Assembly (NCBI GenBank): GCA_903851415.1
Contig: CAINOE010000213.1
Location: forward strand, 41,419-105,418
Direction of reading: 5' to 3'
DNA: 64,000 nt
From: an uncultured Rhodopila sp.
GTDB taxonomy: Bacteria > Pseudomonadota > Alphaproteobacteria > Acetobacterales > Acetobacteraceae
The translations under genes were made by a program, and so were the position numbers. Below the pieces are notes generated by a model. That model saw only the letters and a program-made list of their open reading frames with translations. It was not told the origin of the DNA and made no database searches. Positions within the stretch are counted from its first letter, which is position 1. Each line of letters begins with the position of its first letter. This document shows, one piece after another, positions 1-64,000 of the stretch.

Positions 1-149
1 ACGCCGGGCGGGGCGGGCGAGGCCAGCGCGACCTCGAACGCGCCGCCCTTGAGGTTGCGCAGAATATTGGCGGTGCGGATCTTGCCGCCCTCGTCCATCG
101 GAAACAGGAATCGCGGACTGATGAACAGCAGGCGCGGCCGTGCCGTCAC
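1..149 (-). CDS. Glycosyltransferase, N-terminal fragment running off the window edge
   Basis: Minus-strand reading VTARPRLLFISPRFLFPMDEGGKIRTANILRNLKGG; GTG start overlaps the TGA of the next gene (GTGA coupling). Family is an impression from the N-terminus only. Confidence 0.5.
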   Translation of the reverse strand, partial: MTARPRLLFISPRFLFPMDEGGKIRTANILRNLKGGAFEVALASPAPPG

Positions 150-1462
150 CAGCACAGGCCCTGATAGGCGATGCCCGCTTTGGTCTCCAGGGCCGGGATG
201 CCGGCAAGATCGAACACCGTCTGTCCGTCGAGCGCCGCCAGCAGCGCCGGCTGGTCCTCGGGCGCGATATGCCCGACGACGACGAGGCGGCTGCCCTCCA
301 GCGCGGCGGCGGGTTCGGCCGTCAGCAGCCGATCGATGTGGGGAATTTCGCGATCGATGTAGGCGCGGTTGCTGCCGATCAGGCGGGCGACCTGCACCTG
401 GCGGTCGTATATCCGCAGCTCGAAGCCGCGGCCGATAAGGCGCTCCGCCAGGGTCACGAACGGCGATTCGCGCAGGTCGTCGGTGCCCTGCTTGAACGCC
501 AGCCCGAACAGCGACACGCGCTGGCGGCCCTGGCGCAGGATGGCCTCATACACGCGATCGACGATCGCCTGATTGCTGGTGAGCACGTTGTGCAGGAACG
601 GCGCCGCCACGTCCTTCCGCTGCGCCAGCGACAGGAAGCTGCGGATGTCCTTGGGCAGGCAGGAGCCGCCAAAGGCGAAGCCCGGCCGCAGATAGGCGGG
701 CGAGATGTTCAGCGTGCGGTCCTCACGGAACAGCCGGAACGCCTCGCGCGCATCGACGCCGCAGGCCGACAGTATCTGCCCGGCCTCGTTGGCGAAGGCG
801 AGCTTGACCGCATGGTAGGCGTTGGAGAGGTATTTGACGCTCTCGGCGACCCGGTAGGGCGTCACATGCAGCGGGGAGTCGATGCCGGCGTAGAGCTGCC
901 GCAGCACCGCGGCATCGTCGCCGGGCGGGGCGCCAATCAGCGTGAAGGGCGGCGCATGGAAGTCGCGCACCGAGCTGCCCTCGCGCAGGAATTCCGGATT
1001 GCTGTAATAGGTCAATCCCTCGCCATGGCGGCGGCCGGATTCGTGCTCGAGAATCGGAATCACCCGGTCCTCCGCGGTCCCCGGCGGCACGGTCGAGCGC
1101 ATGACGACGACATGCGGCGTGGTCTTGCCGCGCAGCGCCCGGCCAATGACGGCGGAGACCTGATCGACGGCCTCCAGCGAGACGCTGCCGTTGGGCGCGC
1201 TCGGCGTTCCGACGGAGATGAAGGTGACATCGGTCGCGGCGATCGCGGCGGCGGAATCGGCGGTCGCGCGCAGCGATCCGGCCTGCACCGCATGCGCGAT
1301 CAGATCGTTGATCTCCGCTTCGACGATCGGCGACTGGCCGCGGTTGAGCATGGCGATCTTTTCGGCCGAGACATCGACGGCGGTGATGTCATGTCCGGCG
1401 GACGCCAGGCAGCCGCTGGCGACAACGCCGACATACCCGGCGCCGAAGATGGAAATTTTCAT
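146..1462 (-). CDS. UDP-glucose/GDP-mannose dehydrogenase family protein (AlgD-like)
   Basis: MKISIFGAGYVGVVASGCLASAGHDITAVD Rossmann start, NPEFLREGSSVRDF, GFAFGGSCLPKDIRS catalytic Cys motif; start placed at MKISIFG rather than the longer ORF start. Confidence 0.85.
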   Translation of the reverse strand: MKISIFGAGYVGVVASGCLASAGHDITAVDVSAEKIAMLNRGQSPIVEAEINDLIAHAVQAGSLRATADSAAAIAATDVTFISVGTPSAPNGSVSLEAVDQVSAVIGRALRGKTTPHVVVMRSTVPPGTAEDRVIPILEHESGRRHGEGLTYYSNPEFLREGSSVRDFHAPPFTLIGAPPGDDAAVLRQLYAGIDSPLHVTPYRVAESVKYLSNAYHAVKLAFANEAGQILSACGVDAREAFRLFREDRTLNISPAYLRPGFAFGGSCLPKDIRSFLSLAQRKDVAAPFLHNVLTSNQAIVDRVYEAILRQGRQRVSLFGLAFKQGTDDLRESPFVTLAERLIGRGFELRIYDRQVQVARLIGSNRAYIDREIPHIDRLLTAEPAAALEGSRLVVVGHIAPEDQPALLAALDGQTVFDLAGIPALETKAGIAYQGLCW

Positions 1463-1772
1463 GGGGCGGCGCGGTCCGGCCGCGGGTTCGGGCCGGGCGT
1501 GCCGGCGGGACCGTCGTTCATGGCAGGGCGCAAAGTCTTCTCCAACACCGCGGGCACGGACGGCCATGCCGCGGCACCCGAGTAGCCCATCGGCTCCGGC
1601 GACTCAAAGTGAAACTATTGGAGTGTGGAAAAAATGACGGTTTTTAGATTTTTCCGCACGCCGGGGCGTTTCGCGCACGTCGTTGCCTCCGTGTCACGGC
1701 CGGGCTTGGCCCCTTGGCTATCAGGATAAGCCGCGACTGGAAAAAACCTGGCCCGGGCGTCGGTCTCTCCTC

Positions 1773-1848
1773 GTCATGGCCCGGCTTGTCCGGGCCACCC
1801 ATGCCAGCACGTGCCGCGACAGGTGGCCCGGACAAGCCGGGCCATGGC
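1773..1848. repeat. Palindromic REP-like element, family A (GTCATGGCCCGGCTTGTCCGGGCCACC ... GGTGGCCCGGACAAGCCGGGCCATG)
   Basis: Direct reading; near-identical copies at 7288, 33563 and 51406, short form at 14121. Confidence 0.85.
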
Positions 1849-1998
1849 GAATGGGAAGAATGCCGTGCTCCGCCCAGGCGTTTATCCCGATGGCTATGGG
1901 GCTTGGCCCGGCCATCCTCGCCTGGCGGAGCGGGTGGCGGCAAAGTCGTGGATGGCCGGACCAAAACCGGCCATGCCACGGGGAGACCCGCTCCCCGC

Positions 1999-2751
1999 TT
2001 ACGACCGCTTGACCGCCAACGGCCCGGGCGCCTGGCAGGTCGGCATCATCTCCATGCGGTTGATGTTCACGTGCGGCGGCAGGCCAACCACCCAGGCAGC
2101 CGCCTCGGCGATGTCCTCCGCCGTCAGCGGCACCGTCCCGGCATACACCGCATCCGCCCGCTGCTGATCGCCGCCGAAGCGGTTGACGCTGAACTCCGTG
2201 CCGCCGCAAAGCCCCGGCTCCAGGTCCGTCACCCGCACCGAACGCCCCACCAGATCGGCCCGCAGATTGAGGCTGAACTGCGTGACGAACGCTTTCGACG
2301 CGCCATACACGTGGCCGCCAGGATACGGGTAGGACGCCGCCGTGCTGCTGAGGTTGATAATGTGGCCGCGGTTGCGCTCCACCATGCCCGGCAGCAGCGC
2401 CCGGGTGATGTGGATCAGCCCGGTCACATTCGTCGCGACCATGAGGTCCCAGTCCTCGATATCGGCCTCGAACGCCGGGTCAAGCCCGAGTGCCAGGCCG
2501 GCGTTGTTGATCAGCACATCGACCTCCCGCCAATTCGGCGGCAGGCTGCCGGGCAGCGCGGCAACCGCCCCGGCGTTGGTCACGTCGAGCATCAGCGGCA
2601 GCAGCGCGTCGCCCAGTTCTTCATGCAACTCCGTCAGCCGGGCGGCACGGCGCCCGGCGGCGATGACGCGGTGCCCGTCGCGGATGAAGCGGCGCGCCAT
2701 CGCGGCGCCGAAGCCGGCCGTGGCGCCGGTCACCAGGATTGTCAGGGCCAT
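1999..2751 (-). CDS. Short-chain dehydrogenase/reductase, YdfG-like
   Basis: TGATAGFG, NNAGLALG, YGASKAFV motifs. Confidence 0.87.
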   Translation of the reverse strand: MALTILVTGATAGFGAAMARRFIRDGHRVIAAGRRAARLTELHEELGDALLPLMLDVTNAGAVAALPGSLPPNWREVDVLINNAGLALGLDPAFEADIEDWDLMVATNVTGLIHITRALLPGMVERNRGHIINLSSTAASYPYPGGHVYGASKAFVTQFSLNLRADLVGRSVRVTDLEPGLCGGTEFSVNRFGGDQQRADAVYAGTVPLTAEDIAEAAAWVVGLPPHVNINRMEMMPTCQAPGPLAVKRS

Positions 2752-2765
2752 GGCGGTCGAGCCTC

Positions 2766-3695
2766 CTAAGCGAAATGCGGAATCACGTCCGACGCCAGCA
2801 GTTCATGCGTCTCGGCGTCGTTCTTATACGCGGAGCTGATGAAAAGCTGCACCCCGGCGTCACGGTAGCGGCCCACAAGGTCGGTCACCTGAGCGACCGT
2901 GCCGGCAAAGCCGCGGAAGGGGTCTGGTACGGCCAGGCGCTGCCGCTTCGCCGCCAGCGCCGCCTCGTCGCGCGCCAGCAGCAGGCCGATGACATTGGTT
3001 TTCTCGATCGTCGCGTAGTCGCGCCCTTCGGTCTCGCAATGGCCGCGCAGGACGTCGTATTTGTGCCGCACCTCGTCCGGATCGCCGAACACGTTGCAGG
3101 CGTCGCCCAGCCGAGCCACCACGCGCAAGGTCAGTTGTTCGCCGCCGCCGGCGATCATCACCGGGGGACGCGGCTTCTGCACCGGCTTCGGCTCCAGGAT
3201 CGCGTCCTCCACATGGAAATACTTGCCGTGGAAGGTGGCGCGCGGCTCCGCCCACATGGTCAGGATCAGGCGCACCGCCTCCTCCATCTGCCGGATGCGC
3301 ACGGCGGGGCGTTCCGGAAATTCCCAGCCATACTGGCGGTATTCGGTTTCGAACCAGCCGGCGCCGATGCCGAGGGTCAGGCGTCCCCGGCTGATCAGGT
3401 CAACGCCGGCCGCGATCTTCGCCAGATGCGCCGGGTTGCGATAGGCGACGGAGGACACCAGCGTGGCCAGCCGGATACGGGTCGTGACCGCGGCGAGGGC
3501 CGTCAACGCGGTCCAGCCCTCGATGAAGGGTTCGTCCGCGGCGCCCACCGGCGGGATCTGGATCAGGTGGTCCATGACCGAGAACCAGGTGAAGCCGTGC
3601 GTTTCCGCCCATTGCGCCTTGGCCTTGACGCCCTCGAAAGCATCCGCCGGATCGTCGCCGAACAGCCAGGACGGGTTGTGGATACCGAACTTCAC
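2766..3695 (-). CDS. LLM-class (luciferase-like, F420-dependent type) oxidoreductase
   Basis: MKFGIHNPSWLFG...GFTWFSVMDHLIQIPP...RLTLGIGAGWFETEY. Confidence 0.85.
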   Translation of the reverse strand: MKFGIHNPSWLFGDDPADAFEGVKAKAQWAETHGFTWFSVMDHLIQIPPVGAADEPFIEGWTALTALAAVTTRIRLATLVSSVAYRNPAHLAKIAAGVDLISRGRLTLGIGAGWFETEYRQYGWEFPERPAVRIRQMEEAVRLILTMWAEPRATFHGKYFHVEDAILEPKPVQKPRPPVMIAGGGEQLTLRVVARLGDACNVFGDPDEVRHKYDVLRGHCETEGRDYATIEKTNVIGLLLARDEAALAAKRQRLAVPDPFRGFAGTVAQVTDLVGRYRDAGVQLFISSAYKNDAETHELLASDVIPHFA

Positions 3696-3807
3696 GGGCG
3701 TCTCCTGTGGTCTGCCTGATCACACGCTCACATCATCGCCCCCGCGGGACAAGCCCTGCCGGAGTTGCAAATGGCCAGCTCCGTGGCTGGATGAGGGAAG
3801 CAAAGCT

Positions 3808-4007
3808 GTTACACGGATTCTCACGGATTAAGGGCACGGATTTCGCAGATTGCGGTTGGCTGCCATCCTGCCCCTGCGCCGGACGACCACCGGCGCACCG
3901 GCGATTGAGCCTGGCCGAAATTCAGCAGCCGCCACAGCCCGTTATGCTGCGGCCCGGCCCCGATTTCGGGGTAATCCGTGCCCTTAATCCGTGAGAATCC
4001 GTGTAAC
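3808..4007. repeat. Inverted-repeat element C1: 35-bp perfect inverted repeats, each with three CACGGATT motifs, around 130 bp of non-coding DNA
   Basis: Left arm gttacacggattctcacggattaagggcacggatt (3808-3842); right arm aatccgtgcccttaatccgtgagaatccgtgtaac (3973-4007) is its exact reverse complement. Confidence 0.9.
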
Positions 4008-4063
4008 ATCTTTCTTTCTGCATACCGGAACGGAACCGGCGGCGCACGCTATCGCCGTAGCCG

Positions 4064-4636
4064 TCACGCCACAACGGCGGGGCTTCGGCCGCGTTCCGCC
4101 AGCCTCGGGAACAGCGCCTCCGCCCAGGCCTCGATCGCGCGGGCCGAAGCGGGCAGGCGGGTGGCCGGACCGCCGAGGAATTCTTCCAGCGCCGGCAGCA
4201 GCGAAACCCGGATCGGTATCAGCACCGCCAGTCCCGAGCAGATCGCATCGGCGATTTCCGGGCGCAGTCCGCGGCCCTCGGCCTCCACGCCGCCGAACCG
4301 GTTGACGACGAGCAGCTCGGCGCCCGACCCGGCGGCGATCCCCAGCAGGTAGGCCGCCCGCGCCAGCGCGCCGGTATCGAAGGTGCAGGCGATGGCGCCC
4401 GGCCCGCGCGGCTGGTCCAGGCGGATGACCTGCCCGCTGCCGATGTCCTCGACCCACATCGCCTGCTTGCCGCCGGGCACGGCATCGCCGAAGTGCTGCA
4501 GCAGGCCGGCCACCGCAATGCCCCGCGCACGGAGGCAACAGACCGCCTCCGACACCGCCGCGTCGAGGCCGTCGGACGAGTCGTAGGGCAGCACGCCAAC
4601 CCTGGCCGCAATGTCGCTCGTGTCGGTTGGCCGCAT
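4064..4636 (-). CDS. DUF2478 family protein
   Basis: MRPTDTSDIAARVGVLPYDSSDGLDAAVSEAVCCLRARGIAVAGLLQ...LLVVNRFGGVEAEGRGLRPEI; start chosen at MRPTDTS. Confidence 0.7.
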   Translation of the reverse strand: MRPTDTSDIAARVGVLPYDSSDGLDAAVSEAVCCLRARGIAVAGLLQHFGDAVPGGKQAMWVEDIGSGQVIRLDQPRGPGAIACTFDTGALARAAYLLGIAAGSGAELLVVNRFGGVEAEGRGLRPEIADAICSGLAVLIPIRVSLLPALEEFLGGPATRLPASARAIEAWAEALFPRLAERGRSPAVVA

Positions 4637-4819
4637 CGCCTCGGGCCCCTTTTGCGCGGCGCCGGGCGGCGCGCGATCCGGCGGATATCTATGCAAACGC
4701 CCGCGCGATGCCAAGCGCGGTGTCGCCGGGTGCAGGTTGACACCCGGGATTTCCCCGCAATACTGCTTGGCTGTATACGTCCAAATACAACGACGCCGCG
4801 CCGAACACCAAGAAACGGG

Positions 4820-5818
4820 ATGGAAACAATGCGCGCTTTTCACCGAGCACTTCGATCGTCCGTCTTTATCTCAGCGCTTGCCGGCCTCTGCTCCGCCGCT
4901 GCGGCGGCACCGCCCGCGACTGTTACCGTGCCGGGCACAACCGACTTTCCCGAGAGCATGACAGCCTCGGCCGACGGCACGCTGTATTTCAGCAGCATGG
5001 CCGGCGGCCGCATTTTCCGCGCCCCGCCCGGCGCGGCCGAGGCGTCCGACTGGATCAGGCAGGGCGCCGGCGGGTTGTCCTCCGCGCTGGGGGTGCTGGC
5101 TGACGACAAGTCGAACACCCTGTTTGTCTGCTCGAACGATATGAGCTTTGCGGGCCTCGCCATCCCGACCGGCAACAAGCCGACCTCCCTGAAGATTTTC
5201 GATTTGAAGACCGGGGCGGCGAAGGACAGCGTCGCGCTGCCGTCCGCGGCGCTGCTAGGGCAATCGCCGCTGTGCAACGATATCGCCGTGGCGGCGGACG
5301 GCACCGCCTATGTGACCGACTCGCTGGGCGGCCGCATCCTGCGCCTCAAGCCGGGCGCCAGGGAGTTCGAGGTCTGGGCGCATGACGCGCGCTGGGACGT
5401 CAAGGGACCCCAGCTCGACGGCATCGCCGTGCTGCCGGACGGGGCGGTCTACGCCAACATCTTCCAGGGCAACGGGTTGTACCGCGTCGCGGTGAACGCC
5501 GACGGCAGCGCCGGCACGGTCACCCGGTTGCAAACCTCGCGCCCGCTGTTCCATTCCGACGGGCTGCGCGCCTTCGGTCCGAACCGGCTGCTGATGGTGG
5601 AGGGGGAGACGAAAGGCACCCTCGACCTGATCACGGTCAGCGGCGACAGCGCCAACATCGACACCGTCAAGGCCGGGTTCGAGGGGCCCGTGTCGCTCGC
5701 GCAGGTGGGCGACACGGTCTATGTCCTGGATGTGCCGCTGAAATACCTGTTCGATCCGGATTTCAGGAAGCGGTCTCCGCCGCCGTTCCGTGCCGAGGCG
5801 GTTAAATTACCGCAATAG
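4820..5818 (+). CDS. Secreted SMP-30/gluconolactonase-like beta-propeller protein
   Basis: Signal peptide (FISALAGLCSAAAAAP) followed by propeller-type repeats (ADGTLYFSSMAGGRIFR, ADGTAYVTDSLGGRILRL). Confidence 0.6.
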   Translation: METMRAFHRALRSSVFISALAGLCSAAAAAPPATVTVPGTTDFPESMTASADGTLYFSSMAGGRIFRAPPGAAEASDWIRQGAGGLSSALGVLADDKSNTLFVCSNDMSFAGLAIPTGNKPTSLKIFDLKTGAAKDSVALPSAALLGQSPLCNDIAVAADGTAYVTDSLGGRILRLKPGAREFEVWAHDARWDVKGPQLDGIAVLPDGAVYANIFQGNGLYRVAVNADGSAGTVTRLQTSRPLFHSDGLRAFGPNRLLMVEGETKGTLDLITVSGDSANIDTVKAGFEGPVSLAQVGDTVYVLDVPLKYLFDPDFRKRSPPPFRAEAVKLPQ

Positions 5819-5906
5819 AGCTTTGACACGCCGCGCCCGGTCACCAGATCGTCCGGGTAGCCACGCCTGTGGGCAGTCGTGGCACGATCACGCGGGAGGT
5901 TGAACC

Positions 5907-6620
5907 ATGTCCGTACGCTCGATCACAGTTTCCGGTGCCGCTCTGCTGGCGGGGCTGGGATTGGCCGTCTGGTTCCTGCCCGCCCCGGCCGGCGGGGCCG
6001 AGCGGGCACTGCCGGCGCCGGCTTTGGACCCGGCCCCCGCTGCGGCCGGTCCGCAGACCGCTGTGTTTGCCGGCGGCTGCTTTTGGGGCGTCCAGGGCGT
6101 GTTCGAGCATGTCAAGGGCGTGACCCGCGCTGTGTCGGGCTACGCCGGCGGGCATGTCGTTGATCCCGGGTATGAAGAGGTGAGTTCGGGGGCGACGGGG
6201 CATGCGGAGTCGGTCAGCGTGACCTTCGATCCGTCCCGCGTCAGCTATGGCACGCTGCTGCGGATTTTCTTCTCCGTAGCGCTCGACCCGACCCAAAAAG
6301 ATCGGCAGGGGCCGGATTGGGGCACGCAATACCGCTCGGAGCTGTTCGTGACCGGGCCGGAGCAGGAGCGGGTGGCGAAGGCGTATATCGCCCAGCTTGA
6401 GGCGGCGCATGCGTTCAGCAAGCCGATAGTGACGCGGGTTGATGCGGCGGGTCCGTTCTATCCGGCGGAGGCGTATCATCAGGATTACCTGACCTTGCAT
6501 CCGGATGCGCCGTATATCGCGATCAACGACATGCCGAAGGTGCAGGCGCTGCGGACGCTGTTCCCGGAGAACTGGCAGGCGCAGCCGGTGACGGTGGGGA
6601 AGGCGGTGGCGGCAGAGTAG
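5907..6620 (+). CDS. msrA: Peptide-methionine (S)-S-oxide reductase with N-terminal export/anchor segment
   Basis: VFAGGCFWGVQGVFEHVKGVTRAVSGYAGG; YHQDYL. Confidence 0.95.
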   Translation: MSVRSITVSGAALLAGLGLAVWFLPAPAGGAERALPAPALDPAPAAAGPQTAVFAGGCFWGVQGVFEHVKGVTRAVSGYAGGHVVDPGYEEVSSGATGHAESVSVTFDPSRVSYGTLLRIFFSVALDPTQKDRQGPDWGTQYRSELFVTGPEQERVAKAYIAQLEAAHAFSKPIVTRVDAAGPFYPAEAYHQDYLTLHPDAPYIAINDMPKVQALRTLFPENWQAQPVTVGKAVAAE

Positions 6621-6683
6621 GGTTTGCCGCGGGGCGGCCCGGGCAGGGTGCATCGGATTGCCTCATGTGATAGGAACGTCGCC

Positions 6684-7250
6684 ATGAGCCAAGCGCTGAG
6701 CCGGCCTTTGCTGACCGTCGATGAATTCCACGACTGGGAACCGCCACCCGGACTGGAAGATCGCCGCTGGGAACTCGTGGACGGCGAGCCGGTCTGCATG
6801 GCGCCTCCCGGTGTCAACCACGGCGCCATCCAGAGCCAGGTGGGCATGCTGCTCGGCCTGCACCTGCGGACCCATCGTCCGTCGTGCAGAATTATCGTGA
6901 CGCCCGGTGTCATTCCCGGCCTCCGATCCCGCGTCAACCAGCGCGTGCCGGATCTGGGCGTCTCCTGCGGGCCGTTTGTTGACTCGCGGTCATTGCCCGA
7001 TCCGGTGCTGCTGGTCGAAATCCTCTCGCCGTCGAACGAGGCGAAGACCCGCGCGAATGCCTGGGCCTATGCCACCATCCCGAGCGTGCAGGAGGTGCTG
7101 ATCCTCTCAAGCACCGCCGTCCGGGCGGAGATCCTGCGTCAGGGCGACGAGACCCCGGCGATCGCCCGCGGGAAAGAAACGCTGCGCCTGGAAAGCATCG
7201 GCTACGAGGGTTGTTTGGACGAGTTCTACGCGACGACTGATCTGACCTGA
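6684..7250 (+). CDS. Uma2 family (DUF820) putative endonuclease
   Basis: LTVDEFHDW...RWELVDGEPVCM...VPDLGVSC...DPVLLVEILSPSNE. Confidence 0.8.
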   Translation: MSQALSRPLLTVDEFHDWEPPPGLEDRRWELVDGEPVCMAPPGVNHGAIQSQVGMLLGLHLRTHRPSCRIIVTPGVIPGLRSRVNQRVPDLGVSCGPFVDSRSLPDPVLLVEILSPSNEAKTRANAWAYATIPSVQEVLILSSTAVRAEILRQGDETPAIARGKETLRLESIGYEGCLDEFYATTDLT

Positions 7251-7287
7251 CATTTCGCGTTGCCCCGCGTGACGCCGCGCCCCCATC

Positions 7288-7363
7288 GTCATGGCCCGGC
7301 TTGTCCGGGCCACCCATCGCCGCACGTGCTGGAACAGGTGGCGCGGACAAGCCGGGCCATGAC
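7288..7363. repeat. Palindromic REP-like element, family A
   Basis: gtcatggcccggcttgtccgggccaccc...ggtggcgcggacaagccgggccatgac. Confidence 0.85.
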
Positions 7364-7411
7364 GGTTTTCGCAACACCGCCCCGTAAAGCGGTAGTTTCA
7401 TGGGCGTCGCC

Positions 7412-7876
7412 CTAGGCGGGCTCATCCGGCAACCACGGACCCAGAACCTGGTCCTCCGTGAACGTCAGGCCCTCGATCGGCACCTTCGGCTGCTCATCAT
7501 ATAAAGCCAGCATCGTCGCGACGTCCCGCTGCGCATCCGGCGTTTCATCCGCGATCATCGCAGCAACCTCCCGCCGCAGGCTCGGGCTGCTCTTCAGAAG
7601 TCTGCGGATGCTGCTTCGCGCGTGCAATACCGCGGCTTTCCAGCCCTTCCGGGGATCAATCGCCGGTGATGCCTGCAGCTTGATCAAATGCTCCAGCACG
7701 GTGCCGATGTGGCTGCGCAGCGCCAGGCGCTCGGAGTTCCCCACGCTCTCGATCTCCTCGGCGATATGGGGCCAGTCCAGTTCGCTGTCGTTCACCAGTT
7801 CGCCCGCCGCCCACCGCCTCAGCAGTCCGGTCTGCCGATCGGCCCACATCACGATGTCTGCGTCGTATTCGCTCAT
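7412..7876 (-). CDS. DUF29 family protein
   Basis: YDADIVMWADRQTGLLR...DWPHIAEEIESVG...LRSHIGTVLEHLIKLQ. Confidence 0.8.
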   Translation of the reverse strand: MSEYDADIVMWADRQTGLLRRWAAGELVNDSELDWPHIAEEIESVGNSERLALRSHIGTVLEHLIKLQASPAIDPRKGWKAAVLHARSSIRRLLKSSPSLRREVAAMIADETPDAQRDVATMLALYDEQPKVPIEGLTFTEDQVLGPWLPDEPA

Positions 7877-7885
7877 GGCAACGCG

Positions 7886-8128
7886 CTAACCCCCTACCTC
7901 CACCCGGAAGCTCTCGATCACCGTGTTGGCCAGCAGCTTGCGGGCCATCTCCTCAGCCGCCGCCCGCGCCTTCGCCGGGTCGGTTTCCGCCAGCTCGATC
8001 TCGATCACCTTCCCGGCCCGCACATCGCCCACGCCGGCAAACCCCAGCGTCCCCAACGCATGCGCGATGGCTTTCCCCTGAGGGTCGAGCACGCCGGTCT
8101 TCAGCATCACCGTCACAATCGCCTTCAC
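7886..8128 (-). CDS. purS: Phosphoribosylformylglycinamidine synthase subunit PurS
   Basis: [49 protein letters not shown] start coupled to purC stop. Confidence 0.9.
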
Positions 8129-8889
8129 TGCATCATCTCCGGACCCTTGAGGTCGCGCGTGCCGGCTTCCGGGAGGATTCCCAGGCGGCGGGCGACTTCC
8201 TGATAGCCTTCCTCCACCTTGCCGAGGTCGCGGCGAAAGCGGTCCTTGTCCATCTTCTCGTTCGTCTTGCTGTCCCACAGGCGGCAATTGTCCGGGCTGA
8301 TCTCGTCGGCCAGGATGATCCGCATCTCCTCGTTTTCCCACAGCCGGCCGAATTCCAGCTTGAAATCGACCAGGGTGATGCCGACGCCGAGCAGCAATCC
8401 CGACAGAAAATCATTTATTCTCAACGTCAACGCCACAATATCATCCAGATCGGCCGTGTTCGCCCAGCCGAAGCAGGTGATATGCTCCTCCGACACCATC
8501 GGGTCGTTCAGGGCGTCATTCTTATAATAGTACTCGATGATCGAGCGGGGCAGGCGGGTGCCCTCGGCAATCCCGAGGCGGGTGGACAGGCTGCCGGCGG
8601 CGACGTTGCGAACAACGACCTCCAGCGGGATGATCTCCACCTCGCGTATGAGCTGCTCGCGCATGTTCAGGCGGCGGACGAAATGCGTCGGCACGCCGAT
8701 ATCCTGCAGCCGCAGCATCAGGTACTCGCTGATCCGGTTGTTGAGCACGCCCTTGCCGGTGATGATCCCCTTCTTGGCGCCGTTGCCGGCGGTGGCGTCG
8801 TCCTTGAAATACTGCACGAGGGTGCCCGGTTCAGGACCTTCGAACAGGATCTTGGCTTTGCCCTCATAGAGCTGTCGGCGGCGGGCCAT
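8125..8889 (-). CDS. purC: Phosphoribosylaminoimidazole-succinocarboxamide synthase
   Basis: [50 protein letters not shown]. Confidence 0.97.
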
Positions 8890-8969
8890 CGCGGAATCCC
8901 TTTGTGGTCACCGCAACTGGCGGCGCGGGGGGTATAGCAGCGGCATCCCTGCTGCAAAAGGGCGGGATG

Positions 8970-9683
8970 CTACCGGATCGTAACCGGCCGGAACGCTGCC
9001 TCATGCGGCGGGCCGCCGGCAAACAGCCATATGGGCGCTTCGCCCGGACGAAGCACGACAAAACACGAGCAGACGGTGCCGAAGCCGTCCTGCGGCACGA
9101 CATTCATCTGCTCCGCCGGCTCGCCCCGCCGATCGGCCAGGATGTCATGCCAGGGCTGCCAGTCGGCGGGGCCGAGGGGTTCGGCGGCGGCGAACCGCGG
9201 CAGGTGGCGGGCGGTGCGCGGGCTGGCCGGGTCGTTCGGATCGTGCGCGGTGATCATCGAGACGCCCGGGGGCAGGGGTTCGGCTGTCGGGTGCCCGTGT
9301 CCGAGGCCGCGGACGAACCAGGCGCCCGCGCCATCGGCCAGCACCATGTTGAAATCGCGCCAGGCGCCGGCATCCAGACGGGTCATCGCCTCGGCCGCCG
9401 CGGCGGCGTCCGGCTGCTCGAGCGCCATCAGGGGGAGTTCCCCGCGGCTGCGCTTGCCGGCGGCGGGTCCGAGCGTGCCGGGCCGGTTCAGCACCGCGGC
9501 GACAACGCCGTGCCGGTTGAGGCCCATCCAGGTGCCTCCGGCGCTGCGGTCGCGTCCGGCGACGACGCCGGGGCGGTCGGGCCACCAGGCGGCGGGCGGG
9601 TCCCAGGGGCGGTCGATCCGCTCATCGCGGTTGGCGGCCAGCAGGATGCGGTCGGGGCGGACCAGGACGACGACGGTGCACAC
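8970..9683 (-). CDS. NRDE family (TANGO2-like) protein
   Basis: Starts VCTVVVLVRPDRILLAANRDER with the NRDE motif; GTG start inferred. Confidence 0.83.
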   Translation of the reverse strand: MCTVVVLVRPDRILLAANRDERIDRPWDPPAAWWPDRPGVVAGRDRSAGGTWMGLNRHGVVAAVLNRPGTLGPAAGKRSRGELPLMALEQPDAAAAAEAMTRLDAGAWRDFNMVLADGAGAWFVRGLGHGHPTAEPLPPGVSMITAHDPNDPASPRTARHLPRFAAAEPLGPADWQPWHDILADRRGEPAEQMNVVPQDGFGTVCSCFVVLRPGEAPIWLFAGGPPHEAAFRPVTIR

Positions 9684-9920
9684 GGGGGGAAGATGGCGGG
9701 CGGTGGCCGGGTTGGCTATCCCCCGGGCGCTATGTCCTGTCGGTGCGGATCGGTTTTCCAGGGTCCGCAGGGGCGCGCCATGGCCATGGGGCGAGTCCGC
9801 AACGCCGGTGCTGTGCACTCCTCGGCCGGTCACCGCGTTGTTGCTGCGAAATCTGCCGTTTGGGCGGCGTGCTTCGCTCGTGGCGCATTCCGCCACCGCT
9901 TCGAGGCGGCCGGTCGCGCG

Positions 9921-10128
9921 AGAAAGCAGGATGTGACACGGATTTTCACCGATTAAGGGCACGGATTACCCCTTGATCGGATGACGGGCCCGGCATCCCG
10001 GCGACCTGTTCGGCCGTGGGGCGTTGCCCGCTCACGGCTGCCATGGCAGAGATCAGTGGATCAAGCGGTTTTCTCTTGTGTAATCGGTGCCCTTAATCCG
10101 TGGAAATCCGTGTAACAACTTTTCTTTC
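9921..10128. repeat. Inverted-repeat element C2, diverged relative of C1
   Basis: Left agaaagcaggatgtgacacggattttcaccgattaagggcacggatt; right aatcggtgcccttaatccgtggaaatccgtgtaacaacttttctttc. Confidence 0.85.
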
Positions 10129-10317
10129 CTTACCCGCGCAGGGAATTGGCAGTTTGGCACCATTTTCATCCTATCCCACCGGCGAATTCCGTTATCGAAG
10201 CCTCCATTAATTAAAGTAAACGGAATGCCGCCGGCCGGAGTCGGCATGACGGGGCCCGCGCAACCCGGGAGTTACAGCGGTCGCAGATCGTTACTGCAAA
10301 CCGCCTGTTTGTCACTG

Positions 10318-11685
10318 TCAATCGGCGTCTTTCGCCAGGTCGGTGGTTCTTGTTCTTGTCCGCAGCGTCACGAACTCCTCCGCCGCCGTCGGGTGAATCC
10401 CGATGGTCCGGTCGAAATCGGCTTTGGTGGCGCCCATGACGACGGCGATGGCGATGCCCTGGATGATCTCCGCCGCGTCCTCGCCCAGCATGTGCGCGCC
10501 GACAACTCTTTGAGTCTCCTTGTCCACCACCAGTTTCATCAGCGACCGCCGGTTGCGGCCGGACAGATTGTGCCGCATCGGCGTGAAACGGGCGGTGTAG
10601 ATGTCCACCGCCCCCATCGCCGAGGCCTGGTCCTCCGACAATCCCACCGTGCCGATCGGCGGCGTGGTGAACACCGCCGAGGGAACGTTCCACAGCGGGA
10701 TGGTGCGGGGCGCATTGCCGAACAGCGTGTCCGCCAGGGCATGCCCCTCGGCCGTTGCGACGGGCGTCAGGTTCACCCGGTCGGTCACGTCGCCCATCGC
10801 GTAGATATGCGGCTGCGTCGTGCGCAGATGCTCATCGACCCGCACGGCATCCTTCGCATTCAGCTCGACCCCGGCCTTGTCCAGCCCGAGGCCCTTTACG
10901 TTCGCCTTCCGCCCGGTGGCGAAGAACACCAGGTCCGCGTCGATCATTTCATTGTCGCCGAATGTCAGGATGCGGCGTTCTCCGTCGGCTTCGACTTTGT
11001 GCGGCAGGCAGCCGGGATGCAGGATGATTCCCTGCGCCGCCAGCGCCTCCACCAGCGCCTCGCGCACGTCCTGGTCGAAGCCGCGCAGCGGCAGCGGCTG
11101 GCGGTAGATCAGATGCACCTCCGCCCCCAGCGCCCGGAAGATCCCGGCGAACTCCACCGCAATGTAGCCGGAGCCAACCATCGCCACGCGGCGCGGCATC
11201 GTCTTCAGATAGAACGCATCGTCGGAAATGATCCCGAGTTCCGCGCCCGGGATGTTCGGACGCTCGGCATGCCCGCCGGTGGCGATGGCGATCCGCTCGG
11301 CGGTGATGCGCCTGCCGGCGACCTCCAGCGTATGCGGATCGACGAATACCGCGCGGCCGTCGAAGATCGTGGCGCCGGCGCCGGTGAGGAGCTTGCGGTA
11401 GACGCCCTCCAGCCGGGTGATCTCGCGGTCCTTGGCGGCGATCAGCTTGCCCCAGTCGTGCGGACCCTTGTGGATGGTCCAGCCGAAACCCGCGGCATCG
11501 TCGGCCCAGCCGCCATACTCGCCGGCCTGCACCAGCAGCTTCTTCGGCACGCAGCCGATGTTGACGCAGGTGCCGCCCCAGTGGCGTTCCTCGGCGATGC
11601 CGACACGGGCGCCGTGGCCGGCGGCAATCCGCGCGCATCGCACCCCGGCGGAACCGCCGCCGATGACGAACAGGTCGAAATCCAT
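10318..11685 (-). CDS. gor: Glutathione-disulfide reductase
   Basis: GGGSAGVRCARIAAGHGARVGIAEERHWGGTCVNIGCVPKKLL; IGIHPTAAEEFVTLR C-terminus. Confidence 0.92.
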   Translation of the reverse strand: MDFDLFVIGGGSAGVRCARIAAGHGARVGIAEERHWGGTCVNIGCVPKKLLVQAGEYGGWADDAAGFGWTIHKGPHDWGKLIAAKDREITRLEGVYRKLLTGAGATIFDGRAVFVDPHTLEVAGRRITAERIAIATGGHAERPNIPGAELGIISDDAFYLKTMPRRVAMVGSGYIAVEFAGIFRALGAEVHLIYRQPLPLRGFDQDVREALVEALAAQGIILHPGCLPHKVEADGERRILTFGDNEMIDADLVFFATGRKANVKGLGLDKAGVELNAKDAVRVDEHLRTTQPHIYAMGDVTDRVNLTPVATAEGHALADTLFGNAPRTIPLWNVPSAVFTTPPIGTVGLSEDQASAMGAVDIYTARFTPMRHNLSGRNRRSLMKLVVDKETQRVVGAHMLGEDAAEIIQGIAIAVVMGATKADFDRTIGIHPTAAEEFVTLRTRTRTTDLAKDAD

Positions 11686-11759
11686 GGCCGGGCATCCCTC
11701 GTTTGACCGCGCCAATGTGCGGCCCGGGCGGCGATGGCGCAAGATTGCCTGCATCCGTC

Positions 11760-12190
11760 ATTTACGCGCCGCCGCGGCCGTTCAACGCCGATTTGACGCT
11801 GGTGGTGCTGGCCGGCTCGCTGACGATGTGGATGCGGTTCGCGGGCGCCATCGCCGCCGGCTGGATGGCAGATAGAATGGGGCGGCGGGCGCCGCTGATG
11901 ATCTCGATCCAGGGCGCGTTCGCCGGGGCGATCTATGGCATCAACCCGGGCTACGCGAATGAACGTTTCCCGCCCGAAGTGAGGGCGGCGGCGTTCTGCT
12001 GCCATATCGGTGCGATAGCGGGTGGTCTGGCGCCGCCTGCGCTGTCTGGTTCGCCGTCGAGCGTCACGTGGGTTTCGTGATTCCGATGCTCATTGGCATG
12101 GTCGGAAGCTTGGTCAGCTTCGTTGCGACGCTATTCTTCAGCCCCGAAACGAAGGGCAAGGCGATGGTGGCCGATCCGACTTTGGTTACT
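11760..12190 (+). pseudogene. MFS transporter remnant, N-terminally truncated and frameshifted
   Basis: Frame 1 GAIAAGWMADRMGRRAPLMISIQGAFAGAIYGINPGYANERFPPEVRAAAF; continues in another frame as VWFAVERHVGFVIPMLIGMVGSLVSFVATLFFSPETKGKAM. Confidence 0.65.
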
Positions 12191-12517
12191 CTTGAGGAAT
12201 GTCATTGGACGGGGCGGGGTTTCCGTTTCCGGCGTGGCTTGACCGGCACAGGCATGCGCTTGGGCGGCCAGGCCGCTGGCGCGGCCCGAGGAGCCGCCCG
12301 GGACGGACAACACAACAAGCCCGGGTGATGCCCGCATGCGCTCGCGTGTTAAAGTAGCCGTTTTTGCTTCCGACCGGATCGTATCCCGAACCGCAAACGC
12401 CCGGGTCGGCCGCAATTAAGCGGTTTCACCCCGAAGTGATATCGGATATGCAGGAACCGGAGTTTCGACTCCGCCGGACTGGCTGTAGCGTCCGGCCGCC
12501 GACCACCGGGGGATTCC

Positions 12518-14083
12518 ATGCCACGCGATAAATACCTCATTATACAGGGTTTCTTGACGTCCGCTATTGTTGCGCCATTGATATGTCAGCCGTCGCCGTC
12601 ATCCGCCCAAACCCCCGCTCCGTCTACTGCGTTGCAGTGGCAAGCCTGCAAGGACGCTGCTGGTTTCGATTGCGCCACGGCCCATCCGCCGCTCGATTAC
12701 GCCGAACCGGACGGCAAAAAGATCGATCTGGCCGTCATCCGCCACGCCGCGACGGATCAGGCGAACCGCATCGGAACCTTGTTTTTCAACCCCGGAGGTC
12801 CCGGTGGCTCGGGCACGGAAGACCTGCCTCAGTTCCTTGATCTGTTCCCCGCCGCCGTGCGGGCCCGTTTCGACATCGTCAGTTGGGACCCGCGCGGTGT
12901 CGGGCAAAGTACTGCCATGCAGTGCTTCCCCACCCTGGCCGAGGAGGCCACGTTCTTCCAGGGCGTCCCGACCGACGCCTTCCCCGTCGGCTACGCCGAG
13001 CAGACCGCATGGTTTTCGCGCTTCGCGGAGTTCGCCGATATCTGCCTGAAGCAGAACGGGGCCTTGCTGTCGCATATGTCGACAACCGATACCGCCCGCG
13101 ACCTGGATTTACTGCGTGAGGCTGTCGGCGAGCCGAAAATCCACTATCTCGGCGCCTCGTACGGAACGTTCCTGGGCGCGGTCTACGCCAATCTGTTTCC
13201 CGACCGGGTTGGCGGCCTGATCCTCGACGGCAATCTCGACCCGGAAGTCTATACGAATTACGGCAACCCTGTTGCGACGGCCAGCGATGGCGTTCGTTTC
13301 GGCAGCTCCGAAAGCTCGGCGAAGTCCGTGGAGGCGATGCTCGACCAGTGCGGCCTGGCCGGCCCCGCGAAATGCGCGTTTTCTGCCGGGGATGCCGCGG
13401 GAACCCGGGCGAGATACGAGACATTGCTGAACCGGTTGAAGACCAGCCCGCAGACGTATAGCGGCGTTGTTTTCACCTATGCTCTGGTCGTGCAGACCAT
13501 GCACAACCTGATGTTCACCACGCTGCCGGAAGGCAACTACCATGGCTGGCCTGCCGCGGCCAAACTGCTGAATGCGCTGTGGACCCGCGATCCCGGCCCG
13601 CCGCCGGCACCCCCCGCGACAGCTCCCGGGGCACCGCCCCCGACAGGCAGCGCCCACCAGGGAGACGCCGTGGAATGCTCGGACAGTCCCAATCCGCGCC
13701 CGCCCGAGGTGTTCCGCGCTCTGAGCCGCTCCGTCTATGCCAGTTACGGTCCGGGCGGACTTCCCGATCTGTGGAACGACGAATCCTGCGCCAGTTGGCA
13801 GGCGACGGCCGCCGACGCATACACCGGGCCCTGGAACAAGCCGACTGCCAACCCGATCCTGGTCATCGGCAATACCAACGACCCGTCCACGCCGTATCAG
13901 AATTCCGTATCGATGGCGCAAAAACTGGCCCGGGCGCGGCTGCTGACGGTGCAAGGCTATGGTCATACCGTGTGGCTGAACCCCAGCCGTTGCGCCAGCC
14001 AGTATGAGGCGGATTACCTGATCAACGGCACGTTGCCGCCCGAGGGCACGGTCTGCCAGCAGGATGCTTTCCCGTTTCAGTAG
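12518..14083 (+). CDS. Secreted alpha/beta hydrolase, tripeptidyl-aminopeptidase (TAP-like) family
   Basis: LFFNPGGPGGSG, SWDPRGVGQST, YLGASYGTFLG nucleophile elbow, NTNDPSTPYQ, GYGHTVW. Confidence 0.85.
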   Translation: MPRDKYLIIQGFLTSAIVAPLICQPSPSSAQTPAPSTALQWQACKDAAGFDCATAHPPLDYAEPDGKKIDLAVIRHAATDQANRIGTLFFNPGGPGGSGTEDLPQFLDLFPAAVRARFDIVSWDPRGVGQSTAMQCFPTLAEEATFFQGVPTDAFPVGYAEQTAWFSRFAEFADICLKQNGALLSHMSTTDTARDLDLLREAVGEPKIHYLGASYGTFLGAVYANLFPDRVGGLILDGNLDPEVYTNYGNPVATASDGVRFGSSESSAKSVEAMLDQCGLAGPAKCAFSAGDAAGTRARYETLLNRLKTSPQTYSGVVFTYALVVQTMHNLMFTTLPEGNYHGWPAAAKLLNALWTRDPGPPPAPPATAPGAPPPTGSAHQGDAVECSDSPNPRPPEVFRALSRSVYASYGPGGLPDLWNDESCASWQATAADAYTGPWNKPTANPILVIGNTNDPSTPYQNSVSMAQKLARARLLTVQGYGHTVWLNPSRCASQYEADYLINGTLPPEGTVCQQDAFPFQ

Positions 14084-14120
14084 ATACCACGCGGTTGATG
14101 AGGGCGGCGCTTCCCGTACC

Positions 14121-14154
14121 CCGGTCATGGCCCGACTCGTCCGGGCCATGACGG
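14121..14154. repeat. Short-form family A palindrome
   Basis: ccggtcatggcccgactcgtccgggccatgacgg. Confidence 0.6.
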
Positions 14155-14155
14155 A

Positions 14156-15244
14156 CTACCGCCGTTCCGGAAACAATCCCAGCAGCCCGTCCGCCGTCGC
14201 GTCACATCGCCCGCGCTCGGTGATCAGCCCGGTCACCAGCCGCGCCGGGGTCACATCGAACGCCGGGTTGGCCGCGGGGCTGTCCGCCGACACCACCCGC
14301 ATCGTCGCGATCGTGCCATCCGCCAGCCGCCCGGTCATGTCGGTCACCTCGGCCTGCGAGCGTTCCTCGATCGGGATTTCTGCCACGCCGTCCGACACCG
14401 TCCAGTCGATCGTCGAGGATGGCAGCGCCACCCAGAACGGCACGCCATTGTCGCGCGCGGCCAGCGCCTTGAGGTAGGTGCCGATTTTGTTGGCGGCATC
14501 GCCGGTGCGGGTGACCCTGTCGGCGCCGACGATGATCAGGTCCACCTGATCGTGCTGCATCAGATGCCCGCCGGCATTGTCCGCCACCACCGTATGAGGC
14601 ACCCCGTGTTTGCCGAGTTCCCACGCGGTCAGCGCGGCGCCCTGGTTGCGCGGGCGCGTTTCGTCCACCCAGACATGCACGTCGATCCCGGCGTTGAACG
14701 CGGCGTATATCGGCGACAATGCCGTGCCCCAGTCCACCGCGGCCAGCCAGCCGGCGTTGCAGTGGGTCAGGACGTTCACCGCGCGTCCCGGCCGCACGGC
14801 CGCCTCGATCAGCGGAAGCCCGTGGCGGCCGAGGGTTTCGTTCTGCGCGGCGTCCTCGTCGGCGATCAGCCCGGCTTCGTCATACGCGACGGCAACCCGT
14901 TCGGCAGCCGGGGTGTTGCGCAACCGGGTCAGCATCCGGTCCAGCGCCCAGCGCAGGTTGATCGCCGTCGGCCGGGTCGCGTTCAGCAGCGCCGCGTCGC
15001 GCTCCATCGCATCGGTCGAGGCGTCCGCCCGCAGCGCGAGGCACAGCCCGTAGGCGGCGACCGCGCCGATCAGCGGGGCGCCGCGGATCTGCATCGAGCG
15101 GATCGCGTGCGCGGCGTCATCCCGCGTGGTCAGGCGCAGGATCTCCAGCGCCCAGGGCAGCTTCGTCTGGTCGATGACGTGGACGGACCAGCGGTCATCC
15201 GCGTCGAGCCAGACGCTGCGGTAGGCCTGGCCGTCGATCTTCAT
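14156..15244 (-). CDS. mtnA: S-methyl-5-thioribose-1-phosphate isomerase
   Basis: MQIRGAPLIGAVAAYG, LTHCNAGWLA, DETRPRNQGAALTAWEL, VGADRVTRTGDAANKIGTY. Confidence 0.96.
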   Translation of the reverse strand: MKIDGQAYRSVWLDADDRWSVHVIDQTKLPWALEILRLTTRDDAAHAIRSMQIRGAPLIGAVAAYGLCLALRADASTDAMERDAALLNATRPTAINLRWALDRMLTRLRNTPAAERVAVAYDEAGLIADEDAAQNETLGRHGLPLIEAAVRPGRAVNVLTHCNAGWLAAVDWGTALSPIYAAFNAGIDVHVWVDETRPRNQGAALTAWELGKHGVPHTVVADNAGGHLMQHDQVDLIIVGADRVTRTGDAANKIGTYLKALAARDNGVPFWVALPSSTIDWTVSDGVAEIPIEERSQAEVTDMTGRLADGTIATMRVVSADSPAANPAFDVTPARLVTGLITERGRCDATADGLLGLFPERR

Positions 15245-15741
15245 CGCGAGGAAACCCTTTGGTGCAACACGCAGACCAGGGTGAACAGGCGGCGGGCGGT
15301 GTCGAAATCGATGTCGATCTTGCCGGCCAGCCGTTGCGTCATCAGTTCCGCGCCCTCGTTATGCAGGCCCCGGCGGCCCATGTCGATGGCCTGGATGCGC
15401 TGCTCGCGGCCTTCCTCGACCGCCTTGATGTGGCTGTCCACCAGCATCTGGTAGTCCTTCACCAGCCGGCGGAACGGGCCGAGCGCCAGGCCGACGGCGG
15501 TCAGCGGTTCGCCGTTGATGTCGCGCACGTCGAAGATCAGCCGCCCCTCCAGGATCGACAGGTGCAAGGAGTAGGGCCCCGGATCAGCCGTCCCGATCAG
15601 CGGCGCGAAATGATTCGCCGCCGCCAGATCGGCGACCGCCTGCTCGCGGTCCGCCTCGATGTACGGGGACAGGTTGGCGGGCGATTCCCCATCAAGGATA
15701 ACGCGGTGCAGCCGGGCGGCGGGGACGGCGGTATCGTTCAT
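15241..15741 (-). CDS. UPF0262 family protein
   Basis: HRVILDGESPANLSPYIEADREQAVADL...GPYSLHLSILEGRLIFDV; ATGA overlaps on both sides. Confidence 0.85.
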   Translation of the reverse strand: MNDTAVPAARLHRVILDGESPANLSPYIEADREQAVADLAAANHFAPLIGTADPGPYSLHLSILEGRLIFDVRDINGEPLTAVGLALGPFRRLVKDYQMLVDSHIKAVEEGREQRIQAIDMGRRGLHNEGAELMTQRLAGKIDIDFDTARRLFTLVCVLHQRVSSR

Positions 15742-16157
15742 GGCGCGTCTATGTCGGTCTTGAGTATGTTGAGGTTGAGCATGAGCCCCACCGTGCCGCC
15801 CTTCACAGGGCGGAGCAAGCCAAGCGCGACAAAAAACGTCAGGGGGACGAAGATCGCCATCATCAGCCAGACCGGCGGCTCGTTCATGCGGTCGACGACG
15901 AACATCAGCGGCACGACGATGTGGCCGGTGATCAGGATGACGAAATAGGGCGGCGCATCGTCCGCGCGGGCCAGGCCGAGCGGGGCGCCGCACTTGGCGC
16001 ATGCGGTTTTGACTCGGAGGAACCCGTTGAAAAGATGGGTCTTCCCGCAAGCCGGGCAAAGTCCGAGCAAACCGCGGCCGATGGCGGTCAACACGGGCGG
16101 GTGAGGCCAGGAATTCGGTGCGGCAGTCCGGGCGGGCTGCCAGCGTATCGGGTCCAT
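15738..16157 (-). CDS. DUF983 family membrane protein with zinc-ribbon-like CPxCG/CxxC
   Basis: GLLGLCPACGKTHLFNGFLRVKTACAKCGAPL plus hydrophobic segments. Confidence 0.85.
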   Translation of the reverse strand: MDPIRWQPARTAAPNSWPHPPVLTAIGRGLLGLCPACGKTHLFNGFLRVKTACAKCGAPLGLARADDAPPYFVILITGHIVVPLMFVVDRMNEPPVWLMMAIFVPLTFFVALGLLRPVKGGTVGLMLNLNILKTDIDAP

Positions 16158-16440
16158 AATGTGATCCTTTGCACGCTACGGTGGCCGTTCGCCGCGCGAG
16201 CGTCAATTTCATTCGTCAGGATAGGCACGGGTTTTCCGAAAGGCCATATTGGTGCGTGAGGTCCCGGCCGCCAGGACCGCACCGGCGCGATGTATCCCGG
16301 GCGATCGGTCGAGGTCGGGCCGACTGATCAGGGCTTTCGCATCCCGCCCATCCCCGCACGAGCGCCCGGCCCGCGCCGTGGCCTGCCACTATCCGGTGTC
16401 ATACCGACCGGCGATGATGTTGACTCTTCGGCTGCGCCGC

Positions 16441-16531
16441 CCCGTCATGCCGGCGCAGGTCGGCATCCACGCCTTTTGCTCGTGCCAACAAAGGCGTGGA
16501 TGGCGGGCCTGCGCCCGCCACGACGGCGGAG
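16441..16531. repeat. Palindromic repeat, second family (B)
   Basis: cgtcatgccggcgcaggtcggcatccacgcctttt ... aaaggcgtggatggcgggcctgcgcccgccacgacgg, dyad symmetric. Confidence 0.65.
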
Positions 16532-16626
16532 GCGACCGCGCCGACAGGTCAATGTCAATGCCGGTTGGTGTTAAGGTGGGCCCGCCGCCTATCGACGTGC
16601 GGCGTCCGGTGCGGCAGCATCGCCCG

Positions 16627-19600
16627 ATGCATTTCGATCTGAAGCTTTGGCGCATGACCGCCGGCCTGCGCGGCCGCATCGCCGTGTCCGCCGCGCTCGG
16701 ACTGCTCGCGCTGGCGGTGGGAATCGCGCGCTTCGCCTTTCTCGGCCAGTTCCTCGCAGGCGTGTTTCGCGGCGAGACCCTGGTCCTGCCGCTGCTGGCC
16801 GCGGCCGCCGCGATCCTGCTGCGCGCCTGGCTGGACCACCGCCGCACGATGATCGCCAACCGCACGGCCGCGCGGGTGCAGCAGAGCCTCCGAGGCAGGC
16901 TGTTCGACACGATCGTCGCCCTCGGCCCCGCCTGGTTCGGCGCGGAGCGCACCGGCGGCGTGATGCTGTCGATGGTCGACGGCGTCGAGCAGCTTCAGCC
17001 CTTCTTCGGCCAATACTTGCCGCAGGTGACAATTGCCGTCTGCGCGCCCTTTGCGATCTTCGCCTTCATCGCCTGGTGGGACATGCCGATCGGCTTGGTC
17101 ATGCTGGCCGCCGCGCTGTTCACCCTGATTCTGCCGGCGACCGTGCACCGCAAGACCGCCCGCGCCTCGCGCGAGCGCCAATCGGCGTTCAAGTCGTTCG
17201 GCGAGGAGTTCCTCGATGCCGTGCAGGGGCTGCCGACGCTGAAGGCGTTCGGGCAGAGCGCCGCCTATGGCCGCATGCTGGCCGGCAAGGCCCGCGCGCT
17301 GTCCGACAGCACGTTCTGGGCGCTGTCGCTGAACGTGCTGACCCGAGGCTTCACCGACCTCGGCACCGCGTTCGGCTCCGCCGCCGCGCTGGCACTCGGC
17401 GCCTGGCGGGTCCGCCACGGCGAGATGAGCATCGAGGCGCTGCTGATCGTCCTGATGGCCGGCACCGAAATATTCCGCCCGTTGCGCGACTTGCGCGCCG
17501 TGCTGCATCAGGGCCTGACCGGGCAGGCGGCGGCGAACGGCATCAATGCCCTGCTGGACTCCGAAGCGCCGCAACCGGGCGGCACGCGCAGCGAGGCGCT
17601 GACACCGGAGATCGTGTTCGACAACGTCGCCTTCGCCTATCCCGGCGGGCGGCGGCCGGCTCATGCCGGCTTGTCTTTCCGCGCCGGCGCGGGCGAGCGC
17701 GTCGGGATCGTCGGTCCCAGCGGCTCCGGCAAGTCCACCATCGTGCGGCTGCTGTCGCGCCTGCATGAAGCGCAGGGCGGCACGATCCGCATCGGCGGGC
17801 GCGACCTCGCGACGCTGGACCCGGCGCAGGTGCGCGACATGATCGCGGTGGTCTCGCAGGACACCTACCTGTTCCACGGCACGGTGGAGGACAATCTGCG
17901 GCTCGGCCGCCCGGACGCGACGCAAGCCGAGCTGATCGCCGCCGCCACAGTGGCCAACGCGCATGGTTTTATCTCGGCACTGCCGCTGGGGTATCGAACC
18001 GTGATCGGCGAGCGCGGCACGCAGTTGTCCGGCGGCCAGCGGCAGCGTCTCGCCATTGCCCGCGCCGTGCTGCGCGACTCGCCGATACTGGTGCTGGATG
18101 AGGCGCTGTCCTCGGTGGACGCCGAAAACGAGGCCGTCATACAGCAGGCGCTCGACCGCCTGACCGTCGGCCGCACCACGCTGATACTGGCGCACCGGCT
18201 GTCCAGCGTCATCGGCGCGGACCGGATCCTGGTGCTCGGCAGCGGCGGCGTGGCGCAGTCCGGCACGCACCGCGAGATGATCGCAGTGCCCGGGCCGTAC
18301 CGCGACCTGATGGGGCCGCAATTGACCGGCGGCGACGAGGTGTTCGCGGCCGCGGCCACTGCCGAACCGGCCGGTGCGGAGTCGCCCGCCGCCGGGGCGG
18401 CCGTGAGCAGCCTGGCCGAGGATGCCGCGCATGTCGGCTGGCCGCAGACGATCCGGACGCTGCTGGGCGTGGTGCGGCCGTATCGCGCGCAACTGGCGAT
18501 CACCGTGCTGACCGGCATCGGCCGCGCCGCGGCCTTCATCGGGGTCAGCGTCCTCGGCGCGCTGGTGCTTGGCGCCGTCCGCAACGGCACGCCCATCGGC
18601 GTGCTGGTAGCCGCGCTGATGATCACCGCGCCGCTGGCGGGACTGCTGCACTGGCTGGAGTCGTGGATCGCTCACGCCATGGCCTATGCGCTGCTGGCGG
18701 ACCTGCGCATCGACCTGTTCCGCAAGCTGGACGCCCTGGCGCCGGCCTATCTGCTGCGCCGGCGCTCCGGCGACCTGGTGGCGCTGGCGACGCAGGACGT
18801 GGAAACCGTGGAGTATTTCTTCGCCCACACCATCGCCCCGGCGATTGTCGCGGTGCTGGTGCCGCTGGCGGTGATCGTCACGCTGGCCTGGTTCGCCTGG
18901 CCGCTGGCTTTGGTGCTGGCGCCGTTCCTGCTGTATGCGGGCGCCTCCCCGGTGCTCGGGCGGCAGCGCATCGATCGGCTCGGCTCCGCCGCGCGCGAGG
19001 CGCTCGGCCTTATCGGCGCCTATGCGACGGAGACCATCCAGGGGTTGGCGGAACTGGTCATGTTCGGCGCCACCTTGCGGCGGCGCGACGGCTTCATGGC
19101 GGCGGTGCGGGCGTACCAGGACCTGAGGCTGTCGTTGCTGGACGATCTGTCGTTCCAGGCGGCGATGCTGGATGCGGTGACCGGGCTTGGCGGGCTTGCG
19201 GTGGCGGCGCTCGGGGCTGTGCTGGTGACGCAGGGCGCGATCGCTCCGGCGATGCTGCCGCTGCTGGTGCTGATCTCGGTCGCGGCGTTCCTGCCGGTTT
19301 CCGAGATCGCCCAGGTCGGGCGGCAACTGGCGGACACCATCGCCTCCACAAGGCGGCTGCATGTGGTGCACGCGGAGCCGGTGCTGATCACCGATGGCCC
19401 GCTGCAGCCGGCGTCGCCGCGGGGCGGATCGGGCGTGCGGTTCGAGGATGCCGGCTTCACCTATCCCGGCCGGACGGAGCCGGCGGTGGCGCATCTGACG
19501 TTCGACGTGCCGCCGGGGGCGACGGTTGCGCTTGTCGGCCCGTCCGGGGCGGGCAAGACCACGGTCGCCAACCTGCTGCTGCGGTTCTGGGACCCGCAGG

Positions 19601-20166
19601 CCGGGACCATCCGGCTCGACGGGGTCGATCTGCGCGAGCTGACCCTGGACGGGCTGCGCGGCCGCATCGCTCTGGTGGCGCAGGACACCTATCTGTTCAA
19701 CGATTCGCTGGAGGCGAATGTGCGGCTGGCGCGGCCGGATGCGACCGGGGAGCAGGTTGCCCGGGCGCTGTCCCGCGCCGCTCTGGCCGATTTCGTCGCC
19801 GGACTGCCGGAGGGGCTGGCCACGCGGGTCGGGGAGCGGGGCGTGCAGTTGTCGGGCGGACAGCGCCAGAGGATCTCCATCGCCCGGGCCTTCCTCAAGG
19901 ATGCGCCGATGCTGATCCTGGATGAGGCGACGTCTCATTTGGATACGGTCAGCGAGCGGGCGGTGCGCAATGCTCTGGATGCCCTGATGGCGGACCGGAC
20001 GACGATCGTGGTGGCGCACCGGCTGTCGACGATCCGGGCGGCGGATGCGATTCTGGTGCTGCGGGACGGGCGGGTGATCGAAAGCGGCTCGCACGAGGCG
20101 CTGAATGCCGCGGGCGGGTTTTACGCCCGGCTGGTCGGGCACCAGATGGCGGGCGTGGCGGCGTAG
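16627..20166 (+). CDS. Single-chain fused ABC exporter with two TMD-NBD modules, CydDC-like
   Basis: Two Walker A (GPSGSGKST, GPSGAGKTT), two LSGGQRQR signatures, two Walker B (ILVLDEALSSVD, LILDEATSHLD) in one 1179-aa ORF; start at MHFDLKLWRM. Confidence 0.85.
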   Translation: MHFDLKLWRMTAGLRGRIAVSAALGLLALAVGIARFAFLGQFLAGVFRGETLVLPLLAAAAAILLRAWLDHRRTMIANRTAARVQQSLRGRLFDTIVALGPAWFGAERTGGVMLSMVDGVEQLQPFFGQYLPQVTIAVCAPFAIFAFIAWWDMPIGLVMLAAALFTLILPATVHRKTARASRERQSAFKSFGEEFLDAVQGLPTLKAFGQSAAYGRMLAGKARALSDSTFWALSLNVLTRGFTDLGTAFGSAAALALGAWRVRHGEMSIEALLIVLMAGTEIFRPLRDLRAVLHQGLTGQAAANGINALLDSEAPQPGGTRSEALTPEIVFDNVAFAYPGGRRPAHAGLSFRAGAGERVGIVGPSGSGKSTIVRLLSRLHEAQGGTIRIGGRDLATLDPAQVRDMIAVVSQDTYLFHGTVEDNLRLGRPDATQAELIAAATVANAHGFISALPLGYRTVIGERGTQLSGGQRQRLAIARAVLRDSPILVLDEALSSVDAENEAVIQQALDRLTVGRTTLILAHRLSSVIGADRILVLGSGGVAQSGTHREMIAVPGPYRDLMGPQLTGGDEVFAAAATAEPAGAESPAAGAAVSSLAEDAAHVGWPQTIRTLLGVVRPYRAQLAITVLTGIGRAAAFIGVSVLGALVLGAVRNGTPIGVLVAALMITAPLAGLLHWLESWIAHAMAYALLADLRIDLFRKLDALAPAYLLRRRSGDLVALATQDVETVEYFFAHTIAPAIVAVLVPLAVIVTLAWFAWPLALVLAPFLLYAGASPVLGRQRIDRLGSAAREALGLIGAYATETIQGLAELVMFGATLRRRDGFMAAVRAYQDLRLSLLDDLSFQAAMLDAVTGLGGLAVAALGAVLVTQGAIAPAMLPLLVLISVAAFLPVSEIAQVGRQLADTIASTRRLHVVHAEPVLITDGPLQPASPRGGSGVRFEDAGFTYPGRTEPAVAHLTFDVPPGATVALVGPSGAGKTTVANLLLRFWDPQAGTIRLDGVDLRELTLDGLRGRIALVAQDTYLFNDSLEANVRLARPDATGEQVARALSRAALADFVAGLPEGLATRVGERGVQLSGGQRQRISIARAFLKDAPMLILDEATSHLDTVSERAVRNALDALMADRTTIVVAHRLSTIRAADAILVLRDGRVIESGSHEALNAAGGFYARLVGHQMAGVAA

Positions 20167-20331
20167 AGGCGGCTTGCCGGCGCCCGGCAGGAACCATGAC
20201 AGATCGCGACGAAGCCATGAGCGCATGCGGCGGCCGGCAATGACGGGGCAGCAGTTTCCCGCACGAACGGGCCGACACCGGACAAGGCGCCAAACGCGTC
20301 GCAATCTGCGAATAAAATTATTACAAAGAGC

Positions 20332-21966
20332 GTGCTGAAACGGCACCGGATTTGCGATATCATCTCGCGCCGGGGTCTTTGCACGAAGGCGTCGCCGGTA
20401 TCGGTTTGCGGGGGTGTCGCCGTGACTCTGGACGTTGTGGGAAGCGGACGGTTCGGCGCCGCACGATCCGGCGATCGATTTGCATCGATCGGAAGCGTTG
20501 CTGCCGGGCGCTTTCGTTACATTCTGTTTGCAGTCCTGCTGGGCGCCTATTATTGGGCGTTACTGACCAGCGGAAACCGGCACCTGTTTCCCGCGGTTCC
20601 CCTGGGAATGGTTTTCAACAGCATGGCCGAGCATCTCGTGCACGGTTCTTTTGAGGTCAGTCCATCGGCCATCGGCTTCGAAGGCTTTGTTCGCGACGGC
20701 AGGACCTATGCGTACTGGGGGGTCTTCTGCGCCGCACTCCGGATGCCGCTGCTGCTGATTCCAGGCGGCATCGCGACCGACGTCACGGCGGTTTCGTCGT
20801 TGACGGCCATCATGGTGGGGGTCTGGTTCAAGCTCCGCTGTCTTGCTTTGGTCGCCACGGTGGTTCCCGACGGCCGGGACAAGCGATTTCTGATCGCGAT
20901 CTGCACGGCGGCCGTGCTGCTGTCGGGAGCCCAGACCGCTTTCATGAGACTTTCCATCTACCAGGAGGTCTGCTTCTGGGCGGGCGCGCTTGCCTCCGGC
21001 TTTGTTTACGGCGCATTGCGATGCCTGCTTGAAGATTGCTACCCGGCCGGCCGGCTGACCTGGATGGCGATCCTCGCCGGCCTCGCCTTCAACACCCGGG
21101 TTACGACGGGGATCGGCCTGTACGCTGCCCTTGGCCTGCTGATGGCGCGTTTGCTGCTGATACCGGGGCCGGCATCGGGCGGATCGTTCGCACGGAGGCT
21201 TGCGCGATTGGCGGCGCCCGTCGTCGTGCTGGCGGCATTCGCCGTTGGCGCCGGGGTGGTAAACTACGGACGCTGGGGCAACCCGCTGGTCTTTGTCGAC
21301 TTTCGCTACTACGGCATATACGCGGAAGCGGCGCACGCGGATAATCCCGTCCGCCTCCACGCCTACGGGGCGTTCAACATTCAGCGCATTCCGTTTGGAC
21401 TGCTGTACTATTTTCTGCCGATATGGATCCTGCCGCGCGGCGATCAGGCTTACTTCTTCCAGGACTGGCAGAACCGGCTGATCGAGGTGACAGAGTTGCC
21501 GCCATCAAGTTTTCTGCTGACCGATATGCTGTTCATCATCCTGCTGTGCTGCCTGATCCGGCACCTGATCAGCGCGCGCGGACGCAGCATCGTTCCGCTT
21601 GGCAATACAACATTGATTCTGGCCGGCCTGGCGGCTCCGGCGCTTCTCATGCTGTGCGCGATCGCGATGTGCTATCGGTACCGGATCGAGTTTTATCCTT
21701 TCCTCGACCTCGGCGGATTTCTCGGCCTCTATACCGTCCTTGCGCACCGGCAAAGCGGGCCGATGTCCCGCCGCTTGCGGTCCGGTCTCATTGCCGCCAT
21801 GGTCATTGGCATTGCCGGCTCCCATGCCGCGTGCGCGGTCTACAAGATTTCGCCTCTCGGTTCGGCTTTGCGCACCATGCCCGATGGTGTTGTGGAAGGA
21901 TACAAAAGCCTCGCGATGAGCCGTGCCGGAGCAACGGGTGGCGGCGGCGTCGCGCCGGGGAGGTAG
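20332..21966 (+). CDS. Polytopic membrane protein, possibly GT-C-like
   Basis: About 500 aa with many hydrophobic segments; family uncertain and true start probably internal. Confidence 0.5.
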   Translation: MLKRHRICDIISRRGLCTKASPVSVCGGVAVTLDVVGSGRFGAARSGDRFASIGSVAAGRFRYILFAVLLGAYYWALLTSGNRHLFPAVPLGMVFNSMAEHLVHGSFEVSPSAIGFEGFVRDGRTYAYWGVFCAALRMPLLLIPGGIATDVTAVSSLTAIMVGVWFKLRCLALVATVVPDGRDKRFLIAICTAAVLLSGAQTAFMRLSIYQEVCFWAGALASGFVYGALRCLLEDCYPAGRLTWMAILAGLAFNTRVTTGIGLYAALGLLMARLLLIPGPASGGSFARRLARLAAPVVVLAAFAVGAGVVNYGRWGNPLVFVDFRYYGIYAEAAHADNPVRLHAYGAFNIQRIPFGLLYYFLPIWILPRGDQAYFFQDWQNRLIEVTELPPSSFLLTDMLFIILLCCLIRHLISARGRSIVPLGNTTLILAGLAAPALLMLCAIAMCYRYRIEFYPFLDLGGFLGLYTVLAHRQSGPMSRRLRSGLIAAMVIGIAGSHAACAVYKISPLGSALRTMPDGVVEGYKSLAMSRAGATGGGGVAPGR

Positions 21967-22119
21967 CGCGCGCATCGCCACCCTCGGCCGTGCCGGGCGG
22001 ATGAGACGTTGAGAGTACGCAGCAGGGCGTTTGGATTGGCTATCAGCTTCGAGCCGAAGCTTGCAAACCTTTGGCCGGCATGGTCCAAGCCCGCGAAGCA
22101 AGCGCTGGTATCGTAGATC

Positions 22120-23697
22120 ATGACCGACTCCCTGCCTGATCCCGCCGACACGCCGGAACGCATCCTGATCCTCGATTTCGGCAGCCAGGTCACGCAGTTG
22201 ATCGCGCGCCGCCTGCGCGAGTCCGGCGTCTACTGCGAGATATGGCCGTTCACCGCCGATGCCGCCCGGATCGAGGCGTGGCATCCGCGCGGCATCATCC
22301 TGTCGGGCGGCCCGGCCTCCGTGCACGAGTCCGCCGCTCCGCTGGCGCCTGACGCGGTATTCGGGCTGGGCGTGCCGATCCTGGGAATTTGTTATGGAGA
22401 GCAGTTGCTGTGCCAGCAGTTGGGCGGCGCGGTGGAGCCGTCCGATCACCGGGAGTTCGGGCGCGCCTACGTCGATGTGGCGGATGACTGCGCGCTGTTC
22501 ACCGGCGTGTGGGCGAAGGGCAGCCGCGAGCAGGTCTGGATGAGCCATGGCGACCGGGTGACCCGGCTGCCGCCGGGGTTCCGGGTGGTGGGCGTCAGCG
22601 AGGGTGCTCCGTTCGCCGCCATCGCCGACGATGCGCGGCGGTTCTACGGGGTGCAGTTCCATCCGGAGGTGGTGCATACCCCGCATGGCGCGCAGCTTCT
22701 GCGCAATTTCACGCATGGCGTCGTGGGCCTGGCCGGGTCCTGGACGATGGCCGGCTTCCGCGCGACTGAAATCGCCCGCATCCGCGCTCTGGTGGGCGGC
22801 GGGCGGGTGATCTGCGGGCTGTCGGGGGGCGTGGATTCCTCGGTGGCGGCGGTGCTGATCCATGAGGCCATCGGCGACCAGTTGACCTGCATTTTCGTCG
22901 ATCACGGGCTGCTGCGGCAGGACGAGGCGGCGCAGGTGGTGGAGACGTTCCGGGACCGCTTCAATATCCGGCTGGTGCACCGCGACGCGTCTGAGCTGTT
23001 CCTTGGGGCGCTGGAGGGGGTGACCGATCCGGAGATCAAGCGCAAGACCATCGGCCGGCTGTTCATCGAGGTGTTCGAGGAGGAGGCGGCGCTTGTCGGC
23101 GGCGCGGACTTCCTGGCGCAGGGCACGCTGTATCCGGACGTGATCGAAAGCGTCAGCTTCACCGGCGGGCCGTCTGTTACGATCAAGTCACATCATAATG
23201 TCGGCGGGCTGCCGGCGCGGATGCGGATGAAGCTGGTGGAGCCGCTGCGGGAGCTGTTCAAGGACGAGGTGCGGGCGCTCGGGCGGGAGCTGGGGATGCC
23301 GGAGGCGATCGTCGGGCGGCACCCGTTCCCGGGTCCGGGGTTGGCCATCCGCATCCCCGGGGCGGTGACGCGGGAGAAGGCGGACATGCTGCGGAAGGTG
23401 GACGCGATCTATCTGGAGGAGATCCGCGCGGCCGGGCTGTACGACGCGATCTGGCAGGCGTTCGCCGTGCTGCTGCCGGTGCGGACGGTGGGGGTGATGG
23501 GGGACGGGCGGACGTATGACATGGCCTGCGCGCTGCGGGCGGTGACCAGCACGGACGGGATGACGGCGGATGTGTATCCGTTCGAGATGGGGTTTTTGAC
23601 GCGGGTAGCGGGGCGGATTGTCAATGAGGTCCGGGGGGTGAACCGGGTGACGTATGATATTACGAGCAAGCCGCCGGGGACGATTGAGTGGGAGTAG
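22120..23697 (+). CDS. guaA: GMP synthase (glutamine-hydrolyzing)
   Basis: [81 protein letters not shown]. Confidence 0.98.
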
Positions 23698-23747
23698 GAG
23701 GAAACCGGTAAGCAGGGCGTGCTTCTTGTGTGGTAGCGAGTTGTTCA

Positions 23748-24326
23748 ATGGCAGAAGAAATCATATCGGACCTTCTGAGTCTGATAAAAGATCTTGGCCT
23801 TGTCCGCTTGTTATTGGAAGATTTGCATCATGATTTGCTGGGAAAGGTTGCCCGTTTTCGCCAGCTTGACGATCTCTCCGGCGCGCTCGGTTCGGGTGGC
23901 ACGATGCTTCCAGGCGGTGAGGCAACCTATGCCGCTTGGAGTGAGGCACGATCGAGTTTCATACACGGTAACTACGTGGCTACCATTTTGCTCTGTCAAG
24001 GTTTGGCGGAACATGTATTGGCCGCCGAACTCGTAATCGGGATCAAACCTGAGAAGCTGCCTGGTAAGATTACCTTTAAAGACACTCTAGATCGTTGCCT
24101 AGCCAAAGGCTTAATTGACCAGAAGGACTTCGACGACCTTCGGCGCCCGATGTCTTTATGTAATCCTCTTTCGCATTACCGAGATATAGACGATCCCTCA
24201 AATCTCTCTGGCCGAGTGCTTGACAGCAGATTGCCGGCTGAGAGCCACTTGTTCGGCGACGCGAGTTTTGCTATCGGCATGGCTACTCGCTTGCTGGCTC
24301 TCCCTGCGTTTCGGTTGGGTGATTGA
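23748..24326 (+). CDS. Hypothetical protein, tentatively HEPN-like
   Basis: Complete ORF of noticeably lower GC than its neighbours; alpha-helical look, GNYVATILLCQGLAEHVL and NPLSHYR segments. Confidence 0.55.
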   Translation: MAEEIISDLLSLIKDLGLVRLLLEDLHHDLLGKVARFRQLDDLSGALGSGGTMLPGGEATYAAWSEARSSFIHGNYVATILLCQGLAEHVLAAELVIGIKPEKLPGKITFKDTLDRCLAKGLIDQKDFDDLRRPMSLCNPLSHYRDIDDPSNLSGRVLDSRLPAESHLFGDASFAIGMATRLLALPAFRLGD

Positions 24327-24373
24327 CTTAAATGGCCGTCGACAGTGGTCGCTCGCGGGCCTAGATCAATCAT

Positions 24374-24742
24374 TCACGGAAGCTGAAAGCTCGTGACAAC
24401 GCCAGCCGCATCGATCTCGACAAAAAGATTGGGCGTATCCGCAATCAACGGTCCGGCCACCGTCAATACCTGTTCGAATAACGGCCGCAACTGAGCATGC
24501 GGAAGCGACGGGATCAGGATAACGCCCGGATGTTCCCGGCCCTTTGCGGCCAGCCCGATGAAGTCGCCACGATTCACGGTCACGAAAACCGAGCCTGCGC
24601 GCCGGGCAAATTCGAAGATATCAAGGTCGGGTGCCTGCCGCCCCAAAACGGCGACCTCTACGGTTCGTTGGGCGGTATGTCCCGCCGCTTCTGCAACCCT
24701 GACGAGCGCTTTGCCGCAGCACTCGTCAAGCAGCAGATACAT
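24374..24742 (-). CDS. DUF5615 family PIN-like protein (putative toxin)
   Basis: MYLLLDECCGKALVRVAEAAGHTAQ...VFVTVNRGDF; overlaps the upstream DUF433 gene. Confidence 0.78.
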   Translation of the reverse strand: MYLLLDECCGKALVRVAEAAGHTAQRTVEVAVLGRQAPDLDIFEFARRAGSVFVTVNRGDFIGLAAKGREHPGVILIPSLPHAQLRPLFEQVLTVAGPLIADTPNLFVEIDAAGVVTSFQLP

Positions 24743-25328
24743 GCACAGTCCTGTCGCTACCCACCGCAGGGCGGCCGCGCCTGGGACTGGTCCGGTCGAA
24801 CACCACTGCAGCGTCGATCTGTGCGTCGGTCAGGTCCAGGTCGTCCCGAAGCTCCTCCCTCGCCGCTCCCCGCTTCATCAAATCGGCGACGTGCCGAGCG
24901 GCGATCCGCGTGCCCTTGATCACCGGCTCTCCGCCCAGGACATCCGGGCGGCTCTCGATATGATCGCGCTTGCTCTGCTCCAGCGCCTCGAAAGGTCCGA
25001 GAATATCCCGGCGTATAAGGTCGATCCGGAACGCGAGGCGATGCACGCCAGCCTCATTCCTGCCCGCACTGGCCGCCTCGGCGATCGCCTTGCGCACCAG
25101 CTTGCGCAGCGCCGGATCGAGCCGGGTGCGAACGTCCTTCATCGCCGCCAGATAGAAAACGTCAGGCCCGGTCACCAGGCGCTCGGACTCGCCACCCGGG
25201 TTGATGATCCCGGCATCGATCTCCCGGTTGATCTCCTTGACCGTCAATCCGGAGACGAAAGCCGCTTCCGGCACCGTCAGGTGCGCTTCGGTTACATCCG
25301 CCACGAGGCAGGCTCCTAAATCATCCAT
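24726..25328 (-). CDS. DUF433-containing protein with N-terminal HTH-like segment (putative antitoxin)
   Basis: ESRPDVLGGEPVIKGTRIAARHVADLMKRGAAREELRDDLDLTDAQIDAAVVF. Confidence 0.78.
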   Translation of the reverse strand: MDDLGACLVADVTEAHLTVPEAAFVSGLTVKEINREIDAGIINPGGESERLVTGPDVFYLAAMKDVRTRLDPALRKLVRKAIAEAASAGRNEAGVHRLAFRIDLIRRDILGPFEALEQSKRDHIESRPDVLGGEPVIKGTRIAARHVADLMKRGAAREELRDDLDLTDAQIDAAVVFDRTSPRRGRPAVGSDRTVHVSAA

Positions 25329-25470
25329 GCCGATGGATTGATTTGGCGTTCCACTGCCGAAGATGCAAGCCAATCCTGCGGCCAAATCGCGACGACAAAC
25401 CCCCTTTCGCCGGGACGCAATCGCGGTCCCGGGACAACCGCCCGCATCGTCGCGTCACCTCTTGGCTCCG

Positions 25471-25911
25471 TCACCCGCCGCCATCAATAACACACAACCC
25501 GGCCTTTCCCCCGCGCACCGCCGTCGCCGGCAACCGCCGATCGAACGTCGCCAATTGGCCGCCCCGGACAACCGCCAGCGCCAACAGATACGTATCCGTC
25601 ACCTGACCGGGCGTTGCGATCTGCGCCGCATCCACCTGATCCGATCCCACCAGGCTAAGCCCGTCCTCTCAGAACCCATGCCCCGGCAAACCCCGCAACC
25701 GCTCCACGATCGGCGCCACCGCCGCCGGGGAACCGGCCGAGTTGGGATATTTCGGGTGCCCGACGACGCGCAGCACGCCGTTCTCGGTGATCGGACAGGT
25801 TGCCAACGAAGCCGACCCGGTCTCGCGGAACCAGCGATGAGCCGCCTCATGCCCGACATGAGCGGGATCGATCAGCGCGATCAGCACGTTCACGTCGAGC
25901 AGATAGGTCAC
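25471..25911 (-). pseudogene. VapC-like PIN-domain toxin interrupted by an in-frame TGA
   Basis: MTYLLDVNVLIALIDPAHVGHEAAHRWF...RLRGLPGHGF*EDGLSLVGSDQVDAAQIATPGQVTDTYLLALAVVRGGQLATFDRRLPATAVRGGKAGLCVIDGGG*; TGA at 25669-25671, frame otherwise continuous. Confidence 0.82.
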
Positions 25912-26135
25912 GGCAGCTCATCGCGCAGGGCGTTGACGATGTCCGGCGTCACGATGGCGCCCTTTGCGCGCACCGGCAGCAGCGGGATGCCGTTCCGCTC
26001 ACCAGGCGCGGCCGGCTGCCGCAGCGACCGCCGGGCAAGATCGGAGACGACCTGACCGATCGTTCTATTCGTTTGGTGTGCGATGGCCTTTGCCGCCGTC
26101 AGGACGTCGTCGTCGATGACCAGGGTGGTGCGCAT
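25908..26135 (-). CDS. VapB-type antitoxin
   Basis: MRTTLVIDDDVLTAAKAIAHQTNRTIGQVVSDLARRSL; overlaps the start of the vapC-like gene. Confidence 0.78.
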   Translation of the reverse strand: MRTTLVIDDDVLTAAKAIAHQTNRTIGQVVSDLARRSLRQPAAPGERNGIPLLPVRAKGAIVTPDIVNALRDELP

Positions 26136-26216
26136 GATGGCCTCCTGCATCACGCGTCATACACCAGGCATCAATCGTCAGGAACGCCGTTCCGCGGGCA
26201 CTCCGATACGCGTGCG

Positions 26217-26356
26217 TCAGGGTATCGTGCCGCAAAGATACTTTCCGCCCGGCCGGGGCGACAGCCTGATCTGGAACAGTACCGGCCGCAACTTCCTCGT
26301 AACAAACAGCCGATCGGCCGCGGCGTCCCGGGCGATGCCGTTGAGGACGCCGATGG
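26217..26356 (-). pseudogene. C-terminal fragment of glutaminyl-peptide cyclotransferase
   Basis: Minus-strand reading VLNGIARDAAADRLFVTRKLRPVLFQIRLSPRPGGKYLCGTIP*; resembles the (D)VLNGIAYD...DRLFVTGKLWPKLFEI end of that family. Confidence 0.6.
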
Positions 26357-26415
26357 TGCGGCCGCCGGATCGCATCGCCTCAGGGGGGTTGTCAAACCTG
26401 AAGCACGGAGCCGCC

Positions 26416-26952
26416 CTACAGTTCGATCACCCCTCCCCGAAGCCCTTTGGTCAGGGCTTCCGCGCGGCTGGTGGCGTCGAGTTTGGTGAACAGCGCTTCC
26501 ATGTGGAACTTGATCGTATGGACCGAGATCCCCAGCCGCCGCGCCATGGCTTTGTTGCTGAGGCCCTCGCCGATCAGGCCGAGGATTTCGCGTTCCCTCG
26601 GCGTCAGCAGGGGCGCGTCGTCGGCGGGGGCGAAGCTGCGCGGTTCCGGCAGGCCCGGCGGCCGCACCAGCAGCCCGGCGGCGACCGCGCGCAGGGCTGC
26701 GTCCAACTGCTCGGCCGAGGCGTCGGGCGGCAGCACGCCAGCCGGACCGGCCCCGGCGGACGCCACGGCGGTCAGGGCGACGACCGGGGCTTCGGACTCT
26801 CGCGGCAGGGTTTGGCCGCTGTCGCACAGCTCCACATCCGGCGTGTCATCGGTGACGGCGTGGCCCGCGCCCTCCAGCATGGCGATCAGCCCGCGCCGGC
26901 GCACCGGGTCCGTGGCATGAACCCGCACACGCAGAGGCGCGGGCTCGCTCAT
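26416..26952 (-). CDS. LuxR/NarL-type transcriptional regulator with short, atypical receiver-like domain
   Basis: LTPREREILGLIGEGLSNKAMARRLGISVHTIKFHMEALFTKLDATSRAEA. Confidence 0.82.
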   Translation of the reverse strand: MSEPAPLRVRVHATDPVRRRGLIAMLEGAGHAVTDDTPDVELCDSGQTLPRESEAPVVALTAVASAGAGPAGVLPPDASAEQLDAALRAVAAGLLVRPPGLPEPRSFAPADDAPLLTPREREILGLIGEGLSNKAMARRLGISVHTIKFHMEALFTKLDATSRAEALTKGLRGGVIEL

Positions 26953-27839
26953 GCCGCCGGCCGGGCCGCGACGGTGACGGCGATGGTCTGCACGGCTCCG
27001 GCGCGGAGGACCCGCAGCGCCACCGCCTGGCCGATGCGGTCGGGCCCGAGCGACGCGGTGAGGGCCCGCGGGCGGCTGACCGCGGTGCCGTCGATGTCGA
27101 GCACGATGTCGCCCGGCAAAACCCCGGCGGTGGACGCGGGTGCGCCGTCCGCCAGGCTGACCACCATCAACCCGCTGTCGCGGCCGGCGGACTGACGGAA
27201 ACCGTCCGGGATCATCACCGGCTGCAAACCGACCCCGAGCCAGCCGCGGGCGATGCGGCCGTCCGCCAGCAACGGATCGACCACCCGCTCCAGGGTTGCG
27301 GCGGGGATCACAATGGTCCGGCGCCGCGGCCCGGACGTGGACATGCCGATCAGACCGCCTGCGAGGGAGATGACAGGTCCGCCCTCGTCAGCGGCGAGGC
27401 CGGCGTCCAGCCGGATGAAGGCGTCGATCCGCCCGCCGGCCATGCTGTGCCAGGCCGCGCCCGCTTCATGCACCGTCGCCAGCCGCGCCGTCGGCCCGCC
27501 GGAGGCATCGGCGCCGATCAAAAGGGCCAGGCTGCCGACGCGGGGCGGCTCGGTTTCGGGGTGGGGCAGGGCGCCGTCGAGCGGGGATTCCAGCTTCAGC
27601 ACCGCAACGTTGGTGCCCGGATCGCGGCCCGCCAGGGTCGCGGCGACGCGCGCGCCGCCGCGGATGACGGACAGCCCGGTCGCGTCCTCGGGGAGCACCT
27701 GCTCGGATACGAGGACGACGTCCGGGCGCCAGAGGATGCCGCTTCTCGGCCGTTGCCCGCTGTGGATTCCAACCGTGAAGGCTGCCGCCTGAGCGGTCCG
27801 ATCGGCCAGCTCGGTGGAGAGTGTGTCTATGATGCCCAT
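26949..27839 (-). CDS. HtrA/S1C-like protein with PDZ domain, predicted pseudoprotease
   Basis: SGILWRPDVVLVSEQVL (H to Q), GRDPGTNVAVLKL (D to N), AADEGGPVISLAGGLIG (S to E), then PDZ-like LGVGLQPV...GAPASTAGVLPGDIVLDIDGTAV. Confidence 0.8.
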   Translation of the reverse strand: MGIIDTLSTELADRTAQAAAFTVGIHSGQRPRSGILWRPDVVLVSEQVLPEDATGLSVIRGGARVAATLAGRDPGTNVAVLKLESPLDGALPHPETEPPRVGSLALLIGADASGGPTARLATVHEAGAAWHSMAGGRIDAFIRLDAGLAADEGGPVISLAGGLIGMSTSGPRRRTIVIPAATLERVVDPLLADGRIARGWLGVGLQPVMIPDGFRQSAGRDSGLMVVSLADGAPASTAGVLPGDIVLDIDGTAVSRPRALTASLGPDRIGQAVALRVLRAGAVQTIAVTVAARPAA

Positions 27840-27950
27840 GCTGTGAGGTCTCCTTGCATGGTGTGATCCTGACTGGTTGGCGGCGGCGGCGGTATCGGGC
27901 GGATGGCCGGTTGGGGGCCTCGCCGGATGGCCGGGTGGGCTGTTCGGCAT

Positions 27951-28446
27951 CGCCATTTAACACAGAGAAGAAAAGCCGAGGGCCACAGAGGGCACAGAGC
28001 AAAGCGACCGTTAAATGGCGTAGCGGCTGACGCCGTCTACCAGGCGGCGCTCGTGGAAATTCATCAGCAGGCCGGCGGGGAGCCGGCTCAGGCGGAGGTA
28101 GGTCAGGATTTGTGCCACATGAGCCGGGGCGATGGCCGCGACCGCCTTGATTTCGAGAAGCACGGTATTCGCCACTATGATATCCGCACGAAATCCCAAC
28201 GGAATTGTCTCGCCTCGATAGACAAGGGGGATCGGCACCTCGCGCCCGAACTCCAGTCCAGCGCGTTCCATGTCGCGGCAAAGGCACGCCATATCCACGG
28301 ACTCAAGCAACCCCGGCCCAAGCGCCCGATGGACTCCGATGCCCAATCCAATAATACGTTCGGTCAACGCCTTATGCTTGTACATTATCATGATAAGGCT
28401 CTGTGTCCTCTGTGGGCCTCCCCGCTTTCTCTGTGTGAAACCTTAA
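27951..28446. mobile_element. GxxExxY module bracketed by inverted CACAGAG arrays (D1)
   Basis: Left ttaacacagagaagaaaagccgagggccacagagggcacagagc; right (reverse complement) ttcacacagagaaagcggggaggcccacagaggacacagagcc. Confidence 0.6.
28011..28391 (-). CDS. GxxExxY family protein (PD-(D/E)XK-like fold)
   Basis: LTERIIGLGIGVHRALGPGLLESVDMACLCRDMERAGLEFGREVPIPLVYRGETIPLGFRADIIVANTVLLEIKAV. Confidence 0.88.
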   Translation of the reverse strand: MIMYKHKALTERIIGLGIGVHRALGPGLLESVDMACLCRDMERAGLEFGREVPIPLVYRGETIPLGFRADIIVANTVLLEIKAVAAIAPAHVAQILTYLRLSRLPAGLLMNFHERRLVDGVSRYAI

Positions 28447-28560
28447 TAAACCGTAAACCGGCACAATCAGAACAGGTACCCAAGAACCTCCCCGCCCGAA
28501 TGGCCGGGTGCCCGCGGCACAAAACCCTCCCCATCTCGCCCCGGGAAAGGATACCTCCCA

Positions 28561-29498
28561 TGCCGCTCGATTCCGTGAACCAGGAACTCGATCCCTATTC
28601 CGCGCAGGTGGTCCACGCCTTCGATCGCGTCGGCCCCGCCGTCGTGCACGTCACCGCATTTGCCAGGGACGGCCGCTCCGCCGGGCAAGGCTCGGGCGTC
28701 ATCTTCACCCCGGACGGCTACGTGCTGACCAACAGCCACGTCGCCGCCAAGGCCTTCCGGCTCCAGGCCAGCCTGACCGACGGCCAGACCTTCGATGCCG
28801 CGTTGGTGGGCGACGACCCCGCCACCGACATCGCCGTCCTCCGCCTGTCCGGCGCCGGCCATCCGCATGCCGAACTCGGCGTCTCCGCGGCGCTGCGGGT
28901 CGGGCAGCTTGTCGTCGCCATCGGCAATCCGCTCGGCTTCACCTGCACCGTCACGGCCGGGATCGTCAGCGCCCTCGGCCGCACGTTGCGCACCCGCGCG
29001 GGCGGGCTGCTGGACAGCGTGATCCAGACCGACGCGCCGCTGAACCCCGGCAATTCCGGAGGCCCGCTGGTCTCCGGCGCCGGCCTCGTCGTCGGCATCA
29101 ACACCGCGATGATCGCTCCGGCGCAGGGCATCTGCTTCGCCATCGGCATCGACACCGCGATCTGGGTGGCGACGCGGCTGATGCGCGACGGACGGGTGCG
29201 GCGTTCCCGCCTCGGGGTGTCGGCACAGACGGTGCCGATCGGCACGCGCATCAGGCGGTTCCACGGCCTGCAGCAGGCGTCCGGCGTGATGGTTTCCGAA
29301 ATTGCGCCCGACGGCCCGGGCAAGCTGGCCGGTCTGCAGGCGGGGGACGTCCTTGTCTCGTTCGACGGCATCCCGCTGACCGGCGTGGACGACCTGCATC
29401 GCGCCTTGACCGCGGAACGGGCGGCCGTTGCCGTGCCGCTGGATCTGCTGCGCCGCGCCGAAAAACTGACGCTTCAGGTCACCCCCGCCGAAATCTGA
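28561..29498 (+). CDS. S1C (HtrA/DegP-like) serine protease with PDZ, intact triad
   Basis: SGVIFTPDGYVLTNSHVA (His), DPATDIAVLRL (Asp), NPGNSGGPLV (Ser). Confidence 0.9.
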
Positions 29499-30168
29499 GC
29501 CAACGCCGCGGCATCCCGCGTGCCGCGGCGAACGCCGCCAGCGCCGTCGCCACCAGGCCGAGCGACCCGGGCTCAGGCACCACCGCCTGGCTGAACACGT
29601 AAACCCCGTCCGCCTGGCTCATGGCGAACGCGTTCCCGCTGTCGAAGCCCCACGGATCGCCGCCCTGCAGCACGAAGCTGTCCGAGCTGAGCCCGTATGC
29701 ATCGGTTCGCCACACCCCGGACCGGATGTCCCTGTCCGCCACGAGCAGGCTGACCGTCTCCGAGCCGGTAGCGTTGGACAGCGTGCCGTCCAGATAGATC
29801 TCGACGCCCGGCCGATAATAGTACGCGGGTCCGTTGAACCCGCCGACGGAGGCGGAGTTGTCCGGCATGGCAATCGACACCGCCGCCCCAAGCGCCAGCA
29901 CCAGGGGTGCCGACGCAAATGACAGGTCGCCGGCGAAGGCCGACACGGCGATCGTCCCGACCACCCCCGAGAACGTGCTTCCGCCGGTATTGGCGATCTC
30001 GATAAAGCCGGTGTCCGGTTCGGAGAAGACGCTGTCGATCTGGTTCGGGAAGGGATTGCCGTTGGCATAGGCTGTAGTGACCGTGAGGGAGTAGCCTACC
30101 GGGGCGCAAGTGCCGAGAGCCGGCCAAAGCGCCCAGACAACCAAAACCATGACGGGTATGTTTTTCAT
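29479..30168 (-). CDS. PEP-CTERM sorting domain protein
   Basis: Signal peptide and C-terminal VVPEPGSLGLVATALAAFAAARGMPRRWLRFRRG. Confidence 0.85.
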   Translation of the reverse strand: MKNIPVMVLVVWALWPALGTCAPVGYSLTVTTAYANGNPFPNQIDSVFSEPDTGFIEIANTGGSTFSGVVGTIAVSAFAGDLSFASAPLVLALGAAVSIAMPDNSASVGGFNGPAYYYRPGVEIYLDGTLSNATGSETVSLLVADRDIRSGVWRTDAYGLSSDSFVLQGGDPWGFDSGNAFAMSQADGVYVFSQAVVPEPGSLGLVATALAAFAAARGMPRRWLRFRRG

Positions 30169-30228
30169 GCATACAACTATAGGTATATTCTATCCGTTTG
30201 TCCATCTAAAAAAGAGCGGAGGCATCCC

Positions 30229-30861
30229 ATGAGCGAAACCAGCCCGGTCATTCTCTTCCACGCCCCGCAATCGCGGTCGTCCGGGACCTTGGTCCTGCTC
30301 GAGGAACTCGGCGCACCCTACGAACTCCGGGTGCTCAACATGAAGGCCGGCGAGAACCGCGAGGCGGCCTATCTGGCGGTCAACCCGATGGGCAAAGTGC
30401 CGGCGATCCTGCACGGCGGCGTGCTGGTCACCGAGCAGATCGCGATCTCGATCTATCTGGCGGACCTGTTTCCCGCCGCCGGTCTCGCGCCGCTGCCGGA
30501 GGATCCGCGCCGCGGTCCCTACCTGCGCTGGATGGCCTTCTACGCCGGCAGCTTCGAACCGGCGGTCGTTGACCGCGCGCTCAAACGCGAACCGGGGCCG
30601 CAGGCGATGTCGCCTTACGGCAGTTTCGACGCGGTGATGGCCGCGCTGACCGCGCAGTTGCGGGCCGGACCGTTCATCCTCGGGGAGCAGTTCTCCGCCG
30701 CCGACGTCCTGTGGGGCAGCGCGCTGCAATGGACGACGATGTTCGGCATCGTCCCGAAGACCCTTGAGATCGATGCCTTTATCGAGCGGACCGCGACCCG
30801 GCCCGCGGCGCTGCGCATGCGTGATAAAGACGCGCAGCTCGCGGCAGCCCAAAGCGCATGA
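30229..30861 (+). CDS. Glutathione S-transferase family protein
   Basis: ILFHAPQSRSSGTLVLLEELGAPYELRVLN...NPMGKVPAIL. Confidence 0.88.
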   Translation: MSETSPVILFHAPQSRSSGTLVLLEELGAPYELRVLNMKAGENREAAYLAVNPMGKVPAILHGGVLVTEQIAISIYLADLFPAAGLAPLPEDPRRGPYLRWMAFYAGSFEPAVVDRALKREPGPQAMSPYGSFDAVMAALTAQLRAGPFILGEQFSAADVLWGSALQWTTMFGIVPKTLEIDAFIERTATRPAALRMRDKDAQLAAAQSA

Positions 30862-31035
30862 TCCTCCGGCTGCCTGTTTCTTCGGCAAACTCCGGTCTGC
30901 TCTCGAAAGTGGCAAAGCTTCGGGCGCCGACCTACATTGACACATCACATATGTGCCGCTCATCTGACGCCAAACGCAGTCCCAACCCGGTCTTCCAGAA
31001 GCCATGCCGATGAACCAAACCGAAGCCGCCTAGCC

Positions 31036-31845
31036 ATGCTGCTCGTCGTCGATGCCGGCAACACCAACATCGTGTTCGCCGTCCACGATCCCACCGGCTG
31101 GCGCGGCGTCTGGCGGATCCGCACCGATGCGCAGCGCACCTCCGACGAGTATGCGGTCTGGCTCAACAGCCTGCTGACTCTGTCCGGCCTCAAACGCGAC
31201 CAGATCAGCGCCGCGGTCATCGGCACCGTCGTGCCCGCCGCGCTGTATCATCTGCGCCGCCTTTGCCGCGACTGGTTCAGTGTCGAGCCGCTGATCGCCC
31301 GCGCCGCGCTCGACTGGGGCTTCGAAATCCGCGTGGACCAGCCCGCCGAAGTCGGCGCCGATCGGCTGCTGAATGCGATGGCGGGGCACAGGACGTTCGG
31401 CGGGCCGCTGATCGTCGTCGATTTCGGTACCGCTACCACGTTCGATGTGGTAGATGCCACGGGTGCTTATCTCGGCGGCGTCATCTGCCCCGGCATAAAC
31501 CTCTCCATCGAGGCCCTTCACCAGGCCGCAGCCCGCCTGCCGCGCATCGGCATCGGCCGGCCGCAGTCGGTTATCGGCCGTGCCACCGTCCCGGCGATGC
31601 AATCGGGAATATACTGGGGCTATGTCGGCCTGATCGAAGGCCTGCTGGCTCGCATCAAGACCGAATTCGGCGGCCCTATGAAGGTCATCGCCACCGGCGG
31701 CTTAGCCCCTTTGTTCGCCGAAGGCACCCTGATGATCGACCATATCGAGCCCGACCTGACCTTGGATGGCCTGCGGATGTTGGCGGAGCGCAACCCAGCG
31801 CCCACATTGCCCCGGGAGAGAACGCGACTGATTGAAAACGATTAA
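31036..31845 (+). CDS. coaX: Type III pantothenate kinase
   Basis: [42 protein letters not shown]; start placed at MLLVV. Confidence 0.93.
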
Positions 31846-31863
31846 CGGAACGAACACGTAAAT

Positions 31864-33522
31864 ATGGACTCAGAAACAGGCGACCTTGCCTTCCTGCCGC
31901 TCGGCGGGACGGGCGAAATCGGCATGAACCTCAACCTTTACCGATGGCGTGAGAACGGACACGAAAAATGGCTTGCCGTCGACTGCGGGATCGGCTTTGG
32001 CGGCAGCGAACTCCCCGAAGTCGAAGTCATGATGGCCGATCCCGGGTTTATCGCCGATCGGCGGAAGAATTTGGTCGGCTTGGTGATAACGCATGCGCAT
32101 GAGGATCACATCGGCGCGGTGGCGTGGCTGTGGCCGCAACTGCAATGCCCGGTCTATGCGACACCCTTCGCCGCCGCGGTGCTGCGGCGCAAGCTGATCG
32201 AGGCGGGGCTGGTCAACCAGGTCAAGGTCAACGTCGTCCCGCCGGGCGGCAACATCGACCTCAAGCCCTTCGTGCTGCGCTTCATCCGCCTGTCGCACTC
32301 GATCCCGGAGGCGCAGGCGCTGGCGATCGAGACGCCGGCCGGCATCGTGCTGCACACCGGCGACTGGAAGCTCGACCCCACCCCGCTGATCGGCCCCCCG
32401 ACGGATGAGGCGGCGCTGGCGGCGCTCGGCGACAAGGGCGTGCTGGCGATCGTCTGCGATTCCACCAACGCCATGGTGGAGGGCCATTCCGGCAGCGAAC
32501 TCGACGTGCGCAACACCCTGACGGCGCTGATCCGCGACCTCAACGGCCGCGTCGCGGTGACCTGCTTCGCCAGCAACGTCGCGCGCATGGAATCCGTCGC
32601 CCTGGCGGCGCAGGAGGCCGGCCGCAGCGTGGCGCTGGTGGGCAGGTCGCTGAAGAACATGGACGCGGCGGCGCGGGAATGCGGCTACTTCAGGTCGTTG
32701 CCGCCGTTCCTGACGGAAGATGACATCGACGACGTGCCTGATGATAACCTGCTGCTGCTGGTCACCGGCAGCCAGGGCGAGCCGCGCAGCGCCCTGTCGC
32801 GCATCGCGCGCGACGACCACCCTCGGGTGTCGCTGGGGGAGGGGGATACGGTGATCTTCTCCTCCCGCATGATCCCGGGCAATGAGCGCGCCATCGGCAC
32901 CGTGCAGGACCAGTTGGTGCGCGCCGGGGTGCGCCTGATGACGGACGACGATCATCTGGTGCATGTCTCCGGCCATCCGGCGCGCGATGAGCTGCGGCGG
33001 ATGTACCGCCTGGTCAAGCCGCGCTACGCCGTGCCGGTGCACGGCGAGTGGCGGCATCTGTCCGCCCATGCCGAACTGGCGCGGGCGGCCGGGTCCGAAG
33101 CCTTCATGATGGAGGACGGCGACATCCTGACCTTGTTCCCCGGCCGCCCCGCGATCACCGACAGCGCGCCCGTCGGCAGGCTGGTGGTTGACGGGACGCG
33201 GCTGGTGCCGCTGAAGGGCGAGGTGATGTCAGCCCGCCGCCGCATGCTGTTCAACGGCATCGTCGTTGCCAGCCTGGCGGTGGATCAGTCCGGCCGGGTG
33301 CTCGGTCGGCCGAAGGTGAGCGCTCCCGGCCTGCTCGACCCGGAGGATGAAGAAGCCGATCGGCTGGCGGATGATTTCGCGGTGACTTTGCGCGATCTGC
33401 CGCACGACCTGCGCCGGGATGATTCCGCTCTGGCGGATGCGGCGCGGGCCGCGCTGCGCCGGACCCTCGGGCGGCGGCTGGGCAAACGGCCGGTGGTGGA
33501 TGTGCATCTGATCCGGGTGTGA
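31864..33522 (+). CDS. rnj: Ribonuclease J
   Basis: LPLGGTGEIGMNLNLYR; THAHEDHIGA metallo-beta-lactamase motif; VHVSGHPARDEL. Confidence 0.92.
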   Translation: MDSETGDLAFLPLGGTGEIGMNLNLYRWRENGHEKWLAVDCGIGFGGSELPEVEVMMADPGFIADRRKNLVGLVITHAHEDHIGAVAWLWPQLQCPVYATPFAAAVLRRKLIEAGLVNQVKVNVVPPGGNIDLKPFVLRFIRLSHSIPEAQALAIETPAGIVLHTGDWKLDPTPLIGPPTDEAALAALGDKGVLAIVCDSTNAMVEGHSGSELDVRNTLTALIRDLNGRVAVTCFASNVARMESVALAAQEAGRSVALVGRSLKNMDAAARECGYFRSLPPFLTEDDIDDVPDDNLLLLVTGSQGEPRSALSRIARDDHPRVSLGEGDTVIFSSRMIPGNERAIGTVQDQLVRAGVRLMTDDDHLVHVSGHPARDELRRMYRLVKPRYAVPVHGEWRHLSAHAELARAAGSEAFMMEDGDILTLFPGRPAITDSAPVGRLVVDGTRLVPLKGEVMSARRRMLFNGIVVASLAVDQSGRVLGRPKVSAPGLLDPEDEEADRLADDFAVTLRDLPHDLRRDDSALADAARAALRRTLGRRLGKRPVVDVHLIRV

Positions 33523-33562
33523 GGCCGGCAAACTATTCGTCACGGCCCGGTTTGTCATATTC

Positions 33563-33639
33563 GTCATGGCCCGGCGTGTCCGGGCCACCTATCGCGGCAC
33601 GTGCTGGCATAGGTGGCACGGACAAGCCGGGCCATGACG
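33563..33639. repeat. Palindromic REP-like element, family A
   Basis: gtcatggcccggcgtgtccgggccacc...ggtggcacggacaagccgggccatgac. Confidence 0.85.
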
Positions 33640-33671
33640 GATCAGCCTCCAAGCAAATTGGTCTGATCTCC

Positions 33672-33932
33672 ATGAACTGGTTCACCGGCATCGTGTTGTT
33701 CGTGATCATCTGGTGGACCGCCTTGTTCGCGGTACTGCCCATCGGCACCCGGCCGGTGGAGAAGGCCGATACCAGCAGCGGCTGGAGGGGCGCACCGGAG
33801 CGCCCCCGTATACTCATGAAGGTTATCGTTACCACGATAGTTACGTGTTTTCTCTGGACGGGATCATATTTCCTGATCCGTAGCGATATGATCAGTTTCC
33901 GGCACGGCATATTCGCCGCGCCGGATGATTGA
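33672..33932 (+). CDS. DUF1467 family membrane protein
   Basis: MNWFTGIVLFVIIWWTALFAVLPIGTRP; in the usual position between rnj and proS. Confidence 0.85.
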   Translation: MNWFTGIVLFVIIWWTALFAVLPIGTRPVEKADTSSGWRGAPERPRILMKVIVTTIVTCFLWTGSYFLIRSDMISFRHGIFAAPDD

Positions 33933-34351
33933 CATTTTTGATTATAAAGGACGTTCGACCGGTTTACGCGGCCACGGACAGGGTGGGGACGGATGTCCTT
34001 GACCTGCCGCGCAGTTGGCGTTTCCTCCCCAAACCTGGCCCGCACACTCCCCGGTAAGCGGCCCGGACGCTTGATTAGCCAAACTCTTCGGCGCTGTCAC
34101 GCCTTATTGTTGCCATTAAGCAGAATCGCAGGAAGTTTATTGCGCCAAGAGCTTGTGCAACGCACAAAACTTACCGGGCCGGGCGGCTTCGTGTTAAAAA
34201 GCTCCTTCCGATGTTTCTTAATCGCGTCAGCGTATACTTTTTTGGCGCAAAGCCGGTTGCAGGCCATACGCCGTGACTGGCCAACACTGTAGCCGCACGG
34301 ACGCAAACGCGATAGGACGGCGCCCTGTTCTCTGACCGGAAGTCCAACGCG

Positions 34352-35668
34352 ATGCGCCTGTCCCACGCTTTCATTCCGACACTCAAGGAAACGCCCGCCG
34401 AGGCGCAGATCGCCTCCCACCGGCTGATGCTCCGGGCGGGTCTGGTGCGGCAGACCTCGGCCGGCATCTACGCCTGGCTGCCGCTCGGCCTGCGGGTGCT
34501 GCGCAATATCGAGCGCATCGTGCGGGCGGAGCAGGACGCGGCCGGCGCGCAGGAGATCCTGATGCCGACGATCCAGCCGGCCGAGCTGTGGAAAGAAAGC
34601 GGCCGGTATGAGGATTACGGCAAGGAGATGCTGCGCATCCGCGACCGCCACGACCGCGACATGCTGTACGGCCCCACGAATGAGGAGATGGTGACCGACC
34701 TGTTCCGCCAGTCGATCAGAAGCTACAAGGAATTGCCGCAGATTCTGTATCATATCCAGTGGAAGTTCCGCGACGAGGTGAGGCCCCGGTTCGGCGTGAT
34801 GCGCGGGCGCGAGTTCCTGATGAAGGACGCCTACTCCTTCGACATCGACCATGCCGGCGCGGTGAACAGTTATCGCAAGATGATGCTGGCCTATATGCGG
34901 ACCTTCCAGCGCATGGGCCTCAAGGCGATCCCGATGGAGGCCGACACCGGTCCCATCGGCGGCGACCTGTCGCATGAGTTCATCATCCTCGCGCCCACGG
35001 GCGAGAGCCAGGTTTATTACGACGCCGCCTTCGAGGAGATCGACTACCTCTCCGGCGACAGCTTCAGCCATGAAAAGCCCGAGGACCTGGCAAGGTTTTT
35101 CGAGGTCATGACCGGCCATTACGCCGCCACCGACGAAAAGCACGACGCCGCGCGCTGGGACCAGGTCGCCGCGAACCGCAAGCGCGAGGGCCGCGGCATC
35201 GAAGTCGGCCATATCTTCTACTTCGGCACCAAATACACGAAATCGATGGGTGCCGTCGTCGCCGGGCCGGACGGCAAGCCGCTGCACCCCGAGATGGGCA
35301 GCTACGGCGTCGGCGTGTCCCGTCTGGTGGGCGCGGTGATCGAGGCCAGCCATGACGACAACGGCATCATCTGGCCCGACAGCATCGCGCCCTTCAAAGC
35401 CGCCATCCTCAACCTGAAGATCGGGGATGCGGGGTGCGACGCGCTGTGCGAGCGGTTATATGCGGCGTTCGGCGGCAACGCGCTGTACGACGACCGCGCC
35501 GACAGGGCCGGGGCGAAGTTCGCCGATGCCGATCTGATGGGGCACCCGTGGCAGGTCGTCGTCGGGCCGCGCGGCGCGGCGGCGGGCACGGTGGAGCTGA
35601 AGCGGCGCGCCACCGGCGAGCGGGTGGAGGTGACGCCGGAGGAGGTGTTGGCGCGGATCGGGGCGTAG
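34352..35668 (+). CDS. proS: Proline--tRNA ligase
   Basis: [63 protein letters not shown]. Confidence 0.97.
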
Positions 35669-35769
35669 AGGCGTTCGGGCCGGTGTCGGATCGCGCGGTT
35701 GGCGGCGTTGGCTCGGCCGCAGGCGGGAAGCGAATGGTCAGGGCGAACGCTTGGTTCAAGCACCGCTTT

Positions 35770-35992
35770 TTCAACACAGAGGAGGCCGGAGGGGCACAGA
35801 GAACCACAGAGACGGCGCCCCGGATCGAAAGCCCGGGGAGTCGCTTGAAGTCGGTCTTCCGACTGTTTGCGTCCGACCCGAGTGCCGGGTCGCGGAAACG
35901 CACAGACCGCACCCTCGCCGCGCGAAGCGCCGTTCTTGCCTTCTCTGTGCCCTCTGTGGCCCTCGCTTCTTCCTCTGTGTTAGAATCTGTCT
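35770..35992. repeat. Inverted CACAGAG-array element D2 without an ORF
   Basis: Left tcaacacagaggaggccggaggggcacagagaaccacagag; right ctctgtgccctctgtggccctcgcttcttcctctgtgtta. Confidence 0.8.
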
Positions 35993-36111
35993 TGCGGGAC
36001 ATGCAACCGCCCGGGCGGCGGTTGTCTGGCAGGACCACCCGGTCATGTCCGGTCTCCGAAGATACAGCCCCGGTTCAACACGCACCCATATCCTCCTGGA
36101 ACCAATCCTGA

Positions 36112-37365
36112 ATGTTCGGCCCCTTCGAACGCATGGTCGCCGGCCGCTACCTGCGCGCCCGCAAAGGCGAGCGCTTCGTCTCGATCATCGCCATTTTCTC
36201 CCTTGTCGGCATTGCCCTCGGCGTCGCCACGCTGATCGTCGTCACCTCCGTCATGAGCGGCTTCCAGGTCGAACTGGTTTCCCGCATCCTCGGCGTGAAC
36301 GGCCATATCACCGTCGAGGCCTATGCCGGCCAGAAGCTGGATGACTATCAGAAGCTGGTGGCGCAGGTGCGCGGCCTGCCCGATGTCGCCTCCGCCACGC
36401 CCGTGCTGGACGGCCAGGCGCTGCTCAGCACCGAAGGCGGCGGCGCCCGCGGCGGCCTGGTCCGCGGCATCAGCCTGGACGATTTGCGCGCCCTGCACCC
36501 GATCAGCGACCATATCGTCAGCGGAAGCCTGTCCAACTTCACCGGGGATGACGCGATCCTCGTGGGTGTCGGGCTGGCGAGTGCCTACCGGCTGCGTGTC
36601 GGCGGCTCGCTGACGGTGATCTCGCCCGAGGGCGCGGCCACCGCGTTCGGCACCATCCCGCGGGTGCGGGCCTACAAAGTCGTCGCGATTTTCGACGCCG
36701 ACCTCAACGACTACAACAGCAGCGTCGTGTTCCTGCCGCTGCCGGCCGCGCAAATCTTCTTCCAGAAACCAAACGCCGTCACCGGGATCGAGATCCGTCT
36801 CCACGACCCCGATCAGGTCAACGCGGTGGGGCGGGAACTGGCGCCGCTGCTGCAGGGGCGGCAGGTTTATGCCCGCGACTGGCGTCATGCCAACGACACC
36901 ATCATCGGCGTGCTGCAGGTGCAGAAGGACACCATGTTCATCGTGCTTGGCATGATCGTCCTGGTGGCGGCGTTCAACGTGGTGTCCTCGCTGATCATGC
37001 TGGTGAAGGACAAGCGCTCGGACATCGCCGTTTTGCGCACCATCGGCGCCTCCAGCTTTTCCATCCTGCGCATCTTCCTGATGTGCGGCGCCTTCGTCGG
37101 CGTCAGCGGCACCTTTATCGGGACCATCATTGGCGTGCTGTTCTGCCGCAACATCGTCGCCGTGCAGCATTTCGTCGAAAATATCACCGGCGGGCGGGTG
37201 TTCGACGCGTCCGTGTTCATGCTGAGCGAGTTGCCGGACACGGTGGATTGGAACGATGTCGTGCGTGTCGTCGCGCTGGGCCTGGCCCTGTCGCTGCTGG
37301 CGACGCTGTATCCCAGTTGGCGGGCAGCCAAAACCGATCCGGTGGAGGCGCTGCGGCATGAGTGA
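36112..37365 (+). CDS. LolC/LolE family lipoprotein-releasing ABC transporter permease
   Basis: [47 protein letters not shown]. Confidence 0.93.
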
Positions 37366-38029
37366 GACGCTGGTTCTGCGCGGGGTCAGGCGGACCTATC
37401 GCGGCGACGCCGGCGACCTGCCGGTGCTGCGCGGCGCCGATTTGACCGTGCGGGCAGGCGAGATCGTGGCGCTGGTGGCGCCCTCGGGCGCGGGCAAATC
37501 GACCTTGCTGCACGCCGCCGGCTTGCTCGATCGGCCGGACGGCGGCGCGGTGGTGATCGAGGGCCGCGACGCCGGCGGCCTGGCCGATGCCGCCCGCACC
37601 GCTATCCGCCGCGATACCATCGGTTTCGTCTACCAGTTCCACCATCTGCTGCCGGAGTTCTCCGCGCTGGAGAATGTGGTGCTGCCGCAGATGATCGCCG
37701 GACGGTCGCGGCGGGCGGCGGCTGACCGGGGGCGGGCGCTGCTGTCGGCATTCGGTCTGGCGGAGCGCACGGGGCATTTGCCGGGGAAGCTGTCCGGCGG
37801 CGAGCAGCAGCGGGTCGCCATCGCGCGGGCGCTGGCCAACGGGCCGAAGCTGCTGCTGGCGGATGAGCCTACGGGCAATCTGGACGTGGCGACGGCCGAG
37901 GCGGTCTTCGCCGAGCTTCTGGCAATTGTCCGCGATCACGGGCTGGCGGCGCTGATCGCGACTCACAACCCGGAGCTGGCGGGGCGGATGGACCGGGTGG
38001 TAACGCTGCGGGACGGGCGGCTGGTGTAA
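37358..38029 (+). CDS. lolD: Lipoprotein-releasing ABC transporter ATPase
   Basis: [50 protein letters not shown]; overlaps the permease gene. Confidence 0.93.
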
Positions 38030-38210
38030 CGGGCGTTCCCGCGTAATCGTCATGGCCCCGCCTGTTGTCCGCGCCACGTGCCCGCTTGCGTGGCGCGGAA
38101 CAGACGGTTTGCCGCCCACAAAGATGTGTCATTGGAGCATCGGAAGTGAGTGGCTGACCGCGCCCGGCAGTGTCTAGAAAACCTGTGGTCCGCCGAAGGA
38201 ACTTGATGCG

Positions 38211-39056
38211 ATGAACGGAAACGCTGCTGCCGTGCTCACCGACCGCGCTCACGACCAGTGTGTTTTTGAAACCCGCATCGCGCACCAACTGCGCACGGCA
38301 CCGCAGCAGGAGCGGCTGCGGCTCTACACCGAGCTATACAACGAATACACGGAAAAGTTCCCCGAGACCCTGCCGAAGGACAGCTCTGCGGCGGAACGGA
38401 TTGCGCGTTACGAAACCGCATTTCTGCGCCGGTTCCTGAAACCCTCGACCGTGATGGCCGAGATCGGGCCCGGACGGTGCCACCTTGCCGTCTCCCTCGC
38501 ACCGCATGTCGCCAGGATCTACGGCGTCGATGTCGCCGAGGTCGGCGCCGGCGCTGATAAGGGCGTTCCGAACTTCGAGCTGAAGCGGACCGACGGCATC
38601 CATATGCCGTTCGACAGCGACAGCATCGATCTGGTGATCAGCAATCAGCTTATGGAGCATCTGCATCCCGACGACGCATGCGACCAGCTTCGGGAAGTCC
38701 ATCGCGTGCTGCGGGCCGGCGGCAGGTATATCTGCATCACCCCCAGCCGGGTGAACGGCCCGCACGACTCCTCGGCCCGTTTCCGGGATATCCCCTGTCC
38801 GGTGCGGGACGGGGATTACCGGGCGAACGGACTTCATCTGCAAGAATATACCACCCGCGAACTGATGGCCCTGTTCGAGGCGGCCGGCTTCACGCGTTTC
38901 CAGAGCTTCATCGGCACCCGCGGCCATTATGTCGGGCTGCATCCGTCGATCATGAACGGGATCGAATCGACCGTGCGGCTGCTCCCGCCGGGGTTGCGGA
39001 AGCGGTCCCGCCTGCTCTCCGCGATATTGGGCAACAGGGTGTGCGGGACGAAGTAG
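38211..39056 (+). CDS. Class I SAM-dependent methyltransferase
   Basis: VMAEIGPGRCHLAVSLAPHVARIYGVDVAEVG; DLVISNQLMEHLHPDD. Confidence 0.8.
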   Translation: MNGNAAAVLTDRAHDQCVFETRIAHQLRTAPQQERLRLYTELYNEYTEKFPETLPKDSSAAERIARYETAFLRRFLKPSTVMAEIGPGRCHLAVSLAPHVARIYGVDVAEVGAGADKGVPNFELKRTDGIHMPFDSDSIDLVISNQLMEHLHPDDACDQLREVHRVLRAGGRYICITPSRVNGPHDSSARFRDIPCPVRDGDYRANGLHLQEYTTRELMALFEAAGFTRFQSFIGTRGHYVGLHPSIMNGIESTVRLLPPGLRKRSRLLSAILGNRVCGTK

Positions 39057-39204
39057 CCATCGGGCGCGCCGATCCCGCTGACCCGAAGCAACCTGCCGGG
39101 GGGGGGCCGGCCATGCCTGACTCGCTGCTCAACTTTTGCGGATCAAGCCGCCGCAATCAGTCAAGCGGCTTTCCGGGTGATTTAAACCAGGTAAAGAATC
39201 GGCC

Positions 39205-40521
39205 GTGAAATCACGGGAGAACAACATGGTCCGGTTCGCCGGCATTTTGCAGAAGCGTTGCGCACCGGGTGCAAAACCGCTGCGCCGGCACCTTGTCTCC
39301 TCGATAGCGATGCTCCTCGCCGCGATCGGCGTGCCCGGCGCTCCGGCGAGGGCCGGGACGCACGATCTCACGGCACGACTTCAGCGTGTGCTCGACAGCT
39401 ACGTCGCGGATCGCGGTCAGGCCGAAGCGATATCCGGCGTCGCGCTGCAGGTGGATCTCGGCGGCGGAAAGCCGGCGATCGCACTGTTCTCCGGAAATAA
39501 CGGCCTGCCCGATACGAAGCCGATCGATTCGCGGACGCTGTTTCAGATTGGGAGCAATACAAAACATTTCACCGCCGCCCTGATTTTGATGCTGGAGGCC
39601 GCGGGCAGGCTCAACATCGATCAAACCGTCGGCGACTGGCTGCCGCAATACCCGGCCTGGAAGCAGGTAACGATCCGTTCCTTGCTCAATATGACAAGCC
39701 CGATCCCGAACTATTCGGAAACCCCCGAAATCGGCCGGTTGATTGCCGCGGACATTCATCATCAGTTCACGGACCAGGAGTTGATCGCCGCGGTCGATCC
39801 CGGCAACGGCAAATCGTTTCCGACCCCCACTGGATGGTTTTATTCCAACACCAACAACATTCTCGCCGGCCTGATCATCGAGGCTGCCTCCGGCATGGAC
39901 TACAAGACCGCGCTCGAAACGATGATCCTGAAGCCGCTGCATCTGCGCGATACATTCTACTCCAACGGCGAGTATCCACCCCGAATCGAGGCGCGCGAGC
40001 CGCGCGGCCTGTTCGAAAACGCCGGCTGCCTGTTGTACCAGCCGGAGCCGTGCACCACGTCCACGCTGGCGCCGCTCATCGGCAAGGACGTGCACACGCA
40101 AAACATGTCCTGGGCCGGTCCGGCGGGCGCCATCGTCTCGAATATGAACGATCTCGATCTTTGGATCCGTGCCCTGTTCGGGCTGAAGGTGTTCCCGCAG
40201 CAACAGCTCGACGAGATGACCAGCATCGTGTCGCATAAGACCGGGCTTCCCATCGCAGACGTCAGTGCCGGCGATCCGGCGGGATTCGGCCTCGATCTCG
40301 GGCGGGCCTATCAGGACGCGCTGGGCGGCGCCGTGTGGTTCTACCAGGGGACGACGCTGGGCTTCAGGGCCACATTCGTATACTGGCCGCAATATGACCT
40401 CGTGATGACAACCGCAACCAACAGCCAGCCGCCCGACGGGGAGGATTCGCTCAACAAGCTGGTCGTAGGCTCGGCCTTCACCGTCCTGAAAGAGTCCGGC
40501 GCGCTCGGCACCGGCAACTGA
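39205..40521 (+). CDS. Serine hydrolase, beta-lactamase/penicillin-binding-protein fold, exported
   Basis: FQIGSNTKHFTAALI (SxxK), FYSNTNN (YxN), signal peptide. Confidence 0.87.
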   Translation: MKSRENNMVRFAGILQKRCAPGAKPLRRHLVSSIAMLLAAIGVPGAPARAGTHDLTARLQRVLDSYVADRGQAEAISGVALQVDLGGGKPAIALFSGNNGLPDTKPIDSRTLFQIGSNTKHFTAALILMLEAAGRLNIDQTVGDWLPQYPAWKQVTIRSLLNMTSPIPNYSETPEIGRLIAADIHHQFTDQELIAAVDPGNGKSFPTPTGWFYSNTNNILAGLIIEAASGMDYKTALETMILKPLHLRDTFYSNGEYPPRIEAREPRGLFENAGCLLYQPEPCTTSTLAPLIGKDVHTQNMSWAGPAGAIVSNMNDLDLWIRALFGLKVFPQQQLDEMTSIVSHKTGLPIADVSAGDPAGFGLDLGRAYQDALGGAVWFYQGTTLGFRATFVYWPQYDLVMTTATNSQPPDGEDSLNKLVVGSAFTVLKESGALGTGN

Positions 40522-40599
40522 CCGCTCGCGAATCTCTGTCCATTTCCGCGCGGGTCTGGCAAACTGACCAGGATTTAACCCCGGCGGAACCCCCTCTTC

Positions 40600-41706
40600 A
40601 TGTACCTCAAATCCGCGATCGGCGCCGTCCTCCTGCTGCTTTCGGCCGGGGCGGTCGCCCAGCCCGCGCCGCCCAAAGCCGTCCCCGTCGGCGTGGTCGA
40701 AGCCACCAGGCAGCCGATAACCCGCGGCGCCGCCTTCGTCGGCCGCATCGAGGCGACGGAAAAGGTCGAAATCCGCGCCCGCGTCACCGGCTACCTGGAT
40801 GCCGTGCTGTTCAAGGAAGGCGACACGGTCGCCCAGGGCGCGCCGCTCTACCGCATCGAGAAAGCCCCGTTCGAGGCCGCCCTCCAGGAAGCCCGCGGCG
40901 CCCTGGTCCAGGCGCAGGGCAACTACGCCAACGCCAGCGTCCAGCGGCAGCGCGCTGACGAACTGGTCAAGACCAGCGCCACCTCCGTCGCCGTCCGCGA
41001 CGAACGCCGCGCCGCCGAGACCAACGCCCAGGGCGCCGTGATCCGCGCCGACGCCAACGTCAGCACTGCGCAGATCAACCTGTCCTACACCGACATCACC
41101 GCCCCCATCGCCGGCCGCATCGGCCGATCGGCGGTCACCAAGGGCAACGTTGTTTCACCCGATTCCGGCGTGCTGACCGTCATCCTCAGCGAAGACCCGA
41201 TCTACGCCGTGTTCCCGGTCAGCCAGCGCGAGTTCCTGCGCGTCAAGAAAACCGAGGATAAGCTGAACACCAACGCCCTGCTCGTGAAGCTGCGCTTCGC
41301 CGACGGGACGCTGTATCCCGAGGACGGCAAGATCAATTTCGTCGATGTCAAGGTCGATCGCGGCACCGACACCGTCACCGTCCGCGCCACGGTGCCCAAC
41401 CCGCACGGCGCGCTGGTCGATGGCGAGTTCGTCACCGTCACCGTGCAGGGCGACACGCCGGATGAGAAAGTCGTCGTCCCGCAGGCCGCGCTGATCTCCG
41501 ACCAGGGCGGCACCTATGTCTTCGTCGCAGAGAACGGCAAAGCGGTCGTGAAACGCCTCAAGCTCGGCCCGGAGGCCGGATCCAACGTCGTCGTCGAACA
41601 GGGGCTGGACGGCGGCGAGCAGGTGATCGTCGAGGGCCTGCAAGGCCTGCGCCCGAACGCCCCGGTCGAACCGGCGCCGATCGCCGTCGCGATTCCGGGC
41701 GGCTAA
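40600..41706 (+). CDS. Efflux RND transporter periplasmic adaptor
   Basis: [52 protein letters not shown]. Confidence 0.92.
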
Positions 41707-41710
41707 GAAG

Positions 41711-44700
41711 ATGATCTCCTCGGTTTTCGTCGATCGCCCGCGCCTGGCGATCGTCATTTCGCTGCTGATCACCATCGCCGGGCTGATCTCCATCCTGGTC
41801 ATCCCGGTGGCGCAGTATCCGGACGTGGTGCCGCCGCAGGTCTCCGTCACCACGGTCTATCCCGGGGCCTCCGCCGCCGTGGTCGAAGCCACGGTCGCCC
41901 AGCCCATCGAGGCGCAGATCGTCGGCGTCGACAAGCTGATCTACATGAAGAGCGTCAGCGGCGACGACGGCAGCTACACGCTGAGACTGTCCTTCGAGCT
42001 TGGCACCGACCCCGACATCAACACTGTCAACGTCAACAATCGCGTGCAGGTCGCGATGTCGAAACTGCCGGCGGAGGTGCGCCAGCAGGGTGTGACGGTG
42101 AAGAAGCAGTCCTCCGCCATGCTCGGCGTGATCGCGGTGTATTCGCCGAAGCAGACGCACGACGGGCTGTTCGTATCGAACTATGTGGCGATCAACCTGC
42201 TGGACCAGATCAAGGCCAGCCCGGGCGTCGGCGACGCCTACCCGTTCGGCCCGCAGGACTATGCCATGCGGGTATGGCTGCAAACCGACCGCATGAGCGG
42301 CCTCGGCCTGACCGCGGCCGACGTCATCGACGCGATCAAGGCGCAGAACGCCCAGGCCGCCGCCGGCCGCATCGGCGCCCGGCCGATCAGCAATGACCAG
42401 CAGTTGCAGTTGAATATCCAGTTGAAGGGGCGGCTGACGACGGTCGCGGAGTTCGAGAACATCGTCATCCGCGCCAACCAGGACGGCTCGGTGCTGCGGC
42501 TGCGCGACATCGCCCGGGTCGAGCTGGGCGCGGTGTCGCTGGATCGCGAAACCAAGCTGGACGGCGGCAGTTCGGCGTTGATCGCGCTGTATCAGACGCC
42601 GGGGGCCAACGCGGTGGCGACCCTGGCGGGCGTCAGGAAGCAGTTGCAGGAGCTGTCGAAGGACTTCCCGGCAGACCTGGAATGGAAGGTCACCTACGAC
42701 ACCACGACTTTTGTCACCGACACGATCCATGAGGTGATGAAGACGCTGGTCGAAGCCTTCGTGCTGGTCGTCCTGGTCGTCTATCTGTTCCTCGGCAGCT
42801 TCCGCGCCACCCTGATCCCGACGCTGGCGGTGCCGGTCAGCCTGATCGGCGCGTTCATCGTGCTGAACGCCATCGGCTATTCCGCCAACTCCGTCAGCCT
42901 GCTGGCCGTCGTGCTGGCCATCGGCATCGTCGTCGATGACGCGATCGTCGTGGTCGAGGCGGTCGAGCATGAGATGGAGGCGCATCCCGAACGCTCCGTC
43001 GCGGACTCCACGAAAAACGCGATGAAGCTGATCACCGCCCCGGTCATTGCGATCACCCTGGTGCTGCTGTCGGTGTTCGTGCCCATCGGCTTCATCGCCG
43101 GCATCTCCGGCGAGTTGTTCCGCCAGTTCGCGGTCACCGTCGCGGTGGCGATGCTGCTCTCGGCGATCAACGCGCTGACCTTGTCTCCGGCGCTATGCGC
43201 GCTGCTGCTGAAGCCGCATCATGGACCGCGCCGCGGCCCCATCGGCTATGTGATGCGGGCGATCGACCGGGTGCGCGACGCTTACGGCATGGTGGTGGCG
43301 CGGCTGGTGCGCATCGCCATCATCAGCATCCCGATCACCCTGGTCGCCGCGTTCGGGGTCTTCGGCCTGAGCAAGATCACGCCCACCGGCTTCCTGCCGC
43401 AGGACGACCAGGGCGCATTCTTCGTGCTGGTACAGCTTCCGGACGGCGCCTCCGTCGGCCGCACCGAGGCGATCATCGACAAGGTCAACGCGGTGCTGAA
43501 GGAGGAGCACGCGATCGAGGACGTCTCTTCCATCGCCGGCTTCAACTTCCTCGACGGCATCTCGCAGTCCAACGCCGCCTTCCTGATCGTCACCTTGAAG
43601 CCATTCGAGGAGCGCCACGACCCGGCGCAGTCCGCCGACGCGGTCATCGGCCGCCTGAGCGGGAGCCTGCGCGGCGTGCGCGGCGCGACGGTGGTGCCGC
43701 TGGCGCCGCCGCCGATCATCGGGCTCGGCAGCGGCGGCGGGTTTGCGTATGTGCTGCAGGATACGCGGGGCGGCGATGCCAAGGCGATGGCGCAGGTGCT
43801 GCGGGGGCTGCTGGTGGCGGCGAACCAGGACCCGCAACTGACCCGGGTGTTCAGCACGTTCTCGGCCACCAACCCGTCGATCTACCTGGATGTCGACCGC
43901 GACAAGGCGCAGATCCTGGGGGTGCCGCTGACCAGCCTGTTCCAGACGCTGCAGGCGAATCTCGGCGGCGCGTATGTCAACGACTTCAACCTGTTCGGGC
44001 GCACCTGGCAGGTGCAGGTGCAGGCGGAGGCGCCCGATCGCGGCTCGATCGACGACATTTACCGTTTGAACGTGAAGGGGGCCGGCGGCGAGATGGTGCC
44101 GCTGCGCAGCCTGATCGAGGTGCGGGTGGTGCAGGGGCCGCAGTCGCTGATCCGCTACAACAACCGCCGCGCCGTGGTGATCCAGGGCTCGGGCGCGCCG
44201 GGCGTGTCGTCGGGGGCGGCGCTGGCGGCAATGGATGCGGTGGCGGCGCGGACGTTGCCGTCGGGCTATCGTGGCGACTGGACCGATACGTCGTTCCAGG
44301 AGAAGCGGGCGGAGGGGCAGACCGGGATCATCCTGGGGTTTGCGCTGCTGTTCGCCTACCTGTTCCTGGTGGCGCTGTATGAGAGCATCACCATTCCGGT
44401 GCCGGTGCTGCTGTCGGTGATCGTCGGCGTGCTGGGGTCCTTCGCCGCCATCCTCCTCGGCGGCCTGACTTTGGACCTGTATGGGCAGATCGGCATGGTC
44501 GTGCTGATCGGGCTGGCGGCCAAGAACGGCATCCTGATCGTCGAGTTCTCGAAGGCCGAGCGCGAGAAGGGCGTCCCGCTGCTGCGCGCCGCGGCCGAGG
44601 GGGCGCGGTTGCGGTTCCGCCCGGTGATGATGACGAGCTTCGCGTTTATTTTGGGGCTGTATCCGCTGGTGGTGGCGGTGGGGCCGAGCCAGTTGGCGCG

Positions 44701-44848
44701 GCGGAATGTGGGCACGCCGGTGTTCGGCGGGATGATCGCGGCGAGCTTCCTGGGGATTTTTGTCATCCCGATCCTGTACGTGGTGTTCCAGTCGGTGCGG
44801 GAGCGGTTGAAGGGGCAGGGGCGGAAGGAGGAGGTTCCGGCTGAATAG
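41711..44848 (+). CDS. RND multidrug efflux permease (AcrB/HAE1-like)
   Basis: [62 protein letters not shown]. Confidence 0.95.
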
Positions 44849-45065
44849 TCTTCAGGCCGCGGCAGGCGATGCGATTTGGTATGATTGTGTCCCGCAATGG
44901 CCGGGGGACATTGGATTTTGGGGAAGGCAGCCGATCCTGGCGCGGGGCATCAGTTGCGGGACCATCACATTTTGGGGAAACCTCGTGATGTAATCAACCT
45001 ATAACGGAACTTCCTGTGCTCGGCCTTCGTCCCGGGTCGCAGCTCGTAGTTTCATCACCTCTCCC

Positions 45066-47530
45066 TCACAGACTACCTTGGTCGAGCATGGCATCGACGC
45101 CGGAAGCGTCCTGAACCACAACCTGTTCTGCCGCCGACCGCTCACGGTTCAAGGCCAGCAACCGCGTCAGCACATCAGCATCGGAGATGGTCGCCGGCCA
45201 GCCGTAGGCCGCTGCCACAGCTTCGTCCAAGGCCCGGTGCAGCGCATCGAGCCACGCGCCCGCGGGCTTGCCGCGCTGGTTGTAGAGGGCGGTCAGGGTC
45301 CGCCCGCGCAAGGTAGCTGCCGCCGCCGCATCCTTCGGCAACAGACGATCCGGGAACCCGGGCACGACCTCGGGCACGGCGACCACCAACTCGGGCGGAT
45401 TCAGCCAGTGATCGCGCGCCGCAACCAGTTTCTGCGCAGCCTGCGCGATAGCCTGAGCATGGGGATCAGCGGCGTACGCAGCGGCAGGGCGATCGGGAGT
45501 TAGCCCGGCGGGGAAGGGGAATGTTTCGAACGTGGTAGAGGGTGTGTATCGAGGATCGTTGCCCACTCCAAGCGAAGTGCCCAGGCGCAACGCCCAAATC
45601 TCGTGGAACCGACTGTGAAGTACGCCGAAAGCCGTCTCATCATCGCGAGCAATGGCAATGAGTTGATGGTCCGGCAGTGTCGGGCTGGCCATCCAGGCGA
45701 ATAGCCGGTGTTTGGCCACCGTTGGCGTTACGATGAACCGAGGCGCACCGGTCAGCGCCTTGTGCATTCCCTGCCGCGCTTCGACGTGCCGCCACCAGTC
45801 CCGCGCATAAACTGCTCGCTTGTTCGCGGCTCGAACGGGCCGCACATGCTCGGCAATGTGGGCATACGGCATGGCATAGTACGCGGCCTCCGCTTCCGGC
45901 ATGGTCCAGCCGAAATCCACGATCCACGTATCGGACGGCCGGCGAGTGACATCCATGCCATTCGACCACGGGCGCAGCACGTCGGCGTTTGGCCTGCCAT
46001 TGGCGTTGCTCGGCAGCGCCAACCATTTGCGCGCCAACTCCCCGGGCACATCGAAGGCGCCCCCCTTGGTGTCGCCCATGAAGGCCACGCCCGCGTTTTC
46101 CCGCAGCCGCCGCGCCGTTGTCAGGTCCGCGCCGCCCGCGGTCAGGTCCGCGTGGATCGCCGGCACAACCGCGCCGTCCAGTTCCGGCGCCGCTGCCCGT
46201 TCGCGCCCCCAGCACACCAGCGATACGCGCACGGCCGCGCCGTCCAGCGTCCACGGCTCATCCGACCAGGCAGTCGAGATCGCGCCTGCCGGCACAATCG
46301 GCTCCAACACCCGCCGGTTCGCGCCACCCCGGATGCTGTTCGTCGACGCCAAGCCGGCGTGCTGGAGCCGCCCGGCGGCAAACGCCTTCTGTGCCCGAGC
46401 AAACCAGTAGCAAACCAAGTCCGCCTCTGCGGAAACCTGATCCGCATAGGCAGCGAACAGCCGGTCGCAGTATTCATCCCCCAGCACCGTGCGTTGGCGC
46501 TTTCCGCCCAAAAAGGGCGGGTTGCCCACGATCGCATCCGCCGCCGGCCACGCTGCTTGCGCACCGTCCTCAGCCAACACCGCATCCCGGCAATCAATCG
46601 TGTCCAACGTCCGCAACACCGGGTCGGATGGCGGCGGGAAGCCATGCCGGCGGGCCCATTGGATATGGCCGATCCAGACCGACACGCGGGCCAGTTCCGC
46701 CGCGTAGGGGTTCACTTCCAGCCCCAGCACGGCCTCCGGTCCCACCTGCGGGAACTCGCGCTGCAAGCCGAGCGCCTCGGCCTCCACCATCGCCTGATGC
46801 TCCAGATCCTTCAGCGCCAGCAACGCGAGATAAAGGAAATTGCCGGAGCCGCAGGCGGGGTCCAGCACCCGGAAGGCGCGCAGCCGATCGAGGAAGCCGC
46901 GCAGCAACGTCTCGGCCTGCGCCGGCGCGTCGCGCCTCGCCTTGCTGCCCGGCTTGGCAGCGGCGCCAGCCGTCAGGGTGGCCGCGATATGCGTATGCAC
47001 CCCGCGCCACTCGGCCAGCAGCGGCCGGCGAACAACCGGCGAGCGTAGCCCTCGAACTGTGCCGGGCGCTTGCGGGATGCGTCCAGCATCCGTTCGAACA
47101 GCCCGGCGGGAAGCAGCCCCACGTCATCGGCGAATAGGCAGAACACCAGCCTATTGACGAAGTGGGCCACCGTCTGAGGGTCGTTGCCCCGGTTGCGCAG
47201 CCGTCCCGCCAATTCGGCGAACTCCGCGGCGGCCTCGGCGGTCAGTGCGGCCCGAGTCTTGTTCGGCAGCAGGCGTTCGGGGTCGGAGAACACCGACTTG
47301 AGCACGCCGAGGCGGATCGGATCGGCCAGTTCGTCCAGCCGCAACTCGTGCCGCTCGGAGACGGCATTGGTCCAGTTGGTGCGGATGATGATGCGAGAGA
47401 TGTCGGAAGTGACCAGCAACGGTGGGTTTTCCAGCGCCCCGGCATATTGCAGGAGTTGCCGGTGCGCGGCCTCCAAGTCCTTGTGCTTGCCTTTGTATTC
47501 CCAGGCGAAGCGCCCGCGCCGCTGGCAGCG
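45066..47530 (-). pseudogene. MmeI-like type IIG methyltransferase, internally deleted, frameshifted and 5-prime truncated
   Basis: 5-prime part FAWEYKGKHKDLEAAHRQLLQYAGALENPPLLV to FEGYARRLFA in one frame; 3-prime part RPLLAEWRGVHTHIAA...FRVLDPACGSGNFLYLAL...ADAIVGNPPFLGG in another; joined near 47030. Confidence 0.8.
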
Positions 47531-47836
47531 ATGGGTGTCCGGGTTCACTGCCTACAGCTTGGCGGGGCAGACCTGACCAGCGCAGCGGGCCGCATGGTCA
47601 TGACCGTCATCGGTGCCATGGCGCAGTTTGAGCGCGATCTGCTGATTGAGCGCACCCAAGCCGGTCTAGAGCGCGCCAAGGTCGAGGGTGCCACCTTGGG
47701 CCGTCCACGCACCCTGGACGCAGCGCAGCGGGCCGCAGTGCGGACGGCGGTGGCGTCGGGCAAGAGCGTGTCCGAACTGGCGCGGCAGTATGAGACAAGC
47801 CGCCAGACCATTATGCGGGTTAGGGATGCGGCCTAA
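47530..47836 (+). pseudogene. Serine recombinase (resolvase/invertase) C-terminal fragment
   Basis: GVRVHCLQLGGADLTSAAGRMVMTVIGAMAQFERDLLIERTQAGLERAKVEGATLGRP...SVSELARQYETSRQTIMRV; the catalytic N-terminal part is absent. Confidence 0.8.
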
Positions 47837-47877
47837 GCCGCACCCCCGCCAGGGCGAATTAGCGCGCCGACACGAAG

Positions 47878-47900
47878 AAACCCGCCTAACGGGCGGGTTT
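47878..47900. terminator. Candidate bidirectional intrinsic terminator hairpin
   Basis: aaacccgcctaacgggcgggttt, perfect stem between convergent genes. Confidence 0.75.
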
Positions 47901-47946
47901 AAGTCCCACTAACGATAATCTTGGCCAGTTGTTCGGGCGATAAGGG

Positions 47947-48117
47947 CTACTTAGGCGGGATTTTAACCAATTCCGATAAGCGGAACTTACCGGCCTTGAA
48001 GCCGTTGCCGTCCGGCCATCTGCAATGAGCTTCGTCACCCTCAATCATGAAGATAGACATTTTGTTCGGTCCGCCGACCTTGTGGCGAACTTCATCGCCC
48101 TCCTTGAAATCTTCCAT
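47947..48117 (-). CDS. Small YodC/DUF2158-like protein
   Basis: MEDFKEGDEVRHKVGGPNKMSIFMIEGDEAHCRWPDGNGFKAGKFRLSELVKI. Confidence 0.65.
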   Translation of the reverse strand: MEDFKEGDEVRHKVGGPNKMSIFMIEGDEAHCRWPDGNGFKAGKFRLSELVKIPPK

Positions 48118-48369
48118 TAGTCGCTCCTGTCGGTAGTGGAGCATCCCTGTATCACCACCGTTGCCGATTGACAACGCTACCGTGAGCCGACAACCCGGCA
48201 TCGGCGCGTATCCCGGCAACGGCAGGGTGCAAGGAAAACTTGCGGACTGGCGACGCGCGGACGGCAATCGTCCCGTGGTGTCCCGTCCCGTCCCGCCCGG
48301 TTCCGGTTCTAGACGGGACACAAACCGGACACTCGTTTCAGGTGGTGGCAGCTAACTGACTGATTTTCC

Positions 48370-48445
48370 TGGCGTCCCGTACGAGATTCGAACTCGTGTT
48401 ACCGCCGTGAAAGGGCGGTGTCCTGGGCCTCTAGACGAACGGGAC
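48370..48445 (-). tRNA. tRNA-Glu, anticodon TTC, CCA encoded
   Basis: Reverse complement GTCCCGTTCGTCTAGAGGCCCAGGACACCGCCCTTTCACGGCGGTAACACGAGTTCGAATCTCGTACGGGACGCCA folds as a cloverleaf; GTTCGAATC T-loop. Confidence 0.95.
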
Positions 48446-48526
48446 AAGGCCGAACCCGAGCGCAATCATCATCGGGCCGGCGGTGGGTAGCGGACCCGCC
48501 CCCGCCGGTCAAGCGCCATCATCCGT

Positions 48527-50302
48527 TCACGCCACCGCGCCGTCCGAGACCACGAAACACGGCGTCACCGAGCCGTTCCACTCCTCCGCCCGCAGGTGCC
48601 CGGCCAGATGCAGCGGCACCCCCTCGGACCGCGCCAGCAGCGCATCCGCCAGCGCGCCTTCCCGCGCCCGGAACAGCATCGCCTTCAACCGGAGCCCGCC
48701 GCCCTCGCCCTCCAGGAACGCCCGGATCGACCCCGCCTCGCGCCCCACCCGATCGGCCCGCACCACCCGGGCGCGGTTCAGCACAAGCGTCGGCTCCTCG
48801 TTCCCGGCGCCGAACGGAGCCAGCCGTTCCAGGTGCCGGGCCACCTCCGTGGTGGCGCCGCCGACGGCCAGCGCGCCCTCGATCACCAGATCCGCCGCAC
48901 TCGGCAAAGCCCCCGCCCCGGCCAGCCGCTCATCCAGGAACGCATGGAAATCCTCCAGGCGCTCCGCAAGCAGCGAGAACCCCGCCGCCATCGGATGGCC
49001 GCCGCCGGTCACCAGAATCCCCGCCTGGCGCGCCGCGATCACCGCCGAACCCAGATCGACTCCGGCCACCGAGCGTCCCGATCCCTTGCCCACCCCGTCC
49101 GCGAACCCGGCCACGCAGGCCGGCCGGTTGAAGCGTTCCTTGATCCGCCCGGCGACGATGCCGACGACGCCGGGATGCCAGCCCTCGCCGGAGACCAGCA
49201 CCGCCGCGCGGCCGGCGCCAACCTGCAGCTCCGCCGCATGCAGCGCGGCATCCATGATGGACGCCTCGACATCCTGGCGCTGCCGGTTCACCGCCTCCAG
49301 CTTCTCGGCCAAAGCCAGCGCCTCGACGCGGTCCTCGCACAGCAGCAGGCGCAGGCCGAGATCCGCCTCGCTGATCCGCCCGCCGGCATTGATGCGCGGC
49401 CCGAGCGCGAAGCCGCAGGTGGCGGCGTTCAGCTTGTCGCGCGCCTGGGTCACGTCCAGCAGCGCCGCGATCCCGGGGCGGGCGCGCCGGCCCATCACCT
49501 TCAGCCCCTGGCAGACAAAGGCGCGGTTGACCCCGGTCAGCGGCATGACGTCGCAGACGGTGGCCAGCGCGACCAGGTCCAGCAAGCCGATAAGGTCAGG
49601 CTCCGCCCGCGCGGCAAAGAACCCGAGGCGGCGCAGCGAGCGCACCGTCGCGATCGCCGTCAGGAAGGCCACCCCGGCGGCGCACAGCGTGCCCAGGCCC
49701 GAGGTGTCATCCAGCCGGTTCGGGTTCACCGTGGCCAGCACCGGCGGCGGCGCGCCCTCGGATTTATGGTGATCCAGCACGATGACGTCCGCCTTCCCGG
49801 CCACGGCGGACAAAGCCAAAGCGGCGGCGGTGCCGCAATCGACGCAGACGATCAGGCTGGCGCCGCGCTCGGCCAGCGCGGTCAGCGCGGCCGGGTTGGG
49901 GCCGTAGCCCTCCAGGATGCGGTCAGGCACGTGATGGTGCACGCAGCAGCCCATCCCGCGCAGGAAGCTGACCATCAGGGCGGCGCTGCACGCCCCGTCC
50001 ACATCGTAGTCGCCAAACACGGCGACCGTCTCCGCCCGGCGGATGGCGGAGGCCAGCCGATCGGCCGCCACCTCCATGTCCATCAGCAGCGACGGGTCAG
50101 GGAGCAGGGCGCGCAGCGTCGGTTCCAGGAAATCGGCGGCGGCGTCGATCCCGACACCGCGCGCCGCCAGCAGCCGGCTGACGATCTCCGGCACCACCAG
50201 CTTCTGGGCGATACCGGCCGCCACGCGATCCTCGGCAGGCCGCCACAGCCAGCGGCGGCCCGACAGGCTGCGGCTGACCCCGAGAACGAGGTCCGCCGTC
50301 AA
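48527..50302 (-). CDS. recJ: Single-stranded-DNA-specific exonuclease RecJ
   Basis: VAVFGDYDVDGACSAALMVSFL; VLDHHKSEGAPPP; GGGHPMAAGFSL. Confidence 0.95.
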   Translation of the reverse strand: MTADLVLGVSRSLSGRRWLWRPAEDRVAAGIAQKLVVPEIVSRLLAARGVGIDAAADFLEPTLRALLPDPSLLMDMEVAADRLASAIRRAETVAVFGDYDVDGACSAALMVSFLRGMGCCVHHHVPDRILEGYGPNPAALTALAERGASLIVCVDCGTAAALALSAVAGKADVIVLDHHKSEGAPPPVLATVNPNRLDDTSGLGTLCAAGVAFLTAIATVRSLRRLGFFAARAEPDLIGLLDLVALATVCDVMPLTGVNRAFVCQGLKVMGRRARPGIAALLDVTQARDKLNAATCGFALGPRINAGGRISEADLGLRLLLCEDRVEALALAEKLEAVNRQRQDVEASIMDAALHAAELQVGAGRAAVLVSGEGWHPGVVGIVAGRIKERFNRPACVAGFADGVGKGSGRSVAGVDLGSAVIAARQAGILVTGGGHPMAAGFSLLAERLEDFHAFLDERLAGAGALPSAADLVIEGALAVGGATTEVARHLERLAPFGAGNEEPTLVLNRARVVRADRVGREAGSIRAFLEGEGGGLRLKAMLFRAREGALADALLARSEGVPLHLAGHLRAEEWNGSVTPCFVVSDGAVA

Positions 50303-50312
50303 ACCGCTAACC

Positions 50313-51302
50313 CTAATTCGCCGACCGGTCCTTCTCCAGGTTGTGGTGGGCTTCGATGAAGCGGACGGTGCCGGAGCGGCTGCGCATGACGATCGAATGC
50401 GTCACCGCGCCGTTGTGGCTCCATTTCACCCCGCGCAGCATCGGGCCGGTGGTCACGCCCGTCGCTGCGAACATCACATCGCCTGCCGCCAGCTCATGCG
50501 CCGCGAAGCACCGCTTCGGATCGGCGTGGCCCATGGAGCGGACGCGCGCGATCTGCTCGTCGTTCTCGTACAGCAGGCGGCCCTGCATCTGGCCGCCGAC
50601 GCAGCGCAGCGCGGCAGCGGACAGCACGCCCTCGGGCGCGCCGCCGGCACCCATGTACATGTCGATCTGCGACTCGGGCAGGGCGGTGGCGATGGCGGCG
50701 GCAACGTCGCCGTCGCTGATCAGCATGACGCGCGCGCCGGCCTCGCGGCTGTGGGCGATCAGTTGCTCATGCCGGTCGCGGTCGAGCAGGCAGACCATCA
50801 GGTCCTCGATATCGACCTTCTTGGCGAGGGCCAGGTTGCGCAGGTTGTTCGCGACGCTGTCGTCGAGGCTGACGACGTCCGGCGGCAGGCCGCCGCCGAC
50901 GGCGATCTTGTCCATGTAGATGTCGGGTGCGTGAAGGAACTTGCCGCGTTCGGCCAGCGCCAGGGTCGTCATGGCGTTCGGGCCGGCCTTGGCGGTCAGG
51001 CTGGTGCCTTCGAGCGGATCGACGGCGATGTCCATGGCCGGTCCGCCGGCGCCGACGCGCTCGCCGATGAACAGCATCGGCGCTTCGTCCATCTCGCCTT
51101 CGCCGATGACCACGGTGCCGTCGATCGCCACCGCGTCGAACGCCTTGCGCATGGCCTCCACCGCGGCGCCGTCGGCCTCGTTCTTGTCGCCATGGCCGAT
51201 CCAGTGGGAGGCGGCGATGGCCGCGGCCTCGGTGACGCGGACGAGTTCGAGGGCGAGGTTACGGTCGGTTTGGCGGACGGGATACTGCTTGTGCTCGGTC
51301 AT
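50313..51302 (-). CDS. glpX: Class II fructose-bisphosphatase
   Basis: NLALELVRVTEAAAIAASHWIGHGDKNEADGAAVEAMR; GEGEMDEAPMLFIGE; DPLEGTSL. Confidence 0.95.
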   Translation of the reverse strand: MTEHKQYPVRQTDRNLALELVRVTEAAAIAASHWIGHGDKNEADGAAVEAMRKAFDAVAIDGTVVIGEGEMDEAPMLFIGERVGAGGPAMDIAVDPLEGTSLTAKAGPNAMTTLALAERGKFLHAPDIYMDKIAVGGGLPPDVVSLDDSVANNLRNLALAKKVDIEDLMVCLLDRDRHEQLIAHSREAGARVMLISDGDVAAAIATALPESQIDMYMGAGGAPEGVLSAAALRCVGGQMQGRLLYENDEQIARVRSMGHADPKRCFAAHELAAGDVMFAATGVTTGPMLRGVKWSHNGAVTHSIVMRSRSGTVRFIEAHHNLEKDRSAN

Positions 51303-51405
51303 TGGATTCCTCCTGGATTGCGACGGATTCGAGTTGGTGTGGGTGTAGCACGGAGAGTTCCGGCTTGTAGGGGGTAGTTGCGGATCGCAGCATCGTTCTC
51401 TCATC

Positions 51406-51482
51406 GTCATGGCCCGGCTTGTCCGGGCCACCTGTGCAAGCACGTGCCGCGACAGGTGGCCCGGACAAGCCGGGCCATGACG
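51406..51482. repeat. Palindromic REP-like element, family A
   Basis: gtcatggcccggcttgtccgggccacctgtgcaagcacgtgccgcgacaggtggcccggacaagccgggccatgac. Confidence 0.88.
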
Positions 51483-51518
51483 AAATGGGTGGCACGCCGT
51501 TCTGAACCGGGCGTCATC

Positions 51519-52526
51519 TCACCCGCCCGAGGACGACAGCCACGGGTCGGTTTCCCACAGCCTGGCCAGCGCCGCCTGTTCCGTGTCCATCTGGGCGCGC
51601 CAGGCGGCGGCATCGGCCCAGGCGGCGTAGTAGCCGCTGTTCTCGGCCTCGCGGGAGAACGCCTCGTCCTCGGCCACGGCACGGACCGCATCCGCCAGCG
51701 TGGCAACGATATCCTCCGGCGTGTCGGCGGGAACGGCGATGCCGCGGCGGATGAACGCAGCCAGCGGAATTCCGGCCTCATCCAGAATCGGGGCGTCCGG
51801 CAGCAGCCCGAACCGGCGTTTGGCGGCGATGCCGATGGCGGTCAGATTGCCGTCGCGCACATCGCCGATGACGGCGGACAATCCCAGCGCCGCGGCGGAG
51901 ACGTTGCCGGCAAGAACCGCCTGCCGCGCCGCGGCGGAGGAGGGAAACGTCACGATGCTCAGCCGCGTCTGCGCCAGCACCTGCAGCTGCAGCGCCGCCA
52001 GATGCGGCGGGCTGCCGGCCGGGGGCGTGCCGAGCGGGACCGCATCCGCGTCATCGCCGGCCCTGCGGATGATGTCCTGCACCGAGTTCGCCGGATCGCT
52101 CGCCGGCGACAGGAACGCTATCGGCTCGCGTTCCACCTGGCCGACAATCCGGATGCGCCGGATCAGGCCGGGATCGTCGCGGTCGATCATGCGCGCAGCC
52201 AGCGTCGGCGACACGACCCAGCCGATGGTGGCGCCACTGGGGAAAGCATCGGCCAGCGCGGTGAGCATCGTCCGCCCGGATTCCCCCGGCTGGCAGCGCA
52301 CAATGACCTCCACGCCGCCGGGCATGGGCGCGCCCAGGCGCGGGCCGAGGAAACCGGCGAACACGCGAGCCAACGCCGCCGTCTCCGACCCCTCCGTTCC
52401 GCCCACGAGCATGGTGATGGACCGCCGCAGGCGGACGGGCGGCAGCTCGGTTTGCGCCTGCGCAACACCCGGCAGCGCCGCCCGGGCCGCCAAACCGGCG
52501 AGCAGGATGCGGCGGCTGGCGATCAC
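51519..52526 (-). CDS. Bug/TctC-like extracytoplasmic solute-binding protein
   Basis: Export signal VIASRRILLAGLAARAALPGVAQA; PPAGSPPHLAALQLQVLA, AAALGLSAVIGDVRDGNLTAIGIAAKRRFGLLPDAPILDEAGIP. Confidence 0.7.
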   Translation of the reverse strand: MIASRRILLAGLAARAALPGVAQAQTELPPVRLRRSITMLVGGTEGSETAALARVFAGFLGPRLGAPMPGGVEVIVRCQPGESGRTMLTALADAFPSGATIGWVVSPTLAARMIDRDDPGLIRRIRIVGQVEREPIAFLSPASDPANSVQDIIRRAGDDADAVPLGTPPAGSPPHLAALQLQVLAQTRLSIVTFPSSAAARQAVLAGNVSAAALGLSAVIGDVRDGNLTAIGIAAKRRFGLLPDAPILDEAGIPLAAFIRRGIAVPADTPEDIVATLADAVRAVAEDEAFSREAENSGYYAAWADAAAWRAQMDTEQAALARLWETDPWLSSSGG

Positions 52527-53515
52527 GTCCGTGGAGCCGTGGTCGCTTTGGCGGGCGGACCTTTGGCGGGCGGGGCCTTGGCGGGCGCCGGGGCGGCGGC
52601 ATCGCGGCGCAGGCGATGCTCGCCCAGGAATAAAAGAATCGGCGCCGCAATGAAGATCGATGAGGACGTGCCGATGGCAATGCCGAACAGCATGACCCAG
52701 GCGAAGCCCGAGATCGACTCGCCGCCGAACAGCGCCAGCGGCAGGCTGGCCAGGAACACCGTCATCGACGTCCCCAGGGTCCGGTTCAGGGTTTCGTTGA
52801 TCGACAGGTCGATCAGCTCGCGCAAAGGCATCGACTTGTACTTGCGCAGGTTCTCGCGCACCCGGTCGTAGACGACCACCTTGTCGTTGGTCGAATAGCC
52901 GAGGATCGTCAGAATCGCCGCCACCATGACCAGATCGAACTCGATCCGGGTCAGCACCAGGAAGCCGATGGCCTTGGTGATGTCCAGGATCAGCGTCACG
53001 ACCGCGCCGACGGCGAACTGCCATTCGAAGCGGAACCAGATATAGACCAGGATCATCAGCAGGCTGATCAAAAGCGCCAGCAGGCCGTTGCGGAACAGCT
53101 CCGCCGACACGCTGGCGCCGACGGCGTCGGTGCGCTGAACCTTCACCCCCGGAACGCCCTGCTCCAGCGCGGCGCGGACCTGGGCCACGGCCGCCTGGGT
53201 GGCGGCCTCCGTCGGCTGGGCGCCGAGCCGGATCAGCACGTCGGACGCATCGCCGAATCGCTGCAGGCCCTGGTCGGGGACATGCGCATCGGCCAGCGCG
53301 GCATGGATTTGCGCAAAATCGGCGGGCCCGTCGGTGCGCACCTGCATCACCACGCCGCCGGAGAAGTCGATCCCCAGGTTCAGCCCGGGATAAAAAAAGC
53401 CGATGACCGACGCCGTGGAGAGGATCGCCGAGACGATCAGGCCCATGTAGCGGCCCCGCATGAACGGGATGCGGGTCTTGTCGGGAACCAGTCGGAGCAG
53501 GGGCTTGATGAACAT
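52523..53515 (-). CDS. secF: Protein translocase subunit SecF
   Basis: LNLGIDFSGGVVMQV; YDRVRENLRKYKSMPLRELIDLSINETLNRTLGTSMT. Confidence 0.96.
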   Translation of the reverse strand: MFIKPLLRLVPDKTRIPFMRGRYMGLIVSAILSTASVIGFFYPGLNLGIDFSGGVVMQVRTDGPADFAQIHAALADAHVPDQGLQRFGDASDVLIRLGAQPTEAATQAAVAQVRAALEQGVPGVKVQRTDAVGASVSAELFRNGLLALLISLLMILVYIWFRFEWQFAVGAVVTLILDITKAIGFLVLTRIEFDLVMVAAILTILGYSTNDKVVVYDRVRENLRKYKSMPLRELIDLSINETLNRTLGTSMTVFLASLPLALFGGESISGFAWVMLFGIAIGTSSSIFIAAPILLFLGEHRLRRDAAAPAPAKAPPAKGPPAKATTAPRT

Positions 53516-53523
53516 CGGTTACC

Positions 53524-55101
53524 TCAGACCGGCAGCAGCTTCGGCCGCGTCGCCACATACCAGCGCGACACCAGAAGCCGGGTCAGCATCCAGGCGGTGA
53601 ACAGGGACGTGGCGATGCCAACGGTGATGGTCACGGCGAAGCCGCGCACCGGGCCGGAGCCGAAAACGAACAACATCACGTGGGCCAGGAAGGCCGTGGC
53701 ATTGCTGTCGAAAATGGTGCTGTAGGCGCGGCTGAAGCCGTGCTCCAGCGCCTGCAGCGGCGGGCGGCCGAGCTTCTGCTCCTCGCGGATGCGCTCGTTG
53801 ATCAGCACGTTGGCGTCCACCGCCATGCCGAGGGTCAGCAGAATTCCCGCCATGCCCGGCAGGGTCAGCGTCGCCTGCAGCAGCGACATGATGCCCAGCA
53901 CAAGGAACAGGTTGACCACCAGCGCCAGGTTCGCGAACCAGCCGAACAGGCCGTAGAAAATCCCCATGAAGGCGATGACGAAGACAAAGCCGGCGGTCAG
54001 CGAGATCGCCCCGGCCCGGATGCTCGCGGCGCCGAGTTCCGGGCCGACGCTGCGCTGCTCCACCACGGTCAGCGGCGCCGGCAGGGCGCCGGCGCGCAGC
54101 AGGACCGCCAGGTCGTTGGCGGAATCAGGCGTGAACGACCCGCTGATCTGGCCGCGCCCGCCGGTGATCGCCTCGCGGATCACCGGAGCGGAAATCACCT
54201 TGTCGTCCAGCACGATGGCGAAGCGGTGGTTGACATTGGCGCGGCTGACATCGCCGAAACGCCGGGCGCCGACGGAGTTGAAGGTGAAGTTCACCACCCA
54301 GTCCCCCGTCTCCGGACTCGTCCCCGCCCGCGCATCCGTCAGATCGGCCCCGTCCACGTCGATGCGCTTGCGCACGGCGATTTTTTCGCCGGGGCGGTCC
54401 TGCAGAACCAGGTAGTCGTCGCCGGGCGGCGGCGCACCGCCGCCGTTCGGGTTGGCGGTCTCATCGACCAGCCGGAACGTCATGTGCGCGGTCTTGCCGA
54501 TGAGCTGCTTGATCCGGTCGGGGTCGCCGACGCCCGGAAGCTGCACGACGATGCGGCTTTCGCCCTGGCGGGTGATCTGCGGGTCCACCACGCCGGTTTC
54601 GTCGATGCGGCGGCGGATGATCTCGATCGACTGCTCCACCGCGCCGCTGGCCCGCCGGCTGAGCGCCACCGGCGACAACGTCAGCGTGATCGTGCCGTCC
54701 GGGTTGGAGCCGATGGACATGTCGGGCTGGCCCGTGCTGCCGTCCTGGCTGATCAGCGGGCGCAAGGCGGCCACGGCGTCATCGGTCTTCGCCGGATCGC
54801 GCAGGCGCAGCACGATGCGGTTCTGGTCCGGCTGGGCGTCCAGCGACTGGTAGAAGATCTGGCCGGTGCGCAGCGCCTGGCGGACGCCGTCCATCAGGCT
54901 GTCGAGGCGTTCCTTGATCACCGCCTTCATATCGACCTCGAGCAGCAGGTAGCTGCCGCCGCGCAGATCGAGGCCGAGATGCACCGTGCGCCACGGCACC
55001 CAGGAGGCCGGGGCGGGGAACAGATTCGGCACGCCGAGCAACACCCCCAGCAGGCAGACGGCCAGGATGATGGTCGTCTTCATGCGACTGAAATACATCA
55101 T
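53524..55101 (-). CDS. secD: Protein translocase subunit SecD
   Basis: VHLGLDLRGGSYLLLEVD; GMAVDANVLINERIREE. Confidence 0.96.
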   Translation of the reverse strand: MMYFSRMKTTIILAVCLLGVLLGVPNLFPAPASWVPWRTVHLGLDLRGGSYLLLEVDMKAVIKERLDSLMDGVRQALRTGQIFYQSLDAQPDQNRIVLRLRDPAKTDDAVAALRPLISQDGSTGQPDMSIGSNPDGTITLTLSPVALSRRASGAVEQSIEIIRRRIDETGVVDPQITRQGESRIVVQLPGVGDPDRIKQLIGKTAHMTFRLVDETANPNGGGAPPPGDDYLVLQDRPGEKIAVRKRIDVDGADLTDARAGTSPETGDWVVNFTFNSVGARRFGDVSRANVNHRFAIVLDDKVISAPVIREAITGGRGQISGSFTPDSANDLAVLLRAGALPAPLTVVEQRSVGPELGAASIRAGAISLTAGFVFVIAFMGIFYGLFGWFANLALVVNLFLVLGIMSLLQATLTLPGMAGILLTLGMAVDANVLINERIREEQKLGRPPLQALEHGFSRAYSTIFDSNATAFLAHVMLFVFGSGPVRGFAVTITVGIATSLFTAWMLTRLLVSRWYVATRPKLLPV

Positions 55102-55567
55102 GGTCTTGCGCGCAGACTCCCGGGTAGGCCGGCCGATCGGCCAGCGACGGTGCTATGCGCCGGGGATTGCGGCATTGTCCAGTGCCGGAGGGATGAGACG
55201 GGCGGCCCGGAGATAGATTGGGACACGATGCTCCGGCGCGCGCTTGCTTTGAAGCGATGGTATTGACGGCGCCGGCCTGCATAGTGCGGCTTGCCACGGG
55301 CTGGTGCGTCGGATCGATGGGTCTCCACCGAACCGAGCGAGCGGGAAGGCGAAATGAACCGGCCGGTCCGTCACGTCACCCGATGTCCGGATGGATGACG
55401 CCTGACCGGATTGCGGCGCCTGACCGCAGCCCACCACGGATGACATCCATGTTTTCGAGTCTTCGCACTTCTTATCACATTATCACGCCTGCCCGGATCG
55501 GGCGCTGGACGGCGTGAGACGGACGACTACGTAGCAAGCAGGAGCGTAGCCGATCTGCAGAATTAAA

Positions 55568-55909
55568 GTGGCGCCGTACAGGTGGGTTGGCCGCCTGACC
55601 TCAACAGAAGGAGCTGACGACTTGGAGAATCTGGTGAAAGCCGCCAAGGAGCTAAGGATAGTCACCGAGATCGGCCTGTTGTTCAAGGGCAACCTGGTCG
55701 GGGATAGCCCGTTCGCCTTTGCCGGGTATGCCATCATCGGCGTTTTCACTCTCCTTTTGGTCTTCCTGTACCTGACCACAGACATGCCCTTCAGGACGTT
55801 CATCATCGGACCTGCCGTCATGGTTGCCTGCTGGTTCCTGACCAGCTTCGCGCACTCGCCGGCCGTCTACAGGATCGTCGACAAGGTCATAGGCACGAAC
55901 AGGGATTGA
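55568..55909 (+). CDS. Small hypothetical membrane protein
   Basis: Two hydrophobic segments; 3-prime end overlaps the convergent hicAB ORF; start uncertain. Confidence 0.45.
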   Translation: MAPYRWVGRLTSTEGADDLENLVKAAKELRIVTEIGLLFKGNLVGDSPFAFAGYAIIGVFTLLLVFLYLTTDMPFRTFIIGPAVMVACWFLTSFAHSPAVYRIVDKVIGTNRD

Positions 55910-56616
55910 CCACCGATGTCTCCGGCGGCGAAAGGGCGAATGCCGCCCGGTCCAGCGCGGAAAGCTGCTGGTGGCCCGCCCATCCCGTCAGTCGCCGGGC
56001 GCCCGGGAAACGTGACGTGACGGGCGATGTAGCCGGAACGGCTCTCGCCCGCCGCCCGCGCCAGGGCATCGAGACGCAAAATCACCCGCCGCGGCAAGGT
56101 GATGTTGACCCGTTCGACGGTATCGTCAAACAGCCCCGTATCCACGGTGATCAAACCGAAGATCCAGCCGGCGTAATCGGGATTGTTCTTGATCGCCTCC
56201 ACGCTGGACGGCGGTGGGACCGGGCCGCCGGCATCCAGCGTCGCGTCGATCCACGCCGCCGCCGACTCTTCGGCGCCCGGCAATGCCGCATCCAGGGTGT
56301 CGCCAGCGGAGAAACAACCCGGCAGGTCGGGTACTGCCACGCCGTAGCAGGCGGTGTCCGTGGCGGGTTCGATGGCGACCGGGTAACGCATGCCCATCTC
56401 CTGCTTCGTGTCCGGAGTTTCGCGGACCCCTGCTGCCGCTTTGCGAATTTGCGCCACGATGCCTGGTCCGAGGTCCATTTTCGGCTGCGGCACTGAAATA
56501 TGCCCCGGTCGGGCCGGATGCTTGAAAACATGATGCGAACCGCGGACACGATCCAATACCCGACCATCGGCTTCGATTTCGCGAATGATGTCTCGGCTCT
56601 TCACGATGTGGGTCAT
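55867..56616 (-). CDS. HicA-HicB in one continuous ORF (toxin-antitoxin fusion)
   Basis: HicA part VKSRDIIREIEADGRVLDRVRGSHHVFKHPARPGHISVPQPKMDLGPGIVAQIRKAAAG; linker VRETPDTKQEMG; HicB part MRYPVAIEPATDTACYGVAVPDLPGCFSAGDTLDAAL...; no stop between. Confidence 0.85.
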   Translation of the reverse strand: MTHIVKSRDIIREIEADGRVLDRVRGSHHVFKHPARPGHISVPQPKMDLGPGIVAQIRKAAAGVRETPDTKQEMGMRYPVAIEPATDTACYGVAVPDLPGCFSAGDTLDAALPGAEESAAAWIDATLDAGGPVPPPSSVEAIKNNPDYAGWIFGLITVDTGLFDDTVERVNITLPRRVILRLDALARAAGESRSGYIARHVTFPGRPATDGMGGPPAAFRAGPGGIRPFAAGDIGGQSLFVPMTLSTIL

Positions 56617-56695
56617 ACACACGCGGTGCGTTTGGTCAAGGATATCAGCGTCAGCGACAAATCGGACGGCGGCTCAAATACGTCCCGAGGCCGCG

Positions 56696-57856
56696 CTACC
56701 GCCACCCCCGCAACCGCTCCGCCGCCTCGCGCATATCCGCCTCCGGCCCGCAATAGCTGAACCGCACGAACCTTGTGCCGCGCGTGCGGTCGAAATCCAC
56801 CCCCGGACTTGCCGCCACCCCCGCCTCCTGCAGCATCCGCGCGCAGAACCCGGCGCTGTCGCTCGACCGGTCGCTGATATCGGCGAACAGGTAGAACGCC
56901 CCCTCGGCCGGAGACAGCCGCGCGAACCCGGCCCCCGGCAGCGCCACCAGCAGATGGTCCCGCGAGCGCCGGTACCGCGCGATATTCGCCTGCAGCTCCG
57001 CCTCGCAGCCGAACGCCGCCTCGGCCGCCACCTGAGAAATGTACGGCGCGCTGATGAACAGGTTCTGCGCCAGGCGCTCCACCGGCCGCAGCAAATCATC
57101 CGGCAGCACCAGCCAGCCGATGCGCCAGCCGGTCATCGAGAAATACTTGGAAAAACTGTTGACGACTATGGCGCTGCCGCTGAACTCCGCCGCCGAGGCG
57201 ATCGGGCTGTCGTAGTTCAGCCCGTGATAGATCTCGTCGCTGATCAGCCGCACGCCGTTGCGGTCGCACCATACCGCGATGGCGGCGAGTTCGTCCCGGT
57301 GCAGCATCGTCCCCGCCGGGTTGCACGGGCTGGCGACGATCACCCCGTCCGGCGGCGGGTCCAGCGCCTCCAGCATCGCCACGCTCGGCTGGAACCGCGT
57401 CTCCGGCCCGGCTTCCAGGATCACCGGCACCATGCCCAAAGCCGTCAGGATGTTCACGTAGGGCGGATAGAACGGCGCCGCCATGGCGATGCGGTCGCCG
57501 CGGTCGAACGCCGCCAGGAACGCCAGCGGAAACGCCCCGGACGCCCCGACGGTCACCGCGATCCGGCCGATGGGCAGGTCCAGCCCGTACCAGGCCCGCG
57601 CATGCGCGGCGATCCGCTCACGCAGGGAGCGCAGGCCGAACGCCTCGGTATACCCCAGCGGATGCCCCGACCGCAGCGCCGCCTGAGCGGCCTCCACCGC
57701 GCCGGCCGGTGCGCCGGTGCCGGGCTGGCCGACCTCCATGCGGATGACGTGCGGGGCGCCGGGGGGCAGGGCGGATTGGCGGGCGTTTGCCGCGGCGATG
57801 ACGTCCATCACCATGAACGGCGGCGCCAGCGCGCCCTTGCCGATTTTCAGCGCCAT
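56696..57856 (-). CDS. Class I/II pyridoxal-phosphate aminotransferase
   Basis: VASPCNPAGTMLHRDEL; DEIYHGLNY; NSFSKYFSMTGWRIGWLV. Confidence 0.93.
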   Translation of the reverse strand: MALKIGKGALAPPFMVMDVIAAANARQSALPPGAPHVIRMEVGQPGTGAPAGAVEAAQAALRSGHPLGYTEAFGLRSLRERIAAHARAWYGLDLPIGRIAVTVGASGAFPLAFLAAFDRGDRIAMAAPFYPPYVNILTALGMVPVILEAGPETRFQPSVAMLEALDPPPDGVIVASPCNPAGTMLHRDELAAIAVWCDRNGVRLISDEIYHGLNYDSPIASAAEFSGSAIVVNSFSKYFSMTGWRIGWLVLPDDLLRPVERLAQNLFISAPYISQVAAEAAFGCEAELQANIARYRRSRDHLLVALPGAGFARLSPAEGAFYLFADISDRSSDSAGFCARMLQEAGVAASPGVDFDRTRGTRFVRFSYCGPEADMREAAERLRGWR

Positions 57857-57860
57857 CGGG

Positions 57861-58175
57861 TCAGTCCTGCCAGACGATGCGTGTGGCCATGATCCTGGTC
57901 TTATCACCCTGCTCCAGCCCGTCCACGGTCACCACGCAGGGAGGTGCCACCCCGGTGCATTTGCGCAGCCGTTTGGTGTCATCCTCCGGCAGGCCCGAGG
58001 CGATCACGCGAAACCGTTGCGCCGGCCGCGGGCCGACGCCGAGTTCGCAGAACGACGCGTTGCAGATGATGCGGCCGGGGCCGACGGAGGCCGGGGCGGC
58101 GCGCTGGGCCTGCGCCATCGGGACCAGCGCCGCCAGTATCGGCACAGGCGCCAGCCAAAGGGCCGACAGCTTCAT
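57861..58175 (-). CDS. Hypothetical secreted protein
   Basis: Signal peptide and two Cys pairs; no family recognised. Confidence 0.5.
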   Translation of the reverse strand: MKLSALWLAPVPILAALVPMAQAQRAAPASVGPGRIICNASFCELGVGPRPAQRFRVIASGLPEDDTKRLRKCTGVAPPCVVTVDGLEQGDKTRIMATRIVWQD

Positions 58176-58217
58176 GGAACACCCCCCGCGTCTGTTTCCA
58201 GCCCGCCTGAGATGGGT

Positions 58218-59711
58218 CTAGTTCGCCCCCAAAGCCAGCCCGTATTCGCGCGGATCGTTGGCCCAGTTGCACAGGCTGCTCTCGCCCGGCAAATAGCGCG
58301 CGCAGGCGATCACGTTGGCCCGCCCGGGTTCCGGCACCGGAACCGGCATCGGCTGGTTGGAGCGCAGCGCGTTGATCAGCCCCGCCGCGACCGCCAGCGC
58401 CGCGCCGGACTGGCCGGATCCGCCCGCCTCGGCGCGGAACGCCACGATGTTGGCGTTCCACGCCAGCCCGGCCGCCAGCAGCGGCGGCGGCACGGAATCC
58501 GGCGAGGCCGCGGCCAGAAAGCCCAGCCCCGGCAGGATGCGCCCGGTGCCGAACAGGTTGTTCATCGTCAGGGCGCAGACGACCGCGTTGCCGTTGCGGT
58601 CGAGGGTGGCGAAGCTGGTGGAGGCGGGGAACACCGTCGAATCGGGGGGCGGCAGATCGCGCGCCGCCAGCACCGCTTCCGGCGTGAGTCCGCCGGCGCG
58701 GTAGCGCTCCGCCACCGCCAGCGACCGCGCCCCGGCCGCCGCCAGGTCGTTCGGGTTGGCGGCCAGCACGGCGAATGCGGCGTCGGCCGCCAGACCGCCA
58801 TCGGCCGGCGGCGGCAGGAAGACGACCTTGTCGGAGCGATAGGATGCGATCAGCGGCGCCGCCAGCCTCGGCAGCGCCCCGCGCAAATCGGCCAGGCCCA
58901 AAGGGCCGCCAGCCAGCGCGGAGGAGGTCTCGATCCGGCGGGCCAGGGAGCCCTGGTAGAAGTCGCCGACGCCGGCGACGCGGATTTGCGCCAGGGTCGC
59001 GCCGAGGTCCGGCTGGCGCAGGATCTGCCCCTCCTGCAGCGGAACCCCGTTCAGGCTGAACACCCCCCGCGCCCCGGGATCGGCCAGCAGCGGACCGGAT
59101 ACCAGGGTCAGGTCCTTCACCAGCGCCCGAGAGGCCGGCGTGCCGAACCGCGCCAATTGCTCGGCCGAGGACACCAGCGACTCGAACGGCCGCACGCCAT
59201 AGCGGGCATGCAGCAGGTACAGCCCGCGCGCCAGCATCGGCACCGCAGCGGGACGATCCGCGTTGCTGCCGCGCTGAGCCGGGGCCAGCGGGGTGAACAT
59301 GATCGCCTCGGGCACGCCGCCGGAGGGTCCCTTGGTGTTGGTGGACAGCGCCAGGCAGGCGCCGCCGCCGCCCAGGCCGGCGCGCGAGGGCAGGGTCACC
59401 GCCAGAGTCAGGCCGACGGCCACCGCCGCGTCGCCCGCGCTGCCGCCGGAGGACAGGACTTCCCGCCCCGCCAGCACGGCGCGCGGCTCGTCCGCCGCCA
59501 CGCCGCCCAGGAAGCCGGTGACGTAGCCCGGCTGGCCGGCGGGCGGGCCGCCGGTGCCCAGCACCTTGTCGGTCACGCTGGTGACGGTGGAGCAGCCCGG
59601 CAGGAAGGCCAGCAAGGCAAAGGCGGCGCGCGCGCGCGGCATCCGGTGGCGGAACCGCCGCGTGGAGGCTTGCGGGGAACGGGTCTGGTAGCCGCAACGC
59701 ATTGAGTTCAT
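58218..59711 (-). CDS. Gamma-glutamyltransferase-like lipoprotein
   Basis: Lipobox-like LAFLPGCS; AVLAGREVLSSGGSAGDAAVAVGLTLAV; TSFATLDRNGNAVVCALTMNNLFGTGRILP. Confidence 0.75.
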   Translation of the reverse strand: MNSMRCGYQTRSPQASTRRFRHRMPRARAAFALLAFLPGCSTVTSVTDKVLGTGGPPAGQPGYVTGFLGGVAADEPRAVLAGREVLSSGGSAGDAAVAVGLTLAVTLPSRAGLGGGGACLALSTNTKGPSGGVPEAIMFTPLAPAQRGSNADRPAAVPMLARGLYLLHARYGVRPFESLVSSAEQLARFGTPASRALVKDLTLVSGPLLADPGARGVFSLNGVPLQEGQILRQPDLGATLAQIRVAGVGDFYQGSLARRIETSSALAGGPLGLADLRGALPRLAAPLIASYRSDKVVFLPPPADGGLAADAAFAVLAANPNDLAAAGARSLAVAERYRAGGLTPEAVLAARDLPPPDSTVFPASTSFATLDRNGNAVVCALTMNNLFGTGRILPGLGFLAAASPDSVPPPLLAAGLAWNANIVAFRAEAGGSGQSGAALAVAAGLINALRSNQPMPVPVPEPGRANVIACARYLPGESSLCNWANDPREYGLALGAN

Positions 59712-59885
59712 CCTGCCGGTCTCGCCAATCCGAAGGGCGCGCCGAATCCAGCGAACACGTCCTGCCGTTGAGGAAGCGTGCCATAAACGGCTTCGGCATC
59801 AGCGGCAACCACGCCTGTCGGTCCGCCCTGTGCCGGCGCGCGGTATGCCGCTAGAGTGGCGGCGTGACCAAATGAGGGACCATCG

Positions 59886-62116
<2,231 letters not shown>

Positions 62117-62196
62117 CGTGCGGGCTTTGACACCGGTATCGATTCGACCGCGGCTACGCTTGCGTGCCCCTGGCCGGGGTTGGTTCAAGCGGACTT

Positions 62197-63447
62197 TCAC
62201 AAGCGCGGTTCAAGTAGAAACGGGTAGGGCACATAGCGCCGCGCGAGATCGAATGGCAGGACATGTAACCGCATGCTCGACGAAAAGTAGAACGGCGGCA
62301 GAGGCTCCGGGAACGCGTCGGTTCGTGGATAGACCAGAAACATGTCTCCGACACCGCCCAGATAGGTTTGCCCATAGGCGAACATTTGGTAGAAGTCGGA
62401 TTGGCTCAGCTCATACTTCCGGGACCTGTCGTCGCTGAGCAGTTTCCACTTGGCGTCCACGATCCAGCTGTTGTGGCCGATCGTTACGATAATGTCTGGC
62501 TTCAAGCGAAACCAACCGGCGTTTTCGTGCAGGGAGAGATCGCGATCACCGGCCTGAGGTCTTATCCGTATCCAAGTCGGGGCTGCTCTGCGTAAAGATG
62601 CGAGCACGTAATCTTCAAACAATTTCTCCATGGGGAACAGCATACTGAGCCCACGATAAGCGCCTGTAATCGCAAAGGGGGTTTGACGCCATAGGATCAA
62701 TTCGCATAGCGGCTTGATCGCTGCGTAGTCCGCCATTAATCGTTCGGTGCCCCATTGACGGAGGTCGGCGCTGATCTCGCGGCTCTCCGGGATACTGGCA
62801 AACAGGGTCGATAGTTCGCGGGCGAGCCGCCAGCTATCGCTGACCCGCGTCAACCGGAGCACTAAACCGAGAGCTGAGCGGATCAAGCGGTTCTCTGGCC
62901 GATTGAACGAGAAGGTGTCGTGGCGGAACGCGAACAGGTGCGCTCCAGCGGGGCCAGACCGTATCTGCCGCGAGACATCCAGCGCTCCTCGCAGGAACGG
63001 CTCTCGCGCGTCCACTTGGCGGTAGCTCTGGCGAAGTCCCCGCCTGATGAGATCGGAAACTTCCTGGAGAAAGCTGTATGCCAGCCACTCCGGCAGCGGA
63101 AGCTTGAACGCCGAGATGTGCGACACCGACCCGGCCCGCGGCTTCAGCCGAAGCGCCTCCGCCACCATGCGCACGAGGAGGCTGCGCGCTTCCCCGATAT
63201 CTTCCTCGCCGACGGTGTACTTGGGCAGGATCTCAATGCGAGTGCCGCAAGGCGTCTCCAACACGCCGACAAAGTTCAGAACCCGGAGGCTCCGAGGACC
63301 ATCCATGCTCACGAGACCGAGCGATGAGGGGCCTCCCCTGGCGTGCTCGATAAGCCAGTTAAACGCGGACCGCGTGATCGTCGCTTGGTCGAGGGACGTA
63401 GGCACGGCATCGGTGGTCAGCCTTGCGAACTCCCTAACGGTTGGCAT
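62197..63447 (-). CDS. mcrC: McrC-like restriction system component
   Basis: FAFRHDTFSFNRPENRLIRSAL; LSMLFPMEKLFEDYV; LKPDIIVTIGHNSWIVDAKWKLL (PD-(D/E)XK core). Confidence 0.87.
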   Translation of the reverse strand: MPTVREFARLTTDAVPTSLDQATITRSAFNWLIEHARGGPSSLGLVSMDGPRSLRVLNFVGVLETPCGTRIEILPKYTVGEEDIGEARSLLVRMVAEALRLKPRAGSVSHISAFKLPLPEWLAYSFLQEVSDLIRRGLRQSYRQVDAREPFLRGALDVSRQIRSGPAGAHLFAFRHDTFSFNRPENRLIRSALGLVLRLTRVSDSWRLARELSTLFASIPESREISADLRQWGTERLMADYAAIKPLCELILWRQTPFAITGAYRGLSMLFPMEKLFEDYVLASLRRAAPTWIRIRPQAGDRDLSLHENAGWFRLKPDIIVTIGHNSWIVDAKWKLLSDDRSRKYELSQSDFYQMFAYGQTYLGGVGDMFLVYPRTDAFPEPLPPFYFSSSMRLHVLPFDLARRYVPYPFLLEPRL

Positions 63448-63456
63448 GCGCTACGC

Positions 63457-63864
63457 TCAGCCGATGATCGACAGGTAGGCCGAAGGCCGCTCCAGCGCCT
63501 CGACATTGATGCGCCACGCCTTCGAGGTGGGCACCTCGAGATCACAATGGCCGAAGAGTTGCTCGATGTTTTCATCCCGCTCAACCACGAAGCGGTCGGC
63601 AGGCTCTTCCTTGCGATGATCGTTGAGCACAAGCCGGATGCGTTGCCAGTCGTCGAAGAAATATTCCTGGAGCAGCGGAATCACCTGCGTGGTGAAAACT
63701 TGGCGGAGTTGCGCGATGTCGTCGGCGGCGCTTATGCCCAAGAAGTAAGCATGGCCGAGACGGTGGTCCCGATCTAGAAGGGCCTCAATGCGCGCGTTCA
63801 TCGTGTCGAGCAGCTTGGCTATGTCGATGCCCGCAATCTCCACTCCTTCCAAAATGCCGGGTAA
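63457..63864 (-). pseudogene. McrB C-terminal fragment
   Basis: LPGILEGVEIAGIDIAKLLDTMNARIEALLDRDHRLGHAYFLGI...; TAG in frame immediately upstream (63865-63867); no AAA+ Walker motifs visible. Confidence 0.7.
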
Positions 63865-64000
63865 CTACGTTATCACATTCTCCTTTATTCCTCTTGAGGT
63901 TTACCAGATTGAAATGATCTAGCCAAAGAAGCAAGATACTACAGCTATCTTCAAGCAGGCAATAGAACAACGAAAGGTCAAGATGCTTGAATTCATCAAC

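Follow-up and report, generated by a model that had tools for sequence, protein, structure and literature searches.

A conserved HtrA-fold pseudoprotease encoded beside a NarL-type regulator with a degenerate receiver domain in Rhodopila and other Alphaproteobacteria

Background

DegS and AlgW are HtrA stress-sensor proteases with one PDZ domain. The HtrA-like protein MamO has a degenerate catalytic triad and a residue other than glycine at position 193, and is paired with the active HtrA protease MamE (PMC4794232). The family described here was analyzed from a member encoded in a 64,000-nucleotide stretch of DNA from an uncultured Rhodopila sp. (hereafter, the window), and likewise is HtrA-like, has a degenerate triad and a non-glycine residue at 193, and is paired with an HtrA protease where one is linked. 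MamO belongs to the magnetosome and carries a TauE domain together with a di-histidine metal site on its surface, whereas the present family is probably cytosolic, has a PDZ domain, and pairs with a NarL-type regulator. As for DegS and AlgW, the domain order and fold are the same and the carboxylate loop of the PDZ domain is kept; however, the window protein is without catalytic residues, signal, or anchor, and its genetic partner is different. This partner has the LuxR-type helix-turn-helix (HTH) common to the NarL/FixJ regulators, including the atypical VpsT, but its receiver domain is shrunken and without a conserved phosphoacceptor.

In the NCBI database, the relatives from Bradyrhizobium and Paraburkholderia are named "S1C family serine protease", which implies catalysis; for the Bradyrhizobium relative, catalysis by this chemistry is impossible. 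Since database members are named serine proteases (e.g., WP_309185446.1 from Bradyrhizobium), the family has been hidden under a wrong function. Searches of open-licence papers on HtrA in Rhodopila, on bacterial HtrA proteins of the cytosol, and on pseudoproteases linked to a transcription regulator yielded nothing on this family. Pseudo-HtrAs are already known; within the papers searched, the feature that appears to be new is a response regulator, itself degenerate, as the partner.

Results

The features of the locus are given in Table 1. The ATG start of the pseudoprotease gene is preceded by the ribosome site AAGGAGAC; a longer in-frame ORF (start, 27956) exists, but 27839 is favored as the start by conservation and by the ribosome site. 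With Pfam, the protein matched only Trypsin_2 (2.5e-10) and PDZ (PDZ_2, 7e-12), each above the curated cut-off, and the TauE domain was absent. The best PDB matches of its AF2 model (mean pLDDT, 95) were DegS, MucD, DegQ, and AlgW (E-values of about 1e-22 to 1e-19), and the domain order of HtrA/S1C proteins (a trypsin-like fold, then PDZ) is present by Pfam, model, and PDB matches. The carboxylate loop RGWLGV of the PDZ domain is intact. The proposal of the initial annotation, that the fold-defining segments and the PDZ domain had been retained, was borne out. The curated NCBIfam HtrA/Deg cut-offs were missed both by this protein (best, degP_htrA_DO; 91.8 bits versus a cut-off of 416) and by the linked HtrA (278 bits). 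Inspection of the pseudoprotease sequence by eye revealed neither a hydrophobic N-terminus nor a signal peptide, and a cytosolic location is therefore probable.

Table 1. Features of the pseudoprotease locus (positions in the window)
Feature	Position	Strand	Remarks
NarL/FixJ-type (LuxR HTH) regulator	26416..26952	-	178 aa; shrunken receiver domain
HtrA-like pseudoprotease	26949..27839	-	296 aa; trypsin-fold residues about 22-180, PDZ about 198-292
Conserved dyad CCGGCCATCCGCCCGATACC	27891..27910	-	About 50-70 nt upstream of pseudoprotease start
Second dyad copy CCGGCCATCCGGCGAG	27919..27934	-	Pseudoprotease side
GxxExxY-type (PDDEXK_3) gene	28011..28391	-	Between the divergent genes, within a pair of 40-nt inverted repeats (CACAGAG...CTCTGTG; region 27956-28440)
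Third dyad copy CCGAATGGCCGGGTG	28496..28510	+	About 50 nt upstream of HtrA start
Cytosolic HtrA protease, intact H/D/S triad	28560..29498	+	Divergent from pseudoprotease; no signal peptide by eye

In the alignment with active HtrA proteases, the triad columns of the pseudoprotease were Q47 (His), N77 (Asp), and E152 (Ser), and those of the neighboring HtrA were H, D, and S; profile alignment to solved DegP-like structures likewise placed Q47, N77, and E152 opposite H, D, and S. The two alignments therefore confirm the changes of H to Q, D to N, and S to E that had been read from the sequence at the outset. No alternative intact triad was found elsewhere in the protein by the HtrA alignment, the structure profile alignment, or comparison with 53 relatives. 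A fourth loss, overlooked in the initial annotation, is that of Gly193, the former of the oxyanion hole, which is replaced by Ala and is retained in none of the 53 relatives. Among these relatives, the Ser site was Glu in 49, Gln in three, and Gly in one (Ser, 0/53), the His site was Glu in 26, Gln in 25, Gly in one, and Asp in one (His, 0/53), and the Asp102 site was Asn in 27, Asp in 20, and Gly in six. The Glu column at the Ser site ranked 38th of 283 in conservation; across 19 orthologs with 52-93% identity, N77 and E152 were invariant, and the His site was occupied mostly by Q, with E in two. Judged from these alignments, the loss of the triad with conserved replacements is far beyond chance. 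Because both the triad and Gly193 tests fail, the protein cannot be counted among the catalytic HtrA proteases; it belongs to an HtrA-fold pseudoprotease family.

The family was present in many genera of Acetobacteraceae, in a Bradyrhizobium-type family (f171; we infer that this is the Bradyrhizobium group from its clustering with the protein of Bradyrhizobium sp. Ash2021), and in three other alphaproteobacterial families (f174, f56, and f78); the named carriers are Rhodopila globiformis, Acidisphaera sp. S103, and Bradyrhizobium sp. Ash2021. In the trees, the alphaproteobacterial pseudoproteases formed one supported group separate from the cytosolic HtrAs. A relative in Paraburkholderia sprentiae, of which the gene is followed by a response-regulator gene, keeps H, D, S, and Gly193, and its position near the base of the tree suggests that the triad was lost from an ancestor that had it. 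A single clade of degenerate members was not rejected (p-AU = 0.447), with one member (G799) on a long branch; the triad may have been lost once or twice. The triad sites were mostly E-D-E outside the window's clade and Q-N-E inside it, which places the loss of Asp late on this tree.

Other copies were also observed. In Paraburkholderia phymatum (plasmid pBPHY01; L212), a relative with 80% identity appears to be split over two frames in this record, by sequencing error or real damage. The genome of the window encodes a second, orphan pseudoprotease (G000:C151:7601-8563; L093:4602-5564), of which the triad sites are Q, G, and P and which has no regulator or HtrA alongside; eight orphan paralogs formed one separate clade, and those examined had no regulator neighbors. 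A Rhodopila-group genome (L213; G023:C519) had a second full cassette, with pseudoprotease, regulator, and HtrA on one strand, of the Bradyrhizobium-like E-D-E type; this is either transfer or contamination.

The dN/dS values (Nei-Gojobori) were 0.08-0.30 for the pseudoprotease versus its closest orthologs and 0.08-0.18 for the linked HtrA; in the clade of five species without regulator and HtrA plus two with the regulator, the values of 0.18-0.52 were weaker but still constrained. With no intact triad elsewhere and close orthologs free of relaxed selection, the selected, non-catalytic role that had been proposed at first in place of decay is supported. An ordinary pseudogene or annotation artefact, to which the loss of the triad might point, is ruled out by the open frame, the replacement residues invariant in the 19 orthologs, and the low dN/dS, and we assign it a negligible probability.

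A LuxR/NarL-type regulator gene adjoined the pseudoprotease gene in 44 of the 49 loci whose contig extends far enough, including the locus of Bradyrhizobium sp. Ash2021. In the window and in most of these loci, the regulator start and the pseudoprotease stop share 4 nt (ATGA); in G799, the regulator lies upstream of the pseudoprotease instead. All of the five exceptions without an adjacent regulator were species of the window's genus group; as these species keep a constrained pseudoprotease without the regulator or HtrA, the protein has a function there that does not need that regulator. The HTH of the window regulator is normal (Pfam GerE/LuxR; E = 7.7e-17), and Pfam gave no Response_reg match in it; in the regulators of relatives, the receiver was at best a weak Pfam match below the cut-off. 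The Asp site of the receivers was not conserved across the loci compared, and the Bradyrhizobium-type regulators (123-125 aa) have hardly any receiver. The AF2 model of the regulator (one row from a plasmid record was left out of its alignment) was without receiver helices 2-4 and matched the structures of ChrA, LiaR, NarL, and VpsT. The regulator is probably incapable of the usual phosphorylation. Two gene pairs of other kinds were observed on the same strand: a DUF5615 and DUF433 pair in a toxin-antitoxin-like arrangement (24374-25346), and small PIN-like and ribbon-helix-like genes (25669-26153), which are VapBC-like by eye, the PIN part being unconfirmed by Pfam.

A cytosolic HtrA with an intact triad adjoined the pair in three alphaproteobacterial families and in several gene orders. 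All five f174 genomes examined and the window's group have it in divergent orientation, and four other loci have it on the same strand; in the Bradyrhizobium-type genomes, it is encoded elsewhere in the genome. In the window's group (34 genomes; 33 of the genus and one family member), HtrA orthologs were found in 10 genomes, each beside the pseudoprotease; four further species had only the pair of pseudoprotease and regulator, and at least five had the pseudoprotease alone. This distribution indicates an order of dependence, namely, pseudoprotease, then regulator, then HtrA. HtrA was rejected as an obligatory partner, being missing from many loci. Since many genomes keep the pseudoprotease and regulator without the active HtrA, the pairing with the regulator is the more constant of the two, and regulation of the linked protease, one of the roles put forward initially, is weakened. 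As other observations around the HtrA genes, the gene after the pseudoprotease in G799 (L096:3901-4686) codes for an HTH-like sequence joined to an HtrA protease domain of which the first half is present, and is followed by a full-length HtrA; the neighbor of the HtrA gene in the window (29479-30168, minus strand) encodes an exported protein in which a weak PEP-CTERM sorting motif was seen.

GC-rich dyads of the CGGCC-ATCC-GGCCG type are common to the divergent intergenic regions; the dyad CCGGCCATCCGCCCGATACC of the window had no other exact match in the genome. With a weight matrix evaluated by leave-one-out against shuffles, each of the 14 training loci gave the dyad (p = 0.003-0.007), mostly at about -70, a position seen across families. 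Some loci outside the training set gave it as well, and it was absent in the five regulator-less species of the Rhodopila group (p = 0.44-0.93). A looser 6-4-6 pattern gave related dyads (CTGGCC-ACCC-GGCCAG) at the same distance in the Bradyrhizobium-type loci. The pattern was derived from the sequences tested, after they had been viewed, and was not significant in 26 of 49 regulator-containing loci; because of this, and because some of the regulator-less genes have apparently moved, operator function can be called only likely on the sequence evidence. The dyad could also be a promoter element, and, where the gene moved, a single event may have removed both the dyad and the regulator. Other genomic targets were rejected, as the four next-best sites in the genome fall inside called genes. 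The window and the relatives closest to it carry the GxxExxY-type gene between the divergent genes, the other loci compared having intergenic regions of 146-166 nt instead; the gene looks like an insertion in this subgroup, outside the module, and its insertion beside an operator copy possibly duplicated the site. No Rfam match was found here.

Discussion

What these sequences point to, with about an even chance of being right in our estimate, is that a cytosolic, non-catalytic HtrA homologue is the sensing partner for the regulator with which it shares an operon. The PDZ domain and the former substrate groove would bind C-termini or unfolded peptides; the pseudoprotease, bound or free, would hold or release the regulator in place of phosphorylation of the lost receiver; and the regulator would bind the dyad, thereby controlling its own operon as well as the divergent HtrA in genomes that have one. 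The net effect would be that protease supply responds to protein damage in the cytosol. Peptide sensing, which had been suggested from the beginning, is compatible with the intact PDZ domain. This reading draws on the conserved replacements of the triad and Gly193, the purifying selection, the near-universal adjacency of the regulator, its degenerate receiver, the dyad, and the frequent linkage of HtrA. The broader claim, that this is a new cytosolic module in which a peptide-detecting PDZ pseudoprotease replaces the phosphorylation input to a NarL-type regulator, both with the original chemistry lost, and controls a cytosolic HtrA via a shared divergent operator, is held tentatively, with the balance leaning against it.

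The alternative nearest to known biology is that the pseudoprotease is an activator or adaptor, which would form mixed oligomers with the cytosolic HtrA and set its activity or substrate choice, as has been reported for MamO and MamE. MamO promotes MamE-dependent processing and its own triad is not needed for this (PMC4794232), and the linkage in three families and several gene orders, together with the fact that the Rhodopila-group HtrA never occurs without the pseudoprotease, would be explained. It would not explain, however, why the pseudoprotease and regulator occur with no such HtrA in at least four Rhodopila-group species and at many loci, and the Bradyrhizobium-type HtrA lies elsewhere in the genome; we consider the activator role rather unlikely. 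The sensing and activator readings could both be true, in different lineages.

If the protein were instead a cytosolic holdase chaperone or scaffold, unrelated to a regulator that merely shares its transcript, the five species that keep it alone under purifying selection and the orphan paralog clade would be accounted for; but the adjacency, the frequent ATGA overlap, and the parallel degeneration of the receiver over deep divergence exceed the needs of shared transcription, and this explanation appears improbable. Another proposal places a new ligand site, e.g., for a metal, at the former active site (E-D-E basally, Q-N-E in the window's clade). Glu occupies the Ser site in 49 of 53 relatives and E-D-E is an acidic cluster, and MamO was co-opted to bind metal, albeit at another position on its surface (PMC4794232); Q-N-E would, however, make a poor metal site, and one family has Gly at the Asp site, which leaves such a site very improbable.

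As for the sensing reading, the family offers natural contrasts, namely, the full module, the pair only, the pseudoprotease alone, and the Paraburkholderia relative with H, D, and S. If it is true, the family would illustrate how the chemistry of a protease and that of a response regulator can both disappear, leaving a single switch based on protein binding, and would represent in the cytosol what HtrA stress sensing is in the periplasm.
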